Position numbers and translations under genes: made by a program
Shown here: in pieces, positions 1 to 64,000 of the stretch
Layout: the number at the start of each line of letters is the position of its first letter
Position numbering within the stretch: the first letter of the stretch is position 1
Assembly (NCBI GenBank): GCA_019239415.1
Contig: JAFAZW010000061.1
Span: forward strand, 62,001-126,000
Source: Alphaproteobacteria bacterium
Lineage (GTDB): Bacteria > Pseudomonadota > Alphaproteobacteria > Sphingomonadales > Sphingomonadaceae
Direction of reading: 5' to 3'
DNA: 64,000 nt
The notes under the pieces: model-generated
Told to the model about the DNA's origin: nothing
Seen by the model: only the letters and a program-made list of their open reading frames with translations
Database searches by the model: none

Positions 1-2
1 CG

Positions 3-2402
3 GTGCTGATCTGGGCGGCGATCGCCTTCCACGTCCGCGGCGCGGCGCTGGCCCTGGTGATCACCTCCGCCTTCGCCATCTGGGGCGCCGACAGCGGCCG
101 CGGCCCGCTCGTCTACGCCTACATCGATCCGGTGCTCTCGACCCAGCAGTTCATCGCCGTCGTCTCGCTCACCGTCCTCCTGCTCGCCGCCATCTCCGAC
201 GAGCGGCGGCGGATCGAGGCGAGCTCCCGCCTCGCGGCGATCGCCGCCTCGTCACCGGACGCTTTGCTCAGCTGCGACCTCGCCGGCCGTCTCACCAGCT
301 GGAACGAGGGCGCGGAGCGGCTGTTCGGCTGGAGGGCCGACGAGGCGATCGGCCGGCAATTCGGCTTCCTCGCCCCGCCCGGCGTGGCGCCCGAAGGGGA
401 GCCGGAGCGGATCTTCGAAACGGTCCGACGCGGCGGGAAAGTCGATATCGAGACGGTGCGGCGGCACAAGGACGGGCACCTCGTCGACGTCCACTTCGTC
501 GGCACCGAGCTCAAGGGCGCCGGCGGCGAGATGATCGGCCAGATGGTCGTCATGCGCGACATCGGCGAGCGCAAGCGCGCCGAGGCGGCGCTGCGCGAGG
601 AGCAGGAGACCCTCGAAGTCCTGAACCGCACCGGCGCCGCGCTCGCCGGCGAGCTGGACCTCGACCGCATCGTCCAGATGGTGACCGACGCGGGCCGCGA
701 GCTGACCGGAGCGCAGTTCGGCGCCTTCTTCTACACCGTCTACCGGCCCGACGGCGGCGCGCTGATGCTCTACACGCTGTCAGGCGCCGAGCGATCCCAG
801 TTCGAACATTTCGGAATGCCGCGCGCCACCAAGGTCTTCGCCCCCACTTTTGCCGGTGAAGGCGTGATCCGATCGGCGGATATCACGCGCGACCCGCGCT
901 ACGGCCAGAATCCGCCGCACCAAGGCATGCCGGACGGCCATCTGCCGGTCCGTTCCTATCTTGCGGTACCCGTGCAATCGCGGACCGGCGAGGTGATCGG
1001 CGGCCTGTTCTACGGGCATAGTGACACGGATGTTTTCACCCTCCGCTCCGAACAGGTCATGGACGGCCTCGCCGCCCAGGCCTCGATCGCCATCGACAAC
1101 AGCCGGCTATTCCGAGAGGCCCAGGCGGAGATTGCCGAGCGCAAGCGGGCCGAGGAGGCGCTGCGCGAGCTTAACGAGACGCTCGAGAGCCGGGTGGAGG
1201 AGCGCACCCACGAGCTGGTCGCCGCGCAGGACCAGCTCCGCCAGGCGCAGAAGATGGAGGCGATCGGCCAGCTGACCGGCGGCGTCGCCCACGATTTCAA
1301 CAACCTGCTCACCATCATCCGCTCCTCGGTCGACCTGTTGCGGCGGCGCGAGGTGCCCGAGGATCGCAAGCGGCGCTATATCGACGCCATTTCGGATACG
1401 GCCGACCGCGCGGCGAAGCTCACCTCGCAGCTGCTCGCCTTCGCGCGGCGGCAGGCGCTGAAGCCGGAGGCGTTCGACGCGCCCGAACGCGTGCGGATCG
1501 TGTGCGACATGATCCGGACCGTCGTCGGGTCGCGCATCGAGATCCGTGTCGACATCGACTGCGACGATTGCTTCATCGAGGCCGATGTCGGCCAGTTCGA
1601 AACGGCGCTCATCAACATCGCCGTCAACGCCCGCGATGCCATGGACGGGGAAGGCACGCTGACTATGTCCGCGCGCGCCGTCGCGGAGGTTCCTGCCGAT
1701 GCGTGGCACGAGCGGCTCCCGGGCGATCATGTCGCCATTGCCATTTCCGACACCGGCCGCGGCATCGCCCCCGAGCTCGTGGCGCAGATCTTCGAGCCCT
1801 TCTTCACCACCAAGGAGGTCGGGCGCGGCACCGGGCTCGGCCTCAGCCAGGTCTACGGCTTCGCCAGGCAGTCGGGCGGCGATGTGCGGGTCGAAAGCGA
1901 GATCGGGAAAGGAACCTGCTTCACGCTCTATCTGCCGCGCATCGCCGCGCCGGCGCGCGCGGAGAAGGCGGCGCAGCGCCGCCGCGGCGAGGCGCCGATG
2001 AGGCGCAGCCGCATCCTCGTCGTCGAGGACAATCCCGACGTCGGCGCTTTCGCCACCCAGCTGCTCGCCGAGCTCGGCCACGAGACAGAGCTCGCCTCCA
2101 ACGGCCGGGAGGCGCTGGCGACCATCGAGCGCGACGCGCGCGGCTTCGACCTCGTCTTCTCGGACGTGGTCATGCCGGGCATGACGGGAATCGAGCTGGC
2201 GCAGACGCTGGCCGAGCGACGACCCGACCTGCGCATCGTCCTGACCAGCGGCTACAGCCATGTCCTGGCGCAGGAGGGGCGCCACGGCTTCGAGTTGCTC
2301 CACAAGCCCTATTCGGTCGAGAGCCTCACCCGGATCCTGCGCACGCCGCCGACGGAACCGGTGCGGGAACCGGGGGGTTCAGCCGCCCAAGAGGAGGCCT
2401 GA
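3..2402 (+). CDS. Hybrid sensor histidine kinase (5' end outside window)
   Basis: A membrane-linked hybrid sensor kinase that would autophosphorylate a histidine and pass the phosphate to its own receiver. The visible 799 residues begin inside a hydrophobic N-terminal part that looks like the end of a MASE1-type membrane sensor (to about residue 65). A PAS domain (about 75-190), a GAF domain (about 205-370) and a coiled linker follow. The HisKA box has GGVAHDFNN with the phospho-acceptor His at visible residue 430. The HATPase domain (about 525-645) shows NARDAM, DTGRGI and GTGLGL. The receiver (about 670-780) starts LVVEDN and has Asp721 in FSDVVMPG. The frame is open to the left edge, so the true start is upstream. 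The next gene starts one base after the stop. The input signal is unknown. Confidence 0.93.
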
Positions 2403-2403
2403 C

Positions 2404-2712
2404 ATGAGCGACTACGACCGGGAGGAGGTCCCGCGCGAGCCGGTCCGCGAGACGCGCCGCACGACGGGGATCGACACCGGCGACCGCTCCGGCGGCGGCG
2501 CGGGCGGCGCGATCGCGCTCATCCTGCTGCTGATCGTCGTCGGCGGTATCGCCTGGTTCCTGATGCGCTCCGGCAACCGCGGCGCCACCCAGGTCGGCGT
2601 CAACGTCACCACGCCCAAGGCCATCGACATCAAGGTGCCGGACAAGATCGACGTCAAGGTGCCGGACGTGAACGTCAAATCCGACAAGGGCAGCGCGAAC
2701 GCGAGCCGGTGA
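2404..2712 (+). CDS. Small single-pass membrane protein with KVPD repeats
   Basis: A 102-residue protein of unknown function. The N-terminus is charged and Gly-rich, one transmembrane segment lies at about residues 35-55, and the tail repeats the pattern I/D-K-V-P-D (IDIKVPDKIDVKVPDVNVK). The topology is probably an anchored tail facing the periplasm (inference). It starts one nucleotide after the kinase stop, with GAGGAGG just upstream inside the kinase's last codons, so it is probably co-transcribed and coupled. A lipoprotein at 23812-24048 has a similar valine/lysine/proline tail, so the two may share a fold or partner. No known domain recognised. Confidence 0.75.
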   Translation: MSDYDREEVPREPVRETRRTTGIDTGDRSGGGAGGAIALILLLIVVGGIAWFLMRSGNRGATQVGVNVTTPKAIDIKVPDKIDVKVPDVNVKSDKGSANASR

Positions 2713-2798
2713 AGCCAGGTATCGAGGGAGGGGCGAGGTGAACGGCCGCTGACGGCCTCATTCAGCCTTTCCTCAACCGAATCAACGCATAAGCCCTT

Positions 2799-2819
2799 CG
2801 TCATCCCGCGCGGGGTGAC
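2799..2819. repeat. Minimal CGTCA/TGAC palindrome
   Basis: A 20-nt loopless palindrome with the same outer GTCA/TGAC ends as the larger nested palindromes elsewhere in the window, but with a single core (CCCGCGCGGG). It lies in the 202-nt gap between two convergent genes (2713-2914). It is probably a degenerate or solo unit of that repeat superfamily. Confidence 0.45.
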
Positions 2820-2841
2820 CCCTCGTGTCGCGTATTGAGGG

Positions 2842-2908
2842 AGGGGCCGGTCCTCGCCAGAGGGCCGGCCCCTAATCCTTCTGCCTCCCCATCCGGAGGA
2901 TGGGGGAG
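2842..2908. terminator. Two hairpins in a convergent intergenic region
   Basis: The first is a 9-bp GC stem, AGGGGCCGG (2842-2850) with CCGGCCCCT (2865-2873). The second is a stem of about 9 bp, CCCCATCC (2887-2894) with GGATGGGG (2898-2905). They lie between the plus-strand membrane protein and the minus-strand 80-residue protein, so they could end transcription from both sides. No long T-run follows either hairpin, so intrinsic termination is only a suggestion. Confidence 0.4.
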
Positions 2909-2914
2909 CCCAGG

Positions 2915-3157
2915 CTAGTCGTCGTCCGGCGCCTCGCTCGGCGCGTTGGCATTGCCGCCGACCGCTTTGCCGCCGAGCCGGCCGGTGCCGTAATAGGCCT
3001 GGTCGGTCTCGCCGCCATGGCCCATCCACCCTTCCTTGTCGTCGCCTTCGCCGTCCTTGCCGGTGTGCGGGTTGGGGTAGGCGCCGCCGCCCGAATCGCC
3101 GCCGCCGCCGCGGCCGTGCAGCTGGGGATCGTCGGGCTCGGGATGGCGTGCGGTCAT
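2915..3157 (-). CDS. Small Gly/Asp-rich conserved hypothetical protein
   Basis: An 80-residue hydrophilic protein rich in Gly, Asp, His and Asn, with no membrane segment and no recognised domain. Motifs include PQLHGRGGG, YPNPHTGK and WMGHGG. Small proteins of this look are common in sphingomonads, from memory and without a search. The ATG at 3157 is preceded by GAAGGA at a good distance. Upstream, inside the end of dnaB, is a weak EcfG-like promoter (GGACC-N16-CGTT on the minus strand, 3190-3214), which could suggest stress control. It is probably disordered. Function unknown. Confidence 0.7.
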   Translation of the reverse strand: MTARHPEPDDPQLHGRGGGGDSGGGAYPNPHTGKDGEGDDKEGWMGHGGETDQAYYGTGRLGGKAVGGNANAPSEAPDDD

Positions 3158-3215
3158 GGCGTGCGTCCTTCGGCTGAGGTCGCACCGTCAACGGCCGGAG
3201 GGGCCGACGGGTCCG

Positions 3216-4733
3216 CTAGCCGCGCGCCTCGGGCAGATACTGGTCGTCGATCCAGTCGGAGAAGCGGGTGATCTTCGCCTCGAACTTCATCTTCACCTTG
3301 CCCGTCGCGCCGTGGCGCTGCTTGGCGATGATCAGCTCGGCGAGGCCATAGACCCGCTCCATGTCGCGCATCCACTCGGCATGGGCGTCGTGGACCTTGG
3401 CGTCGTCCCCTTCGATCGGCCGCTTCGGCTCCCGCGAGGCGACATAATATTCTTCCCGGTAGACGAACCAGACCATGTCGGCGTCCTGCTCGATCGAGCC
3501 CGATTCCCTGAGGTCGGAGAGCTGCGGCCTTTTGTCCTCGCGCTGCTCAACGGCACGGCTGAGCTGCGACAGCGCGAGCACCGGTACGTTAAGTTCCTTC
3601 GCCAACGTCTTGAGACCGCGCGAGATTTCCGAAATCTCCTGGACCCGGTTCTGATCGCTGCCGCCCTTGCCGGTGCCCTGGAGCAGCTGGAGATAATCGA
3701 CGACGATGAGGCCGATGGCGCGCTGCCGCTTGAGCCGCCGGGCGCGGGTCCTGAGCGCGGCGATGGTGAGGCCGGCGGTATCGTCGATGTAGAGCGGCAG
3801 ACTTTCGAGCTCCGCCGCCGCGCGAGCGAGGTTGCGGAAGTCCTGCTGGCTGATCTTGCCCATGCGCAGGTTTTCCGAGCTGATCCCGCTATTCTCGGCG
3901 AGGATGCGGGTGGCGAGCTGGTCGGCCGACATTTCGAGGCTGAAGAAGGCGACGGCCGCCCCCGCGGACTTCTCGGGGGCGATGCCGTCCTCGAGGTCGC
4001 GCACCAGCCGCTGCGCCGCGTTGAAGGCGATGTTGGTGGCGAGCGACGTCTTGCCCATGCCGGGACGCCCGGCGAGGATGACGAGGTCGGAATGGTGGAG
4101 GCCGCCGGTCTTGGCGTTGACGTTCTCGAGCCCCGTCGTGGTGCCGGACAGGCCGCCGCCTGAATTCAGCGCCTTTTCGGCCATTTGCACGGCCATGCGC
4201 GTCGCCTCGGCGAAGCTCTTGACCGTCCCTTCGCCGCCGCCTTCCTCGGCGACGCGGTAGAGCGCCGCCTCGGCCTGTTCGATCTGGCCCTTGGGGTCGA
4301 CCTCCTCGGACGTGTCGAGCGCCTTCTCGACCATCTCGCGGCCGACGCCGATCAGCGCCCTGAGCAGCGCCAGCTCGTAGATCTGCTCGGCGAAGTCGCG
4401 CGCACCGATGATCGCCGCTCCGGAGCCGGTGAGCTGCGCCAGGTAGGCGGGCCCGCCCAGCTCCTTCATCTCCTCGTCCGCCTCGAAGAGCGGCCGCAGC
4501 GTGACCGGCGAGGCGATCATGTTGCGGTCGATCATCTTGAGGATCTGCTCGTAGACCCGCCCGTGCAACGGTTCGAAGAAATGGTCCGGCCGAAGCTTGA
4601 GCTGGATATCCTCGGCGAGCCGGTTGTCGATCATCAGCGCGCCGAGCAGGGCCGCCTCCGCCTCGACGTTGTGCGGGACGGAAGCCGCTTCGGGCGCCGG
4701 CGCGTCGGCGAGGCGGATGATGTTGTCGGCCAT
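3216..4733 (-). CDS. dnaB: Replicative DNA helicase DnaB
   Basis: A 505-residue hexameric 5'-3' helicase that unwinds the fork ahead of DNA polymerase III and recruits primase. The N-terminal DnaB domain begins VPHNVEAEAALLGALM, and the RecA-like ATPase domain has Walker A GRPGMGKTS (Lys228). The motifs DYLQLL, LSQLSRAVEQR and DLRESGSIEQDAD are all present, and the length is normal for the family. An ATG six codons further upstream exists, but 4733 is preferred because AAGAGG lies directly in front of it. The gene is divergent from the UPF0262 gene. The shared upstream region holds a perfect DnaA box. Confidence 0.97.
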   Translation of the reverse strand: MADNIIRLADAPAPEAASVPHNVEAEAALLGALMIDNRLAEDIQLKLRPDHFFEPLHGRVYEQILKMIDRNMIASPVTLRPLFEADEEMKELGGPAYLAQLTGSGAAIIGARDFAEQIYELALLRALIGVGREMVEKALDTSEEVDPKGQIEQAEAALYRVAEEGGGEGTVKSFAEATRMAVQMAEKALNSGGGLSGTTTGLENVNAKTGGLHHSDLVILAGRPGMGKTSLATNIAFNAAQRLVRDLEDGIAPEKSAGAAVAFFSLEMSADQLATRILAENSGISSENLRMGKISQQDFRNLARAAAELESLPLYIDDTAGLTIAALRTRARRLKRQRAIGLIVVDYLQLLQGTGKGGSDQNRVQEISEISRGLKTLAKELNVPVLALSQLSRAVEQREDKRPQLSDLRESGSIEQDADMVWFVYREEYYVASREPKRPIEGDDAKVHDAHAEWMRDMERVYGLAELIIAKQRHGATGKVKMKFEAKITRFSDWIDDQYLPEARG

Positions 4734-4779
4734 GCCTCTTTCTTCGGCCATTCCGGGCGCCGGCTCAAGCCAGCAACCC

Positions 4780-4799
4780 TGTGGAAGTGCTGTGGATAA
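4780..4799. promoter_or_regulatory. DnaA box pair upstream of dnaB
   Basis: TGTGGATAA at 4791-4799 is the exact complement of the DnaA consensus TTATCCACA. A second, weaker copy, TGTGGAAGT (4780-4788), lies in the same orientation exactly 11 bp away, which is one helical turn. The site is 47-66 bp upstream of dnaB and in front of the divergent UPF0262 gene. A role in DnaA control of dnaB is inferred. Confidence 0.55.
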
Positions 4800-4827
4800 T
4801 GACGGCTCGCCCCGCTAACAGCCCGCC

Positions 4828-5295
4828 ATGGCCGGCGACCCGCGCATCATCGATGTCGAGCTCGACGAACGCACCATCCTCCGCCGCTCCGCCGAGATCG
4901 AGCAGGAGCGCCGGGTCGCGATCTTCGATCTGCTGGAGGCGAATCATTTTGCTCCGGCGGGGCTCGACGGCCCGTTCCGGGTCCTCCTGCGCATCGAGGA
5001 CAATCGTCTCGCCATCGTGCTCAGCGACGAAGCGGGGCAGCCGCTCGACACCATCCGTCTCGGCCTCGCCCGCTTCAAGCGGCCGGTGCGGGACTATTTC
5101 GCCATCTGCGAGAGCTACTTTAAAGCCGTCCGCGCCGACTCGCCGCACGGCCTGGAGACGATCGACATGGCCCGCCGCGCCGTCCACAACGACGCGGCCG
5201 AGCTCTTGCGGGAGTGCCTCGCCGGCAAGGTCGAGATGGACTTCGACACCGCCCGCCGGCTGTTCACCCTGATCTGCGTCCTGCACATCAGATAA
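4828..5295 (+). CDS. UPF0262 family protein
   Basis: A 155-residue cytoplasmic protein matching the alphaproteobacterial UPF0262 family from start to end. It starts with IIDVELDERTI and has the conserved stretches RVAIFDLLEAN, FRVLLRIEDN and KRPVRDYFAICESYF. It ends in FDTARRLFTLICVLHIR. The family's function is unknown. The gene is divergent from dnaB and shares its control region. The next gene ends 11 nt beyond its stop on the opposite strand. No strong ribosome binding site precedes the ATG. Confidence 0.88.
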   Translation: MAGDPRIIDVELDERTILRRSAEIEQERRVAIFDLLEANHFAPAGLDGPFRVLLRIEDNRLAIVLSDEAGQPLDTIRLGLARFKRPVRDYFAICESYFKAVRADSPHGLETIDMARRAVHNDAAELLRECLAGKVEMDFDTARRLFTLICVLHIR

Positions 5296-5306
5296 GCGAA
5301 CGGGCG

Positions 5307-6167
5307 TTAGTGCTTTCGCGCTGCCTGAAAGCGCTCAACGAGCTCGCGGATTTCGGCCCGGGCGCAGAATTCGACGCCGAACGGATCCCGCGGGGCATGA
5401 TCGAGGCAGGCCAGCGCCGCATCGACTTTCGGGATCGCGTCCAACGGCTCGACGGAGGCGTCGCGGCGCGCGACGACCAGCTCCAACGCCTTGACGGCGT
5501 CGCCCCAATGACCCGGGTCCGCTCCCGCCAGCCAGGCCTCGAGCGAGCGCAGCATGTCGCCAGCCTCCGCGAAGCGGCCGAGCTCTCGCTGCGCATTTGC
5601 CGCCCGGTACCAGAGCGCCTGATATTCCTTGTCGTCGGTTGCCGGCTCGAGCGCGCGGACCCGTCGGACGAATTCCTCATCATACGCCCTCGCCTTGGCG
5701 GCGGAGACGCGGCCCTGCCCGACCGGTCCGGGAGCTGGCTTCACCTGCCAGGTCGCCGTCAGCAGCATCCAGAGCGCCTCTCGCTCGGGCCGGCCGATGC
5801 GGGTGGCGAGCCACTGCGCGCGATAATACGTGGTGTCCTCCTGGCGCAGCAGCGCCTGATATTCCGGGCTCGCGATGAGCGGGGCGAGGCGCGCCGCCTC
5901 GGCATCGGTGAACGCCTGGAAGAGGACGAGCTTGTTGGACGGGCATTCCGGAAGCGGCAGCGGCATCAGCCAATACGTGTAGCGCCGGCCGTCCGGCCTC
6001 TCGCCGTAGCTGCTGAACATGTCGGTCACGAGCGCGGTGAACTTCTCGCCGCCGACCGGACAGGTCATTTCGCGGTCCCCGCCGTGGATCGAAGGCGGCG
6101 GCGACGATGGCGCCGGGGCGGCAGACTGCCACGCAATAATCAGAAGCAGCCCGTTCACGATGCTCAT
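5307..6167 (-). CDS. Secreted hypothetical protein with CPVGG motif
   Basis: A 286-residue protein with a short N-terminal hydrophobic segment (MSIVNGLLLIIAW) followed by an Ala/Pro/Ser-rich stretch, so it is probably exported or membrane-anchored. After that comes TCPVGGEKF at about residue 36 and a conserved-looking block, YTYWLMPLPLPECPSNK. The C-terminal half is helical, resembling TPR-like repeats (RAANAQRELGRFAEAGDM). The Cys-x-Val-Gly-Gly opening recalls DUF2225-like proteins, but I cannot confirm membership. A TTG codon directly precedes the chosen ATG. It faces dcd divergently. Function unknown. Confidence 0.72.
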   Translation of the reverse strand: MSIVNGLLLIIAWQSAAPAPSSPPPSIHGGDREMTCPVGGEKFTALVTDMFSSYGERPDGRRYTYWLMPLPLPECPSNKLVLFQAFTDAEAARLAPLIASPEYQALLRQEDTTYYRAQWLATRIGRPEREALWMLLTATWQVKPAPGPVGQGRVSAAKARAYDEEFVRRVRALEPATDDKEYQALWYRAANAQRELGRFAEAGDMLRSLEAWLAGADPGHWGDAVKALELVVARRDASVEPLDAIPKVDAALACLDHAPRDPFGVEFCARAEIRELVERFQAARKH

Positions 6168-6244
6168 CAATCCGGCTCCTGCGCGGGAGAGGTCTTGTCA
6201 GCGCAGGCTAATGCCACGATGACGCCGGTGCGAGGGGTGTTGTT

Positions 6245-6799
6245 ATGACCATCATGTCGGACCGGTGGATTCGCGAGCGCGCGCAGCAGGACGGAATGAT
6301 CGAGCCGTTCGTCGAATCGCAGCGGCGCGAGGGCTGCATCAGCTACGGCCTCTCCTCCTACGGCTACGACGCGCGCGTCGCCGACGAGTTCAAGATCTTC
6401 ACCAACGTCGACAATGCGATCGTCGACCCCAAGGATTTCGCCTCGAACAGCTTCGTGGACCGCAAGACCGACTGCTGCATCATTCCGCCCAACAGCTTCG
6501 CCCTCGCCCGCACGGTCGAATATTTTCGGGTGCCGCGCGACGTGCTCGTCATCTGCCTCGGCAAGTCGACCTATGCGCGCTGCGGCATCATCGTCAACGT
6601 GACCCCGCTGGAGCCCGGTTGGGAAGGTCATGTCACCCTCGAATTCTCGAACACGACGCCGCTCCCGGCCAAGGTCTACGCCAACGAAGGCGCCTGCCAG
6701 TTCCTGTTCCTCAAGGGGAACGAGCCGTGCGAGACGAGCTACGCCGACCGTGCCGGCAAATATATGGGCCAGCGCGGCGTGACTTTGCCCAAGCTTTAG
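6245..6799 (+). CDS. dcd: dCTP deaminase
   Basis: A 184-residue enzyme that deaminates dCTP to dUTP, supplying dUMP for thymidylate synthesis. The family signature is clear: GKSTYAR at residues 106-112, followed by [16 protein letters not shown] with the catalytic Glu133. The ending [12 protein letters not shown] is also typical. The length is normal for the deaminase-only form. A second ATG nine bases downstream is possible, but starting at 6245 gives the usual N-terminus. The stop codon overlaps the stop of the convergent FMN reductase gene (shared TTA/TAG at 6796-6799). Confidence 0.96.
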
Positions 6800-7374
6800 G
6801 CGGCGGCGCCCGACACCGCGGCCAGCTTCCCGCACCAATCGGCGAAGGCGCGCATGAAATCGGCGAGGAAAGGCCGCACCTTCTCGTCCTGCAAGCTGCC
6901 GTCCTCGCCGAACCAGGTGCCGACGCCGGCGAGATAGGCTTCCGGCTGCTGCATCATGGGCATGTCGAGGAACACTGCGGACTGCCGCAAATGATGGTTG
7001 GCGCCGAACCCCCCGAGCGCGCCGGGGGTGACGCTGACGACGGCAGCCGGCTTCCTGGCCCAGACCGAATGACCGTAGGGACGCGAGCCGACGTCGATCG
7101 CGTTCTTGAGCAGGCCCGGGACCGAGCGATTATATTCCGGCGTCACGAACAGCACCGCCCCGCACGCCCGCACTTCGTCGCGGAAGCGGCTCCAGGCCGG
7201 CGGCGGCGCGCCCTCGTCGAGATCCTGGTCGTAGAGCGGCAGGTTGCCGATCTCGACGACCTCCAGCATCAGCCGGTCGGGCGCGAGCGCCGCCAGCGCG
7301 TTGGCGACCTTGCGGCTGAACGATTCACGCCGAAGGCTGCCGACGATGGTCGCGACGCGAACCGATTCCGCCAT
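6796..7374 (-). CDS. NADPH-dependent FMN reductase family protein
   Basis: A 192-residue flavodoxin-fold oxidoreductase of the NADPH_dep_FMN_red family (ChrR/AzoR-like quinone or azo reductases). The N-terminal phosphate-binding loop reads [17 protein letters not shown], and the middle has [23 protein letters not shown], which contacts flavin in this family. It probably reduces quinones, metals or azo compounds with NADPH; the substrate cannot be told. An upstream in-frame start exists, but 7374 is preferred because GGGAGA precedes it and homologues begin there. It is convergent with dcd and its stop overlaps the dcd stop. Confidence 0.9.
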
Positions 7375-7590
7375 GGCGCATCTCCCAGGAAGATCGGGCC
7401 CGGCCATGCGCCCGAAGCGGACGCGCCGCAAGGGCCGCACAGCCTGTCCCGACGCACATCCGTTCCGCTTTGCGTCGGCGGCCGGCCTCGGCTATCGTCG
7501 CGGCTCGGAGAGGGGGGCCTTTTCCACCTGTATTTTCTTTCAGTTGAACGGCTTGGCCCCGCCGTTCATCGCGGCAACCGGACTTTAGCC

Positions 7591-8796
7591 ATGGCCAGCG
7601 CGCGCCACGCCCTGCAGAGCGACGCACCGGCGCCCGAACGGGCACCGGCCGAAACTGCACGGCGCGCGGCCGACGGCCTGCGGATCGCGCTCTTCTCCGG
7701 CAACTACAATTGCGTGCGCGACGGGGCGAACCGCGCGCTGAATCGCCTCGTCGCCCATTTGCTGGCCCGCGGCGCGGCCGTGCGGGTCTATTCGCCGACC
7801 AGCGACGCACCGGCCTTCCCGCCCGCCGGCGACCTCGTCTCGGTGCCGTCGATCGGCATTCCCGGCCGCTCGGAATACCGGCTGGCGACGCGGCTTCCGG
7901 CGCGCATCCGCGCCGATCTCGACGCCTTTGCGCCGACCCATGTGCACCTCTCCTGTCCGGACATACTCGGCGGCCGCGCCCTCGCTTATGCCCGCGCGCG
8001 CGGCATCCCGGCGGTGGCCAGCCTCCACACGCGGTTCGAGACCTATCCGGCTTATTACGGCCTTCGCTTCCTGGTGCCGCCGATCGTCGCCCGGCAGCGT
8101 TATTTCTACTCGCGCTGCGACCTCGTCCTTGCGCCGAACCCGGCGATGGCGGAGCATCTCGGCACCTATGGCGTGCCGCCGGAGCGGGTGCGTCTCTGGG
8201 GCCGCGGCGTCGACCACCGCCTGTTCACCCCGGCATTGCGGAGCAGGGCCTGGCGCGCCCGACATGGCTACGCACCCGAGGAGCCGGTGCTGCTCTTCTT
8301 CGGCCGCCTCGTCCTCGAAAAAGGCCTGGAGGTCTTCGCCGCCACCGTCGACCTGCTGCGGGCGCGGGGGCACAGGCTGCGGCCGCTGGTCGTGGGCGAC
8401 GGACCCGCGCGGGCCTGGATGGAAGAGAGGCTGCCTGACGCCCTCTATACGGGCCATGTCGACGGGGAGGCGCTCGGCCGCGCGGTGGCCAGCGCCGACA
8501 TCCTCCTCAATCCCAGCGTCACCGAGGCCTTCGGCAACGTCAACCTCGAGGCGATGGCCGCCGGGCTCGCGATCGTCAGCGCCGACGTCGGCAGCGCGCA
8601 GGCGCTGATCGAGCACGGGCGCACGGGTCTTCTCGTCGCGCCCACCGATCCGGCGGCCTATGCCGATGCGGCCGAGGCGCTGATGGCGGACCCGGGCCGC
8701 CGCGAGGCGATGGCCGGCGCCGCGGCGCAGGCGAGCCTCGCCTATCACTGGCCCGACATTCTCGATCAGGTGATCGCCGCCTACCGCGAAGCCTAA
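7591..8796 (+). CDS. Glycosyltransferase family 4 (alpha-mannosyltransferase-like)
   Basis: A 401-residue GT-B fold retaining glycosyltransferase. The N-terminal acceptor domain has FSGNYNCVRDGANRALNRL, and the central part has HVHLSCPD and SLHTRFETYPAYYG. The C-terminal nucleotide-sugar domain has LLFFGRLVLEKGLE, then VVGDGP, then the GT4 E-x7-E motif EAFGNVNLE (Glu312/Glu320). It resembles GDP-mannose-dependent alpha-mannosyltransferases that act on glycolipids; donor and acceptor are inferred. The first 25 residues look like a disordered addition. It is alone, with 216 nt (7375-7590) of divergent upstream region, and it overlaps the end of rnr by 4 nt. Confidence 0.9.
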   Translation: MASARHALQSDAPAPERAPAETARRAADGLRIALFSGNYNCVRDGANRALNRLVAHLLARGAAVRVYSPTSDAPAFPPAGDLVSVPSIGIPGRSEYRLATRLPARIRADLDAFAPTHVHLSCPDILGGRALAYARARGIPAVASLHTRFETYPAYYGLRFLVPPIVARQRYFYSRCDLVLAPNPAMAEHLGTYGVPPERVRLWGRGVDHRLFTPALRSRAWRARHGYAPEEPVLLFFGRLVLEKGLEVFAATVDLLRARGHRLRPLVVGDGPARAWMEERLPDALYTGHVDGEALGRAVASADILLNPSVTEAFGNVNLEAMAAGLAIVSADVGSAQALIEHGRTGLLVAPTDPAAYADAAEALMADPGRREAMAGAAAQASLAYHWPDILDQVIAAYREA

Positions 8797-11201
8797 CGGC
8801 GGCCCTGATGGCGGATATTGCCGGGTCGGCCGCGGCGGCCGCGACCGCTCTTGCCGTCCTCGCGGCGTCCGTCGCGTCGCGGGCCGCGTCGCGGCGCCGG
8901 CGCGAAACCCCCGCCGTCCGGAAGCTCGAAGCGCAGGCCGCCGGACACCGGGTTCGCCTCGACGAGGCGGAGCCTCAGCCGCTGGCCGAGGGTGAAGGCC
9001 TCGTCCGTTTCCTCGCCCACGAGCGCCTGCCGCGCCTCCTCGTAGCGGAAATATTCGGTTCCGAGCGTCGAGACCGGCACCAGTCCGTCCCCGCCGAGGC
9101 CTTCGACGGTGGCGAAGAAGCCGAAGGGCTGGACGCCCGTGATGCGACAGTCGACCAGCTCTCCGACCCGCTCCGAGAGGTAGGCGGCAACGTAGCGGTC
9201 GAGCGTCTCGCGCTCCGCCTCCATCGCCCGGCGCTCGAGCTGCGAGATGAGCTCGCCGGTCACTTCCATCGCCTCCGCCTCCTGGTCGGAGAGCCCGCCT
9301 TCCCCGAGGCCGTAGGCGCGAACCAGAGCACGATGGACGACGAGGTCCGCATAGCGGCGGATCGGGCTCGTGAAATGGGCGTAGGAGCCCAGCGCCAGGC
9401 CGAAATGGCCGGCATTTTGGGGCGCATAATAAGCCTGGGTCTGGGTCCGCAGCACCTGCTCCATGACCTGCGGCTTGAACTCCGCCTCGCCGACGCGGTC
9501 GATGACGCGATTGAAGGTCGCCGGCCGCACCACCTGGCCGAGCGCGAACTCGATGCCGAAGGTGGCGAGATAGTCCTTGAGGGCGACGAGCTTCTCGCGA
9601 CCCGGCGGCTCGTGGTCGCGGTACATGACCGGCGCCTTCTTCGCCTCCAGCGCCTTGGCGGCCGCGACGTTCGCCGCGATCATATAGTCCTCGATCAGCT
9701 TGTGGGCGTCGAGCCGCTCGCGCGGCGCCACCGACGCGATCCGCCCCTTTTCGTCGAGCTCGACGCGCCGTTCCGGCAGGTCGAGCTCGAGCGGCGCCCG
9801 CTTCTCCCGCGCCTTGTACAGGGCCCGCCAGCAGGCCCAGAGCGGCTCCAGGGTCGATTCGACCAGCGGCCGGGGCACCGGCAGCTCGGTCGGAGGCTCG
9901 ATCTCGGGCATCGAGCAGGGTGACGAGAAGACCTCCACCACTTCGTTCGTCCCGAGCGTAGTCGAGGGGCGCTGCACAACCTCATCGCCTCCGCCCCTCG
10001 ACTTCGCTCGGGACGAAAGGGTTTCGGAGCCCTGCTCCTCCGCCGCTGCATCGATCGCCGCCTGCGCGTCCTCGTAGGCGATGTTGGCGGCGATGCGGAC
10101 GCGGGCGCGGGTGAAGCGCCACGACGTGAGCTGGCCGTCTTTCGACACCTGCAAGTGGCAGACGAGCGCCGCGCGATCCTCCCCCTCCTTGAGCGAGCAG
10201 ACGTCCGCGGAGAGGGTCTCCGGCAGCATCGGCACCACCCGATCGGGGAAGTAGACGCTGTTCCCCCGCTTGCGCGCTTCCTTGTCGAGCGCGGACCCCG
10301 ACCGCACGTAGAAGCTGACGTCGGCGATGGCGACGATCGCCTTCCAGCCGCCGGGATTTGCCGGATCCTCGTCCGGCGCGGCCCAGACGGCATCGTCATG
10401 GTCGCGCGCGTCGGCGGGGTCGATCGCCACGATCGGGATGTGCGTCAGATCCTCGCGCCTGCCGAGGTCCTGACGCGCCACCCGTTCCGCCTCTTCGATC
10501 ACCGGTTCCGGGAATTCGTGCGGGATGCCGTGCTTGTGGATGGCGATGAGGCTGAAGCTGCGGGGCGCGAACGGATCGCCGAGCACTTCCGATACCCGCG
10601 CCGTGAGGCGGGGCGGCCGGCCGACCTTCTCGGCGAGGACGAGGTCGCCCGCCGCCGCGCGCCCGAGGTCCGAGATCGGCAGCTCGCGCCGCTCCTTCTT
10701 CTCGACCGGCCGCAGCCAGAAGCCGTCCTTCCCTTCCTGGTGCACGACGCCGAGAACGAGCTCGCTCCCCTTGAGGAGCTTCTTCATCGGATGCGCCGCG
10801 TAGCCGTTGCCGCGCTGCTCGGTCCGCGCGAGGATGCGGTCGCCGACGCCGAGCGCGGAGCCCCTGCCCTTGCGCTCGAGCACCCTGAGGCGCGGCTCCG
10901 GCGCCTCGGCTTCCCACCGCTCCGGCACCGCCCAGGCCTGACCGCTGTCGTCGACGTCGGTGACTCGCAGCACCGTCACCTTCGGCACGCCGCCTGCCTG
11001 ATGGAAGGCACGGCCGGGCGACGCGTCGATCAGCCCCTCGTCCGCCATGTCGCGCAGCAGGCCCTTCAGCTGCACCTTGTCTTGCCCCGAGAGTCCGAAG
11101 GCGCGCGCGATCTCGCGCTTCCCCGCGGGCTGGTCCGACGACGCAACGAAGTCGAGGATCTGCTGGCGGGTGGGAAGGCCCGATCGCTGTTTCTTGGCCA
11201 C
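8793..11201 (-). CDS. rnr: Ribonuclease R with in-frame palindromic insert
   Basis: An 802-residue processive 3'-5' exoribonuclease that degrades structured RNA and helps in tmRNA-linked mRNA decay. An N-terminal winged-helix region (about 1-75) is followed by cold-shock domains, the RNB catalytic domain with IDPADARDHDDAVW near residue 265, and a C-terminal S1 domain. The tail is Arg/Gly-rich and basic. The start is a GTG whose G is the last base of the upstream peptidase's TAG (TAGTG), so translation is probably coupled. Residues 395-419 (SRAKSRG to RPSTTLGTN) are encoded by a 72-nt palindromic repeat and lie in a loop that is short in the family. The catalytic motifs are intact, so I expect activity. 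Confidence 0.95.
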   Translation of the reverse strand: MAKKQRSGLPTRQQILDFVASSDQPAGKREIARAFGLSGQDKVQLKGLLRDMADEGLIDASPGRAFHQAGGVPKVTVLRVTDVDDSGQAWAVPERWEAEAPEPRLRVLERKGRGSALGVGDRILARTEQRGNGYAAHPMKKLLKGSELVLGVVHQEGKDGFWLRPVEKKERRELPISDLGRAAAGDLVLAEKVGRPPRLTARVSEVLGDPFAPRSFSLIAIHKHGIPHEFPEPVIEEAERVARQDLGRREDLTHIPIVAIDPADARDHDDAVWAAPDEDPANPGGWKAIVAIADVSFYVRSGSALDKEARKRGNSVYFPDRVVPMLPETLSADVCSLKEGEDRAALVCHLQVSKDGQLTSWRFTRARVRIAANIAYEDAQAAIDAAAEEQGSETLSSRAKSRGGGDEVVQRPSTTLGTNEVVEVFSSPCSMPEIEPPTELPVPRPLVESTLEPLWACWRALYKAREKRAPLELDLPERRVELDEKGRIASVAPRERLDAHKLIEDYMIAANVAAAKALEAKKAPVMYRDHEPPGREKLVALKDYLATFGIEFALGQVVRPATFNRVIDRVGEAEFKPQVMEQVLRTQTQAYYAPQNAGHFGLALGSYAHFTSPIRRYADLVVHRALVRAYGLGEGGLSDQEAEAMEVTGELISQLERRAMEAERETLDRYVAAYLSERVGELVDCRITGVQPFGFFATVEGLGGDGLVPVSTLGTEYFRYEEARQALVGEETDEAFTLGQRLRLRLVEANPVSGGLRFELPDGGGFAPAPRRGPRRDGRREDGKSGRGRRGRPGNIRHQGRR
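9946..10017. repeat. 72-nt palindromic repeat inside rnr
   Basis: Two 26-nt arms (9946-9971 and 9992-10017) are inverted copies with one mismatch, around a 20-nt loop. The core is TCCCGAGCGAAGTCGAGGGG or its complement. The length is a multiple of three and it is read through in frame by rnr. It looks like a dispersed intergenic repeat that landed in a coding sequence. Confidence 0.85.
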
Positions 11202-12661
11202 TATCGCCGCGGCGCCGGAGGAGGAGTGTACGGCCGGAACGCGCCCCCCGGCACCGCGGAGGCGACCGGCGACTCGGCGCCGTCCGCAGCGACCGACGAA
11301 ACCCCGAACACCCAGTCGTCGACCCGAACGTGCGGCAGCCGCACGCTGTACAGGGTCTCGCCGAAGCCGCGCGAACCGCTCTGGAGCGGGGCGCCGTCGT
11401 TGATCACCGTCAGCTCGGGCGACCGCTCCTCGATGCGCAAGCTGTTCTCCCACTGATTGGCGTCGGTCCTGCGCCAACGCACGACATAGGACGCCGCGCC
11501 GCTGACCGGGATCCAGCTGATCGTCGTGTCCGTCGACACCGCGCCCTCGACCTTCGGCTCGGGCGGCGGCGGCGCCGCGGCGAGCGCCGCCAGCGCGGCG
11601 ACGTTCAGCTGCGTCACCTTGCGCAGGTACGGGAAGTCCATCTTGTCGATCGTGTCGCCGTACTGGACGCCCTTCTCGGTGCGCAGGTCCTGGTGTTGCT
11701 GATCGTAATTCTCGATTCCCACCGTGAACCGCACCGCCGGGAAGCCGAGGTTCAGGAACTCGCTATGGTCGCCGCCGCGGCCGAACCGGTCGTTGCGCCA
11801 CACCTGGCGAACGTCGAGGCCGATCGCGAGGCGATCGGCGAGGATGTCGAGCCAGCGCGAGATGTTGCGCCCGGGCGCGTCATTCTCCCCGCCGAGGCTG
11901 CGCTGGCGGGCGGAGAGATCCTCATGCCCCTGCCAGCGCGGGCCTTCCGAGAAGATCCGGACATGCGTGTCGTCCCGGATGCCGTCGGAGCCGAGGCTGT
12001 TGCCGACGATATCGTTGTTGAGATTGGCGACGACCTGCCAGCCCTGTCCCTTGGCATAGTCGGCGAGGGTCTTGCCGCCGTAGAGCCCCTGCTCCTCGCC
12101 CATCAACACGCCGTAGACGATGGTGCCGGCGAACTTGCGCTTCGAGAGCACCCGCGCCGCCTCGATCACCGCCGCCGTGCCCGAGCCGTCGTCATTGGCG
12201 CCCGGCGCGTCGGCGGTAGCGTTCATGACGTCGGAGACGCGGCTGTCGATATGGCCGGTGATGATGACGACCCGGTTCGGGTCCCCCGTCCCCCGCTGGA
12301 TCGCCACCACGTCGCGAATGCGAACCCCGTTCGGCGCGCGCGGGCCTTTGAACTCCTCCTCCGGGGTGACGATCGTGAGGCACCCGCCGCAGGCCGCCGA
12401 ATAGCGGCCGAATTCCTCGGCGACCCACCGCTCCGCTGCGCCGATGCCGCGCGTCGGCTCTGTCATCGACGAAAGCGTATGGCGCGTGCCGAAGCTCACC
12501 AGCTTCGCGACCGTCGCGTGCAGCCGCGCCTCGCTCACCTCGCCCGCGGCCGCGCGCGGGACGCGGAGCGCCGCCTCGGGTCCCGGCGGCGGCGGCGGCG
12601 GCGGCGCCGCCGCACCCGTGGCCAGGAGGAATGCAGCGAGGTGGGCAGCGGTCTTCGTCAT
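11201..12661 (-). CDS. Secreted M28 family metallopeptidase with C-terminal Fn3-like domain
   Basis: A 486-residue exported zinc aminopeptidase or carboxypeptidase of the M28 family. A signal peptide (about 1-20) is followed by a Pro-rich linker. The catalytic domain has the metal ligand series GHIDSR (His137), GANDDGSG, MGEEQGLYG, NNDIVGN and GDHSEF. The last 100 residues (from about 385) look like a fibronectin type III domain (TISWIPVSGAASYVVRWR). It lies in a minus-strand run FAH protein - peptidase - rnr. Its TAG overlaps the GTG of rnr by one base. It probably digests peptides in the periplasm or outside the cell. Confidence 0.92.
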   Translation of the reverse strand: MTKTAAHLAAFLLATGAAAPPPPPPPGPEAALRVPRAAAGEVSEARLHATVAKLVSFGTRHTLSSMTEPTRGIGAAERWVAEEFGRYSAACGGCLTIVTPEEEFKGPRAPNGVRIRDVVAIQRGTGDPNRVVIITGHIDSRVSDVMNATADAPGANDDGSGTAAVIEAARVLSKRKFAGTIVYGVLMGEEQGLYGGKTLADYAKGQGWQVVANLNNDIVGNSLGSDGIRDDTHVRIFSEGPRWQGHEDLSARQRSLGGENDAPGRNISRWLDILADRLAIGLDVRQVWRNDRFGRGGDHSEFLNLGFPAVRFTVGIENYDQQHQDLRTEKGVQYGDTIDKMDFPYLRKVTQLNVAALAALAAAPPPPEPKVEGAVSTDTTISWIPVSGAASYVVRWRRTDANQWENSLRIEERSPELTVINDGAPLQSGSRGFGETLYSVRLPHVRVDDWVFGVSSVAADGAESPVASAVPGGAFRPYTPPPAPRR

Positions 12662-12698
12662 GCGCCGCCTGTGCGCGCTCGCCTGGCGAGTCGCAACC

Positions 12699-13703
12699 CT
12701 AGGCGACGGTCTGCTCGATAACGCCGAAGACGGGATGCCCTTTGTCGTCGTCCATCCAGATGCGGACCGTGTCGCCCTTCTTCAGGAACGGCGTCTGCGG
12801 CTTGCCGTCGAGAATGGTTTCCACCGTTCTCACTTCGGCGATGCACGAATAGCCGAGGCCGCCGTCGGCGATCGGCTTGCCGGGCCCGCCGTCGGCGTCG
12901 CGGTTGGAGACGGTGCCCGATCCGACGAGAGAGCCCGCGCCGACGTTGCGGGTCCTGGCGAGATGGGCGACGAGGGTGCCGAAATCGAAGGTCATGTCGA
13001 CACCGGCGTCGGCGCGGCCGAAGGGCTGCCCGTTGAGGTCGACCTTGAGCGGCCCGTGGAGCTTGCCGTCCCGCCAGCGGTCGCCGAGCTCGTCCGGCGT
13101 GACCAGCACCGGCGAGAGGGTCGAGGCCGGCTTCGACTGCAGAAAGCCGAAACCCTTGCCGAGCTCGGCCGGGATGAGGTTGCGCAGGGACACGTCGTTG
13201 ACCAAGCCGACGAGGACGATCCGCGCCAGCGCTTCCTCGCGGCTCGCCCCGCGCGGCACGTCGTCGACGACCACCGTGACTTCCGCCTCGAGGTCACAGC
13301 CCCAGGCCTCGTCGGCGAGCGGGATGGCGCTTCTCGGCGCCAGCATCTCGTCGCTGCCCCCCTGGTACATGAGCGGGTCGGACCAGAAGCTCTCCGGCAT
13401 CTCGGCGCCGCGCGCCTTCCGGACCAGCTGGACGTGGTTCACATAGGCCGAGCCGTCCGCCCATTGATAGGCGCGCGGCAGCGGCGCCAGCGCCTCGCGC
13501 TCGTGGAACCGCTCGCGCGGCACCACGCCATGTTCGAGGTCGGTGGCGAGCAGCTCCAACTGCGGCGCGAGGCGCGCCCATTCGTCGAGCGCCGCCTGCA
13601 GCGTCGGCGCGATGTGGACCGCGTCCGCGCACCAGGCGAGGTCGCGGCTGACCACGACGAGCCGCCCGTCGCGGCCGGGTCCGGGAAGGGTTCCGAGCTT
13701 CAT
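12699..13703 (-). CDS. Fumarylacetoacetate hydrolase family protein
   Basis: A 334-residue member of the FAH superfamily, long enough to include an N-terminal domain (FAA_hydrolase_N type) and the metal-binding catalytic fold. Features include DLEAEVTVVVDDVPRG with the acidic metal ligands, GLVNDVSLRN, and GSGTVSNRD near the C-terminus. Members of this length usually cleave fumarylacetoacetate or a related 2,4-diketone in aromatic amino-acid breakdown. No homogentisate or maleylacetoacetate genes are next to it, so the substrate is unproven. A strong AGGAGGTG precedes the ATG. It is 37 nt ahead of the M28 peptidase and divergent from mmsA. Confidence 0.9.
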   Translation of the reverse strand: MKLGTLPGPGRDGRLVVVSRDLAWCADAVHIAPTLQAALDEWARLAPQLELLATDLEHGVVPRERFHEREALAPLPRAYQWADGSAYVNHVQLVRKARGAEMPESFWSDPLMYQGGSDEMLAPRSAIPLADEAWGCDLEAEVTVVVDDVPRGASREEALARIVLVGLVNDVSLRNLIPAELGKGFGFLQSKPASTLSPVLVTPDELGDRWRDGKLHGPLKVDLNGQPFGRADAGVDMTFDFGTLVAHLARTRNVGAGSLVGSGTVSNRDADGGPGKPIADGGLGYSCIAEVRTVETILDGKPQTPFLKKGDTVRIWMDDDKGHPVFGVIEQTVA

Positions 13704-13737
13704 TGCACCTCCTGATGCGGCAAATTGAGGCAGAAGC

Positions 13738-13823
13738 CGTCACCCCGGACTTGATCCGGGGTCCACCTTCCTTTGTGGCCGCTTTGAAGGAAAGGTGGAC
13801 GCCGGATCAAGTCCGGCATGGCG
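13738..13823. repeat. Nested palindrome, GACTTGATC family
   Basis: It starts CGTCA, then CCCCGGACTTGATCCGGGG, TCCACCTT, loop, AAGGTGGA, CGCCGGATCAAGTCCGGC and a worn right end. It lies between the divergent FAH gene and mmsA. Confidence 0.8.
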
Positions 13824-13898
13824 GCAGTGGCTGGCATTCACGTCTGGGCTTGGCTAGGGGCTGCCCATTCCTTCCAGACTCATCCGAGAAGCAAGTCC

Positions 13899-15395
13899 AT
13901 GCGGAACATCGACCATTATATCGGCGGCGGCGCCTTCGTCTCCGGCGCGCGACACCACGACGTGTTCGACCCCAATAACGGCGGCGTGCAGGCGCAGGTG
14001 CGGCTCGGCAGCCGGGCCGATCTCGAAAAGGCCGTCGCGGCGGCCGAGGCGGCGCTCCCCGGCTGGGCGGCCACCAACCCGCAGCGCCGCGCCCGCGTGA
14101 TGTTCAACTTCAAGGCGCTGGTTGAGCAGAACATGGAGGACCTTGCGCTCCTCCTCGCCTCCGAGCACGGCAAGGTCGTCGCCGACGCCCGGGGCGACGT
14201 CCAGCGCGGCCTTGAGGTGATCGAGTTCGCCTGCGGCATCCCGCATGCGCTCAAGGGCGAGTACACCCAGGGCGCCGGCCCCGGCATCGACGTCTATTCG
14301 ATGCGCCAGCCCCTGGGCGTCGTCGCGGGCATCACGCCGTTCAACTTCCCCGCGATGATCCCGATGTGGATGTTCGGCGTCGCCATCGCCTGCGGCAACG
14401 CCTTCATCCTGAAGCCCTCCGAGCGCGATCCGTCGGTGCCGGTCCGCCTCGCCGAGCTGATGAAGGAAGCGGGCCTCCCCGACGGCATCCTCCAGGTCGT
14501 CCACGGGGACAAGGAGATGGTCGACGCCATCCTCGACCATGAGGCGATCAAGGCGATCAGCTTCGTCGGCTCGTCCGACATCGCCGAATATATCTACAGC
14601 CGCGGCACCGCGAACGGGAAGCGCGTCCAGGCCTTCGGCGGCGCCAAGAATCACGGCATCGTCATGCCCGATGCCGACCTCGACATGGTGGTGAACGACC
14701 TGGCCGGTGCCGCCTTCGGCTCGGCCGGCGAGCGCTGCATGGCGCTGCCGGTCGTGGTGCCGGTCGGGGACAAAACCGCGAATGCGCTGCGCGAGAAGCT
14801 CGTCCCCGCCATCGAGGCGCTGCGCGTCGGCGTCTCGACCGACGCGGAGGCGCATTACGGCCCGGTCGTCACCGCCGCCCACAAGGCGCGGATCGAGCAG
14901 TACATCCAGATGTGCCAGGACGAGGGCGGCGAGCTGGTCGTCGACGGCCGCGGCTTCACCCTGCAGGGCCACGAGGAGGGCTTCTTCATCGGCCCCACCT
15001 TCTTCGACCATGTGAAGCCCAGCTTCCGCTCCTACCAGGAGGAGATTTTCGGTCCGGTCCTGCAGATGGTCCGCGCCGACAGCTTCGAGGAGGCGGTCCG
15101 CCTCCCCTCCGACCACCAATATGGCAACGGCGTCGCCATCTTCACGAGGAACGGCCACGCCGCGCGCGAGTTCGCCGCCCGCGTCAACGTCGGCATGGTC
15201 GGCATCAACGTGCCGATTCCGGTGCCGGTCGCCTACCACACGTTCGGCGGCTGGAAGCGCTCGGGCTTCGGCGACATCGACCAGCACGGACCCGAAGGCG
15301 TGCGCTTCTGGACCAAGGTCAAGAAGGTGACCCAGCGCTGGCCCGACGGCTCGGTGACCGGCGAAAACGCCTTCGTCATCCCGACCATGGGGTGA
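13899..15395 (+). CDS. mmsA: CoA-acylating methylmalonate-semialdehyde dehydrogenase
   Basis: A 498-residue NAD- and CoA-dependent aldehyde dehydrogenase that turns methylmalonate semialdehyde into propionyl-CoA, the last step of valine breakdown. The aldehyde-dehydrogenase landmarks are GITPFNFPAMIPMWM, FVGSSDIAEYIY and GSAGERCMALP with the catalytic Cys280. The GERCMA context and FGDIDQHGPEGVRFWTKVK near the end are typical of MmsA rather than other ALDHs. I chose ATG 13899 because MRNIDHYIGG is the usual N-terminus; a longer upstream frame exists but reads through a palindromic repeat. The other valine genes follow at 18541 after an inserted three-gene block. Confidence 0.95.
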   Translation: MRNIDHYIGGGAFVSGARHHDVFDPNNGGVQAQVRLGSRADLEKAVAAAEAALPGWAATNPQRRARVMFNFKALVEQNMEDLALLLASEHGKVVADARGDVQRGLEVIEFACGIPHALKGEYTQGAGPGIDVYSMRQPLGVVAGITPFNFPAMIPMWMFGVAIACGNAFILKPSERDPSVPVRLAELMKEAGLPDGILQVVHGDKEMVDAILDHEAIKAISFVGSSDIAEYIYSRGTANGKRVQAFGGAKNHGIVMPDADLDMVVNDLAGAAFGSAGERCMALPVVVPVGDKTANALREKLVPAIEALRVGVSTDAEAHYGPVVTAAHKARIEQYIQMCQDEGGELVVDGRGFTLQGHEEGFFIGPTFFDHVKPSFRSYQEEIFGPVLQMVRADSFEEAVRLPSDHQYGNGVAIFTRNGHAAREFAARVNVGMVGINVPIPVPVAYHTFGGWKRSGFGDIDQHGPEGVRFWTKVKKVTQRWPDGSVTGENAFVIPTMG

Positions 15396-15424
15396 GATGA
15401 ATCGGCTCGCTGCGCGCCCCGCGC

Positions 15425-16474
15425 TTGTCTAACCTGGCCGGCGTGCACCGCCCGATCGCCAGCGCCGCGACCGCCCTTGCCATTGCCGGCTCGCTCTTGC
15501 TCGGCGCCGGCGCGAGCCGTGCCATCCCGCCACCGCCCCCCGAGCTCCGTCAATATTACGGGCCGGTGCGGGCTTGCGGCGACGGTTATGCGTTCGATGC
15601 CGCCGAAGGCGAGGGGTACGAGCTCGACCGGCCGACGCGTTCGCTTTGGTTTCCCGGCGGCTCAATCTCCGTCGATCACTGGCTCTATGCGGATTCCCAA
15701 TATCGGGACGTCGTGCATCCGCTCGGCAGCATCAGGCTTCGCAGCGGCGCTGCGCTCGAGCGCGTTCGGGTGGCGTCCCGTAGTTCGCCGAGCGTCGAGA
15801 TCCTCTATCTCTACGATACCGGAAACCGGGGTCCGTTCCCGATCATCTCGATCCGCTCCAACCGCTTCGACGGCTCCGCGGGCGATCTCGCGCTCCTCGC
15901 ACGGATAAGGTTCGGCGAAGCCGCGCGCGCGCTCTGTAAGGACATTCCTGAGCCCCTGCAGGCAAGGCCGGAGCGGGAGAATCGGGACGCGGGGTGGCTC
16001 CAGCCGCGCGCGCATCGTGGGCCGCTGACTCTCTGCATGGTCGGACTCGCGTTGGACGTGGGAGCGGGGGAATCGGTGCGCCTGCCATGGAACGACGCGG
16101 TCTGGCCGCGTTTCCGCGTCATTCAGGGCAACCGCCTCGTGAATGTCGACCTCCTCTTTTGGAGGTTGGACGGAGGCCCGGCTCTTGTCGGGTTCCTCGC
16201 CAGCGCTCCCGGGGTCCAGCTGCTGGACCGCACCGACTACAACTCGACGACTTTCGTCGCGGACCGCGGCTCGGAGCCGTCGCACCTCCAGGTCATTTTC
16301 GGCACTCCCGACGGTCGGCATTCGCTGGAGTCCCTCCCCCGCGTCTCGCTCGAATTCGATCCGACGTCGCAGGCGGAGGAGCGGCGTTCGTTTGCCAAGC
16401 GCCTCCGCAGCCGGCGACCGGAGGATCGCTGCTTCGCGCCGCCCCCGATGAAGGCTGGAACGCCTCCAGCTTGA
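15425..16474 (+). CDS. Secreted four-cysteine protein, paralogue 1
   Basis: A 349-residue exported protein of unknown function. A signal peptide (about 1-33, ending GASRA) is followed by PPPPPELRQYYGPVRACGDGYAFD. Other marked motifs are ISIRSNRFDGSAGDL, ARALC, GPLTLC and, at the end, PEDRCF. The only four cysteines are all shared with the paralogue at 17533-18510, so two disulfides are likely (inference). The start could be TTG 15425 or GTG 15443; neither has a strong ribosome binding site. It sits 30 nt after mmsA and 15 nt before the polysaccharide deacetylase. No known domain recognised. Confidence 0.72.
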   Translation: MSNLAGVHRPIASAATALAIAGSLLLGAGASRAIPPPPPELRQYYGPVRACGDGYAFDAAEGEGYELDRPTRSLWFPGGSISVDHWLYADSQYRDVVHPLGSIRLRSGAALERVRVASRSSPSVEILYLYDTGNRGPFPIISIRSNRFDGSAGDLALLARIRFGEAARALCKDIPEPLQARPERENRDAGWLQPRAHRGPLTLCMVGLALDVGAGESVRLPWNDAVWPRFRVIQGNRLVNVDLLFWRLDGGPALVGFLASAPGVQLLDRTDYNSTTFVADRGSEPSHLQVIFGTPDGRHSLESLPRVSLEFDPTSQAEERRSFAKRLRSRRPEDRCFAPPPMKAGTPPA

Positions 16475-16489
16475 CGCTATGGGAGACGC

Positions 16490-17449
16490 ATGACTCGTCT
16501 CCTTCGACGGCTCCTCGCCCTCCTCCTCGTCCCGCTCCTCGCCGCGGCGGGGCACACGGCGCCGGCGAAGAAGCGCATTGCGCTCACTTTCGACGACGTG
16601 CCGCGCATGCCCGGCGCCTTCTTCACGCCGGAGGAGCGCACCCGGCGGTTGCTCGCGGCGCTGAAGCAGAACGGGGTCCGGCAGGCCGCGTTCTTCATAA
16701 CGCCGGGCAATCTCGAGCAGCCCTACGGCAAGGGCGGGGAGTCGCGGATTGCCGCCTATGTCCGGGCCGGCCACGTCATCGCCAATCACAGCTACAGCCA
16801 TCGGCACCTGTCCGAGCTGACCGTCCAGGATTACGTTACCGACCTCGACCGGGCGGCGGCCTGGCTCAATGGCCGACCGGGCGTCCGGCGCTGGTACCGC
16901 TACCCGTTCCTCGACGAGGCCGGCGCGGACGTCGCAAAGCGCGACGCGCTCCGGGCCGCGCTCAAGGCCCGGGGCCTCCACAACGGCTACGTCACCTCCG
17001 ACAGCAACGACTGGCTGATGGAGGCGCTCGCCGTCGACGCCAAGCGCGCGGGGCAGCCGATGGACCTGAACGCGCTTCGCGACCTCTACGTCCGGACGGT
17101 GGTGGGCGCCGCCGACTTTTCGGACGCGCTGGCGAGGAAGACCCTCGGTCGCTCACCGGCGCAGGTGATCCTCATGCACGAGACGGACCTCGAAGCGATG
17201 TTCGTCGCCGATGCCGTCAAGGCGCTCAAGGCCGACGGCTGGGAGATCGTCACCGCCGACGCGGCGTTCGCCGACCCCATCGCGCTCGAGGAGCCGAATT
17301 CGATCCGCACCTCGATGGGCCAGATCGCCGCCATGGCCGACGCGCGCGGCGTTCCCCTCCAGCGGCTTTTCGACCGCACCTTCGGCGAGCGGGCGATCAG
17401 CGCCGCCTTCGCCGCCCAGGTGCTCCACCAGCCGGCGAGCGGCCGCTGA
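16490..17449 (+). CDS. Polysaccharide deacetylase family protein (NodB fold)
   Basis: A 319-residue exported carbohydrate esterase 4-type deacetylase, removing acetyl groups from an envelope or external polysaccharide; the substrate is unknown. A signal peptide (about 1-24) is followed by the NodB motifs: TFDDVPRMPG (motif 1, metal Asp), NHSYSHRHL (motif 2, the two metal-binding His), RWYRYPFLDE (motif 3) and ILMHETD (motif 5). The metal triad appears complete. It lies between two paralogous four-cysteine secreted proteins, which may assist or bind the same polymer (inference). Confidence 0.88.
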   Translation: MTRLLRRLLALLLVPLLAAAGHTAPAKKRIALTFDDVPRMPGAFFTPEERTRRLLAALKQNGVRQAAFFITPGNLEQPYGKGGESRIAAYVRAGHVIANHSYSHRHLSELTVQDYVTDLDRAAAWLNGRPGVRRWYRYPFLDEAGADVAKRDALRAALKARGLHNGYVTSDSNDWLMEALAVDAKRAGQPMDLNALRDLYVRTVVGAADFSDALARKTLGRSPAQVILMHETDLEAMFVADAVKALKADGWEIVTADAAFADPIALEEPNSIRTSMGQIAAMADARGVPLQRLFDRTFGERAISAAFAAQVLHQPASGR

Positions 17450-17532
17450 CGCCGGCGCGTCCATCTGCCGTCCGCGCCGCACCGAAGCGTCGGCCCTCCT
17501 TCGCGGCGGCCCTCGCCGCTCTGGCCGCGGCG

Positions 17533-18510
17533 ATGGTTCCGGCCCCGGGCGCGACGACGCTTCCGGTGCCACCCGAACCCAGGGACTATTACGGGCCGGT
17601 CCGCGCTTGCGGCGACGGCTTTGCCTTCGACGCGGGACCCGGGGAGGCGTATAGCGACGCGGCGTCGGTACAGGCCCTGCTGGTGCCCGGCGGAACGCTG
17701 TACCTCGAATCGTGGATCTATCGCGGCATCGATCTGTCCAAGGTTGTCGTGCCGCTGGGGGCGGTCGAATTGCCAGGCGGACCGCGCCTCGCGCGGCTGC
17801 GCGTGTCGTGGCCGGACCGTCCGTCCGAGATCGTCTATCATTACGATCGCGGCGGCGGGCCGCTACCGATCCTCGCGATTCACTCGAACCGCTTCGACGG
17901 CAGCGCGCGCGACGTCGACTGGCTCGGCCGGATCGCGTTCGGGCCGGCGGCCAAAGCGCTCTGCACTTCGCTGCCGCCATCCTTGCGTCCCTCGCCCGAG
18001 CGGGACGACGCCGACGCGGAGACGCTCGACCCGCGCCCGCGCGCCGGCCCGCTCACCCTCTGCTTCGCCGGGCTCGCCTTCGACCTCCTCGCCGGCGAGA
18101 CGGCGCGCCTGCCGTGGTTTCCCGAGCTGAAGCGCTTCCGCCTTGCCGATCGCGCCGGCCGCCGAACCGACGTCGACCTCCGGCTCTGGTCGCCGCTGGC
18201 GCGGCCCCGGGCGGGCGCGCCGGTCACGGAGAATCCGCAGGTCGCGTTGATGGACGGCTACCTCCCGACATCGCGGCGCGGCTACACCCTGCAAGAGGAC
18301 CGCAAGGCGCATCTGCGCCTCGTCCAGAAAGGCGCTGGCGGGGTCGCATCCGGATCCGATCCCCAGGCGCAGTTCGCCTTCGACCCCGCCATCGGCAAGG
18401 AGGAGCGGCTGGCAATGGTCGCGCGGCTCCGCGAGCAGGGCCAGGCGGACCGCTGCCTCGGCGACCGGCCTGGCAAGATCAGGGCTGCAACGCCAGCGCC
18501 TTCCCGCTAA
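17533..18510 (+). CDS. Secreted four-cysteine protein, paralogue 2
   Basis: A paralogue of the protein at 15425-16474. Shared motifs are DYYGPVRACGDGFAFD, AIHSNRFDGSARD, AKALC, GPLTLC and QADRCL, including all four cysteines. From ATG 17533 it has 325 residues, but then the signal peptide is cut short. The frame is open upstream and encodes a good signal peptide (RAAPKRRPSF then an Ala/Leu core). It contains no ATG, GTG or TTG; a CTG at 17446 overlaps the deacetylase TGA (CTGA) and could be the real start. The product is probably exported. Function unknown. Confidence 0.7.
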   Translation: MVPAPGATTLPVPPEPRDYYGPVRACGDGFAFDAGPGEAYSDAASVQALLVPGGTLYLESWIYRGIDLSKVVVPLGAVELPGGPRLARLRVSWPDRPSEIVYHYDRGGGPLPILAIHSNRFDGSARDVDWLGRIAFGPAAKALCTSLPPSLRPSPERDDADAETLDPRPRAGPLTLCFAGLAFDLLAGETARLPWFPELKRFRLADRAGRRTDVDLRLWSPLARPRAGAPVTENPQVALMDGYLPTSRRGYTLQEDRKAHLRLVQKGAGGVASGSDPQAQFAFDPAIGKEERLAMVARLREQGQADRCLGDRPGKIRAATPAPSR

Positions 18511-18540
18511 GGACCCCCGCGACACTCTCCGAGAACAGCC

Positions 18541-19683
18541 ATGAGCCAATTCGACCTCACCGACGAGCAGCGCCAGATCCAGGAGATGGCGCAAGCCTTT
18601 ACGGCCGATGCCATCACGCCCCATGCCGCCGAGTGGGACGAGAAGCACATCTTCCCGCGCGACACGATCCGCCGGGCGGCTGAGCTCGGCTTCGGGTCGA
18701 TCTACGTCTCGGAGGAGAGCGGCGGCATCGGCCTCGGGCGGCTCGAGGCGGCTTTGATCATGGAGGCGATGGCCTATGGCTGTCCCTCGACCAGCGCCTT
18801 CATCTCGATCCACAACATGGCGAGCTGGATGATCGACCGCTTCGGCTCGGACGCGGTCAAGCGCAAGTACCTCCCCAGCCTCGTCACCATGGAACGGATG
18901 GGCTCCTACTGCCTCACCGAACCCTCCTCCGGGTCCGATGCCGCGGCGCTCAAGACGAAGGCGGTGAAGGACGGCGACCATTATGTCGTGACCGGCTCCA
19001 AGGCCTTCATCTCCGGCGGCGGCGAGAATGAGGTTTACGTGGTGATGGCCCGCACCGGCCAGGAGGGGCCGAAGGGCATTTCCTGCCTGGTCGTCGAGAA
19101 GGATATGCCCGGCGTCAGCTTCGGCGCGCAGGAGAAGAAGCTCGGCTGGCACTCGCAGCCGACCGCCCAGGTCAATTTCGACGAGGTCCGCGTGCCGGCC
19201 GAGAATCTCGTCGGCGCCGAGGGCGAAGGCTTTCGCATCGCCATGATGGGCCTCGACGGCGGCCGCCTCAACATCGGCGCCTGCTCCCTGGGCGGCGCCC
19301 AGCGCTGCCTCGACGAGGCGGTCGGATATACGAAGGACAGGAAGCAGTTCGGTCAGCCGATCGCCGACTTCCAGGCGACCCAGTTCACCCTCGCCGACAT
19401 GGAGACCGAGCTCCAGGCGGCCCGGACCCTGCTCTACGCCGCGGCCGTGAAGGTGACGGAGAACGCCCCCGACAAGACCCGTTTCGCCGCCATGGCCAAG
19501 CGCTTCGCCACCGACACCGGCTCCGCCGTCGTCGACCGCGCGCTCCAGCTCCACGGCGGCTACGGCTACCTGCAGGACTACCCGATCGAGCGCTTCTGGC
19601 GCGACCTTCGCGTCCACTCGATCCTCGAGGGCACGAACCAGATCATGCGCGTCATCGTCGCCCGCGACATGCTCCGGCAGTGA
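18541..19683 (+). CDS. Isobutyryl-CoA dehydrogenase-like acyl-CoA dehydrogenase
   Basis: A 380-residue FAD enzyme that oxidises a short branched acyl-CoA. From its neighbours this is probably isobutyryl-CoA to methacrylyl-CoA in valine catabolism. It shows the usual order: N-terminal helices, then YCLTEPSSGSDAAALKT (flavin and substrate contacts), KAFISGGGENEVYVVM, and a C-terminal helical domain with RFWRDLRVHSILEGTNQIM, where Glu363 is the catalytic base. It begins 30 nt after the inserted cassette and is separated from the next valine gene by a palindromic repeat. Other short-chain acyl-CoA substrates remain possible. Confidence 0.92.
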   Translation: MSQFDLTDEQRQIQEMAQAFTADAITPHAAEWDEKHIFPRDTIRRAAELGFGSIYVSEESGGIGLGRLEAALIMEAMAYGCPSTSAFISIHNMASWMIDRFGSDAVKRKYLPSLVTMERMGSYCLTEPSSGSDAAALKTKAVKDGDHYVVTGSKAFISGGGENEVYVVMARTGQEGPKGISCLVVEKDMPGVSFGAQEKKLGWHSQPTAQVNFDEVRVPAENLVGAEGEGFRIAMMGLDGGRLNIGACSLGGAQRCLDEAVGYTKDRKQFGQPIADFQATQFTLADMETELQAARTLLYAAAVKVTENAPDKTRFAAMAKRFATDTGSAVVDRALQLHGGYGYLQDYPIERFWRDLRVHSILEGTNQIMRVIVARDMLRQ

Positions 19684-19715
19684 GGCAGCAAGGCGCCGGG
19701 CCGGCGATTATTCCA

Positions 19716-19797
19716 CGTCATCCCGGCGAAGGCCGGGATCTCAGGACAAGAAGTCTCGGTGGGTCTCAGGGAGGTCCCGGCTTCCGCCGGGACGACG
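19716..19797. repeat. Nested palindrome, CCCGGC-GCCGGG family
   Basis: CGTCATCCCGGC starts the left arm and GCCGGGACGACG ends the right arm. It fills the gap between the acyl-CoA dehydrogenase and the hydrolase and ends 4 nt before the hydrolase GTG, so it covers the place where a ribosome binding site would be. Confidence 0.8.
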
Positions 19798-19801
19798 ATA
19801 C

Positions 19802-20842
19802 GTGAGCGACGTCCTCACCCTTACCGACCGCCGCATCGGCCGGCTGCGCCTCGACCGCCCGCAGGCGATCCACGCCCTGACGCGCGACATGTGCAGTGCG
19901 ATGATCGCCGCCCTCCTCGACTGGCGCGAACGGCCGGACGTCGAGGCGGTGATGCTGGATCATGCCGAGGGCCGCGGCTTCTGCGCCGGCGGCGACGTCG
20001 TCATGCTCGCCCGCAGCGGGGCGGGCGACGGCGCCGAGGCGCGCGCCTTCTTCCACGAGGAATATCGCCTCAACCACCTCCTCTTCACCTACGCCAAGCC
20101 GACGATCGCCGTCATGGACGGCATCACGATGGGCGGCGGCGTCGGCATCTCGCAGCCCTGCCGCTACCGCGTCGCGACCGAGAACACCCGCTTCGCCATG
20201 CCCGAGACGACGATCGGCCTGTTCCCGGACGTGGGCGGCGGCTGGTACCTGGCGCGCCTCCCCGGCCGCGTCGGCCAGTATCTCGCACTGACCGGCGCCC
20301 GCCTCGACGGGGCCGACTGCCTCGCCCTCGGCCTCGCCACCCACTACGTCCCGGCCCTCGCCCTCGACGACTTGAAGGCCCGCATCGCCGCCGAGCCGCA
20401 GCGCCTCGGCGAGTTGCTCGCCGAGGCAGGCGCGCCGCCCCCCCAGGCCAAGGTCGCCCTCCACAAGGAGGATATCGACCGCCTGTTCGCTGCCGACGAC
20501 TATGAGGCCATCCTCGCCGCTCTCGATGCGGACGGCTCCCCCTGGGCGAGGGAACAGCGCGACCTCCTCGCCGGCAAGAGCCCGCAGGCCTGCAAGGTCT
20601 CGCTCCGCCTGCTCTACGACGGCGGCCTCATGCAGAGCTTCGCCGACGAGATGCGCCAGGAATATGCCGTCGCCAGCCGCGTCGTCCAGCGCCACGACTT
20701 CGTCGAAGGCGTCCGCGCGCTCCTCGTCGACAAGGACAATCGCCCGGTCTGGGACCCGCCGACGCCCGAAGCGGTGACGCAGCACCTCATCGACCAGATC
20801 TTCGCGCCGATGCCGGACGGCGAGGAATGGACGCCGCTATGA
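19802..20842 (+). CDS. 3-hydroxyisobutyryl-CoA hydrolase (crotonase fold)
   Basis: A 346-residue crotonase-superfamily enzyme, longer than hydratases and typical of the HIBYL-CoA hydrolase group. It frees 3-hydroxyisobutyrate from its CoA ester in valine breakdown. Landmarks are GRGFCAGGDVVML (oxyanion loop), DGITMGGGVGISQPCRYR and PETTIGLFPDVGGGWYLARL, which is characteristic of the hydrolase branch. The start is GTG, with no clear ribosome binding site because a palindrome ends 4 nt upstream. The neighbours mmsA, acyl-CoA dehydrogenase, enoyl-CoA hydratase and mmsB support the pathway. Confidence 0.91.
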   Translation: MSDVLTLTDRRIGRLRLDRPQAIHALTRDMCSAMIAALLDWRERPDVEAVMLDHAEGRGFCAGGDVVMLARSGAGDGAEARAFFHEEYRLNHLLFTYAKPTIAVMDGITMGGGVGISQPCRYRVATENTRFAMPETTIGLFPDVGGGWYLARLPGRVGQYLALTGARLDGADCLALGLATHYVPALALDDLKARIAAEPQRLGELLAEAGAPPPQAKVALHKEDIDRLFAADDYEAILAALDADGSPWAREQRDLLAGKSPQACKVSLRLLYDGGLMQSFADEMRQEYAVASRVVQRHDFVEGVRALLVDKDNRPVWDPPTPEAVTQHLIDQIFAPMPDGEEWTPL

Positions 20843-20865
20843 AGGTGGACCGGGTGGACTTGGAA

Positions 20866-20947
20866 CCTCATCCCGGCGAAAGCCGGGATCTCCATGAGAC
20901 CCGCCGAGACCTTCCGAACGGAGATCCCGGCCTGCGCCGGGATGACG
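20866..20947. repeat. Nested palindrome, CCCGGC-GCCGGG family
   Basis: The left arm begins CTCATCCCGGCGAAAGCCGGG and the right arm ends CGCCGGGATGACGG. Its right edge runs into the GGAG ribosome binding site of the hydratase gene. Confidence 0.8.
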
Positions 20948-20956
20948 GAGAATAAG

Positions 20957-21730
20957 ATGACCTACGAGACCATCCTGACCGAGCAGCGCGAGGCCGTCAC
21001 GCTGGTGACGCTGAACCGCCCCCAGGCCCTCAATGCCCTCAACAGCCAGGTCCTCACCGAGCTGATCGACGTCTTCGCCGCCTACGACGCGGACCCCGGC
21101 CAGCGCTGCCTCGTCCTCACCGGCAGCGACAAGGCCTTCGCGGCGGGCGCCGACATCAAGGAGATGTCGAGCCAGGGCTTCGCCGACATGTACGCGTCGA
21201 ACTTCTTCGCCGGCTGGGAGAAGGTCACCGCCACCCGCAAGCCCTGGATCGCCGCCGTCGCCGGCTACGCGCTCGGCGGCGGCTGCGAGGTGGCGATGAT
21301 GGCCGACTTCATCATTGCCGCCGAGACGGCCAAATTCGGCCAGCCCGAGATCAAGCTCGGCGTCACTCCCGGCATGGGCGGCTCCCAGCGCCTCACCCGC
21401 GCCGTCGGCAAGGCCAAGGCGATGGAGATGTGCCTCACCGGCCGGATAATGGACGCGGCGGAGGCCGAGCGCTCGGGCCTCGTGGCGCGGGTCGTGCCCG
21501 CCGGCGACCTGATCGCCGAAGCGCTGAAGACGGCCGAGCTGATCGCCGGCATGGCCCCGCTCGCCGCCATTGCGACGAAGGAGATGGTGGACGCCGCCTT
21601 CGAGACCGGCCTCGCCCACGGCATCGTCTTCGAACGCCGCCTGTTCCACGGCCTGTTCGGCACCGAGGACCAGAAGGAAGGCATGAGCGCCTTCGTCGAC
21701 AAGCGGCAGGCGCAGTGGACGGGGCGTTGA
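20957..21730 (+). CDS. Enoyl-CoA hydratase
   Basis: A 257-residue crotonase that adds water to 2-enoyl-CoA. In this cluster the substrate is probably methacrylyl-CoA, giving 3-hydroxyisobutyryl-CoA. It carries [12 protein letters not shown] (oxyanion loop), [11 protein letters not shown] with Glu111, and [16 protein letters not shown] with Glu131. Both catalytic glutamates of the hydratase branch are present. The ATG at 20957 is chosen because GGAG lies 6 nt upstream; a longer frame would read through the palindromic repeat. A repeat also separates it from mmsB. Confidence 0.93.
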
Positions 21731-21735
21731 ACTAG

Positions 21736-21889
21736 CCCCTCTCCCCTTGTGGGAGAGGGATACGAAGTCTTAGTGAGCGCAGCGAACTTAGACGGAGTTG
21801 GGTGAGGGGTGCGCTCGCGAGCGAGCGCGCGAAGCTTCGCTTCGCCCCCCTCTCCCCTACCCCTCTCCCGCAAGGGGAGAGGGAAAGGA
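21736..21889. repeat. CCCTCTCCCC palindromic repeat
   Basis: The left part CCCCTCTCCCCTTGTGGGAG is mirrored by CCCTCTCCCGCAAGGGGAG near the right end, with a GCTCGCGAGCGAGCGC-like middle. It fills the gap between the hydratase and mmsB. Its right side leads directly into the GGAAAGGAG ribosome binding site of mmsB. Confidence 0.7.
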
Positions 21890-21895
21890 GAAGAC

Positions 21896-22801
21896 ATGGC
21901 ACGCGTAGCATTTATCGGTCTCGGCAACATGGGCGGCGGGATGGCCGCGAACCTCGTCAAGGCGGGCCACGCCGTGACGGCGTTCGACCTTGCCGAGGCC
22001 GCGCTCGCCAAGGCCGAGGGCAATGGCTGCACCCGCGCGGCCTCGGCCGAGGAAGCGGTCAAGGACGCCCAGGCGGTTGTCACCATGCTCCCGGCGGGCC
22101 GCCACGTCCGCGACGTCTACGAGAGCGCCGTGCTCGGCAAGGCACCCACCACCGCCATTCTCATCGACTGCTCGACCATCGACGTCGCCACGGCGCGCGA
22201 GGAGATCGGGAAAGCCTGGCAGGCCGGCTACCGGATGGTCGACGCCCCCGTCTCGGGCGGCATCGCCGCGGCCGACGCCGGCACCCTCACCTTCATGGTC
22301 GGCGGCGCAGACGACGCGTTCGAAGCCGCCCGCCCTTATCTTGAGAAGATGGGCAAAGCCGTCATCCACGCCGGCGGGCCCGGCGCCGGACAGGCCGCGA
22401 AGATCTGCAACAACATGCTCCTGGGCGCCTCGATGGTCGCGACCTGCGAGACGTTCGTGCTGGCACAGAAGCTCGGCCTCGATCCGCAGACCTTCTTCGA
22501 CATCGCCTCAAAGGCGTCCGGCCAGTGCTGGTCGATGACCTCCTACTGCCCGGTCCCCGGCGTCGGCCCGGAGACGCCGGCCGACCGCGACTATCAGGGC
22601 GGGTTCGCGGCGGCGCTGATGCTGAAGGACCTTCGCCTCGCCATGGAAGCCGCCCAGAGCGTGGACAGCTACACCCCGATGGGCGCGGCGGCCGAGGAGC
22701 TCTACACCCGCTTCGCCGAAGCCCTGGGCGGCGGCACGAAGGACTTTTCCGCGATCATCAGGATGATCGACGACAGCTGGCAGGCGCCGCCGGCCGGCTG
22801 A
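21896..22801 (+). CDS. mmsB: 3-hydroxyisobutyrate dehydrogenase
   Basis: A 301-residue NAD-dependent beta-hydroxyacid dehydrogenase that oxidises 3-hydroxyisobutyrate to methylmalonate semialdehyde, the substrate of MmsA. The Rossmann motif FIGLGNMGGGMA is at the start, followed by DAPVSGGIAAADAGTLTFMVGG (substrate loop) and GAGQAAKICNN with the catalytic Lys169. GKAVIHAGGPGAG and the C-terminal DFSAIIRM are typical of the family. The ATG at 21896 is preceded by GGAAAGGAG. It ends the valine gene set. An upstream in-frame start would run through the repeat. Confidence 0.94.
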   Translation: MARVAFIGLGNMGGGMAANLVKAGHAVTAFDLAEAALAKAEGNGCTRAASAEEAVKDAQAVVTMLPAGRHVRDVYESAVLGKAPTTAILIDCSTIDVATAREEIGKAWQAGYRMVDAPVSGGIAAADAGTLTFMVGGADDAFEAARPYLEKMGKAVIHAGGPGAGQAAKICNNMLLGASMVATCETFVLAQKLGLDPQTFFDIASKASGQCWSMTSYCPVPGVGPETPADRDYQGGFAAALMLKDLRLAMEAAQSVDSYTPMGAAAEELYTRFAEALGGGTKDFSAIIRMIDDSWQAPPAG

Positions 22802-22856
22802 CGAGACCGCTCTCCAGCCGTTGCGGGCATGGCGCGGTCTCGCTTAGTCTCGTCCG

Positions 22857-23150
22857 ATGTCGAGCTATTACGGGCCGGATCCGGAGATCGTCGACCGCCT
22901 GGGGCGATCGGTGATCCTGCTGCGCGACCGCCTGATCCGCGCGGGTGAGCCCCACGTCGCCGAGAGGCTGGGCGACATCGAATCGCGCCTCCGTCGGGGG
23001 GAGATGTCCGCGATCCGATCCCTTGTTTCGGAGACGAACGGGGGAATGGGGTCGCTCGACGATCTCGCGATCCTCCGCGCCGACATCGACGCCCTGAGGG
23101 CCCTCGCGCAGCTCGCGTACAATTCTGCCTGGAACACGCAATCGTCGTAG
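22857..23150 (+). CDS. Small conserved hypothetical protein
   Basis: A 97-residue, mostly helical, charged protein starting MSSYYGPDPEIVDRLG. It has no membrane segment or recognised motif. The pattern of a short helix, RAGEPHVAERLGDIESRL and a final NSAWNT recalls small DUF6966-like proteins, but I am not certain. It lies 55 nt after mmsB on the same strand, with no clear ribosome binding site. The following 223 nt (23151-23373) hold no gene, but contain a strong EcfG-type promoter near the end. Confidence 0.6.
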   Translation: MSSYYGPDPEIVDRLGRSVILLRDRLIRAGEPHVAERLGDIESRLRRGEMSAIRSLVSETNGGMGSLDDLAILRADIDALRALAQLAYNSAWNTQSS

Positions 23151-23319
23151 CGAAGCATGCTCCTCGGCAGGACCGCTCGAGCGCCGGCGAGGGAGCTCCT
23201 GAAAGAAGCGCACGACGAGCGGCGTTAGTCCCAGTGAATGTCTCCCTGCGGCTCGCCTCGAAGCGACGAAGCGTGCGCGGGGGGTTCGCTTTGGCGGCGA
23301 ACCGGTGCAGAGACGATCA

Positions 23320-23344
23320 GGAACAGAGGCGGTCGGGCGACGTT
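23320..23344 (+). promoter_or_regulatory. EcfG-type general stress promoter
   Basis: GGAAC (23320-23324), 16 nt, CGTT (23341-23344) is an exact match to the alphaproteobacterial EcfG consensus GGAAC-N16/17-CGTT. Transcription would start near 23352, giving a leader of about 20 nt to the GlsB-type gene at 23374. Confidence 0.75.
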
Positions 23345-23353
23345 GCCCGACCG
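23330..23353. repeat. Perfect 9-bp inverted repeat over the EcfG -10 site
   Basis: CGGTCGGGC (23330-23338) and GCCCGACCG (23345-23353) are exact inverted copies around a 6-nt loop that contains the CGTT -10 element. It could be an operator for a dimeric regulator or a hairpin in the leader. Confidence 0.5.
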
Positions 23354-23373
23354 ACACGCTCCCGAGGTGACGC

Positions 23374-23679
23374 ATGCACATGTCGAACCATAACCTCCTG
23401 ATCGTCCTTCTCGTCGGCCTTGTCGCCGGATGGCTGGCCGGCAAGGTGGTCCGAGGCGCCGGCTTCGGGCTGATTGGCGACCTCCTTGTCGGGATCGTCG
23501 GAGCGTTCATCGGCACCTGGTGTTTGCCGAAGCTGGGCGTTCACCTCGGGACGGGGCTGGTCGCCGCCATCGTCAATGCGACGGTCGGGGCAATCTTGCT
23601 GCTCCTCGTTCTGAGGCTTGTTTCGGGCGGCATCGGTTGGAGAGGTGCGGGGGGATCGGGTTGGCGCCGACGCTGGTGA
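23374..23679 (+). CDS. GlsB/YeaQ/YmgE family stress response membrane protein
   Basis: A 101-residue inner-membrane protein with three hydrophobic segments (about 7-25, 32-52 and 58-82). The Gly-rich pattern matches the transglycosylase-associated family GlsB/YeaQ/YmgE: LVAGWLAGKVVRGAGFGLIGDL, IVGAFIGTW and VGAILLLLV. The C-terminus is basic (GWRRRW). The biochemical role of the family is unclear, but it is linked to stress. GAGG precedes the ATG, and a second ATG two codons in is possible. An exact EcfG promoter lies 30-54 nt upstream, matching that role. Confidence 0.87.
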   Translation: MHMSNHNLLIVLLVGLVAGWLAGKVVRGAGFGLIGDLLVGIVGAFIGTWCLPKLGVHLGTGLVAAIVNATVGAILLLLVLRLVSGGIGWRGAGGSGWRRRW

Positions 23680-23811
23680 GCGGCGCAGGCGACGTCTGCG
23701 CCCACGCCCTCGGAGACGAGCGCAATCTGTTCACGTAGCGGCTTCACCCGCCGAGTGACAGTCACGAGTGACGGTCACTCGCCGCTCCTCGCTCCTTCCC
23801 GCTAGCCCACG

Positions 23812-24048
23812 TCAGTGGCTTTCCTTCCGCTTCTCCGAGCCGGTCTTCACCTCGACCGTGGGCACCTTGACCGTCTCCGTCTTGGTGCCGACCTTCACGT
23901 CCGGCCCCGTGACGTTATATTCGGGCAGCTGCCCGCCGGAGACGTTTACCGTGGGCAGAGACCCGTTCTGGGTCTTTTGCACGTCGCATGCACTGAGTCC
24001 GAAGGCTGCCGCACCCAGGGCGGCTGCGGCGGTGACGATCCTCTTCAT
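23812..24048 (-). CDS. Small lipoprotein with KVP-repeat tail
   Basis: A 78-residue lipoprotein. The signal peptide MKRIVTAAAALGAAAFGLSAC ends in the lipobox LSAC, with the lipidated Cys at about residue 21. The mature part (DVQKTQNGSLPTVNVSGGQLPEYNV, split by Gly) ends in alternating Val/Lys/Thr segments, VKVPTVEVKTG. That tail resembles the membrane protein at 2404-2712. GGAGGGA in front of ATG 24048 decides the start. A weak EcfG-like site (GGAAC-N16-AGTT, minus strand) lies about 110-135 nt upstream. Function unknown. The flanking gaps 23680-23811 and 24049-24251 hold no further gene that I can see. Confidence 0.75.
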   Translation of the reverse strand: MKRIVTAAAALGAAAFGLSACDVQKTQNGSLPTVNVSGGQLPEYNVTGPDVKVGTKTETVKVPTVEVKTGSEKRKESH

Positions 24049-24251
24049 TGCTTCCCTCCACTGCACCCCTCCCGTTCGACGCGCCTGCGAGAGAGCTCCC
24101 GGGCGCAGACGGAGGGTTCTTCTGTCGAACGCGCCGCATGCTCGCGGCAGCAGCTCTAACTTGGGTTAGCGACGATGGTTCCCAAACGGGAGCCCTGGGG
24201 CAGCGTGCGCCTATGCGGATCGGGATCAACCTTGGACGATACGTCGTTCGC

Positions 24252-25442
24252 TCAGCCGCCACGCCGATAGCGCGCGTCGCCCGCGCGCCGTTCGCCTCCC
24301 GAATAGCGACGGACGAGCGCGCCTGAGTCCGGGCGTGCCACCGGCAGCCGGGCCGGCCCCGCCCGGCGGCGCAGGTCCTCGAGGCACCTTTGCGCCGTCT
24401 TCCCGTCCCAAAGCTCCGGGCAGCGCACCGGCCGTGGCCCGGTCAGCGCCCGGTCGAGCTCCAGCAGCAGCGTCTCCGGCCGGACCAGCCGGTTCGTGCC
24501 CTCGCTGATCGTCACCGGCCGCTCGGTATTCTCCCGCAGCGTCAGGCAGGGAATGCCGAGATAGGTGGTCTCCTCCTGGATGCCGCCGGAGTCGGTGATC
24601 GCGGCCGCCGCGCCGGTGACGAGGCTCATGAACCGGACGTAGGGGAGCGGCTCGACCAGCCGTAGGCCGGCCCGCTTGAGGCGACTGTCGAGGAAGGCGG
24701 CGCCGAGCCGCTTCGCGGTGCGCGGATGGACGGGGAAGACGAGCGGCAGGCGCCGCTGCACCTCGATCAACGCGTCCACCAGCCGCGCCAGCTGAGCCGG
24801 ATCGTCGACATTGGAAGGCCGATGCAGGGTAACGACGCCATAGCCGCCGCGCGCCAGCCCCAGCGCCTCCGGTGCGCCGGCCGCCTCGATCGCCGGGCGG
24901 ACCAGCTCAAAGCTGTCGATCATGATGTTGCCGACGCGGCTGATCCGGCTGTCGGGGATGCCCTCGGCGCGCAGATTGGCATCGGCATCGGCCGACGGCG
25001 TCCACAGCACGTCCGCCAGCACGTCGGTGACGAGCCGGTTGAGCTCTTCCGGCATGGTCCGGTCGCGGCTCCGCAGGCCCGCCTCGAGATGCACGACGGG
25101 CACGCCGAGCTTGCCGCCGACCATCGCGCAGGCCGCGGTCGAGTTGACGTCGCCGACGACGATTATCGAATCGGGGCGGTCGCTTAGCGCGACTTTCTCA
25201 TAAGCGATCATCACCCCACCGGTCTGCTCCGCATGGCTGCCCGAGCCGATGCCGAGATGCTGGTCGGGCGCCGGCAGCCCGAGGTCGGCGAAGAAGGCGT
25301 CGGACATGTTCGCGTCGTAATGCTGGCCGCTATGGACCAGCACGGGGTCAAAATCGGCCGCCGCGGCGAGCGCGTGCCACAGCGGCGCCACCTTCATGAA
25401 ATTGGGGCGCGCGGCGGCGATCAGGTGGACACGCTGGGCCAT
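24252..25442 (-). CDS. wecB: UDP-N-acetylglucosamine 2-epimerase (non-hydrolysing)
   Basis: A 396-residue GT-B fold epimerase converting UDP-GlcNAc to UDP-ManNAc for surface polysaccharide synthesis. Family motifs are seen in order: RPNFMKVAPLWHAL, VHSGQHYDANMSDAFF, VVGDVNSTAACA, HLEAGLRSRDRTMPEELNR, TLHRPSNVD, FPVHPRT, and DSGGIQEETTYLGIPCLTLR with ENTERPVT. The last 30 residues are Arg-rich and look like an unstructured extension. No other wec genes adjoin it, so the polysaccharide is unknown. It is divergent from nothing close; the next gene upstream on this strand is the crystallin-like protein. Confidence 0.93.
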   Translation of the reverse strand: MAQRVHLIAAARPNFMKVAPLWHALAAAADFDPVLVHSGQHYDANMSDAFFADLGLPAPDQHLGIGSGSHAEQTGGVMIAYEKVALSDRPDSIIVVGDVNSTAACAMVGGKLGVPVVHLEAGLRSRDRTMPEELNRLVTDVLADVLWTPSADADANLRAEGIPDSRISRVGNIMIDSFELVRPAIEAAGAPEALGLARGGYGVVTLHRPSNVDDPAQLARLVDALIEVQRRLPLVFPVHPRTAKRLGAAFLDSRLKRAGLRLVEPLPYVRFMSLVTGAAAAITDSGGIQEETTYLGIPCLTLRENTERPVTISEGTNRLVRPETLLLELDRALTGPRPVRCPELWDGKTAQRCLEDLRRRAGPARLPVARPDSGALVRRYSGGERRAGDARYRRGG

Positions 25443-25501
25443 GGCGGCCCGGATAGCCGCCCGGCGGTTAACATCGCGTCAGCGCGGCTGTGCGCGAAGC
25501 G

Positions 25502-25840
25502 CTATTTGTCCTTCTTCTTCAGCCGCGCCGACTTGATCTCGCCGGTGACGCCGATCGACGCCGCGTCGGCCACGCTCTGGGACACCGTGACGCACTCCTT
25601 GAACATCGGGCGCGCGCACACTTCCCAGACATCGCCGGGCTGGAGCGACAGGCTGCCGGCGTCCCAGCGCAGCTCGAGGTTCGAGTTGGCCTTGCGGACG
25701 TCGTAGCTTTCGCCGGAATAGGCCTTGTCGTGATAGATGGTGAGTTCGTTGGGCAGGGTCCTGACCCCGGCCAGATCCTTGGCGGCGGCGGGCGCAGCGG
25801 CCACGGCCAGCGCGGCCGCGGCGAGAGCGAGCTTCTTCAT
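25502..25840 (-). CDS. Secreted beta/gamma-crystallin-like small protein
   Basis: A 112-residue exported protein. A signal peptide (about 1-20, ending APAAA) is followed by one domain with the pattern LTIYHDKAYSGESYDV, NSNLELRWDAGSLSLQPGD and VWEVCARPMFKEC. The aromatic/Gly pairing (Y-x-G-x-x-Y) and the two cysteines resemble single-domain beta/gamma-crystallin-like or I36-type inhibitor proteins; this is a family-level guess. The start at 25840 is preferred over 25846 because GGGGG then sits at normal spacing. It lies between wecB and glpK on the same strand. Confidence 0.72.
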   Translation of the reverse strand: MKKLALAAAALAVAAAPAAAKDLAGVRTLPNELTIYHDKAYSGESYDVRKANSNLELRWDAGSLSLQPGDVWEVCARPMFKECVTVSQSVADAASIGVTGEIKSARLKKKDK

Positions 25841-25918
25841 CCTCATCCCCCTTTCGACAGGGCCGGCAGCGCCGGCCGAGACCATTTTCTAGCGCCGCCA
25901 TAACCACATAGCAAACGG

Positions 25919-27376
25919 TCAGCGGAGCGCGGCGGCGAGTGCGCTCTTCCAGCCCGCGAGGCGTCGCTCGCGCACCGCCGCGTCCATCGCCGGCGCGAAT
26001 CGTTCGACCGGGCCGCGCATCGCCGCCGCTTCGTGCAAGTCCGCGAAGTGGCCGCGGCCGACCGCCGCCAGCATCGCCGCGCCGAGCGCGGTGGTCTCGA
26101 CATTCGCCGGCCGTTCGACCTCGAGGCCGAGCACGTCGGCCAGATCCTGGGCGAGCCAGTCGTTCGACGCCATGCCGCCATCGATCCTCAGCACCTGCCA
26201 CGCCGCGCCGTCGGCGGCGAAGGCAGTCATGAGATCGTGCGTCTGGTGCGCCATCGCCTCGAGCGCGGCGCGGACGATATGGGCGCGCCCGGTCGAGAGG
26301 CTGAGGCCGGCGATGAGGCCGCGCGCATCGGCCCGCCAGTGGGGGGCGCCGAGGCCGCTATGGGCCGGGACGATGTGGACGCCGCCGCAATCCTCGACGC
26401 TGCGCGCGACGGCGTCGCTCTCGGCGGCGGCGGCGAGGAGGCCGAGCTCGTCGCGCAGCCATTTTACCAGCGCTCCCGCAACGAAAACAGAGCCTTCCAT
26501 CGCATAGCTGCGAACGCCTTCGAGCTGCCAGGCCACCGTCGAGAGCAGGCGGTGGGCGCTCGGACGAGGGGCATCGCCGGTATTGGCCAGGATGAAGGCG
26601 CCGGTGCCGTAGGTCGCCTTGGTGTCGCCCGGGGCAAGGCAGGACTGCCCGATCGCGGCCGCCTGCTGGTCTCCGGCCACGCCCGTGATCGGCACGATGG
26701 GACCGAAATGGTCGGCGCTGGTCGTGCCGATCGGCCCGGCGCAGTCGACGATCTCCGGCAGGATCGCGCCGGGGACGCCCCACAGCGCCAGCAACTCGTC
26801 GTCCCACCGGCCGCGGCCGATGTCCATCAGCGCGGTCCGCGAGGCGTTGGTGGCGTCCGTCACGTGGAGGCCGCCGGTCAGTTGAAAGATGAGCCAGGAT
26901 TCAACTGTGCCGACGCACAGATCGGCGCCCGCGTCGCGCAGCTGCGGCCAATGATCGAGCGCCCAGGCGATCTTCGAGGCGCTGAAATAGGGATCGAGGA
27001 CGAGGCCGGTGCGGGCCTGGACCAGGCTTTCCGCGCCCTGCTCCGCCAACTTCGCGCACATCGCGGCGGTGCGGCGATCCTGCCAGACGATCGCCGGCGC
27101 GAGCGCCCGGTGCGTGCGACGGTGCCAGAAGACGATGGTCTCGCGCTGGTTGGTGATCCCAAGAGCCGCGACGCGCGGCACCTTCGCCAACATCGCCCCG
27201 GCGCAGGCGAGGCTCTCCCGCCAGATCTCCTCGGCATCGTGCTCCACCCAGCCGGGCCGCGGATAATGCTGGCTGAGCGGCCGCTGCGCGACGCCGTGAC
27301 AGGCCCCGTCGAGGCCGAACAGCATCGCCCGGGTGCTCGTCGTGCCCGCGTCGATGACCAGGATCGGGTCGTCCAT
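25919..27376 (-). CDS. glpK: Glycerol kinase
   Basis: A 485-residue FGGY-family kinase making glycerol 3-phosphate from glycerol and ATP. The N-terminal phosphate loop is VIDAGTTSTRAMLF, and glycerol-contact regions are RPLSQHYPRPGWVEHDAEEIW and NQRETIVFW. The ATP-domain motifs are ATYGTGAFILANTG and LRIDGGMASNDWLAQDLAD. The length is slightly under the usual 495-500. ATG 27376 is chosen because GAGAGGGA precedes it. It is divergent from glpD across a 64-nt gap (27377-27440). No glpF transporter or glpR repressor is in view. Confidence 0.95.
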   Translation of the reverse strand: MDDPILVIDAGTTSTRAMLFGLDGACHGVAQRPLSQHYPRPGWVEHDAEEIWRESLACAGAMLAKVPRVAALGITNQRETIVFWHRRTHRALAPAIVWQDRRTAAMCAKLAEQGAESLVQARTGLVLDPYFSASKIAWALDHWPQLRDAGADLCVGTVESWLIFQLTGGLHVTDATNASRTALMDIGRGRWDDELLALWGVPGAILPEIVDCAGPIGTTSADHFGPIVPITGVAGDQQAAAIGQSCLAPGDTKATYGTGAFILANTGDAPRPSAHRLLSTVAWQLEGVRSYAMEGSVFVAGALVKWLRDELGLLAAAAESDAVARSVEDCGGVHIVPAHSGLGAPHWRADARGLIAGLSLSTGRAHIVRAALEAMAHQTHDLMTAFAADGAAWQVLRIDGGMASNDWLAQDLADVLGLEVERPANVETTALGAAMLAAVGRGHFADLHEAAAMRGPVERFAPAMDAAVRERRLAGWKSALAAALR

Positions 27377-27440
27377 TCCCTCTCGTGACACGGCCACGTC
27401 CCGGATTCCAGCTTTCGCGCTTATGCCCTAGGAAGGGCCG

Positions 27441-28886
27441 GTGGACAGCTTCGACCTCCTCGTCGTCGGCGGCGGCATCAACGGCTGCGCGATCGCCCGC
27501 GACGCTTCGATCCGCGGCGCCAGGGTGCTGCTGGTCGAGAAGGACGACCTCGCGGCCCATACCAGCTCCGCCTCGTCGAAGCTGATCCACGGCGGCCTGC
27601 GCTATCTGGAGCTGGGCCAGCTGCGGCTGGTGCGCGAATCGCTCGCCGAGCGCGAGATCCTGCTCAAGACGGCCCCCCACATCGTCCGCCCCCTTCGCTT
27701 CGTCCTCCCCCACTGCCCCGGCATGCGGCCGCACTGGATGATCCGACTCGGCCTGCTCCTCTACGACGCGCTGGCATTCCGCGGCAGCCTGCCGCGCTCG
27801 CGCCGCGTCGGCCGGCGCGAACCCATGCTCCAGGCCCCGCTCACGGAGCGCCGCCGGCTTCTTTCCTACTGGGACGCGTGGGTCGACGATTCGCGCCTGA
27901 CGGTGCTCAACGCCGTCGCCGCCGCCGAGCATGGGGCGGAGATCGCCACACGCACCGAGTTGCTCGCCGCGCGTCGCGACGGGGGAAGGTGGACCGCGGA
28001 CCTCTCCGGCGACCGCCGCGTCTCCGCCGGGGCGATCGTCAACGCCGGCGGGCCCTGGGTCACCGACGTGCTGGCCAGGCTCGGCGAGCCGACGCGCAGC
28101 GGCGTCAGGCTCGTCAAGGGCAGCCACATCGTCGTGCCGCGCCTCTGGGAAGGCGACCAGGCCTACATCCTCCAGCAGGCCGACCGGCGGGTCGTATTCG
28201 CTCTCCCCTTCCAGGAGGATCTGACCCTCATCGGCACGACGGACATCGAAGTCGCGAGGCCCGAGGATGCGGCGATCGCCGGCGACGAGGTTCGCTACCT
28301 GTGCGAAGCGGCGGACCGCTATTTCACCAGGCAGGTGGTGCCGGCCGACGTCCTCTGGTCCTATTCCGGCGTCCGCGCCCTCCACGACGACGGGCACCGG
28401 TCGGCAAGGACGGTCACGCGCGACTACGCCCTGGAGCTGAGCGACTCGCCCGGCGCGAAGCTCCTCTCGGTCTTCGGCGGCAAGATCACCACCGCCCGGG
28501 CGCTCGCCCAGCACGCGCTCGATCGGCTCGGGGTCGACGGCCGACGGTCCACCGGCTGGATGATGCTGCCCGGCGGAGACCTCTACCCGGCCTTCGTCGA
28601 CTGGCTGCGCGGTCTCACCGCCTGGATGCCGCTATTGATGGTCGAGCGTATGTCGAAGGCTTACGGCACCCGGCTCAAGGAGCTGCTTGGCGAGGCATCC
28701 GGACTCGACGCGCTGGGTCGTCATTTCGGCGGCGGGCTGTACGAGGCCGAAGTGCGCTGGCTGGTCGACCGCGAGTTCGCCCAGACCGCGGAGGACGTCC
28801 TCTGGCGGCGCACCAAGCTGGGCCTCCGCTTCACACCGCCGCAAGTGGCTGCGCTCGAGCGATTCCTCGCCTCAGGCCAGCGGTGA
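27441..28886 (+). CDS. glpD: Aerobic glycerol-3-phosphate dehydrogenase
   Basis: A 481-residue FAD enzyme of the inner membrane that oxidises glycerol 3-phosphate to dihydroxyacetone phosphate and feeds electrons to quinone. The dinucleotide-binding loop is VVGGGINGCAIARDASIRG. It is followed by SSASSKLIHGGLRYLE (flavin and substrate contact), VNAGGPWVTDVL and FALPFQEDLTLIGTTD. The C-terminal domain ends TKLGLRFTPPQVAALERFL. The start is GTG with AGGAAGG upstream. It pairs with divergent glpK. Its last 15 nt overlap the end of the convergent cckA. Confidence 0.95.
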   Translation: MDSFDLLVVGGGINGCAIARDASIRGARVLLVEKDDLAAHTSSASSKLIHGGLRYLELGQLRLVRESLAEREILLKTAPHIVRPLRFVLPHCPGMRPHWMIRLGLLLYDALAFRGSLPRSRRVGRREPMLQAPLTERRRLLSYWDAWVDDSRLTVLNAVAAAEHGAEIATRTELLAARRDGGRWTADLSGDRRVSAGAIVNAGGPWVTDVLARLGEPTRSGVRLVKGSHIVVPRLWEGDQAYILQQADRRVVFALPFQEDLTLIGTTDIEVARPEDAAIAGDEVRYLCEAADRYFTRQVVPADVLWSYSGVRALHDDGHRSARTVTRDYALELSDSPGAKLLSVFGGKITTARALAQHALDRLGVDGRRSTGWMMLPGGDLYPAFVDWLRGLTAWMPLLMVERMSKAYGTRLKELLGEASGLDALGRHFGGGLYEAEVRWLVDREFAQTAEDVLWRRTKLGLRFTPPQVAALERFLASGQR

Positions 28887-31199
28887 TCCAGCGAGCGCCA
28901 GCGCGTCACGGGCAGCCTCGGCGAGCTTCTGGACGCTGAACGGCTTGGCGAGGAAAGCGACGCGATCGAGGTCGATCGACTGCCTGAGCTGCTCCTCGGC
29001 ATAGCCGGAGATGAACAGGATCGGCAGGTCGGGATGGGTCTTGCGGGCCTCGCGCGCCGTGGTCGGGCCGTCCATCGTCGGCATAACGACGTCGGAGATC
29101 ATCAGGTCGATGCCGGTCTCCCGCGCCAGGATTTCCAGCGCCGCCTCGCCGTTTTCGGCGGTGAGGACGGTATAGCCGTTGCGGGCGAGCGCTCGCTCGG
29201 CGACGGCCCGGACCGTCGCCTCGTCCTCCACCAGCAGGATGGTCCCCGAGCCCCACAGCTCGCCCGCGGCCTGCTTGCGCCGCGGCGCCCTGGCCGTCGT
29301 TTCGGCGCGGTGGACCGGGAAATAGAGGGTGAAGCTGGTGCCCTTGCCGGGCTGGCTGTCGGCGAAGATGAAGCCGCCCGATTGCTTGACGATGCCGTAG
29401 ACGGTGGAGAGGCCGAGGCCGGTGCCCTTCCCCACCTCCTTGGTGGTGAAGAAGGGCTCGAAGATCTTGGGCAGCAGGTGCGGCGCGATGCCGGTGCCGG
29501 TGTCGGAGACGCGGAGCGCCGTGTAATCGGCGATCGGCAGGATTTCGCTGCCCATCCGCCGCACCTCGTCGGACGGCATCGCGAAAGTCTGCAGGGTGAG
29601 CGTGCCGCTGCCGTTCGGGTCCTTGGCGAGGATGGCATCACGCGCGTTCACCGCGAGGTTGACGATCACCTGCTCGAGCTGGCCCGGATCGGCGCGTACC
29701 GCGCCGAGGCTGCGGCCGTGCTTGACCTGCAACGCGACATGTTCGCCGAGCAGCCGCTTCAGCAACGTCGACACTTCGGCGATGATGTCCGGCAGCTGGA
29801 GCACCTGCGGGCGCAGCGTCTGCTGGCGTGAGAAGGCGAGCAGCTGGCGGGTCAGGCTGGCCGCGCGATTGGAGTTCGAGCGGATCTGCTGGATGTCGTC
29901 ATAATCGCTGTCGCCGGGCGCGTGGCGCATCAGCATCAGGTCGCAATGGCCGATGATGGCGGTGAGGATGTTGTTGAAATCGTGCGCGACGCCGCCCGCG
30001 AGCTGCCCCACCGCCTGCATCTTCGTCGCCTGCGCCACCTGGCGCTTCAGGCGGTCCTCCTCGCTATTGTCCTTGAGCGAGAGCAGCACGGCCGCCTCGC
30101 CGAGCCCGCGCGCGCCCGCGACGGTGAGAGCCACCGGCTCCTCCGGCCGCGCCTTCAGGCGGACGGCGATGTCGCCCGACATGGTGGGTCCGCGGGCGAA
30201 GCGCCGCACCTGGTCGGCGACGGCCGCCTTGTCCTCGTCGACGACGAGGTCGCTCGGCCAGGCCGGCGCGGCGCTGCGCGACAGCCCCGCCGCGCGGCGG
30301 AAGGCGGCGTTCAGGTAGAGGAACCGCCCGTCCCGGTCGACCAGCGCCAGGCCGACGGGCAGGATCTCGACCAGCGCGTTGAGGCTGGCGCCGCCCTCCC
30401 GGCCGACGGCGCCCAGCTCGTCGAGGAGGAAGAAGAGGATCGGCCCCTCCCCCTCGGCCGCGCCGAACGGCACCTGCACGAGCCGCAGGCCGGCTGCGTC
30501 CTTGCCCTCGCGCGCGAAGTGGACGCGGCCCTCCGCGTCGAGCGCCAGCAGGTCGACGAGCGGCGTTCCTGCCTGGGCGGCGGTGTCGGGAAAGGCTCGT
30601 GCCAGGAAGGCGCGGTTGCCGGCGAGGAAAGCGCCGGCGGCGTCGACCAGGGCCGTCATGAGCCCCGCGCCGGCAAAGACGTCGGCGAGCGCCCCCTCGA
30701 CCAGCGCGATCGCCTCCGCGGCGGGGTCGGCGTCGCGTTGCCGCGAAAAGCGCCAGACGAGGCGATCGGCGCCCGCGCCCGCGCGACGCAGGTCGAGCTG
30801 CATGCCGTTTCGCGCGGCGGTCGCCGCGCCGTCGCGACGGGCGGCCGCGACGGCGTCGCCGAATGCGTCGCCGACCAGGGCGGCGCCGGCTTCGTTGGCG
30901 GCCAGCAGGCGGCCCCGAAGATCGGTGACGGCCGCAGGTTCCGCCGAAACGTCCAGCGCCGCGCGCAGCAACGCGAGGTCGGCCATGGGCAGGGCGGCGT
31001 CGCCGGCGGGAGCCCGGCCGCCACGTCCGCTCAAGGCAAGGGGAACGCCGAGCGCGAGGGCTCCGGCGAAGAAGGCGGCGGCCACGAGCGGGCTCGGCAG
31101 CGCGATGAACAGCAGAGCCGCCGAAGCGGCCGCGGCGGCCGCTACGAGGAGGAGGACGAGGCCGCCGCCCGCCGCCCGCGCCGGTGCCGCGCTCGCCAT
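28872..31199 (-). CDS. cckA: Cell-cycle hybrid histidine kinase CckA
   Basis: A 775-residue hybrid kinase that in alphaproteobacteria phosphorylates ChpT and thereby CtrA and CpdR, controlling division and, in sphingomonads, motility and related traits. Two membrane segments (about 12-58) are followed by weak PAS-like regions, one with GLALVDRDGRFLYLNAAF. The HisKA box is [16 protein letters not shown] with His406. The HATPase has NARDAIL, DTGTGIAP and GTGLGLSTVYG. The receiver is LLVEDEATVRAVAERAL with Asp703 in ISDVVMPTMDG, and the end is FLAKPFSVQKL. It is last in the run dapA-smpB-DUF2062-cckA. Confidence 0.92.
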   Translation of the reverse strand: MASAAPARAAGGGLVLLLVAAAAAASAALLFIALPSPLVAAAFFAGALALGVPLALSGRGGRAPAGDAALPMADLALLRAALDVSAEPAAVTDLRGRLLAANEAGAALVGDAFGDAVAAARRDGAATAARNGMQLDLRRAGAGADRLVWRFSRQRDADPAAEAIALVEGALADVFAGAGLMTALVDAAGAFLAGNRAFLARAFPDTAAQAGTPLVDLLALDAEGRVHFAREGKDAAGLRLVQVPFGAAEGEGPILFFLLDELGAVGREGGASLNALVEILPVGLALVDRDGRFLYLNAAFRRAAGLSRSAAPAWPSDLVVDEDKAAVADQVRRFARGPTMSGDIAVRLKARPEEPVALTVAGARGLGEAAVLLSLKDNSEEDRLKRQVAQATKMQAVGQLAGGVAHDFNNILTAIIGHCDLMLMRHAPGDSDYDDIQQIRSNSNRAASLTRQLLAFSRQQTLRPQVLQLPDIIAEVSTLLKRLLGEHVALQVKHGRSLGAVRADPGQLEQVIVNLAVNARDAILAKDPNGSGTLTLQTFAMPSDEVRRMGSEILPIADYTALRVSDTGTGIAPHLLPKIFEPFFTTKEVGKGTGLGLSTVYGIVKQSGGFIFADSQPGKGTSFTLYFPVHRAETTARAPRRKQAAGELWGSGTILLVEDEATVRAVAERALARNGYTVLTAENGEAALEILARETGIDLMISDVVMPTMDGPTTAREARKTHPDLPILFISGYAEEQLRQSIDLDRVAFLAKPFSVQKLAEAARDALALAGSPLA

Positions 31200-31339
31200 C
31201 CTACCGGCTGCACGCGCGCCGCCGCGGCGCGAGAGAGTGGCCGGCGACAGCGGGGAGGAGCGGCTTGCGCATGGACGGGTCTCCGCGGGTACCGAGGCGG
31301 CCGGTCGATAGCAGGGCGGGGAGGCGTTTCAAATCGCCC

Positions 31340-31906
31340 TCAGGCCGGCCGCAGCCGGTGGCGGCGGCGCCAGCGCGCGCGGACCCGCATCCGCCAGCCG
31401 ATCGCCGCGACGAGATAGCCGAGCGCGGCCGCCGAGGCGGACAAGGTCAGGATGCCGAGCGCGATGGGCCCGGAGGCGTGGTGCGCCCAGAAGAGGAGCT
31501 TGCCGAGCTCGCCCCCGGCCTGCGCCGCCGCCTGGGGGTCGATGACGCCCGCATCGTGGCGCAGCTCCCAGCGGCCGATCCGGTAGGCCGCATAATACAT
31601 GGGGGGGATGGTGAGCGGGTTCACCACCAGGGTGGAGGCGGCCGCGATCATGACGTTGGCGCGGACCGGAATGGCGAGCACGGCCGCGAGCGGGATGTGC
31701 ATGAACGGCATGATCACGCCGACTCCCAGGCCGAGCGAGACGGCGCGCGGCACCGAGCGATGGTTCATATGCCACAGGCTCGGGTGCCGCAGGCGGCGCG
31801 CGAAGGGCCGCAGCAGGCGGTAGGAATCGACGGTTTCGCGGGTCGGCAGGTGGCGCTTCAGCCAACCCGGCTTCTTCGTCCCCTCCCCGGTCCCCGCGTC
31901 AGCCAT
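31340..31906 (-). CDS. DUF2062 domain membrane protein
   Basis: A 188-residue protein of the DUF2062 family with about three transmembrane segments. A basic N-terminal part ([20 protein letters not shown]) is followed by [45 protein letters not shown] and a C-terminal helix with [20 protein letters not shown]. The ending is Arg-rich and faces the cytoplasm (inference). The family's function is not established. Its ATG overlaps the end of smpB by 8 nt (ATGGCTGA), so the two are co-translated. cckA follows after 140 nt (31200-31339), in which I see no gene. Confidence 0.85.
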
Positions 31907-32381
31907 GCTGGCGCAGCAGGCGGCCCTGCTCCCTCTTCCAGTCCTTCTCCTGAATATATTCGCGCTTGTCGTGCGCCTTGCGGCCCTTGGCGATGGCGAG
32001 CTCGACCTTGGCGCGGCCGCGGCCGTTGAAATAGATGGAGAGCGGCACCAGCGTCATGCCCTGCCGCGCCACCGCGCCGAACATCTTGTTGATCTCGCGC
32101 GCCGTCAGCAGCAGCTTGCGGGCGCGCTTGGGCTCGTGGTTGAAACGGTTGCCGTGGCTGAATTCGGGAATGTTGGCGTTGACCAGCCACACCTCCCCGT
32201 CCTTCACCTCGGCATAGCTCTCGGCGATCGACCCTTCGCCGAAGCGGAGCGACTTCACCTCGGTTCCCGTCAGCGCGATTCCCGCCTCGTATTTGTCCTC
32301 GATCGCATAATCGTAGCGCGCGCGCCGGTTCTCGGCGACGATCTTCTTCTTCTCGAACGGGGTCGGACGCGGGCGGGCCAT
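31899..32381 (-). CDS. smpB: SsrA-binding protein SmpB
   Basis: A 160-residue RNA-binding protein that brings tmRNA to stalled ribosomes for trans-translation. Conserved blocks are [57 protein letters not shown] and [19 protein letters not shown]. The C-terminal tail [20 protein letters not shown] enters the mRNA channel in this family. A start 8 codons upstream exists, but [13 protein letters not shown] is the expected N-terminus. It overlaps the DUF2062 gene by 8 nt and lies 72 nt after dapA. It acts with ribonuclease R, which is also in this window. Confidence 0.96.
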
Positions 32382-32453
32382 GGGGAGGACATAGGGGGGC
32401 AGCACGGACAGGGAAAGGCGGAGGCAGCCCGCCGAGCGATTTAGGCACGCCGG

Positions 32454-33329
32454 CTAGGCCAGGCCGGCATGCTCCAGCGCCGCATCGACGGCGCGGCGGC
32501 TTGCCTCCGAGGGCGGCGTCATCGGCCGCCGAAGGGTCGCCGGAAAATCCGGGCGGAGCCTGTTGACCGCATATTTCACGGGCCCTGGGGACGCATCGCT
32601 GAACAATGCGGCGTGAAGCGGGTAAAGCTTGTCCTGCAGTCTCAGCGCCTCGCTCCAATTCCCTGACAGGCAGGCATTTTCGAACTCGGCGCACAAACGC
32701 GGCGCGACATTGGCGGTGACCGAGACGCAGCCCTTTCCCCCCATTGCGATGAAGCCCAGCGCCATGTCGTCATTGCCGGACAGTTGGATGAAATCCTCGC
32801 CGCAGGCGAGGCGCTGGGCGGTGACGCGGGCGAGATTGCCGGTCGCGTCCTTGACCGCCACCACGTTGGGCAGCCGCGCGAGGCGCGCCATCGTCTCGAC
32901 GGCAATATCGGTCACCGTGCGAGCCGGCACGTTGTAGAGGACGATCGGAATGTCGACGGCCTCGGCGACGGCGGCGAGGTGCGCGTAGATCCCCTCCTGA
33001 TTGGGCCGGTTGTAATAAGGCGGCACGTGGAGCGCGGCGTCGGCGCCGCAATCCCTCGCCGCCTTCGTGAGGGCGATCGCATGCGCGGTGTCGTTCGAGC
33101 CGCAGCCGGCGATCACCGGCAGCCTCCCCGCCGCCGCCTCGACGCAGATCGCGATGACGCGGCGATGCTCCTCCGGGCGCAGCGTCGCCGATTCGCCGGT
33201 CGTGCCGGCGGGAACAAGGCCATGACTTCCCTCGGCAATCTGCCATTCGACGAAGGCGCGGAAAGCCGCTTCGTCCAACGCTTCGTCGCGAAAAGGAGTC
33301 ACCAGAGCCGGGATCGACCCGCCGAACAT
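32454..33329 (-). CDS. dapA: 4-hydroxy-tetrahydrodipicolinate synthase
   Basis: A 291-residue TIM-barrel aldolase that condenses pyruvate with aspartate semialdehyde, the first committed step of lysine and meso-diaminopimelate synthesis. It shows GSIPALVTPF, VPAGTTGESATL, VPPYYNRPNQEGIYAHL, IVLYNVPART with the conserved Tyr, and VAVKDATGNLARV with the Schiff-base Lys. AAGGAG directly precedes ATG 33329, which rejects the longer upstream frame. It is divergent from the lytic transglycosylase gene across 100 nt and begins the run leading to cckA. Confidence 0.95.
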   Translation of the reverse strand: MFGGSIPALVTPFRDEALDEAAFRAFVEWQIAEGSHGLVPAGTTGESATLRPEEHRRVIAICVEAAAGRLPVIAGCGSNDTAHAIALTKAARDCGADAALHVPPYYNRPNQEGIYAHLAAVAEAVDIPIVLYNVPARTVTDIAVETMARLARLPNVVAVKDATGNLARVTAQRLACGEDFIQLSGNDDMALGFIAMGGKGCVSVTANVAPRLCAEFENACLSGNWSEALRLQDKLYPLHAALFSDASPGPVKYAVNRLRPDFPATLRRPMTPPSEASRRAVDAALEHAGLA

Positions 33330-33429
33330 TCTTTCTCTCCTTTTTCTGGAGCGGCGTTGTGCAATGATCGTTCGAGAACCGCGTCGCCGTTCAGAGCCTG
33401 ATAAGGAGGGGTCCGCCATTCTGTCCAGC

Positions 33430-35511
33430 ATGCACAGAAAGCTGCTCATCGCCGGACTGGCGGGCATTTCCGCGGCGTCGCTCGCGGCGGTGACGGTCAA
33501 GGTGCGGCCGCTCAAGGTCGCCGCCGTTCTCCCCGCGGCCATGCAGGCGGTCGGCGCGGCGACCGGCGGCCCTCTCCTGCCGGTAGCCCCCGCCGCGCCG
33601 GCCTACGGCGTCTCCCCGGGCGTCGCGGCGGCGCTCGCCCAGTGGAACGCCCTGCGGCAGAGCGACTCCAATTCCTTCTCGGCCTACGCATCCTTCCTGC
33701 TCAGCCACCAGGGCTGGCCCGGCGAGTCGGCGCTGCGCAAGGCGGCGGAGAAGGCGATAAACCCCGATGGCGACAGCGCGGCGCAGGTGCTCGGCTTCTT
33801 CCGCGTCTTCCCGCCGACGACGACCGTCGGGCAGGCGCGCTACGCCTTCGCGCTCTACGCGACCGGCCAGCAGGACAAGGCGCGGGAGGCGGCGCGGACC
33901 GCCTGGACGGGCGGCGTGCTGCCGCAAGGCGACGAAAGCAGGATCCTCACCCTGTTCGGCGGGAGCCTGACGAGCGCCGACCACGATGCCCGGCTCGATG
34001 CCCTGCTTTCGAACGGCGACCGCCAGGCGGCGCAGCGGATGCTTCCCCTGGCCTCGGCGGCCAATCGACCGCTGTTCGACGCGCGTCTCGGCCTGCAGGC
34101 CAATGCCGCCGATGCCGGCGCCCGGCTGTCGGCGCTTCCCGGCGATGCGAACGCCAATGCCGGCCTGCTGCGCGACAAGGCCGAATGGCTGCGCGACGCC
34201 CGCCAGGCGAGCGCCGCCCGCGCGCTGCTCGCCAACCGGCCGCCGCTCGCCGTCCGGCCCGCGGTGCCCGAGAAATGGTTCGAGACGATGCTGACGCTCG
34301 CCAGGGACGCGGCGGCCGACCGGCAATGGTCGCTGGCCTACGACATCGCATCGAAGATCGACGACGCCTACCCGGCCGGCACCGACGTCAGCGAGCGCCC
34401 CTATGGCGAGCGAGACGATTATACCAGCCTCGCCTGGCTCGGCGGCTTCGTCGCGCTCAACAAGCTCGGCCGTCCCGCCGAGGCGACGCGCCTGTTCCTG
34501 CGCTACGCCGGCGGCGCGCGTTCGCAGCAAACGCGGGCGAAGGGCTATTATTGGGCGGGACGCGCGGCCGCGGCGGCGGGCGATGCGTCTGCCGCCGAAG
34601 GCTATTTCCGGGAAGCGGCCGCCTCACCGGACCAATATTACGGCCAGCTCGCCATCGAGAAGCTCGGCCGGCCGATCCCGCCGCCGGAGCCAGCGGCGGT
34701 GTCGGTCGACCCCGGCGCCCGCGCCCAGTTCCAGGCCCGCAGCCTCGTCCAGGCGGCGAAGGCGCTGGGGCAGATGGGCCGCTATGCCGACCAGACCTTG
34801 TTCGTCCGCGCCATCGCCCAGAGCGCCGCGACCGACGGCGAACGCGTGCTCGCCGCCGATCTCGCGCGGTCGCTCGGCCGTCTCGACCTCGGCGTCTGGG
34901 TCGCCCGCGAGGCGCGCACCAAGGGCGCGACCTTCTATGCGCGGCCCGGCTTCCCGGACGTACCGCTCGAGCCCGGCTGGTCGCGCTACTGGTCGCTCGC
35001 GCAGGCGATCACGCGGCAGGAGAGCTCGTTCGACCGCCAGGCGGTGAGCCATGCCGGCGCGCTCGGCATGATGCAGCTGATGCCGGGCACCGCGAACGAG
35101 ACGGCGCGCAAGATGGGCCTCCCTTATTCGCGCGGCCGTCTCACCTCCGACCCGAGCTACAACATGACGCTTGGCACCGGCTATTTCTCGACGATCCTCG
35201 ATCAATGGGGCGGCAACGTGCCGCTGGCGGTAGCGAGCTACAATGCGGGCGCGGGCAACGTGCGCAAATGGGTCGCGCAGAACGGGGACCCGCGGCTGCC
35301 CGGCACCGACATGGTCCGCTGGATCGAGGAGATTCCGTTCCAGGAGACCCGCAACTATGTCCAGCGCGTGCTCGAGAACGCCGTCGTCTACGATACGTTC
35401 GCGCCCCAGGGCGGCGGGACGAGCGGCCGCCTCTCCTTCTACCTGAACCGCTCGTTCGGATCGGCGCCCGTGCCGACCTATTCCTCCGCGGCGCCCGCCC
35501 CGGCGCCGTGA
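33430..35511 (+). CDS. slt: Soluble lytic murein transglycosylase
   Basis: A 693-residue periplasmic enzyme that cleaves peptidoglycan with formation of 1,6-anhydro-MurNAc. An N-terminal hydrophobic export segment (about 1-20) is followed by a long alpha-superhelical region (about 50-500) rich in Ala/Leu repeats. The C-terminal SLT domain has AITRQESSFDRQAVSHAGAL with catalytic Glu531, then GMMQLMPGTA, YNMTLGTGYF and VASYNAGAGNV. The last 30 residues are Ala/Pro-rich. ATG 33430 is preferred to an upstream ATG because it starts the export signal. Its TGA overlaps the GTG of greB (GTGA). Confidence 0.92.
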   Translation: MHRKLLIAGLAGISAASLAAVTVKVRPLKVAAVLPAAMQAVGAATGGPLLPVAPAAPAYGVSPGVAAALAQWNALRQSDSNSFSAYASFLLSHQGWPGESALRKAAEKAINPDGDSAAQVLGFFRVFPPTTTVGQARYAFALYATGQQDKAREAARTAWTGGVLPQGDESRILTLFGGSLTSADHDARLDALLSNGDRQAAQRMLPLASAANRPLFDARLGLQANAADAGARLSALPGDANANAGLLRDKAEWLRDARQASAARALLANRPPLAVRPAVPEKWFETMLTLARDAAADRQWSLAYDIASKIDDAYPAGTDVSERPYGERDDYTSLAWLGGFVALNKLGRPAEATRLFLRYAGGARSQQTRAKGYYWAGRAAAAAGDASAAEGYFREAAASPDQYYGQLAIEKLGRPIPPPEPAAVSVDPGARAQFQARSLVQAAKALGQMGRYADQTLFVRAIAQSAATDGERVLAADLARSLGRLDLGVWVAREARTKGATFYARPGFPDVPLEPGWSRYWSLAQAITRQESSFDRQAVSHAGALGMMQLMPGTANETARKMGLPYSRGRLTSDPSYNMTLGTGYFSTILDQWGGNVPLAVASYNAGAGNVRKWVAQNGDPRLPGTDMVRWIEEIPFQETRNYVQRVLENAVVYDTFAPQGGGTSGRLSFYLNRSFGSAPVPTYSSAAPAPAP

Positions 35512-35993
35512 GCGACCGGCCGAACTACATCACCCCGCAGGGCTATCGCCGACTGCGGGAGGAATATGAACAGCTGTTCGGCGAGGAGCGGCCGAAGCTG
35601 GTGGAGACGATCAGCTGGGCGGCGGGCAACGGCGACCGCTCCGAAAACGGCGATTACATCTATGGCCGCAAGCGCCTGCGCGAGATCGATCGGCGCATCG
35701 GCTGGCTGTCGAAACGGATGAAAGCGGCGCAGGTGGTCGATCCGGCGGCGCAGCCGGAGCGCGGGAAGGTGTGGTTCGGCGCGACGGTGACCTTGGTCGA
35801 CGAGGAGGATCGGGAGCGCGTCGTGACGCTCGTCGGCGAGGACGAAGCCGACGCCGGCAACGGCCGTATCGCCTGGACCTCGCCGATCGCGCGGGCGGTC
35901 CGCGGCGCCCAGGTCGGCGACGTCCGCCGCGTTACCCTTCCGGCCGGCGAGCGGGAGCTGGAAGTCGTCGCGATCCGCTATCCGGACGCCTGA
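35508..35993 (+). CDS. greB: Transcription elongation factor GreB
   Basis: A 161-residue GreA/GreB family factor that stimulates RNA cleavage by backtracked RNA polymerase. The N-terminal coiled coil contains the acidic tip NGDRSENGDYIYGRKRLREID. The C-terminal FKBP-like domain has VWFGATVTLVDEEDRERVVTLVG and ISP-like SPIARAVRGAQVGD. The lack of a GreA-type N-terminus and the tip sequence favour GreB. The GTG start overlaps the transglycosylase stop by 4 nt, so the two are translationally coupled. Its end overlaps the convergent AraC-type gene by 16 nt. Confidence 0.92.
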   Translation: MSDRPNYITPQGYRRLREEYEQLFGEERPKLVETISWAAGNGDRSENGDYIYGRKRLREIDRRIGWLSKRMKAAQVVDPAAQPERGKVWFGATVTLVDEEDRERVVTLVGEDEADAGNGRIAWTSPIARAVRGAQVGDVRRVTLPAGERELEVVAIRYPDA

Positions 35994-36508
35994 GCGGATC
36001 GCCAGGCCGCGGGGCTCCTGCCGGTCCAGCGCTTGAACGCGCGCGAGAAGGCGGCCGGCTCAGCGAAGCCGAGGCGATAGGCCGCTTCCTTCACGCTGAT
36101 TGCGGGGTCGCCGAGCAGCCGCAAGGCAAGCCGCCTCCGCACCCGCTCGACCAGCCGCTCGAAGCCCTCCCCCTCCTCGCGGAGCCGCCGGTACAGCGTC
36201 TGGCGGCTGCAGCCGAGCGCCCGCGCCACGGCGACCATGCGCGCCCCACCCGGCAGGAGCGCCTCGATCTGCGCCTCGACGGAGCGGCGGAACGCGCTCG
36301 CCGGCGCGGCGAAGCCACGCTGGAATTGCGCGGCGACGTCGCCGAGGAAGGCGAGGAACGGGCTCAGCGACACGGGCCGCCGGGGCCTGGACGGCCGGGG
36401 CCTGTTCAGACGCACGCCGAATCGCCGCATCAGCTCGGCACAGGCGTCGCGCCTCTCGCAGCCGGCGCAGCCGTCGGTCCGCATTTTCTCGATGCACGCT
36501 GCGATCAT
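35978..36508 (-). CDS. AraC-type regulator with N-terminal four-cysteine cluster
   Basis: A 176-residue transcription regulator. The C-terminal half is an AraC/XylS double helix-turn-helix: MVAVARALGCSRQTLYRRLR, then ISVKEAAYRLGFAEPAAFSRAFKRWTG. The N-terminus holds Cys5, Cys14, Cys17 and Cys23 (C-x8-C-x2-C-x5-C), which could bind zinc or an iron-sulfur cluster (inference). A Pro/Arg-rich linker follows. The start is uncertain: ATG 36508 has GGGGGTG upstream, while 36529 and 36538 are also in frame. It is divergent from the haloperoxidase-like gene (98-nt gap), a likely target. Confidence 0.78.
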   Translation of the reverse strand: MIAACIEKMRTDGCAGCERRDACAELMRRFGVRLNRPRPSRPRRPVSLSPFLAFLGDVAAQFQRGFAAPASAFRRSVEAQIEALLPGGARMVAVARALGCSRQTLYRRLREEGEGFERLVERVRRRLALRLLGDPAISVKEAAYRLGFAEPAAFSRAFKRWTGRSPAAWRSAQASG

Positions 36509-36606
36509 GCTTTTGGCACCCCCGATCATGGGCCGCATGTGTGTTGCCGCTCTAATACTCCAAGACGGGCGCGGGAGGAAGCCCGCCCGGGATGAGGGAG
36601 AGTTAC

Positions 36607-37854
36607 ATGCGCAGATTATTGACGAGCGCCGCCGGGGCGGCGCTGCTGATGGCGGCCGCACCCGCGCGGGCCGATACGGTCGCCGACTGGTGGGATTATG
36701 CCGGCAAGATCGCGAGCCCCCTCGCGGCGACCACCCAGACGCCCGACCAGCAACGGGCGATCACCCGCGCCAGCCTGGCAATGTTCGAAGCGGTGAATGC
36801 GATCGACCGGCGCTACGAGAGCTGGCTCAACTTCCCGGCCGCCGATCCCGCGGCCTCCCAGGACGCCGCCGCGGCGACGGCCGCTTTCAAGGTCCTCGCC
36901 GCGGCATTTCCGGCCATGAAGACGACGCTCGAGGAGAGTTACGCAATCACCATGGACGAGCTCCCGGACGGACCGGCGAAGGACAAGGGTCGGGCGATCG
37001 GCGAGGCGGCGGCAATGGCGGCGCTCGCGGTCGGCGGCCTCGACCCGGCCGTGAAGCTGGTCCCCTATCGCCCGCGCACGGCGCCGGGAGAATGGGTGCC
37101 GACGGCGTTGCCGGCGATCGACAACAGCATGTATGCCATGAAGCCCTGGGCGATTCCCAGCGTCGTGTCGCTGATGCCGCCCCCACCGGTCGCGCTCGGC
37201 AGCGAGCGCTGGGCCAAGGATTATGAGGAGGTGCGGCGGCTTGGCGGCCGCGGCAGCAAGGAGCGCACGCCGCACCAGACCTTGATGGCGCGCTACCGCC
37301 AGGCGTTGGACCTCACCCCCACCATGCGCAGCCTCGCGGACCAGCCGGGCCGCACACCGGTGCAGAACGCGCGGATGTTCGCGCGTTACCAGATGGCCTT
37401 CGACGATGCCGCCGAAGTGATGGCGGCGGCGAAGTTCAAGTACGATTTCTGGCGGCCGATCACGGCGATCCGCAACGGCGCCGCCGACGGCAACGAGGCG
37501 ACGCAGCCGGATCCGGCGTGGGTGCCGCTCCTCCCCACGCCGAACTTCGCCGAATATCCCTGCGGCCATTGTACCGTCGCGGCGGCGATCGCCGAAATCA
37601 TGAAGACCGAGACGGGGCCGCGGCCGCCGGGCGGCGTACGGGTAGGCTCGCTCGCGGTGCCGAACTCGATCGTTCAGACGCTGCCCGATTGGGACACCTG
37701 GGCGCAGCAGGTCTCCGACTCGCGCACCTATGGCGGCGTCCACTTCCGCTTCTCGAACGAGGCGGGGGAGCAGATCGGGCGCACCGCGGCGCGGATCGTC
37801 GCGGAGAAAGTGGCGCGGCCGCTGGCGGTGCAGAAGGCCAGGAGGGGGAAGTAG
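36607..37854 (+). CDS. Exported vanadium-dependent haloperoxidase / PAP2 family protein
   Basis: A 415-residue exported protein with a signal peptide (about 1-22, ending APARA). The family pattern is visible: KFKYDFWRPITAIRNG (K-x6-R-P, vanadate/phosphate contacts), FAEYPCGHCTVAAA (the P-S-G-H position, with Cys for Ser) and SRTYGGVHFRFSNEAG (S-R-x3-G-x-H). In this family the histidines bind vanadate or act as the phosphatase nucleophile, so it is either a halogenating peroxidase or an acid phosphatase. GGGAG before ATG 36607 decides the start. It is divergent from the cysteine-rich AraC-type regulator. Confidence 0.86.
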   Translation: MRRLLTSAAGAALLMAAAPARADTVADWWDYAGKIASPLAATTQTPDQQRAITRASLAMFEAVNAIDRRYESWLNFPAADPAASQDAAAATAAFKVLAAAFPAMKTTLEESYAITMDELPDGPAKDKGRAIGEAAAMAALAVGGLDPAVKLVPYRPRTAPGEWVPTALPAIDNSMYAMKPWAIPSVVSLMPPPPVALGSERWAKDYEEVRRLGGRGSKERTPHQTLMARYRQALDLTPTMRSLADQPGRTPVQNARMFARYQMAFDDAAEVMAAAKFKYDFWRPITAIRNGAADGNEATQPDPAWVPLLPTPNFAEYPCGHCTVAAAIAEIMKTETGPRPPGGVRVGSLAVPNSIVQTLPDWDTWAQQVSDSRTYGGVHFRFSNEAGEQIGRTAARIVAEKVARPLAVQKARRGK

Positions 37855-37877
37855 GGGGACACGCGCGGACCAGAGGC

Positions 37878-37964
37878 CGTCATGCCGGACTTGATCCGGC
37901 ATCCACCTTCTTCCTGCTGCACCCCAGGCGAAAAGGTGGGCCCCGGATCAAGTCCGGGGTGACG
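37878..37964. repeat. Nested palindrome, GACTTGATC family
   Basis: CGTCATGCCGGACTTGATCC starts the left arm and GGATCAAGTCCGGGGTGACG ends the right arm, with TCCACCTT and AAGGTGGG inside. It lies between the convergent haloperoxidase-like and PPK2 genes, where it could also end transcription. Confidence 0.8.
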
Positions 37965-37975
37965 GGGTTCGATTC

Positions 37976-38764
37976 CTAGTCGTCACTCCCGAATGCCCTC
38001 TTCGCGAGCGCCTCCACCTCCGGCGCAGCCTGCGGTGGGTCCATCGGCACGGCGGCCTCGAGCGCTTCCGCGACCGCTGTCAGCGCGGCGATGCGCGCCG
38101 CCTTCTTGTTATTGCCGTCGATCAGCCGCCACGGCGCCCAGGGCGTGTCGGTGTGGCCGAACATCTCCTGTGCCGCCTCGACATAGGCCGCGCGCTTCTC
38201 GCGGTTGCGGAAATCCTCGGCGGTGACCTTCCAGCGCTTCCACGGATGTCCGAGACGCGCCATGAGGCGCTTGTCCTGCGTCTCCTGGGTGACGTGGAAG
38301 AAGAGCTTCACGATGGCTGTGCCGCCATAGCATTGCTGCGCTTCGAACTCGTTGATCTCGTCATAGCCGCGGCGCCATTCGCCTTCGGCCGCGAATCCCT
38401 CGACCCGTTCGACGAGGACGCGGCCGTACCAGCTGCGGTCGAAGATCGCGATCTGCCCGGCGCCCGGCATCTTCTGCCAGAAGCGCCAGAGGAAGTGCCG
38501 CGCCTTTTCCTCCGCCGTCGGCGCCTTGATCGGCCACACCCGGAACGCGCGCGGGTCCCACTGGCCGGTGATGCGCTGGATCGCCCCGCCCTTGCCCGCC
38601 GCGTCCCAGCCCTCGCAGACGATGATGCTGCTCTTCTTGTGGACGATGTGGGCGACGAGGATATGCGACAGGCGCTCCTGCAGGGCACAGAGCTCCGTGT
38701 CGTAATCGCCGCGATACTTGGCGCCGGATTCGTAGTCGGAGAGAGTGAGGGTCATCCCACGCAC
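37976..38764 (-). CDS. ppk2: Polyphosphate kinase 2 family protein
   Basis: A 262-residue PPK2 enzyme that moves phosphate between polyphosphate and nucleotides. It is a single-domain (class I-like) form. Walker A is EGWDAAGKGGAIQRITG, Walker B is IFDRSWYGRVLVERVEGF, and the lid region is GHPWKRWKVTAEDFRNREK. The family block WAPWRLIDGNNKKAAR closes the active site. The GTG at 38764 is chosen because GGAGGGG is well spaced from it; ATG 38755 is the alternative. It follows aspS on the same strand, separated by a palindromic repeat. PPK1 and PPX are 6-8 kb away. Confidence 0.9.
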   Translation of the reverse strand: MRGMTLTLSDYESGAKYRGDYDTELCALQERLSHILVAHIVHKKSSIIVCEGWDAAGKGGAIQRITGQWDPRAFRVWPIKAPTAEEKARHFLWRFWQKMPGAGQIAIFDRSWYGRVLVERVEGFAAEGEWRRGYDEINEFEAQQCYGGTAIVKLFFHVTQETQDKRLMARLGHPWKRWKVTAEDFRNREKRAAYVEAAQEMFGHTDTPWAPWRLIDGNNKKAARIAALTAVAEALEAAVPMDPPQAAPEVEALAKRAFGSDD

Positions 38765-38774
38765 GTACCCCTCC

Positions 38775-38856
38775 CGTCATCCCGGCGAAAGCCGGGATCT
38801 CCCGGAGGAAAGGCACTGCGTGTCAACCTGAGACCCCGGCTTTCGCCGGGGTGACG
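38775..38856. repeat. Nested palindrome, CCCGGC-GCCGGG family
   Basis: It runs from CGTCATCCCGGCGAAAGCCG to CTTTCGCCGGGGTGACG between aspS and ppk2. Its left edge touches the ppk2 ribosome binding site (minus strand). Confidence 0.85.
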
Positions 38857-38859
38857 GGA

Positions 38860-40677
38860 TTATTCGGGTGCGATGACCTCCGCCGGGTCCCTCTTCGCCG
38901 TGCCCGCCGGCTCGACGACCCGGATGTGGAGCTCGCGCAGCTGCTTGGCCGTCACCTGCGACGGTGCGCCCATCATTAGATCCTCCGCCCTCTGGTTCAT
39001 CGGGAAGAGGACGACCTCGCGGATGTTGGGCTCGCCCGCGAGCAGCATGACGATGCGGTCGATGCCGGGCGCGGAGCCGCCGTGCGGCGGCGCGCCGTAT
39101 TTGAAGGCGTTGAGCATGCCGCCGAACTTATTCTCGACCTCGGACGCCGGATAGCCGGCGATCTCGAATGCCTTGTACATGATCTCCGGCAGATGATTCC
39201 GGATCGCGCCCGACGAGAGCTCCACGCCGTTGCAGACGATGTCGTATTGATAGGCGAGGATATCGAGGGGGTCTTTGGTTTCGAGCGCCTCGAGCTCGCC
39301 CTGGGGCATCGAAAAGGGATTGTGCGAGAAGTCGACCTTCTTGGCCTCCTCGTCATATTCGAACATCGGAAAGTCGACGATCCAGCAGAATTCGAAGCGA
39401 TTTTCGTCGATGAGGCCGAGCTGCTCGGCGACGCGGGTGCGGGCCAGCCCGGCGAGCTTCGCCGCCTGCGCTTCCTTGCCCGCGGCGAAGAAGATGCCGT
39501 CGTCGGGGCCGAGGCCGAGCTCGGCGACGAGCTTGCGGGTCGCCTCCTCGCCGTGGTTCTTGGCGATGGGACCGCCCAGCTCGCCGCCCTTCTGGGTGAT
39601 GTAGCCGAGGCCGGCATGGCCCTCCGAGCGGGCCCACTCGTTCATGTCGTCGAAGAATTTGCGGCTGTGGCCGGCGGTGTTCGGGGCGGGAATGGCGCGG
39701 ACGACGTTGCCGGCCTCGACCATCCGGGCGAACAGGCCGAAGCCCGATCCGCGGAAATGCTCCGACACATCCGAAACCTGAATCGGGTTTCGAAGATCGG
39801 GCTTGTCCGAACCGTATTTGAGCATCGCCTCCTTGTAGGGAATGCGCGGGAAGGACCCGGCGGGGGTAACCGAACGGCCGGCGGCGAATTCCTCGAACAC
39901 CCCGGCGAGGACCGGCTCGATCGCCTGGAACACGTCTTCCTGCGTGACGTAGCTCATCTCGAAGTCGAGCTGGTAGAATTCGCCGGGCGAGCGGTCGGCG
40001 CGGGCGTCCTCGTCGCGGAAGCAGGGGGCGATCTGGAAATAGCGGTCGAACCCCGCCACCATGATCAGCTGCTTGAACATCTGCGGCGCCTGCGGGAGGG
40101 CGTAGAACTTGCCCGGATGGACCCGGGAGGGGACCAGATAGTCCCTGGCGCCTTCCGGCGAGGAGGCGGTGAGGATGGGGGTCTGGAACTCGGTGAAGCC
40201 GGCCTCGACCATGCGGTTGCGGATCGAGGCAATCACTTGAGAACGCAACAGAATGTTGGCGTGAAGGCGCTCTCGCCGGAGGTCGAGGAAGCGGTAGCGG
40301 AGGCGGATGTCCTCCGGATAGTCGGCCTCCCCGGCGACCGGGAGCGGAAGCTCCTCTGCCGGAGACTGGACGGTGATTGTGTCGGCGGGAACCTCGATTT
40401 CTCCGGTGGGAAGGTTGGGGTTCCGGGCTTCCGGCCCGCGGGACACGACGGTACCCGTCACCGTCACCACGCTCTCGGCCCGCAGATGCTCGAGCGCGCG
40501 CAGCGGCTCGGAGCCCGCCTTGCAGACGATCTGGGTGAGGCCGTAATTGTCGCGCAGGTCGACGAACAGCACGCCGCCATGGTCGCGCTTGCGGTGAATC
40601 CAGCCCGACAGGCGCACCGTCTCGCCGACGTTCGAGGCGCGGAGCTCGCCGCAATTGTGGGTCCGGTAGGCGTGCAT
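38860..40677 (-). CDS. aspS: Aspartate--tRNA ligase
   Basis: A 605-residue class II synthetase charging tRNA-Asp. The N-terminal OB-fold anticodon domain is at about 1-110 ([23 protein letters not shown]). The catalytic core has [12 protein letters not shown] (motif 1), [20 protein letters not shown] (motif 2) and [14 protein letters not shown] (motif 3). A GAD insert lies in the middle, and the length of about 600 fits the bacterial type. Many alphaproteobacteria use a non-discriminating AspRS; the sequence alone does not settle this. It is divergent from rnd, with a nested palindrome between them. Confidence 0.97.
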
Positions 40678-40696
40678 GCTCTCGTCAGTCCTGATG

Positions 40697-40782
40697 CGTC
40701 ATCCCGGCGAAAGCCGGGATCCACCTGCCTTTCGCCAGCCTGTGTGAGAAGAAGGTGGATTCCGGCATTCGCCGGAATGACG
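40697..40782. repeat. Nested palindrome, CCCGGC-GCCGGG family
   Basis: It starts CGTCATCCCGGCGAAAGCCG, has inner TCCACCTG and AAGGTGGAT, and ends TTCGCCGGAATGACG followed by CTTTTT. It lies between the divergent aspS and rnd genes. Confidence 0.85.
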
Positions 40783-40859
40783 GCTTTTTCCGTGGGCGGC
40801 GGCTTCGCGGCGGAGGCCGGCTTTGTCAAGCGCGGAGGCCGCCGCTATAGCCGCCCGCG

Positions 40860-42032
40860 ATGAACATCCACCCGCTGATCACCGACACCGAGTCGCTTAA
40901 ATCCTTGTGCGAACGCCTTTCCCGGTCCGACTTCGTCGCGGTCGACACCGAGTTCATGCGCGAGAACACCTATTGGCCCGACCTGTGCCTCGTGCAGGTC
41001 GGCAACCAGGAGGAAGCGGCGGCGATCGACCCCAAGGCCGAAGGGCTCGACCTCCAGCCTCTGCTCGACCTGCTGGTCGACAATGAGGACGTGCTCAAGG
41101 TCTTTCACGCCGGCGGCCAGGACGTCGAGATCATCTACAACCTGACCGGCAAGACGCCGCACCCGATCTTCGATACCCAGATCGCCGCCATGGCCCTGGG
41201 GCTGGGGGAACAAGTCGGCTATTCGAACCTCGTCGAGAGCCTGATCGGCAAGAGCCTCGACAAGGGCGCCCGCTTCACCGACTGGGGCCGCCGCCCGCTC
41301 GACAAGCGCCAGATCGACTATGCGATCGGCGACGTCACCCACCTCGCCACCCTCTTTCCCAAGATGCTGGAGCGCCTCCGGCGGACCGGCCGCGGCGAAT
41401 GGCTCGACGAGGAGATGGAGCGACTCGCCGAGCCCTCCAACTACGAGAACGATCCCGCTTTGGCGTGGCGCCGGGTGCGGGTCGCGAGCCGCAAGCCAGA
41501 CGTGCTCGGCCGGCTCCGTGCGATCGCCGGCTGGCGCGAGCAGGAGGCACGGCAGAAGAACCTCCCGCGCGGCCGCATCATGAAGGACGAGACGCTCGCC
41601 GACATCGCGTCCCACCCCCCGGCCAGCCAGGACGGGCTGGCGCGCGTCCGCGGCCTGTCGCCCGCCTGGTCGTCGAACGACATTGGCGGCCGTCTCATGG
41701 CCGCCCTCGCTTCGGCGAAGCCGCTGGGGCCGGATGAGCTGCCGCCGCGCGAGGATCGCCCCGGCCTCGGCAAGGAAGGGGCCCTGGTCGCCGATCTCCT
41801 GAAGCTCCTCCTCAAGATCCGCTCGCGCGAGACCAACGTCGCCGCGCGCCTCATCGCCCGCACCGAGGAGCTCGAGCTGCTCGCCGCCGGGCGGCGCGAC
41901 GGCCTCGCCATCCTCAAGGGCTGGCGGTTCAAGGAATTCGGCCGCGACGCGCTCGACCTCGTCGAGGGCCGCCTCGCCTTCGGCGTCAAGGGCGGCAAGC
42001 TGCTGATGACCCGGACCGAGATCGGGCAGTGA
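40860..42032 (+). CDS. rnd: Ribonuclease D
   Basis: A 390-residue 3'-5' exoribonuclease of the DEDD family that trims tRNA and other structured RNA ends. The exonuclease domain shows FVAVDTEFMRENTYWPDL (first Asp and Glu), VFHAGGQDVEIIYN and DYAIGDVTHL with Tyr and Asp. The C-terminal half carries an HRDC-type helical domain (WREQEARQKNLPRGRIMKDE). No ribosome binding site is obvious before the ATG. Its TGA overlaps the GTG of tatC (GTGA), so the two form a coupled pair. Confidence 0.94.
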   Translation: MNIHPLITDTESLKSLCERLSRSDFVAVDTEFMRENTYWPDLCLVQVGNQEEAAAIDPKAEGLDLQPLLDLLVDNEDVLKVFHAGGQDVEIIYNLTGKTPHPIFDTQIAAMALGLGEQVGYSNLVESLIGKSLDKGARFTDWGRRPLDKRQIDYAIGDVTHLATLFPKMLERLRRTGRGEWLDEEMERLAEPSNYENDPALAWRRVRVASRKPDVLGRLRAIAGWREQEARQKNLPRGRIMKDETLADIASHPPASQDGLARVRGLSPAWSSNDIGGRLMAALASAKPLGPDELPPREDRPGLGKEGALVADLLKLLLKIRSRETNVAARLIARTEELELLAAGRRDGLAILKGWRFKEFGRDALDLVEGRLAFGVKGGKLLMTRTEIGQ

Positions 42033-42841
42033 CGAATGCCGAAGAGGCTGCGGGTCCGGCCGCGGAAGAGCACGACGAGGTCGACGAGAGCCGCGCGCCC
42101 TTGCTCTCCCACCTCGAGGAGCTGCGCACGCGGCTGATCCGCTCGGTGGCGATCTTCATCCTCGTCTTCGTCGCCGCCTTCTTCGTCAGCGACCGGCTCT
42201 ACCAGATCATGACGGTGCCGCTGCACTTCGCGCTCGGCCCTAACGCGCGGCTGATCACCACCGAAGTGACCGGGCAGTTCTGGGTCAAGGTGGAGGTGGC
42301 GAGCTACAGCGCGCTCATCGTCGGCTCGCCCTTCATCGTCAACCAGCTCTGGCTGTTCGTCGCCCCCGGCCTCTACCGCTCCGAGCGCAAGCTTCTGAAG
42401 CCCTATTTGTTCGCCACGCCGGTGCTGTTCGCCGCGGGCGTGACGATGGGCTATTTCCTCATGCCCTATGCGCTGAAGGCGCTGCTCGTCGGCCCCTTCG
42501 CCTTGGTCGACAGCAAGACGACGATCCCTATCTCGGTGACCCCGGACGTTCACAAATACCTCACCTTCGCCAAGCAGATGATGTTCGGCTTCGGCATTTC
42601 CTTCCTGTTCCCGATCCTGATGATGGTGCTGGTCCAGTCGGGGGTGCTGACGGTCGAGCAGCTGAGGAAGGGCCGCCGCTACGCGATTACCGCCGCCTTC
42701 CTGCTCGCCACCCTGCTCGCGCCGCCCGACGTGTCGAGCCAGCTGATGCTCGCTCTCCCGCTGTGCGTGCTGTTCGAGATCACGTTGCTGTATCTGAGGT
42801 ACACCCGGCGCGGCAAAGCGGCCGCCAAGCCCGCCGGCTGA
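42029..42841 (+). CDS. tatC: Twin-arginine translocase subunit TatC
   Basis: A 270-residue inner-membrane protein with six transmembrane segments that recognises twin-arginine signal peptides. The family features are LLSHLEELRTRLIRS at about 24-40, PGLYRSERKLLKPYLF with the conserved Glu of the signal-binding site, and LLAPPDVSSQLMLALPL. An acidic N-terminus precedes the first helix. The GTG start overlaps the rnd stop. tatA and tatB, which often precede tatC, are not in this window. Confidence 0.94.
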   Translation: MTNAEEAAGPAAEEHDEVDESRAPLLSHLEELRTRLIRSVAIFILVFVAAFFVSDRLYQIMTVPLHFALGPNARLITTEVTGQFWVKVEVASYSALIVGSPFIVNQLWLFVAPGLYRSERKLLKPYLFATPVLFAAGVTMGYFLMPYALKALLVGPFALVDSKTTIPISVTPDVHKYLTFAKQMMFGFGISFLFPILMMVLVQSGVLTVEQLRKGRRYAITAAFLLATLLAPPDVSSQLMLALPLCVLFEITLLYLRYTRRGKAAAKPAG

Positions 42842-42863
42842 CGCGGGCGCCGGATCTTCGAAA

Positions 42864-43727
42864 ATGCGACGAGGCGGCGCGCGGCGGACCGGGGTCGCCC
42901 TCGTCCTGCTCCTCCTCGCGTTGCTCGCGGGAACGTTCGTCTATGGACTGCGGGAGGCGGTCTCGCCGCCGCTGCGCCGCGAGGCGCGGCTTGCGCTGCC
43001 GGGTTGGCCGAGGGGCACGCCGCCGCTCCGCGTGGCGTTGCTCTCCGACATCCACCTCGGCAACCGCGCCATGACGCCCGCACGGCTTCACGCCATCGTC
43101 GCGAGCGTCAACGCCGCGCACCCCGACATCGTCCTCCTCGCCGGCGACTTCGTCGCCGGGCGCAGGAGCGACGGGGCGACGGCGAAGGCCGCGGCCCTCA
43201 GCGCGCCGCTGTCGCGCCTCCGCGCGCCGCTGGGCATCGTGGCGGTCCTCGGCAATCACGATTATTGGACCGACCCCGGCGCCGTGCGCGCCGCGCTGGC
43301 AAAGGCAGGCGTGACCGTCCTCGCCAACCAGGCGGTGGCGCGGGGGCCACTGGCGCTGCTCGGCGTCGACGACGCTTTCTCCGGCCACGACGACGTCCCC
43401 GCGACCCTCGCGTCGCACGTGCGCGGGGTGCCCGTCGTGCTCAGCCACTCGCCCGACGTCGTGCACAAGCTGGGAGCGGGTTTTCCGCTGGTCCTCGCGG
43501 GGCACACCCATTGCGGCCAGGTCGTGCTGCCCTGGTACGGACCGGTGACGACGCGCGCGCCGCTCGCGGGCTGGAAGCCGCTTTACGACCCGCGCTACCG
43601 GTGCGGCCTCGTCCAGAGCGACGGTCGACGGGTGGTCGTCACCGCCGGCCTCGGCTCCGGCACCACCCCGATCCGCCTCGGCGCGCCGCCCGACTGGTGG
43701 CTGCTCACGCTCGGGCCGCGGCGGTGA
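42864..43727 (+). CDS. Membrane-anchored metallophosphoesterase (YkuE-like)
   Basis: A 287-residue calcineurin-like phosphoesterase with an N-terminal membrane segment (about 10-30). The five metal-binding motifs are in order: LLSDIHLGN, LAGDFVAG, LGNHDYW, VLSHSPDV and LAGHTHCGQV. In this family the substrate is often a lipid-like or nucleotide phosphoester such as UDP-2,3-diacylglucosamine, but nothing here fixes it. It starts 22 nt after tatC on the same strand. The repeat array begins about 80 nt downstream; nothing is seen between. Confidence 0.9.
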   Translation: MRRGGARRTGVALVLLLLALLAGTFVYGLREAVSPPLRREARLALPGWPRGTPPLRVALLSDIHLGNRAMTPARLHAIVASVNAAHPDIVLLAGDFVAGRRSDGATAKAAALSAPLSRLRAPLGIVAVLGNHDYWTDPGAVRAALAKAGVTVLANQAVARGPLALLGVDDAFSGHDDVPATLASHVRGVPVVLSHSPDVVHKLGAGFPLVLAGHTHCGQVVLPWYGPVTTRAPLAGWKPLYDPRYRCGLVQSDGRRVVVTAGLGSGTTPIRLGAPPDWWLLTLGPRR

Positions 43728-43866
43728 CGGTGGCGGACACGGCCGCCGCAGGTTGCGCGGACGCTGCCGAGACAGTCGTCATGGCGCAAGGATACGAAAA
43801 GCCCGACCCTGAACCAGGTTCGGCATGACGGGTCGACGATGTGATCGATCGCCCGCGCTCCCGCGG

Positions 43867-43952
43867 CGTCATCCTGGACCTGGTTCAGGGTCCAGCTGGT
43901 TGACGGTCCGCGCGGGTGGAGGCCTGGATGCTGAACCAAGTTCAGCGTGACG
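43867..43952. repeat. Palindrome unit A
   Basis: It runs from CGTCATCCTGGACCTGGTTC to GAACCAAGTTCAGCGTGACG, with inner TCCAG and CTGGA. Its central part is identical to that of unit D. Confidence 0.85.
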
Positions 43953-43989
43953 GCGGTCGAACGATGCACGAGCGGCTGCGCTCCTCCGG

Positions 43990-44074
43990 CGTCACCCTAA
44001 ACTTGGTTCAGGGTCCAGCTGGTCACCCGCCGCGGGGGTGGAGGGCTGGGTGCTGAACCAAGTTCGGCATGACG
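43990..44074. repeat. Palindrome unit B
   Basis: It runs from CGTCACCCTAAACTTGGTTC to GAACCAAGTTCGGCATGACG. It is the unit nearest the 3' end of the GIY-YIG gene, 28 nt from it. Confidence 0.85.
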
Positions 44075-44102
44075 GATCCAGAGGGGCGGCGACTGTGGGG
44101 CG

Positions 44103-44432
44103 TCAGCCGCCGCCTCGTTTCGAACGCTCCGCGACGGGATCGAAGCCGAGGTCTACCGCCAGGTCGAGCCAGTGCGGGTTGTTTGCCTCGATGAGGTTGA
44201 TCTTCCACGGCCGGTGCCAGTTCTTGAGCTGCTTCTCGCGGCGGATGGCCAGCTCCATGTCGCCGAACGCCTCGACATGAACGAGGCGGAAGATCCCGTA
44301 GCGGCTTGGAAAGTGGGAGCGGACGCCGTTGCGATGCTCCCAGATCCGCCGCATCAGGTCGGAGGTGACGCCGGTGTAGATGCTGCCCCGGAACCGGCTG
44401 GCAAGCAGGTACACGAATGGGTCGCGGTCCAT
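44103..44432 (-). CDS. Small GIY-YIG nuclease domain protein
   Basis: A 109-residue protein that is essentially one GIY-YIG domain. It starts VYLLASRFRGSIYTGVTSD (the GIY and YIG strands, with Y-T-G for Y-I-G). The helix LMRRIWEHRNG carries the conserved Arg, and AIRREKQLKNWHR the metal-binding Glu and Lys/Trp pair. Stand-alone domains of this kind (UPF0213/YhbQ-like) are widespread, but their role is unclear. ATG 44432 is used; a TTG lies two codons upstream, and no ribosome binding site is seen. It is flanked on both sides by two nested palindromes. Confidence 0.85.
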   Translation of the reverse strand: MDRDPFVYLLASRFRGSIYTGVTSDLMRRIWEHRNGVRSHFPSRYGIFRLVHVEAFGDMELAIRREKQLKNWHRPWKINLIEANNPHWLDLAVDLGFDPVAERSKRGGG

Positions 44433-44468
44433 GGGCAAGGGCTAACACGGCTTCGAGGATTGCCACAG

Positions 44469-44554
44469 CGTCACCCTGAACTTGGTTCAGGGTCCAGCTG
44501 GTTGACGGCGCGAGCGGGTGGAGGCCTGGATGCTGAACCAAGTTCAGCATGACG
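44469..44554. repeat. Palindrome unit C
   Basis: It runs from CGTCACCCTGAACTTGGTTC to GAACCAAGTTCAGCATGACG. It ends 37 nt in front of the GIY-YIG start, where the promoter would lie. Confidence 0.85.
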
Positions 44555-44590
44555 GGGCGGGACGATTCACGAGCGGCTGCGCTTCTCCGG

Positions 44591-44676
44591 CGTCACCCTG
44601 AACTTGGTTCAGGGTCCAGCTGGTTGACGGTCCGCGCGGGTGGAGGCCTGGATGCTGAACCAAGTTCAGCATGACG
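44591..44676. repeat. Palindrome unit D
   Basis: It has the same arms as unit C and the same centre as unit A. It lies 16 nt from the end of the ppx gene. Confidence 0.85.
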
Positions 44677-44691
44677 GCTTGCACGGGTCGC

Positions 44692-46158
44692 CTAGCTGCG
44701 CACGCGTAGGTCGGGCCTGCATCCGAGACTCGTCGCGAGCTTCTGGAGGCGGCGGTCGACCGTCTCGCCGTGGAGGTCGCGCTCGCGCTTGCGCAGGGTG
44801 AGGACGACGGCGTCGCCTTCGCGCGAGAGACGGCTCGACTCGAGCGGACCGGCGAGGCCGCCGCTGAGGCGCTGGCCGAGGCGCATGGCGAGGCCCCACA
44901 GGGCCGCCCGCTCGAGGTCCCTGGGCGGGCAGAGCGCGGCGACGGCCGCGTCGGGAAAGGAGCGGCCGCCGCCGAAGTTCGAGAACAGGGCCTGGGCGAT
45001 CATCACCCGCTCGCACGCGTCGACACCCACCCAGTTGCCGTGGAGCGCCATCTCGACGCCGCGCTCGGCGCGGAAATCGGGATGCGCCTGCCAGGCAACG
45101 TCGGCGAGGAGGCAGGCGGCAAGCCGGATCCGCGCGGCCGCCGGCCCATCGTCGAAGACCGGAGCGATCCAGCGGTCGAGGACGTCGCCATGCTCGCCGA
45201 AGCGGCTGAGGCCGCGGCCGGCCGCCCGCGTCGCCTCGATCAAGGGGTCCCGCGCCCGCTCCGCCGGGGTCAGCGCATCGTAGAGGAAGCCTTCGCGGAT
45301 GCCGAAGCTGGAGACGATGAGGTCCGAAGGCTCCAGCTCGGCGACGAGCGCGGAGAGCACCATCTTGGCGGCGGGCAAGGTGGGTATGCGAGTCGCGGTC
45401 AGCATCCTGAGGGTGCGCGGATCGGCCTGGTCCAAATTCGCGATGAGCTTGCGCAGCTCGTCGGGACGCTCCGGGGCCATGCGGTAGGCATGGGTGATGG
45501 GGAGCGGATAGCCGGTGGAGATGATGTCGAGCCGCGCCAGCGCCCGCCACGACCCGCCGACCAGGTAGAGCGGACGCCCCCTGCCCTTCTTCCCGAGCTT
45601 CGACCCGGCGAGCGCCTCCTTGAGGCAGGCGCGAACCATCTGTTCGGTCGCCGCGCCGGGGGTGCCGACCCGCAGCACGCCGAGCGGCAGCGAGACGGCC
45701 CGGCCGACATCGCCGGCTCCGACTCCGGCGAGCTCGAGGCTGCCACCGCCGAGATCGCCGACCAGGCCGTCGGCGTCCGGAATGCCCGACAATACGCCCA
45801 TGCCGGCGAGCCTGCCCTCCTCCTCCCCCGAAATGACCCGCGGGTCGAGGCCGAGCGCCCGGACCTCATCGAGGAAGGCGGCGCCGTTGGTGGCGTCGCG
45901 CACCGCCGCGGTGGCGAGGACCCGGGGCTCGGCGACGCCCATGAGGCCGACGAGCAGCCGGAAGCGGCGCAGCGCCGACAGCGCCCGGTCTTCGGCCTCG
46001 CGCGACAAGCGCCCGGTCTTCGCGAGACCGACGCCGAGCCCCGCCAGCACTTTCTCGTTGAAAGTAATCGACGGCGCCCGCGGCGCGCCTTCGTAGACGA
46101 CGAGGCGCACCGAGTTGGAGCCGATGTCGATGACGGCGGTCGGCGCGCGGGTCGGCAA
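44692..46158 (-). CDS. ppx: Exopolyphosphatase (Ppx/GppA family)
   Basis: A 488-residue enzyme of the ASKHA fold that removes phosphates from polyphosphate (or pppGpp). The N-terminal phosphate loop is VIDIGSNSVRLVVYEG, then LATAAVRDATNGAAF, VISGEEEGRLAGMGV and the second phosphate loop LVGDLGGGSLELAGV. A C-terminal helical domain (from about 310) with AWQAHPDFRAE resembles the HD-like part of the family. The start is TTG with GAGAG upstream. It begins 12 nt after ppk, so synthesis and breakdown of polyphosphate are in one operon. Confidence 0.92.
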   Translation of the reverse strand: MPTRAPTAVIDIGSNSVRLVVYEGAPRAPSITFNEKVLAGLGVGLAKTGRLSREAEDRALSALRRFRLLVGLMGVAEPRVLATAAVRDATNGAAFLDEVRALGLDPRVISGEEEGRLAGMGVLSGIPDADGLVGDLGGGSLELAGVGAGDVGRAVSLPLGVLRVGTPGAATEQMVRACLKEALAGSKLGKKGRGRPLYLVGGSWRALARLDIISTGYPLPITHAYRMAPERPDELRKLIANLDQADPRTLRMLTATRIPTLPAAKMVLSALVAELEPSDLIVSSFGIREGFLYDALTPAERARDPLIEATRAAGRGLSRFGEHGDVLDRWIAPVFDDGPAAARIRLAACLLADVAWQAHPDFRAERGVEMALHGNWVGVDACERVMIAQALFSNFGGGRSFPDAAVAALCPPRDLERAALWGLAMRLGQRLSGGLAGPLESSRLSREGDAVVLTLRKRERDLHGETVDRRLQKLATSLGCRPDLRVRS

Positions 46159-46170
46159 GACGGCGCTCTC

Positions 46171-48336
46171 TCAGCCGCGCCGGAAACGGAGCCTGGGCAC
46201 CGAACCGCTCGAACGCAGCGCCGCACCGCGGCCGGAAAGGGAGGGGTTCGTCATGAAATAATGGTGCAAGTTAAATGGCTTGTCGCCATGGCTTTCGATC
46301 CGCTCGTAACGGCCGTCGGGGCAGAGACGCCAGCTCTGCGCGTTGTCGATGAGGTTCGCCACCATCACCTGGTCGAGGACCTGCGCATGCACGGTCGGGT
46401 TCTCGATCGGGATCATATATTCGACCCTGCGGTCGAAGTTGCGGGGCATCCAGTCGGCCGAGCTGATATAGACCCGCGCGCCGCGGTTCGGCAGCTCGTC
46501 GCCGTTGCCGAAGCACCAGATGCGGCTGTGCTCCAGGAACCGGCCGACGATCGACTTGACCCGGATATTCTCCGACAGCCCCTCCACGCCCGGGCGCAGG
46601 CAGCAGATGCCCCGGACGACGAGGTCGATCTCCACCCCCGCCGCGTTCGCCTCGTAGAGCTTGTCGATGATGATCGGGTCGACCAGCGCGTTGAACTTCG
46701 CCCAGATCTCGGCCGGCGCGCCGCGGCGGGCGTTGGCGATCTCGCGGTCGATCAGCCCGCACAGCTCCGTCCTGAGGCCGAGCGGGGACATCGTGACCAG
46801 CTCCAGCCCCCGCGGCTCCACGTAGCCGGTGATATAGTTGAACAATTGCGCCGCATCGCGGCCGACGCGCGGGTCGGCCGTGAAGAAGCTGAGGTCGGTG
46901 TAGATGCGCGCGGTCAGCGGGTGGTAGTTGCCGGTGCCGAAATGGCAGTAGGTCCGGTAACCCGTCTCCTCCCGGCGCACCACCATCGACACCTTGGCGT
47001 GGGTCTTCCAGTCGATGAAGCCGTAGACGACCTGCACGCCGGCGCGCTCGAGCGCCGAGGCCCAGAGCAGATTCTGCTCTTCTTCGAAGCGCGCCTTGAG
47101 CTCGACCACCGCGGTCACCGACTTGCCCGCCTCGGCGGCGTCGATGAGCGCGCGGATGATCGCGGACTGCTTGCCGGCGCGGTAGAGCGTCTGCTTGATC
47201 GCCACCACATCGGGGTCGGCCGCCGCCTGCTTGAGGAATTCGACCACCACCTCGAAGCTCTCATATGGGTGGTGGACGACGATGTCCTTCGACTGGATGG
47301 CCGCGAAGCAATCGCCGCCATGCTCCCGGATCCGCTCCGGGAAGCGCGGCGTGAAGGGCGCGAACTTCAGGTCCGGGCGATCCTCCTCGTAAAGCGCGTC
47401 GAGATCGACGATGCCGAGGAAGCCGGTCGATTCGGTGACGATCGCGTCGGCCGCGGCGAGGCCTTCGCGGACGAGCTGGACGAGGTCAGGAGGCATGCCG
47501 GCCTGCAGCTTCAGGCGGATGACACGGCCGCGGCGGCGGCGCTTGATGGCGCTGCGGAAATAGCGGACGAGATCCTCCGCTTCCTCCTCGATCTCGATGT
47601 CGCTGTCGCGGATGATGCGGAACGCGCCCTCGCCGATCAGTTCGGCCCCGGGGAAGATGGTACCGATGAAGCGGCGGATCAGCGTCTCGATCGCGATGAA
47701 GCGCGCCTCGCCGCCGGGGAGCCGCACGAAGCGCGGCACGCTCGGCGGGACCATCAGCAGCTCGCGGATGCTGTCGCCGGACCCGGGCCGCTTCAAGTCG
47801 AAGATCAGCGAGAAGCCGCGGTTCGGGATGAAGGGGAACGGGTGGGCGGGATCGATCGCCTGGGGGGTGAGGACCGGAAAGATCTGTTCGCGGAAATAGC
47901 TTTCGAGAAATTCGACGGCTTCCGCGTCGAGCGCGTCCTCGCGGCCGACGACGACCATCCCCGCGTCGGCGAGGAGGGCGCGCAGCTCGGCCCAGACGCG
48001 CTGCTGGCTCTCGGTCAGGCGGTCCGCCTCCTCCGCGACCGCGGCGAGCTGCTGGCCCGGCGTCATGCCGTCGTCCGACACCTCCTCGACGCCGAGCAGC
48101 CGGTGCGCCTTGAGGCCGGCGACGCGGACCATGAAGAACTCGTCGAGGTTGTTGCCGGAGATGGAGAGGAATTTGAGGCGCTCGAGCAGGGGGTGGGCGG
48201 CGTTGCAGGCTTCGTCGAGGACGCGGCGGTTGAAGGCCAGCCAGGAGAGCTCGCGGTTGAAGTAGCGCTCCTTCGGCGGAAAGGCGCCGCCGGCGTCCTG
48301 CCCGGCAGCGGTGAGAGGCGCCTCGACGTCGGCCAC
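46171..48336 (-). CDS. ppk: Polyphosphate kinase 1
   Basis: A 721-residue enzyme making polyphosphate from ATP. The N-terminal domain begins [17 protein letters not shown], and the head domain has [15 protein letters not shown]. The two phospholipase D-like catalytic domains contain [31 protein letters not shown] with the autophosphorylated His446, and [20 protein letters not shown]. The ending has [16 protein letters not shown]. The GTG start shares its G with the TAG of hdaA (TAGTG). ppx follows after 12 nt. Confidence 0.96.
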
Positions 48337-48950
48337 TAGAATTTCGCCCTTCGCATGATCCCCGCCTCCTGCAGCGCCCGTTTCGCCATAGCGACGGTGA
48401 TGCGACGGTGATGTGACAATGCCGCGCGATCGAGCGCGTCGACGACCTGCTGAACGGCGACGTAGGAGCGTTCGATCCGCGGCAGGAGGAAAGCGGGCAG
48501 CTCCGGCGGCACGGCGACGCCGCGATCGCCGAGCAGCTTCATGATCAGGTTGACGATGAGATCGTCGTCGGGCGGGCCGATCTCGACATGGGGAGTCGCG
48601 CTGAGCCGGGAGCGGAGATCGGGCAGCCGCACCGTCCAGGCCGGCGCCGGCCGGTCGGCGACGATCAGGAGGGGCCGGCGCGTCTCCTGCGCCTGGTTCC
48701 AGGCGTGGAACAAGGCCTCCTCGTCATGGTCCTCGGCATTGTCGAACAGCCTGCCGCCGGTCTTGCGCACGAAGATGCGGCCGAGCAGGCTGCGGCCGGA
48801 CTTGCGCGGCCCGGTCAAGAGGGTCGCCATCACCGGCCATACGGACCATCGCTTCAGATGGTCGAAGGCGGCGCGGTTGGCGTCGGTGAGGAGGAAATCC
48901 TCGTCGGCATCGGCCACCGGCCAGTCGAGCGGCAGCGCGATCTGCGCCAC
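48336..48950 (-). CDS. hdaA: DnaA-homologous regulator HdaA
   Basis: A 204-residue AAA+ protein related to DnaA domain III. In alphaproteobacteria HdaA, with the beta clamp, promotes ATP hydrolysis by DnaA and so prevents over-initiation. The N-terminus [10 protein letters not shown] fits a clamp-binding QxxLPL-type motif. The P-loop region is [17 protein letters not shown] and sensor 2 lies in [16 protein letters not shown]. It lacks the DNA-binding domain of DnaA. It begins one base after the upstream gene's stop and shares a base with ppk. Confidence 0.9.
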
Positions 48951-48951
48951 C

Positions 48952-50178
48952 TCAATCGCCCCCGCCCCGCGCGATGCGAAGGCTCGAACCCGAGCCGCTC
49001 ACCGACCATCCCTGGGCCTGCAGCGCCCCGGCGAGGGCCGCCGCGTCGCCCGCATAGGTGACGCGCATCACCGAGGTGCCGCCGAGCGCGAGGCTGGTGG
49101 TGATCGCGGAGGTGACGCCGGGCACCTTGCTCACCGCGAGCTCGGCGCGCGACACGGCGGCGGCATCGGGCGTCGCGACCTGGATGCTGACGGTGACGCT
49201 GGTGCCGGCGGCCTGGCCGGTCGCCGCGGTCGGCAGCGTCGCGGCGGCGGCGGGCGTCTGTTCCTCGATCGCCTCGACCTCGGGCGGACGCTGGACGATC
49301 AGGGTGGGATCGGGCCTCAGCGCCCCGCCCGCCAGCGCCTGGGCGTAGACCTCGTCGAGGCGGCGCACGCCCTCGTCCAGCATGCGCGCGATGCCGGCGC
49401 TGTTCTCGGCGCGCAGGGTGAACTGGCCGAGCACGCGATTGTCGGGGCCGAAGCGGGCGGTGAAGGTGCCGATCGCCGGCCCGCCCGGCGCCAGCCGCTG
49501 CAGCCGCACCTCGGGAACGACCACGTCGGCGGCGCCATATTGGTCGAGGATCAGGCGCCACCAGGCGCGCCCCGGCCGCCGCGTCTGCATCTGGTTGAGC
49601 AGCAACGGGTCGATGCCGGAGCCGGTCGGCCGGACATAGTCGATCGGCGTGTTGCCGGTGCGGAAGCGGGCCCAGGCCTTCTGCCATTCATTCTTATATT
49701 CGAAGCTCGTGAAAGTGCCGCCGGTCAGCATGACCGGGACCACCAGCAGCGGCGCCGAGCGGCGCACGACGCCGCCCACGCCGAGCAGCTCGCCGGTCCG
49801 CGCGCGGTCGAACAGCACGCCGAGCGTGGCGATGTAGCGGCGGGGGCCGATCTGCTCCTGCTCGACGACGATGCCGGCGACCATGGCGTTGAGCGCGGCG
49901 TCGTCGAGGTTCGGCGCCTCGGCCGCGGGGCGGCCGTTGGTCTTCGCCCACAGCGCCTTCCAGCCCCGGCGCTGCGCCTCCTTCCAGCCGTCCTCGCGCG
50001 CCTTCTCCGCGCTCGGGCCGGTGGTGTCGATCTCGATGCCGGAGACTTCGAACGTGCTGGCGCTGTCGATCGGCGGCACGCCGCGATCGGAGCCTTCGAG
50101 CTGGGCGCGCGAGCCGCCCGCGACCAGGCAGATGGCGGCGATGGCGGCGAGATAGGCGATCAGGCGGGGGCGCTTCAC
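48952..50178 (-). CDS. DUF2066 family exported protein
   Basis: A 408-residue protein with a signal peptide (about 1-25, ending GSRAQ). The middle matches the DUF2066 pattern: [45 protein letters not shown] and [18 protein letters not shown]. The C-terminus (from about 325) is a small Ala/Val/Thr-rich domain. In this lineage it is often labelled heavy-metal-associated, but no CxxC motif is seen. The start is GTG. It is first in the chain to hdaA, ppk and ppx, and divergent from purM. The cellular role is unknown. Confidence 0.85.
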
Positions 50179-50239
50179 GCCCGCCTTTTGGCGACTCGGG
50201 CGTGGAAATCCAAGCGCGATGTGGCTAGCGAGAGCCGCG

Positions 50240-51334
50240 ATGAGCGAAGGCGAAAGCTACACCTATGCGGGAGCCGGCGTCTCGATCGCCGCCGGCAATG
50301 CGCTGGTGAAGGCGATCGCGCCGCTGGCGAAGGCGACGGCCCGCGCCGGCGCGGATGCGTCCTTGGGCGGCTTCGGCGGCTTCTTCGACCTCAAGGCCGC
50401 CGGCTACCGCGATCCGCTGCTGGTCGCCGCCAATGACGGCGTCGGCACCAAGCTGAAGCTCGCGATCGATGCCGGCCGCCACGACGGCGTCGGCATCGAC
50501 CTCGTCGCCATGTGCGTCAACGACCTCATCGTCCAGGGCGCCGAGCCCCTGTTCTTCCTCGATTATTTCGCGAGCGGCCGCCTCGACCCCGAAGTCGCCG
50601 AGCGGGTGATCGGCTCGATCGCCGAGGGATGCCGCGAGGCGGGCTGCGCGCTCATCGGCGGCGAGACGGCCGAAATGCCCGGCATGTACGCGGAGGGCGA
50701 TTACGACCTTGCCGGATTCTGCGTCGGCGCGGTCGAGCGCGGCGAGGCGCTGACCGGCGAGCGCGTCGCGGCGGGCGACGTCATCCTCGGCCTCGCCGCG
50801 TCCGGCGTCCACGCGAACGGCTTTTCGCTCGTCCGCCGGCTCGCGGCCGACAAAGGCTGGAAGCTCGACCGGCCCGCTTTGTTCGACCCCGACGTGCTGC
50901 TGGTCGATGCCCTGCTGGCGCCGACGCGCATCTACGTCCGCGCGCTGCTCCCCCTCGCCCGCGCCGGAGACCTCCATGCGATGGCGCACATTACCGGCGG
51001 CGGACTGCTCGAGAACATCCCACGCGTCCTCCCGCGCGGGCTGCACGCCCGCATCGACGCCGACGCCTGGCCGCAGCCGCGGCTGATGGCCTTCCTCCAG
51101 GCGCAGGGGCGAATCGAGCCCGAGGAGATGGCGCGCACCTTCAACTGCGGCATCGGCATGGCCGTCATAGTCTCGCCAGCAGATGTAAGCCGCGTCGTCG
51201 AAGCTCTTGAAAACGCGGGGGAAGACGTGTTCGCCATTGGCCGCGTCGAGGAGGGAGAAAGAGGCTGCACGGTCGCGGGCCCAGCCGGCAGCTGGACGAC
51301 GCCGCGCGACTGGAGCGCGGTCCACCATGGCTGA
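50240..51334 (+). CDS. purM: Phosphoribosylformylglycinamidine cyclo-ligase (AIR synthetase)
   Basis: A 364-residue ATP-dependent enzyme closing the imidazole ring in purine synthesis. Conserved stretches are [80 protein letters not shown] and [18 protein letters not shown] 50240 starts the standard [10 protein letters not shown]-terminus; an ATG seven codons earlier is less likely. Its end overlaps purN by 8 nt (ATGGCTGA). It is divergent from the DUF2066 gene across 61 nt. Confidence 0.96.
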
Positions 51335-51932
51335 CCGGGTGCGGGTCGGCGTGCTCATCTCCGGGCGGGGCACCAACATGGTCGCCCTCTCGGAGCATAA
51401 GCGCCGGGAACCGCGCGCCTACGATCTCGTCCTCGTCGCCTCCAACGTGCCGGAGGCGCGCGGGCTGGTGGCGGCCCGGCGGCTCGGCATTCCGACCTGG
51501 TCCGCGAGCCACAAGGGCATGGCGCGCGACGACTTCGATCGGCTGGTCGATGCCGAGCTCCGCCGCCACCACGTCGAGGTGGTGGCGCTGGCCGGCTATA
51601 TGCGGCTCCTCTCCCCCGGCTTCATTCACGCCTGGCAAGGGCGGATCCTCAACATCCATCCCTCGCTCCTTCCCGCCTACAAGGGGCTCGACACCCACCG
51701 CCGCGCGCTCGAGGGCGGGGAGACCCATGCCGGCTGTTCGGTCCATCTGGTGACGGAGGAACTGGACGACGGACCTGTCCTCGCCCGCGCGGAGGTCCGC
51801 ATACGGCCGCGCGACACCGCCGAGACCCTCGCCGCGCGGGTGCTGGAGGAGGAGCACAAGCTCTACCCCGCCACGCTGGACTATTTCTGCGCGCGGCTGC
51901 GGCCGGGCCGGGTGGACGCGCTCGCCGGGTGA
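51327..51932 (+). CDS. purN: Phosphoribosylglycinamide formyltransferase
   Basis: A 201-residue enzyme adding a formyl group from 10-formyl-tetrahydrofolate to GAR. The N-terminal GAR-binding loop is [13 protein letters not shown] (often GSGSN in relatives). Catalytic residues are in [21 protein letters not shown] (Asn and His), and the Asp is in [14 protein letters not shown]. The length is normal. It overlaps purM by 8 nt at its start, and its TGA overlaps the GTG of the acyltransferase (GTGA). Confidence 0.95.
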
Positions 51933-53107
51933 CGCGGGACCGGACGAGCCGCGCGCCGCGGGCGCACGGGCTCGACATCGTCCGCGCCGCCGCCATCGCC
52001 TGGGTCATGTTCTACCATGCGATGAACCTCGGCCTGGTGCCGGACCCGGACCATTGGTTCGTCGCCTTCGGCTGGATGGGCGTCGACCTCTTCTTCGTCC
52101 TCAGCGGGTTTCTCATCGCGAGCCAGCTCCTCAAGCCTTGGGCGACCGGCTCCCGGCCCGACTATCCGCGCTTCTTCGCGCGAAGGTTGCTGCGTACGCT
52201 CCCGGCCTATGCCGCGATCCTGCTTCTCTATTTCGGGGCGCCGGGGCTGCGGGAGTTCCCCGACATCCAGCCCTTCTGGCAGTTCGCGACCTTCACCGAA
52301 AACTTCCTGTTCGAGCCGAGCGGACCCAAGGCCTTCTCCCACGTCTGGTCGCTCTGCGTCGAAGAGCAATTCTATCTCGTCTTTCCCGGCGCCGTCGCAA
52401 TCCTGGCGTGGAAGCCGTCGGCCCGTAGGACCTGCGCCACCCTCGCCGTCCTGCTGCTGTTCGGCATCGCTGTTCGCGCAGGGCTGTGGCTCGCCTGGGT
52501 GGCGAAACCGCCGTTCGTCCTCGCCGCGGAGGCGAATTGGCGGCCTTATATGACCCTCATCTACTATCCGACATGGAGCCGGCTCGACGGCCTCCTGTGC
52601 GGGATCGCCTTCGCTGCGCTGAGGATCTACCGGCCGGCGCGCTGGGTGCGGCTGACGGCGCGGCCGAACCTGCTTCTCGCGGCCGGGCTTGCGGGGATGG
52701 CGGCGGCGATCCTCCTCTTCCAACGGCAGATCGCCCCTCTGCTTCCGACAGCGATCGGCTTTCCGCTGCTCGCCGCGTCGATCGGGCTGATCGTCGCCGC
52801 CGCGAGCACGGACCGGGCGCTGATCGGCCGCCATCGGATTCCAGGCGCAGCCGCGCTCGCTACCGGCGCCTACAGCCTCTATCTCAGCCAGAAGCTCGCC
52901 TATCACGCCGTCGAGGCGTGGCTGGCCCCCGCGTTGGGCGCGACCGGCTATTCCCGCCTCGGCCTGGCCTTCGGCGCGGCCCTTGCAGCAGGGGCTTTGC
53001 TCTATTGGTCCGTCGAGCGGCCCTTCCTCCGGCTGCGCGACCGGCTAGAAGGGCCGTCGCGGAGCTCGATCGCCGTGGCGGCACCGGGCCAAGGAGGATG
53101 CGAATGA
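51929..53107 (+). CDS. Acyltransferase 3 family membrane protein
   Basis: A 392-residue integral membrane O-acyltransferase (OafA/NodX type) with about ten transmembrane segments. It starts GLDIVRAAAIAWVMFYHA, with the conserved His in the FYH motif, followed by GWMGVDLFFVLSGFLIA, the RRLLRTLPAY block and HVWSLCVEEQFYLVFP. It probably adds acetyl or another acyl group to a surface sugar or lipid; the substrate is unknown. The GTG start overlaps purN and its TGA overlaps the next ATG (ATGA), so it is translated together with the purine genes. Confidence 0.9.
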   Translation: MTRDRTSRAPRAHGLDIVRAAAIAWVMFYHAMNLGLVPDPDHWFVAFGWMGVDLFFVLSGFLIASQLLKPWATGSRPDYPRFFARRLLRTLPAYAAILLLYFGAPGLREFPDIQPFWQFATFTENFLFEPSGPKAFSHVWSLCVEEQFYLVFPGAVAILAWKPSARRTCATLAVLLLFGIAVRAGLWLAWVAKPPFVLAAEANWRPYMTLIYYPTWSRLDGLLCGIAFAALRIYRPARWVRLTARPNLLLAAGLAGMAAAILLFQRQIAPLLPTAIGFPLLAASIGLIVAAASTDRALIGRHRIPGAAALATGAYSLYLSQKLAYHAVEAWLAPALGATGYSRLGLAFGAALAAGALLYWSVERPFLRLRDRLEGPSRSSIAVAAPGQGGCE

Positions 53108-53715
53108 GCCAGAGCGAGCCGACCCCTGCCGAGACGGCTGCCCGGACCCGGCGGCGCTGGATCACCCTCGGCGAGGTGCTGGCGGTGATCGGGGTGCTCA
53201 TCTCGGGGCTGGCGCTGTGGGACAGCTATTCCGAGCGCCGCCAGAGCGCGGCGGAGCGGGCGGCCGACAAGGCGAAGCAGAGCAGCGTGTCGCACACGCT
53301 CGTCCTCAAAGCCGAAGGAGAAGGACGGCTCATCCGCCTCGTGCCGCACAATGCGGACCAGGCGATCCAGGGCCAGACGATCCTTTTCCCGTCCGCCTTC
53401 GGCCTCGGCGAGATCGAGGCGACCGAGCCGCGGATCGAGGCGGAGTGGGTGAAGCGCGGCCTCAAGGCGGCGCACGAGAAGGACGCCAAGGTCCCCGGCG
53501 ACGCGCGGGTGCCGGTCGCCATCACGACCCGATTCGTCGCCGGCGGCGAGAGCTTCACCGACACCGCGCTGTATGACGTCGGCTACAAGGAGAGCGGCGG
53601 CGGCCTGTTCGGCGGGACCAACGTCGCCCTCAAGGGCGTGTCGCTCGTCGGCAGAGTGAAGCCCGTCCAGGCGCAAGCGCGCGTGGACGCTATCTGGAAA
53701 GCCCGCGGAAGCTGA
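53104..53715 (+). CDS. Membrane-anchored hypothetical protein
   Basis: A 203-residue protein with one transmembrane segment at about residues 22-41 (LGEVLAVIGVLISGLALWDS). A polar, helical stem with SERRQSAAERAADKAKQ follows. The rest looks like a globular domain with VLKAEGEGRLIRLVPHNADQAIQG. No family recognised. AAGGAGG at 53091-53097 is placed correctly for ATG 53104 rather than ATG 53098. It overlaps the acyltransferase by 4 nt (ATGA) and ends the purM-purN chain. The acyltransferase may be a functional partner (inference). Confidence 0.8.
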   Translation: MSQSEPTPAETAARTRRRWITLGEVLAVIGVLISGLALWDSYSERRQSAAERAADKAKQSSVSHTLVLKAEGEGRLIRLVPHNADQAIQGQTILFPSAFGLGEIEATEPRIEAEWVKRGLKAAHEKDAKVPGDARVPVAITTRFVAGGESFTDTALYDVGYKESGGGLFGGTNVALKGVSLVGRVKPVQAQARVDAIWKARGS

Positions 53716-53716
53716 A

Positions 53717-53885
53717 TTTGCCTCCCCATCCGCGAGCACGGGGAGGGGGACCACCCGCAGGGTGGTGGAGGAGTGATCGGTAAGAGATTCATCAGGTTTC
53801 AGCAGGAACCTGAGACTTCGCGCCGGCTACCGCTCCACCAGGCTTCGCCCGGTCCCCCTCCCCACGCTCCGCGTGGGGAGGCAAG
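53717..53885. repeat. Large nested palindrome, CCTCCCC family
   Basis: The left end TTTGCCTCCCCATCCGC to GGGGAGGGGGACC (53717-53752) is mirrored by GGTCCCCCTCCCC to GTGGGGAGGCAAG (53851-53885). An inner CCACCC/GGGTGG hairpin follows the left arm. It fills the gap between a plus-strand gene and convergent ndk and could terminate both. Confidence 0.75.
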
Positions 53886-53889
53886 AAAG

Positions 53890-54312
53890 TCAGCCGACGA
53901 TTTCTTCGGGGGCGAAGAAGAAGTCGATCTCGATCTTGGCATTCTCCGCGCTGTCGGAGCCGTGGACCGAATTCGCCTCGATCGACTCCGCGTGGACCTT
54001 GCGGATCGTGCCCTCGTCGGCATTGGCGGGGTTGGTCGCACCCATCACCTCGCGGTTCTTCGCGACGGCATCCTCGCCTTCCAGGACCTGCACGACGACC
54101 GGGCCGGACGTCATGAACGCGACGAGATCGTTGAAGAACGGCCGTTCGCGGTGGACCCCGTAGAAACCCTCGGCCTGCTCCTTGGTCATGCGGATGCGCT
54201 TCGAGGCGACGACGCGCAGGCCGGCGTCTTCGAGCATCCTGGTGATGGCGCCGGTGAGGTTGCGGCGGGTCGCGTCGGGCTTGATGATCGAGAAGGTGCG
54301 TTCGGTCGCCAT
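53890..54312 (-). CDS. ndk: Nucleoside-diphosphate kinase
   Basis: A 140-residue enzyme passing phosphate from ATP to other NDPs through a phospho-histidine. It starts [15 protein letters not shown], has [20 protein letters not shown] and [16 protein letters not shown], and ends with the active-site block [17 protein letters not shown] (His117). The length and all active-site residues are normal. It is last in the minus-strand run pepA-holC-ndk, with a 78-nt gap after holC. A large palindrome lies 4 nt beyond its stop. Confidence 0.97.
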
Positions 54313-54390
54313 GGCCGGTCAAAGCTCCAGTAGGTTCGATTGGTCGGGAATGCCGCGCGCTCTAGGCGGGCGGCGGCCGCCGCGCAAGGT

Positions 54391-54819
54391 TCAGGGCCCC
54401 TGCACCCATTTGCCGCGCTCGTCCTGCTTCCAGTAACGTGCCGCCGCCTCCGGCCTGGCCTTGAGATCCCGCCACGCGCTTCGTGCCGACTCGAGGTTCG
54501 AGGCGTCGAAGAAATAGAAGATGCGCTCGAACGCCAGCGCCTCCTCCCGCCAGGCGCCGTCGGCGAGAGCCACATTGGTTGCGCCGTTCGTCGCCTCCAC
54601 GTTGGCGGAGAGGAATACCGGCTGTGCCGCCGCGTCGCCGCGCCCATGGGGGAGGAAGGCGGTGCGGGCGTAGGTCCAGAGCTGCTCGTCGAGGCGGGCG
54701 AGGTGCGGCTCCTCCGCGACGACAAGCAGGCGCTCGCCGCCGGCGAGGATTTTCTCGGCGACAGCGGGGAGGACCTTCTCCAGCGGCGAGGCGGTGAGGT
54801 GATAGAAATCGACGATCAT
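54391..54819 (-). CDS. holC: DNA polymerase III subunit chi
   Basis: A 142-residue accessory subunit of the clamp loader that contacts SSB. It matches HolC: VDFYHLTASPLEKVLP at the start, KILAGGERLLVVAEEP, LDEQLWTYARTAFLPHG, and LSANVEATNGATNVALADG. It ends RYWKQDERGKWVQGP. ATG 54819 gives the usual start MIVDFYHL; a longer frame is less likely. It follows pepA, with a worn nested palindrome filling the gap, and precedes ndk. Confidence 0.92.
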   Translation of the reverse strand: MIVDFYHLTASPLEKVLPAVAEKILAGGERLLVVAEEPHLARLDEQLWTYARTAFLPHGRGDAAAQPVFLSANVEATNGATNVALADGAWREEALAFERIFYFFDASNLESARSAWRDLKARPEAAARYWKQDERGKWVQGP

Positions 54820-54821
54820 GG

Positions 54822-54897
54822 CGTCATCCCGGCGCAAGCCGGGATCTCCCAGGGAAGAGGCACCGCCCGTGTCAACTTGCGGCTCGCCGGGATGGCG
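54822..54897. repeat. Degenerate nested palindrome, CCCGGC family
   Basis: CGTCATCCCGGCGCAAGCCG begins the left arm. The right arm (GGCTCGCCGGGATGGCG) is eroded. It lies between pepA and holC, 2 nt in front of the holC start, so it covers the holC ribosome binding region. Confidence 0.7.
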
Positions 54898-54900
54898 AGG

Positions 54901-56388
54901 TCAAGTCTCGAAATTGCCGACGAAGCGGTCCAGCAAGGCGACGCCGAAGCCGGTGGCACCCTTGTCGTAGAGGCTGCCCGCCTTTTCCGACCAGGCGACG
55001 CCGGCAATGTCGAGATGCGCCCATTTGACGCCGCTCTCGATGAAGCGCTGCAGGAACACCGCCGCCGTGATCGAGCCGCCTTCGCGCGGGCCGACATTCT
55101 TCATGTCGGCGATGGGGCTCTCGATCAGCTTGTCGAACGCATCGCCGAGCGGCATCCGCCACAGCCGGTCGCCGGTCTCGGTCCCCGCCGCGGCGAGCTG
55201 GCCGGCGAGGCCGTCATCGTTCGAGAAGAGGCCGGCATATTCGTGGCCGAGCGAGATGATCATCGCGCCGGTGAGCGTGGCCAGGTCGACGATGACTTCG
55301 GGCCGGTAGGTCCGCTGGGCCCAAGTCAGCGCGTCGGCGAGGACGAGGCGGCCTTCCGCGTCGGTGTTGATGACCTCGATCGTCTGCCCGGAGAGGCTGG
55401 TGACGACGTCGCCGGGGCGCTGCGCGTTGCCATCGGGCATGTTCTCGGCGAGCGCGCAGATGCCGACGACGTCCGCCTTCGCCTTGCGCGAGGCGAGCGC
55501 GACCATGGTGCCGGCAACCGCGCCGGCGCCGCCCATGTCCCACTTCATCGATTCCATGCCGGCGGCCGGCTTGATCGAGATGCCGCCGGTGTCGAAGGTG
55601 ATGCCCTTGCCGATGAGGACGACCGGCTTCGCGCCGCCTCCGTCCCTGGCGCCGCCGCCGTTCCAGCGCATCGCCAGCAGGCGCGGCGGCCGGACCGAAC
55701 CCTGGCCGACGCCGAGCAGCGCGCCGAAGCCGAGCTCGGCCATCTCCTTCTCGTCGAGCACCTCGAACTCGACCCCGAGCGGCTCGAGCCGCTTGCGGCA
55801 GCGCTCCACGAAGGTTTCGGGATAGACGATGTTCGCCGGTTCCGTGACCAGCTCGCGGGTGAAGGCGAGGCCGTCGAGCAAAGCCTGCCGCTCCGCCCAG
55901 GCGCCGGCCGCGCCTTCGCCCGCGCCGACGACGACGATCTCCTCCAGCGTCGGCTTCTGCTTCTTCGGCTGCTTGGTGCGGTAGACGTCGTACCGCCAGC
56001 TGCGGGCCGCTGCCGCGAAGGCGAGGCGGGCGGCGTCGGCGGCAGCGACGTCGAGCCCGGTCAAATCGACGACGAGCCGGGTCTCGCCGGAAGTAAGGAG
56101 CTTGGCGGTGAGCGCACCGCCGACCCGTTCCCACAGCGCCGGCTCGTCGCGGCTGGCGCCGAGGCCGACGAGCAGCAGGCGGCGGACCCCGTCCGGTTCG
56201 GGCAGGAAGGTCTCGGCGACGGCGCCGAGCTCGCGCTCGAAGCGCTGGCTCTCGGCCGCGCGGGCGGCGAGGGTGCGCGAGGCGTCGGGGAGGCTTGCCA
56301 GGCGATCGGTGAGAAGGTCGTCGCCGCGGACGGGCAGGGCGAGCGCATAGGCGCCCGTGGGGCGGGTGGGGGCGAATTGGACGTTCAT
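54901..56388 (-). CDS. pepA: Leucyl aminopeptidase (M17, PepA)
   Basis: A 495-residue hexameric two-metal aminopeptidase trimming N-terminal residues from peptides. The N-terminal macro-like domain (about 1-170) is followed by the catalytic domain with FTRELVTEPANIVYPETF, LIGKGITFDTGGISIKPA (metal Lys and Asp), KWDMGGAGAVAGTM and the signature NTDAEGRLVLADAL (metal Asp and Glu, catalytic Arg). ATG 56388 is chosen as the family start; the frame extends upstream without a better site. It is divergent from lptD (163-nt gap, no gene seen). Confidence 0.95.
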   Translation of the reverse strand: MNVQFAPTRPTGAYALALPVRGDDLLTDRLASLPDASRTLAARAAESQRFERELGAVAETFLPEPDGVRRLLLVGLGASRDEPALWERVGGALTAKLLTSGETRLVVDLTGLDVAAADAARLAFAAAARSWRYDVYRTKQPKKQKPTLEEIVVVGAGEGAAGAWAERQALLDGLAFTRELVTEPANIVYPETFVERCRKRLEPLGVEFEVLDEKEMAELGFGALLGVGQGSVRPPRLLAMRWNGGGARDGGGAKPVVLIGKGITFDTGGISIKPAAGMESMKWDMGGAGAVAGTMVALASRKAKADVVGICALAENMPDGNAQRPGDVVTSLSGQTIEVINTDAEGRLVLADALTWAQRTYRPEVIVDLATLTGAMIISLGHEYAGLFSNDDGLAGQLAAAGTETGDRLWRMPLGDAFDKLIESPIADMKNVGPREGGSITAAVFLQRFIESGVKWAHLDIAGVAWSEKAGSLYDKGATGFGVALLDRFVGNFET

Positions 56389-56551
56389 GGGGCCTGAAAG
56401 CTCCTCGGGCGCGAAGTGGTTGCATCGCTCTAGGCACAGCCGCGACGCCTTGCAAAGGCTCTCGCTCCGGGTCCGGGCTACAGCGCAGGTTGCGGCGGAC
56501 GGCGCACGGTGCGATAGGCCGTCGCCGCGCGTGCCTCCTCTCGGCGGGATA

Positions 56552-58879
56552 GTGAAGAAGCTCGATTTCCTCTGCCTGACGGCCCTGCCCCTGCTGATGG
56601 GGCTCGCCGCGCCCGCCGCCGCGCAGACCGAGTCCCGGCCCGCGAGCCAGGAGGCGGAAGGTGCCGCGCACGCGCCGACCTCCGATCCCTTGCGCGCCAC
56701 CTCCCCCGCCACGAGCGGCGCCGACCGGGGTCGGCCGGCTCCGGCGGCCCAGGCGACGGAGGGAAACGAGACCCGACAGGTCGCCTTCGCTTCGGACCAG
56801 GTCACCTATGACGACAAGGCCGACCTCGTCACCGCCAGCGGCGACGTGCGGATGGACAGCGAAGGCAACAAGCTCAAGGCCGACAAGGTCGTGTGGAACC
56901 GCAAGACCGACGAAGCGCGCGCGATCGGCAACGTGCGGCTCGTCACGCCCGAGGGCCACGTCCTCTACGGCGACGACGTCGTGCTCACCAACGCGATGAA
57001 GGACGCGGTCGCGAACAACCTGCTGCTCGTCCTCGAGGACGGCGGGCGGATCGCAGCGGTGAAGGCGGTGCGCAAGGACGGCTACACCACCCTCTACCGC
57101 GCCGCCTACACGCCCTGCGCGGTGCTGAAGCCCTCCGGCTGCCCGAAGAACCCGACGTGGGAGATCACCGCCGTCAAGGTGCTGCAGGACCCGACCAGGC
57201 ACCGCATCTACTATGAGGGCGCCTCGCTCGATATCCTCGGGCACCGGATCATCCCGCTGCCCTTCCTGTCGCACCCCGACGGCTCGGCCAATGCGAGCTC
57301 CGGATTCCTGGTCCCCGACTTCAAGTACAATTCGAGGAACGGACTGGAACTGGCGGTCCCTTATTATCTCCGCCTCGCGCCGAACCGCGACCTCACCGTC
57401 ACGCCCCATATCTATACGGGCGTGCTGCCGATGCTGCAGGCCAATTACCGGCAGCTCGACCATCTCGGCGCCTTCCAGGTCGGCGCGTGGCTGACCTACG
57501 GCCGGCCGATCCCGCTGATCGTCACGCCGACGACGCCGATCGGCAGCCAGCGCGCCCGCTTCGCGCTCGACGCCAACGGCCGCTTCCAGCTCGACCCCTA
57601 TTGGACGGTCACGGCGGCGCTGCGCTACGCCAGCGACCGCACCTTCATGGCGCGCTACGACATCTCCCGCGACGTCAGGCTGCGCTCGGTGATCAACGCC
57701 GAACGGATCGACCAGGACAGCTACATCTCGGTCGCCGGCTGGGTGTTCCAGGGCCTGCGGGTCAGCGACGTGCAGGGCCTGCAGCCGATCGCCCTTCCCG
57801 CGGTGGACGCGCGCTGGCGCCTCCCCGCCCCCGTCGTCGGCGGCGTCATCCAGCTCCAGGCGAACAGCCTCGCCATCACCCGCAGCGCCGGTCAGGACAC
57901 GCAGCGCGCGTTCGCCTCGGCGCTGTGGGAGCATCGCAGCATCACCGGCCTCGGCCAGGAGCTGATCCTCACCGGCTATGCGCGCGGCGACGTCTACCAC
58001 ACCGCCGATGCCGCGGCGACGGCGACCCCCATCTACCGCGGCATCGACGGCTGGCACGGCCGGGCCATCGTCGCCGCCGCCGCCGAGATACGCTGGCCGC
58101 TGGTCGGCGAGGCGTTCGGCGGTACCCAGCTCCTCACGCCGCGGGTCCAGCTGGTCGCGACGCCGCCCACCGCCAACCTCAGCATCCCCAACGAGGACGC
58201 CCGCTCCGTCGACCTCGAGGATTCCAACCTGTTCGCGCTCAACCGCTTCCCCGGCTACGACCGGTGGGAGGATTCGAGCCGCGTCACCTACGGCCTCGAT
58301 TATGCGCTCGAGCTGCCGGGAGTGAGCATCCAGTCGACGATCGGCCAGAGCTATCGCCTCAACAGCCGCGCCTCGATCCTGCCGCAGGGCACCGGCCTCT
58401 CCGACCCCCTCTCCGACATCGTCGGCCGGACCACCGTCAAGATCGGCCGCGTGCTCAGCATCGTCCACCGCTTCCGCGTCGACAAGAACGACCTCGCGGT
58501 CCGGCGCAACGAGATCGACGCGGTGATCGGCGGCAGCCAGACCTACGCCACGATCGGCTATCTCCACCTCCACCGCAACATCGACCAGTCGATCGAGGAC
58601 CTGCGCGACCGCGAGGAGCTCAGGCTCTCCGGCCGGATCAAGTTCCTGCGCTACTGGTCGATCTTCGGCTCGACGACGATCGACCTCACCAGCAAGAAGG
58701 AGGATCCGCTGTCGCTGTCCGACGGCTTCCAGCCGATCCGCCACCGGCTCGGCCTCTTCTACGACGACGAGTGCATCGAATTGGGGGTGACGTGGCGGCG
58801 CGACTATGACACCAGCACCACCTTCAAGCGGGGGAACACCTTCCTGTTCAGGGTGGCGCTGAAGAATCTGGGGCGTTAA
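56552..58879 (+). CDS. lptD: LPS-assembly protein LptD
   Basis: A 775-residue outer-membrane beta-barrel that with LptE inserts lipopolysaccharide into the outer leaflet. A signal peptide (about 1-25, ending APAAAQ) is followed by a Pro/Ala-rich linker. The LptA-like domain (about 80-170) has VTYDDKADLVTASGDVRM and ADKVVWNRKTDEARAIGNV. The barrel region starts at about 240 with GFLVPDFKYNSRNGLEL and LAVPYYLRLAPNRDLT. The end GVTWRRDYDTSTTFKRGNTF is typical. The GTG start at 56552 is best for the signal peptide. surA follows after 72 nt. Confidence 0.94.
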   Translation: MKKLDFLCLTALPLLMGLAAPAAAQTESRPASQEAEGAAHAPTSDPLRATSPATSGADRGRPAPAAQATEGNETRQVAFASDQVTYDDKADLVTASGDVRMDSEGNKLKADKVVWNRKTDEARAIGNVRLVTPEGHVLYGDDVVLTNAMKDAVANNLLLVLEDGGRIAAVKAVRKDGYTTLYRAAYTPCAVLKPSGCPKNPTWEITAVKVLQDPTRHRIYYEGASLDILGHRIIPLPFLSHPDGSANASSGFLVPDFKYNSRNGLELAVPYYLRLAPNRDLTVTPHIYTGVLPMLQANYRQLDHLGAFQVGAWLTYGRPIPLIVTPTTPIGSQRARFALDANGRFQLDPYWTVTAALRYASDRTFMARYDISRDVRLRSVINAERIDQDSYISVAGWVFQGLRVSDVQGLQPIALPAVDARWRLPAPVVGGVIQLQANSLAITRSAGQDTQRAFASALWEHRSITGLGQELILTGYARGDVYHTADAAATATPIYRGIDGWHGRAIVAAAAEIRWPLVGEAFGGTQLLTPRVQLVATPPTANLSIPNEDARSVDLEDSNLFALNRFPGYDRWEDSSRVTYGLDYALELPGVSIQSTIGQSYRLNSRASILPQGTGLSDPLSDIVGRTTVKIGRVLSIVHRFRVDKNDLAVRRNEIDAVIGGSQTYATIGYLHLHRNIDQSIEDLRDREELRLSGRIKFLRYWSIFGSTTIDLTSKKEDPLSLSDGFQPIRHRLGLFYDDECIELGVTWRRDYDTSTTFKRGNTFLFRVALKNLGR

Positions 58880-58951
58880 CACGGCCGGGCCGCGTCAAGC
58901 TGCGGTTCAGCATCCTGGGGGCATCTCCATGCGCCTCAATTCACTGGAGGA

Positions 58952-60385
58952 ATGATGAAGCTCGGCACTTTCCAGAGGGCGGCGATGCTGATCGCGGGCA
59001 CCTGCGCGGCGGCGGCGGTCGCGGCGCCGCAGGCGGCGAAGCGGATCGCTCCCGCGCCCGCGGGGCGAAGTGCCGCCCGGACGACGGCGCCGCAGCCGGC
59101 GGCCACTCCGGCCGCGGCCGCGCCCACCGCGCCGGGTCCGAGCGCGACCAACCTCAACCTGCCGACCGACCCGCAATTCCTCGGCGACACCAGCTCGGTC
59201 CGCAAGGCGACGGCGATCGTCAACGGCACCGTCATCACCGGCACCGACGTCGACCAGCGCCTCGCTCTGTTCATCCTCGCCAGCGGCGGCGCCCAGATCC
59301 CGCCGGACCAGATGCAGGCGGTTCGCGAGCAGGTGCTGCGCGACCTGGTGGACGAGACGATCGAGATCCAGGCCGCGGAGCAGGAAAAGATCAAGGTCAC
59401 GGACCCCGAGATCAACCAATATTACGCCCGCTACGCCCAGAACTTCAAACAGACGCCGCAGCAATTCACCGCCTTCCTGCGGGCCAACGGCTCGTCCGCC
59501 CTCTCCGTCAAGCGGCGCATCTGGGGCGAGATCGCCTGGTCGCGTCTCCAGCGCAACCGCATCGAGCCGCAGGTCAACGTCAGCGACGAAGAAGTGAAGC
59601 AGGTGATGAACCGCCTGAACGCGGCGAAGGGCACCCACGAATATCGCGTCGCCGAAATCTTCCTCTCCGCGACGCCGGAGACGGCCGCGACCGTCCGCGC
59701 CAATGCCGAGCGCATCCTCCAGCAGCTCAAGCAGGGCGGCGCGTTCGGCGCCTATGCGCGGCAATTCTCGGAGGCGTCGACCGCCGCCACCAACGGCGAG
59801 CTCGGCTGGGTCCGTCCCGAGCAGCTGCCCGACGCCCTCGCCACGGCGATCCGGACGATGCCGGTCGGCGGCGTCAGCGAGCCGATCGCCGTTCCCGGCG
59901 GCTATTCGATCCTCGCCCTCGAGGACACCCGCCAGGTCCTGACCGCCGATCCGCGCGACGCGGTGCTGAGCCTGAAGCAGCTGAGCATCGGCTTCGCGGC
60001 CGGCACGCCCCGCGATGCCATCGAGGCGAAGCTCCAGGAGCTCATCCGCACCAGCCAGTCGATGGGCGGCTGCGGCGGCGCCGAGGCGGCGGCGCAGCGG
60101 CTCGGCGCGGAGGTCATCACCAACGACCAGGTCAAGGTGCGCGACCTGCCGCCGCAGATCCAGAACAGCCTGCTCGGCCTCCAGGTCGGCCAGGCGACGG
60201 CGCCGTTCGGCGCCATTAACGAGAAGGTCAGCGTGCTCGTCCTGTGCGGCCGCGACGACCCGCCTGCCGCGGGCGACGTCTCGTTCGAGCAGGTGTACAA
60301 CCAGCTGACGGAGGCGCGCGTCAACATGCGCGCCCGCCGCTACCTGCGCGACCTGCGGCGGGACGCCGTCATCGACTACCGCTGA
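58952..60385 (+). CDS. surA: Periplasmic chaperone / peptidyl-prolyl isomerase SurA
   Basis: A 477-residue exported chaperone for outer-membrane proteins. A signal peptide (about 1-25) and an Ala/Pro-rich linker precede the SurA N-terminal domain (about 85-215: IVNGTVITGTDVDQRLALF, REQVLRDLVDETIEIQ). One parvulin domain follows (about 230-335: EYRVAEIFLSATPE, GGAFGAYARQFSEAST, GELGWVRPEQLPDAL). A second, weaker one may be at about 345-440. GGAGG is 5 nt upstream; ATG 58952 and 58955 are both usable. It lies between lptD and pdxA. Confidence 0.92.
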   Translation: MMKLGTFQRAAMLIAGTCAAAAVAAPQAAKRIAPAPAGRSAARTTAPQPAATPAAAAPTAPGPSATNLNLPTDPQFLGDTSSVRKATAIVNGTVITGTDVDQRLALFILASGGAQIPPDQMQAVREQVLRDLVDETIEIQAAEQEKIKVTDPEINQYYARYAQNFKQTPQQFTAFLRANGSSALSVKRRIWGEIAWSRLQRNRIEPQVNVSDEEVKQVMNRLNAAKGTHEYRVAEIFLSATPETAATVRANAERILQQLKQGGAFGAYARQFSEASTAATNGELGWVRPEQLPDALATAIRTMPVGGVSEPIAVPGGYSILALEDTRQVLTADPRDAVLSLKQLSIGFAAGTPRDAIEAKLQELIRTSQSMGGCGGAEAAAQRLGAEVITNDQVKVRDLPPQIQNSLLGLQVGQATAPFGAINEKVSVLVLCGRDDPPAAGDVSFEQVYNQLTEARVNMRARRYLRDLRRDAVIDYR

Positions 60386-60392
60386 CGCGGCG

Positions 60393-61385
60393 GTGCTGGA
60401 CAAGCCACTCGCCGTCGCGATGGGCGATCCCGCCGGGATCGGCCCGGAAACCCTCGCCAAGGCCTGGGCCGATCGGGAGGCGCTCGGCGTCCCGTGCTTC
60501 TTCGCCGTCGGCACGCCGGACGCAGTAGCGCGGGTGTGGGACGGACCGGTTCAGGTGGTCTCCGATCCGGATGAAGCCGCGCGCACGTGGGCGCGGGCTC
60601 TCCCCGTCATCCGCATCGACGGCGGCGGCGACGTGCGGCCGGGCGAGCCGACCCTCGAAGGCGCCCGCGCCTCGCTCGATGCGCTCGAGCTCGCCGTCGG
60701 CCTCGCCCGCTCGAGCGCGGCCGCGGCGCTCGTCACGGGTCCCGTCTCCAAGGCACAGCTCTACGCGATCGGCTTCCCCCATCCCGGCCAGACCGAGTTC
60801 GTCGCCGAACGCTGCGGCATCGCCGGGGGCATGGCGGCGATGATGCTGGCGGGGCCGACACTGCGTACCGTCCCGGTCACCACCCACATCGCCCTCAAGG
60901 ACGTGCCGGCGGCGCTCACGACCGAGCTGATCGTCGCCAAGGGCCGCACGGTGATCCGCGCGCTCAGGCGGCTGTTCGGCATCGAGCGGCCGCGCCTCGC
61001 CGTCGCCGGCCTCAATCCCCATGCCGGCGAGGAGGGCGCGCTCGGCCGCGAGGAGATCGACCTCGTCGCCCCCGCGATCGAGCGGCTGCGCGAGGAGGAA
61101 GCGGAGGTGACGGGCCCGCATCCCCCCGACACGATGTTCCACGCCCGCGCCCGCAATCGCTACGACGCGGCGCTTTGCCTCTACCACGACCAGGCGCTGG
61201 TCCCGCTCAAGACGCTCCACTTCGACGAGGGCGTCAACATCACCCTCGGCCTGCCGATCGTCCGCACCTCGCCGGATCACGGAACCGCCTTCGACATTGC
61301 CGGCCATGGCCGCGCCAATCCGAGTGCGATGGTGGCGGCGCTCCGCATGGCCGCGGACTGCGCCCGCCGCACCGCGGCGGGGTGA
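60393..61385 (+). CDS. pdxA: 4-hydroxythreonine-4-phosphate dehydrogenase
   Basis: A 330-residue NAD- and metal-dependent enzyme of vitamin B6 synthesis. It starts [20 protein letters not shown] and has [22 protein letters not shown] (first metal His), [15 protein letters not shown] and [17 protein letters not shown] (second metal His). It ends [20 protein letters not shown] (third). All three metal ligands are visible. The GTG start is 7 nt after surA. Its TGA overlaps the GTG of rsmA (GTGA). Confidence 0.96.
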
Positions 61386-62203
61386 AGCCGCTCCCGCCCC
61401 TGCGGGAGGTCATCGCGCGCTACGGCCTGAGCGCTTCGAGGGCGCTCGGCCAGAATTTCCTGCTCGACGAGCAATTGCTCGATCGCATCGCCCATATTCC
61501 CGGCGATCTTCGCGGGCAGCGCGTCTACGAGGTTGGCCCCGGGCCCGGCGGCCTGACCCGCGCCCTGCTACGCGCCGGTGCCGAGGTGGTGGCGGTCGAG
61601 CGGGACGCACGGTGCCTGCCGGCCCTCGCCGAGCTGGCCGACGCCGCAGAGGGCCGGCTGCGCGTCGTCGCCGGCGATGCGATGCGCATCGAGGAGAGAG
61701 CGGAAGCGGGTGACGGCGCGCACATCGCCGCGAACCTGCCCTACAATGTCGGCACGGCGCTCCTCGTCCGCTGGCTCGGCGGCGCGCAATGGCCGCCCTG
61801 GTGGGCGTCGCTGACTCTCATGTTCCAGCGCGAAGTGGCGGAGCGGATCGTCGCAGCCCCGAACACCGCTGCCTACGGCCGCCTCGCCGTCCTCGCGCAA
61901 TGGCGCGGCGCGGCGCGGATCGCCATGAAGGTGCACCGCTCCGCGTTCGTCCCTCCCCCGAAGGTCATGTCAGCCGTCGTCCACATCGTCCCGAAGCCGG
62001 CGCCCGAGGGCGTGCGCGCCGACGTCCTGGAGGCGCTCACCGCCGCCGCTTTCGGCCAACGCCGCAAGATGCTTCGGCAGAGCCTCAAGGGCCTGCCGGG
62101 CGCGTTGGAGGCGCTGGAGAAGGTCGGCATCGACCCCCAGCGCCGCGCCGAGACCCTCTCGGTCGAGGAGTTCGTAGAACTGGCACGGGCGATGGGAGAA
62201 TAG
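61382..62203 (+). CDS. rsmA: 16S rRNA dimethyladenosine transferase RsmA (KsgA)
   Basis: A 273-residue SAM-dependent enzyme that dimethylates A1518 and A1519 of 16S rRNA late in 30S assembly. Motif X is [15 protein letters not shown], the SAM loop is [16 protein letters not shown], the acidic strand is [10 protein letters not shown], and the catalytic motif IV is NLPYNVG (118-124). The C-terminal domain has [14 protein letters not shown] and [12 protein letters not shown]. The GTG start overlaps pdxA. It is the last gene of lptD-surA-pdxA-rsmA, an order common in proteobacteria. Confidence 0.96.
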
Positions 62204-62336
62204 CTCCTCCCCGGAACGGGGAGGGGGACCATGCGCAGCATGGTGGAGGGGGCCCAAGGCCAGACGCGGCGGAGAGGCGAGCCCCCTCCACCACGCCGCT
62301 TCGCGTCGCGGTCCCCCTCCCCGTTCCGGGGAGGAG
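62204..62336. repeat. Large nested palindrome with perfect 27-nt arms
   Basis: The outer arms 62204-62230 and 62310-62336 are exact inverted copies (CTCCTCCCCGGAACGGGGAG onward). A second exact pair of 13 nt (TGGTGGAGGGGGC, 62241-62253, and 62281-62293) is nested inside. It begins on the base after the rsmA stop and ends 6 nt before the end of the convergent TPR gene. Confidence 0.9.
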
Positions 62337-62342
62337 CGAAAA

Positions 62343-62849
62343 TTATTCCGTCCGGGGCGCGCCGACGTCGGGCTTCTGCGCCGCCAGCACCTCGGCGGGC
62401 GGACCCTTGGCGATGGCGGCGGCAAGGGTCTGCGCCTCGGGGCAGCTGCCCTTGCAGAGCGTCTTCACCCGGGCCAGGTTCGCCTTGGCGCGCTCGACGG
62501 CGCCACGCTGGACGAGCGCCTCGCCTTGCCCGGTCAGCGCCTCGACGTCGTTCGGCTCGAGCTGCAGCGCCTCGTAGTAGAATTTGACCGCCTTGCCCGG
62601 CAGCTTCTCGCCCTGCGCCGCGCGCGCGAGGCCGATATAGGCCTGGCGGTTGCGGGCATCGACCGCCAGCGCGCTCTCGAACAGATCGGTCGCCTCGAGC
62701 CAGCGGCCCTGGCCGACCAACGCCATGCCCTGCTGGGTCAGCGTCACCGAGCGCGCGTCGATGCGATCGTCCGCGCGCTGGGTGAAGCCGGCGCTCCCCA
62801 TCGTCGCAAGGACGATCGCGGCGGAAAGGGCGATCGGGGTCAGGCGCAT
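62343..62849 (-). CDS. Exported TPR-repeat protein
   Basis: A 168-residue protein with an N-terminal export signal (about 1-24). Two to three tetratricopeptide repeats follow: ALVGQGRWLEATDLFESALA, AYIGLARAAQGEKLPGKAVK and ALTGQGEALVQRGAVERAKA. CKGSC near residue 133 is a possible disulfide pair. TPR proteins act as scaffolds; the partner is unknown. ATG 62849 is preferred to ATG 62861 because GGAG is correctly spaced from it. It lies 30 nt after the rRNA methyltransferase on the same strand. Confidence 0.78.
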   Translation of the reverse strand: MRLTPIALSAAIVLATMGSAGFTQRADDRIDARSVTLTQQGMALVGQGRWLEATDLFESALAVDARNRQAYIGLARAAQGEKLPGKAVKFYYEALQLEPNDVEALTGQGEALVQRGAVERAKANLARVKTLCKGSCPEAQTLAAAIAKGPPAEVLAAQKPDVGAPRTE

Positions 62850-62879
62850 CAAGGTCTCCATCTTCGGCGCCCCGCGGGC

Positions 62880-64000
62880 TTAGCACGGCCTCCGCCAGCG
62901 CGCGACGAAAAAGCCGTCCGTCTCGTCGTGTCCCGGGCTGAGCAGCCGCCCGGGACCGGCGGCACGCCCTCCCGGAATAGGCGGCGCTTCCGATACGGCC
63001 GATGAACGGGCGCCGAAGCCCTCCGCCTGGCTGCGGCCTTCGTCGGCGACGAGCGAGCAGACGGCGTAGACGAGCGCGCCGCCGGGACGGACGAGTTCCC
63101 AGGCGAGGTCGAGGAGATAAGCCTGGGTCGCGACGAACCGCGCCAGTCGCTCCGGCGTCAGGCGCCAGCGCAGCTCGGGGTTGCGGCGCCACGTCCCGGT
63201 GCCCGAGCAGGGCGCATCGACCAGGACCAGATCGGCCTTCCCCGCGAGATCGGCGAGCGCCTCGCGCTCCCGCTTCGGATCGAGCAGCCGCGGCTCGACG
63301 ATCGAGACGGCGGCACGCTCGAGGCGCGGCCGCATGCGCGACAGGCGGCCTCGATCGATGTCGGACGCCACCAGGCGACCCTCGTTCCCCATCTCCGCGG
63401 CGAGCGCCAGCGTCTTCCCTCCCGCGCCGGCGCAAAGGTCCGCCACGGTCGTACCCGGCGTCGCGCCGCAGGCGAGCGCGAGCAACTGGCTCCCCTCGTC
63501 CTGCACCTCGACGAGTCCCCGGCGCCACGCCTCGGTCTCCTCGACCCGAGTGCCGTCCGGCAGCCGCAGCCCGAGCGGCGACAAGGGCGTCGGCACCGCG
63601 CCGGGCAGCATGGCGAGCACCTCGTCCCGGCTCGTACGGAGACGGTTGACGCGCAGGTCGAGAGGGGCGCGGGCAAGAAGTGCGGATTGCTCATCCTCCT
63701 CCACCAGCGGATCGAGGCGCGGTCGCAGCCAGGCCGGCACCACGCCAACCGGAGCGGCCACCAACTCCGCCACCTCCACGGGCGTCGGTGCGTGCGGCGA
63801 TCCGTCGAAACGGGAGGCGATCTCCTCGTCGGCGAGGCCGAGCAAGGCCGATCTCCCCGACGGCGGCGGCTCGGGCCAGGCGCGGATCGCACGGTAGACC
63901 AACTCGCGCACCGCCCGCCTATCCTTGGATCCGGCATAGCGGCGGGTGGCGAAATAGCGCGACACAATCGTATCGGCGGCGGCGCCCCCGGTGCGGGCGG
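62880..64000 (-). CDS. rsmB: RsmB-type rRNA (cytosine-C5) methyltransferase (5' end outside window)
   Basis: The C-terminal 373 or so residues of a SAM-dependent m5C methyltransferase, probably for C967 of 16S rRNA. The frame stays open to the right edge. The codon at 63965 that could start it is inside a conserved stretch (ARYFATRRYAGSKDRRAV-like), so the true start is beyond the window. A short NusB-like helical part is followed by VQDEGSQLLALACGATPGT, LCAGAGGKTLALAAEM (SAM loop), VLVDAPCSGTGTWRRNPE with one catalytic Cys, and LVYAVCSL with the other. Both Cys are present. RsmB and RsmF-like relatives are hard to separate. Confidence 0.88.
   Translation of the reverse strand, partial: ARTGGAAADTIVSRYFATRRYAGSKDRRAVRELVYRAIRAWPEPPPSGRSALLGLADEEIASRFDGSPHAPTPVEVAELVAAPVGVVPAWLRPRLDPLVEEDEQSALLARAPLDLRVNRLRTSRDEVLAMLPGAVPTPLSPLGLRLPDGTRVEETEAWRRGLVEVQDEGSQLLALACGATPGTTVADLCAGAGGKTLALAAEMGNEGRLVASDIDRGRLSRMRPRLERAAVSIVEPRLLDPKREREALADLAGKADLVLVDAPCSGTGTWRRNPELRWRLTPERLARFVATQAYLLDLAWELVRPGGALVYAVCSLVADEGRSQAEGFGARSSAVSEAPPIPGGRAAGPGRLLSPGHDETDGFFVARWRRPC

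Follow-up and report, generated by a model that had tools for sequence, protein, structure and literature searches.

Does a small nuclease gene that lies among palindromic repeats merely share its intergenic region with them, or is it the enzyme that handles and spreads them? The question is raised by a locus in the window, by which we mean the whole 64-kb stretch of alphaproteobacterial DNA (64,000 nucleotides) that was analysed. The first-pass annotation had described a single-domain GIY-YIG gene surrounded by one half and four full palindromic units, two full ones on each side. We confirmed this observation, together with its coordinates, which are listed in Table 1.

Table 1. Gene, REP units and duplicated blocks at the window locus.
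Feature	Position	Strand	Basis
Half unit, one degenerate CGTC-tagged REP unit (CTGAACCAGGTTCGG)	about 43806..43830	-	sequence reading and motif scan
REP dimer A; units 43867-43891 + (left, degenerate) and 43928-43952 - (right)	43867..43952	.	unit reading and folding
REP dimer B; units 43990-44014 + and 44050-44074 -	43990..44074	.	unit reading and folding
Single-domain GIY-YIG nuclease gene; 109 aa from ATG (44432), 111 aa from TTG at 44438	44103..44432	-	PF01541
REP dimer C, perfect stems; units 44469-44493 + and 44530-44554 -	44469..44554	.	unit reading and folding
REP dimer D, perfect stems; units 44591-44615 + and 44652-44676 -	44591..44676	.	unit reading and folding
Left block (dimer A, spacer, dimer B); direct repeat of right block, 89% identical	43866..44075	+	DNA search
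Right block (dimer C, spacer, dimer D); query that retrieved left block	44465..44690	+	DNA search

The gene sits between the 3' ends of its two neighbours, at 42864-43727 (+) and 44692-46158 (-), which from their sequences we take to be metallophosphatase-like and Ppx-like, respectively. It is flanked by two blocks of about 210 bp, each consisting of two inverted CGTC-tagged REP dimers. One earlier suggestion was that a pair of units had been copied as a block. Left and right flanks are duplicates of a single block, with the identity given in Table 1 extending over 210 bp. Two similarities on which the suggestion rested also hold, namely that the inter-dimer spacers of both blocks contain CACGAGCGGCTGCGC and that dimers A and D have a central spacer in common. 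When up to two mismatches were allowed, CTGAACNNNGTTCAG was matched 11 times in the 64-kb window (mean of 1.42 and largest value of 5 in 100 shuffles), and nine of the 11 matches fall in 43809-44669.

Each 25-nt unit is composed of CGTC, an 8-bp stem, a 5-nt loop (CTTGG in seven of the eight units), the returning stem and CCAG. The dimers carry their CGTC tags outward, around an internal spacer of 35-36 bp, and are heterodimers: the stems ACCCTGAA and ATGCTGAA alternate in dimers C and D, so that the small hairpins are each perfect and the long hairpin is bulged. Single-strand folding gave z values of -5.3 to -6.1 against shuffles for three of the four dimers, and of -2.7 for the degenerate one. 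Dimer partners often differ, in a compensated manner, at stem positions 2-3 (dimers C and D of the window; L066, L089, L138 and L168). Since these compensated differences keep the small hairpins perfect and bulge the long one, they give a hint that the single hairpin is under selection.

The exact window palindrome is rare in its own genome, occurring at 14 places, five of which are at the window locus, and the 226-bp right block has at least 21 DNA matches in the genome among the 40 of 84 candidates that were scored. CGTC-tagged REPs of another class, CCGGC, which is the class beside the small GIY-YIG gene L001 of the same genome, are found elsewhere in the window (19716-19797, 20924-20947, 38775-38856, 40697-40782 and 54822-54845); the copy at 40697-40782 is translated within a spurious ORF as IPANAGIH...DPGFRRDD.

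The window repeats belong to an already described group, the CGTC-tagged REP superfamily. In the part of Di Nocera et al. 2013 (PMC3733652) that was accessible, these REPs are given a CGTC tag, stems of 8-9 bp, loops of 4-5 nt and tails that are mostly CCA, the superfamily being defined by a stem that begins with A-T pairs and by the CCA tail. They form dimers, and heterodimers in several families, are predominant in alphaproteobacteria, and include Neisseria dRS3 and Rickettsia RPE-4 and RPE-6; the same part of that paper states that no dedicated enzyme was known for them in 2013, and its main text does not contain the term 'GIY'. All eight dimer units of the window have the unpaired CGTC tag at one end, a stem of 8 and a loop of 5 (CTTGG in seven), a CCAG tail and A-T as the first stem pair, the second pair being A-T or C-G. 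As for repetition in mostly inverted dimers, 61 of 65 neighbouring background pairs are inverted with tags outward (the orientation as read here, not equated with HH of PMC3733652), 55 of these 61 with spacers of 30-40 bp. The window class itself is low-copy here, and is one of several CGTC-tagged REP classes in its genome. As to the earlier remark that no established description of such a pairing was known, no paper joining bacterial GIY-YIG proteins with REPs was found in literature outside bioRxiv, most subscription journals and PMC9465073 (which holds both 'GIY-YIG' and 'extragenic'), and the main text of a 2025 REP survey (PMC12306157) contains none of the terms 'nuclease', 'transposase' and 'GIY'.

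The protein encoded at the locus consists of one domain of 109 aa and matches PF01541 with 53.1 bits (cut-off 22.6). The signature residues Y8, Y19, G21, R29, H33, E66 and N85, which presumably have catalytic roles, are invariant in 22 and in 40 sequences. AlphaFold2, given the window protein and 39 relatives, produced a model with a pLDDT of 86.7 and a pTM of 0.80. The PDB entries related to the window protein by sequence are 1zg2 and 1ywl, both UPF0213 proteins, and a fold search with the model retrieved 1zg2 (E 1.7e-4), followed weakly by Slx1 (E 0.017 or worse) and the UvrC domain. Because only 1zg2 passes E 0.001, the structure adds little beyond the domain name, and an NCBIfam search returned no family for the protein. 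An identity with UvrC or Cho was rejected, as the protein has a single domain and the UvrC-like match of the genome is separate (650-aa frame). Neither does it belong with the GIY-YIG homing endonucleases, being a one-domain protein of 109 aa from an intergenic gene. Small UvrC-like genes of this kind are noted in Caulobacter crescentus, with a role described as unknown in the accessible part of that report (PMC1839093). In-frame stops interrupt nine of 80 named relatives, the best 80 of 583 (L129, L151, L153, L164, L167, L170, L174, L177 and L195), and also L005, one of the five small GIY-YIG genes in the genome of the window. Judged from these reading frames, small GIY-YIG genes decay often.

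The frequency of CGTC units beside such genes was determined in 26 congeneric genomes with 70 small GIY-YIG loci, UvrC-like matches being excluded by open-frame size. Two detectors were used, a strict one (CGTC, stem of at least 8 with at most one mismatch, loop 3-5) and a canonical one ([CT]GTC, 8-bp stem, loop 4 or 5). By a stated protein motif, the loci were divided into 36 of the window type (A/B), 30 of C/D type and four others, a split made after the flanks had been viewed. The A/B set includes L042, L056, L077 and L084; L086, a fragment-like match, was retained among the others, which also contain L092, probably a fragment of the window type. With the canonical detector, a CGTC unit lies within 300 bp of 33 of the 36 window-type genes and on both sides of 28, compared with none of the 30 sister loci of C/D type and one of the four others. 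Crude genes in random stretches have a unit within 300 bp in 138 of 1669 cases and on both sides in six (Fisher p about 5e-48 for two-sided units), where the control relies on crude ORFs and gene edges and the GIY-YIG counts on domain-match edges. The first-pass annotation had proposed counting flanking palindromes at GIY-YIG homologues against other genes, and had named the absence of an excess as refuting its hypothesis; the excess observed is very large.

The strict detector, applied to all 70 loci, found units on both sides of 22 and on any side of 29 with flanks of 400/500 bp, and of 21 and 28, respectively, within 300 bp. It found none at 29 of the 30 cold-shock-domain (CSD) loci of the same genomes, L241, clipped by a contig end, being omitted and five of the 29 being clipped on the far side. 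The density of CGTC units is 2.68/kb within 100 bp of the genus genes versus 0.07-0.19/kb beyond 400 bp, with 0.17/kb at 16 UvrC loci and 0.11/kb in eight random 20-kb stretches. Six other tags were near zero beside the genus GIY-YIG genes, with no enrichment of GTAG-tagged hairpins. Neither chance palindromes nor a GC-rich background can account for this, given the controls made with shuffles, with other tags, with distal flanks and with random stretches and genes. A Y1 tyrosine transposase was also considered as the partner and rejected: Y1 genes occur in 11 of the 26 genomes; 10 of 19 matches were read as loci, and CGTC units are absent from nine of these, the tenth (L402) having a single implausible one.

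Further CGTC-led repeats were seen at the flanks of L072 and at those of L211 and L213 (CGTCATTGCGAGCGAAGCGAAGCAATCCAG; CGTCATCCTAGGA..TCCTAGGATCCATG, with a long loop). As these escape a detector limited to loops of 4-5 nt, the detector counts are minima.

A comparison free of any detector, in which 300 bp upstream were aligned with 300 bp downstream, ungapped and in both orientations, was scored as positive at 14 or more (maximum of 12 in 150 shuffled pairs). Loci with a flank below 120 bp were omitted (2/70 in the genus, 2/80 named relatives, 1/29 in a phylum sample). Flank repeats are present at 63 of 68 genus loci, 59 of 78 named loci (from the best 80 of 583 relatives) and 21 of 28 loci of the phylum sample, and in the controls at one of 29 CSD loci and nine of 500 random genes. 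Within the genus they are found at 33/35 A/B, 28/29 C/D and 2/4 other loci, and the C/D value indicates that these genes carry repeats of their own.

Many C/D genes have palindromes of the type TTCGACA(A/G)GCTCA or CCCGAGCGAAGTCGA. Away from PF01541 genes, TTCGACA(A/G)GCTCA was found 17 times in G025, nine times in G008, four times each in G000 and G017, and 0-2 times in seven other sampled genomes; a gene of the matching type is present in G025, G008 and G000, and not in G017. Inspection of nine C-type genes (L004, L031, L038, L049, L055, L058, L067, L070 and L083) and five D-type genes (L003, L029, L035, L053 and L054) revealed no CGTC units and other palindromes on both sides (TTCGACAAGCTCAG..GAACGG; CGTCCCGAGCGAAGTCGAGGGGCG). 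In some cases the palindrome is translated as part of the protein's C-terminal end (RASTGSARTE, RPSTSLGTN). Eleven further C/D-type domains (L028, L030, L032-L034, L036, L039-L041, L061 and L063) share one conserved context and continue into a long open frame, which we take to resemble a methyltransferase of the TrmJ/SpoU type; domain and frame may possibly form a fusion or an overlapping gene.

The genome of the window offers a view of several such genes in one host. It has six PF01541 matches, one of them UvrC-like. Each of the five small ones has flanking palindromes, which differ in sequence from gene to gene. Those of the window gene (CTGAA-CTTGG-TTCAG), of L001 (CCCGGC-GAAA-GCCGGG) and of the stop-interrupted L005 (CCCAGC-GAAG-GCTGGG) are CGTC-tagged, and L004 and L003 have palindromes without the CGTC class (TTCGACAAGCTCAG and CGAGCGAAGTCGAG, respectively). 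In 360 kb of this genome (18 stretches) there are 48 strict CGTC units, with CCGGC accounting for 35, CCAGC for five and CTGAA for three, so that 43 of the 48 are of the three classes adjoining its GIY-YIG genes.

Protein and repeat were compared more widely at 96 of 110 REP-bearing loci (at least 60 aa, no stop), the 110 being among 179 loci examined. Protein distance correlates with stem difference (Mantel r 0.53 for the 29 genus loci and 0.21 for all 96; 0/2000 permutations each). In 55 of 96 cases a protein and the one nearest to it share their stem, versus 15.6 after shuffling (maximum 30), and the protein tree needs 29 stem changes versus 53.9 (0/200 shuffles), a tree that is poorly resolved, with four of 93 inner branches well supported and related loci not independent. 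Where a genome has several classified A/B genes, their stems all differ in seven of eight genomes, two of three being alike in G019. These comparisons show a tendency for the REP sequence to go with the position of the protein in the tree, and not with the host alone. The pairing with the CTGAACTTGGTTCAG family that was originally proposed is real, and it extends beyond this family to several REP sequences.

The repeats dispersed through the genomes tend to match as well. Over 11 genomes, 105 of 155 background units are of the class of the genome's own gene, with 41 expected and one of 5000 permutations as high; the set comprises those of 174 background units whose class adjoins some window-type gene, and units within 600 bp of PF01541 (five stretches) were omitted. 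The expectation in the first-pass annotation that repeats should go with the presence of the gene agrees with this tendency. Some genomes speak against the match: CCGGC, the commonest class of G025 and an equally common or commoner one in G021 (15 each), lies beside no A/B gene found there, the background classes of G002 differ from that of its gene, and G008 and G022 have genes yet only two units each in 160 kb. G003 has two units, and no window-type gene was found in it.

The arrangement of gene and repeats takes more than one form. At 67 GIY-YIG loci with units on two sides, the nearest pair is oriented + gene - at 38, - gene + at 13 and otherwise at 16. The + gene - layout, whose tags point outward as in the background dimers, is equivalent to a dimer in which the gene takes the place of the 30-40-bp spacer, giving an element of about 370 bp; over 18 such loci in the genus the length is 364-592 bp, and in 14 it stays within 364-434 bp. 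The - gene + layout places the gene between complete dimers, as at the window. The positions of these genes turn over almost completely, with 36 A/B loci in 30 sequence contexts, compared with 16 UvrC loci in one, 25 of the 27 Ppx loci in one and 29 CSD loci in 10.

At one locus G011 and G017 have the element. In G021 the sequence that lies beyond it in those two adjoins the left gene directly, and a different ORF comes next. This sequence comparison, in which the ends are not exact, fits an insertion. At the G021 site (L385, about 2456-2920) a short end of a neighbouring gene is present twice, with an unrelated ORF between the copies. No empty counterpart of the window site was found among 27 Ppx loci in 26 genomes, the metallophosphatase neighbour being present only at the window's own locus, and neither this Ppx comparison nor the G011/G017/G021 locus yielded an exact insertion junction or a target duplication.

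The association is not confined to the genus and is seen in further classes and phyla. Among the named relatives, the best 80 of 583, a strict CGTC unit lies within 300 bp of 55, on both sides of 25 and near none of the remaining 25, and the density in the first 100 bp is 5.34/kb. Examples with both sides occupied come from Lysobacter, Dyella, Methylomonas, Gallionella, Kaistia, Magnetospirillum, a Nitrospinae MAG and a planctomycete; in Nitrospira (L159) the strict detector finds units on one side and the stem-classification reading on two. In an even phylum sample of 120 genomes, 38 have a relative, and 29 of the 30 loci given from these were read (own genome omitted). A canonical unit is present at only 10 of the 29, on both sides of eight, and the flank repeat is missing in seven of 28. 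These gaps count against a nuclease dedicated to these repeats, as do the 25 named loci without a strict unit, the in-frame stops in nine named relatives and the lack of an exact junction at the sites compared.

What remains is to weigh how the pairing may have arisen. It is itself well supported, and at the level of sequence comparison we have demonstrated association, a tendency to specificity, orientation and turnover of position; cleavage and mobilisation are what we infer from them. In many bacteria, small stand-alone GIY-YIG genes lie in or between palindromes, each lineage tending to its own repeat, and if these repeats are handled or spread by an enzyme still missing from the picture, such genes are good candidates for it. 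We consider it likely that the product of the window gene is a GIY-YIG nuclease devoted to CGTC-tagged REPs, with a role like that of the RAYTs for their GTAG REPs. The simplest reading extends this to the A/B proteins as a group. Evidence of a similar kind, i.e. two-sided and lineage-matched REPs at a mobile nuclease gene, tied RAYTs to GTAG REPs, according to the accessible part of PMC3733652. The nuclease would recognise the cognate REP in the form of an extruded hairpin or dimer and would nick at or near the CGTC tag, and repair of the break could copy the dimer, or the gene-bearing dimer, to a new site. In such a scheme autonomy would belong to the gene-bearing dimers, and the bare ones would be non-autonomous derivatives of them. 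That the REPs simply collect in intergenic DNA, around a mobile or dispensable gene that tolerates them, is very improbable and already disfavoured: REPs do occur in intergenic gaps (45 of 792 crude ones, at least 60 bp long), but passive accumulation is at odds with the two-sided occupancy of window-type genes, the lack of CGTC units at CSD and C/D-type loci and of any credible one at the 10 Y1-transposase loci, the stems that follow protein lineage, and their divergence among genes of one genome.

GIY-YIG nucleases are known homing enzymes, and a selfish gene of this fold might cut gene-less REP dimers and be copied into them by homologous repair, with the repeats as arms, so that REPs would be exploited and not created. 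Such homing explains the layouts as well as a dedicated nuclease does, both the gene in place of the dimer spacer and the long direct repeats around genes between complete dimers (the window blocks, and flank-repeat scores above 50 at several loci). By itself, however, it leaves unexplained that the background REP classes follow the gene, and the known homing enzymes of this fold have a separate DNA-binding part, which a single-domain protein of about 100 aa does not possess; we regard it as unlikely. Less probable still is a housekeeping role, in which a Slx1-like nuclease resolves or trims REP hairpins and cruciforms and in which its location beside the substrate is regulatory, the flanking REPs acting as an operator or a terminator. 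The weak structural likeness to Slx1 speaks for it, as does an SOS box at one small UvrC-like gene of Caulobacter crescentus (in the accessible part of PMC1839093). A housekeeping gene is nevertheless difficult to reconcile with a position that turns over as that of UvrC or Ppx does not, or with REPs on both sides, in one orientation of which the gene lies inside the dimer, and an operator would leave the background match unexplained. With a dedicated nuclease as the preferred reading, the interpretation in the first-pass annotation, that the protein or its relatives cut or spread the palindromes, is partly supported.

Compared with known systems, the resemblance to RAYT genes flanked by REPs (REPtrons, REPINs), pointed out at the outset with a different nuclease fold, is real. 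In both, a nuclease gene has palindromes of its own class to its left and right, one genome can contain several gene lineages, each with its own REP, and bare inverted dimers are dispersed between genes. In contrast to RAYT/REP, the fold is GIY-YIG and not that of an HUH/Y1 tyrosine transposase, the tag is CGTC and not GTAG, and the protein has about 100 aa; the window system works like a REPtron but is not one by its defining enzyme and tag. The repeats share the CGTC tag, 8-bp stem, 4-5-nt loop, CCA tail and inverted, often heteromeric dimers of those of Di Nocera et al. 2013, described there with no dedicated enzyme, whereas here a GIY-YIG gene accompanies them. With stand-alone GIY-YIG proteins (UPF0213, 1zg2/1ywl; small COG2827 genes) the window protein shares the single domain and the fold, and it differs from them, as described in the accessible parts of the literature searched, in its genomic partnership with repeats. 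The GIY-YIG homing endonucleases (I-TevI and kin) have a like catalytic domain and are likewise gene-borne nucleases in a mobile context; unlike them, the system here has no intron, no separate DNA-binding domain, and dispersed repeats in place of one allelic target.

A broader proposal, which we advance tentatively from the comparative data and hold with somewhat less than even confidence, is that enzymes which mobilise REPs have a second class of independent evolutionary origin, the stand-alone GIY-YIG nucleases, present in several phyla and with lineage-specific hairpin recognition, in which gene-in-dimer units of about 370 bp are the elements and REP dimers their non-autonomous offspring. 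In this proposal the C/D lineages, with palindromes on both sides and no CGTC units, would extend the rule beyond CGTC REPs. The window gene offers a candidate enzyme for the CGTC REPs, which addresses the question left in 2013 in the accessible part of PMC3733652, and would give a function to the common annotation 'GIY-YIG nuclease family protein'. If the proposal is true, two unrelated nuclease folds have converged on the same partnership of repeat and gene, and the gene-in-dimer units are among the smallest autonomous mobile elements in bacteria. The lineage-matched pairs of protein and hairpin would constitute a ready set for learning how a nuclease of about 100 aa reads a DNA hairpin.
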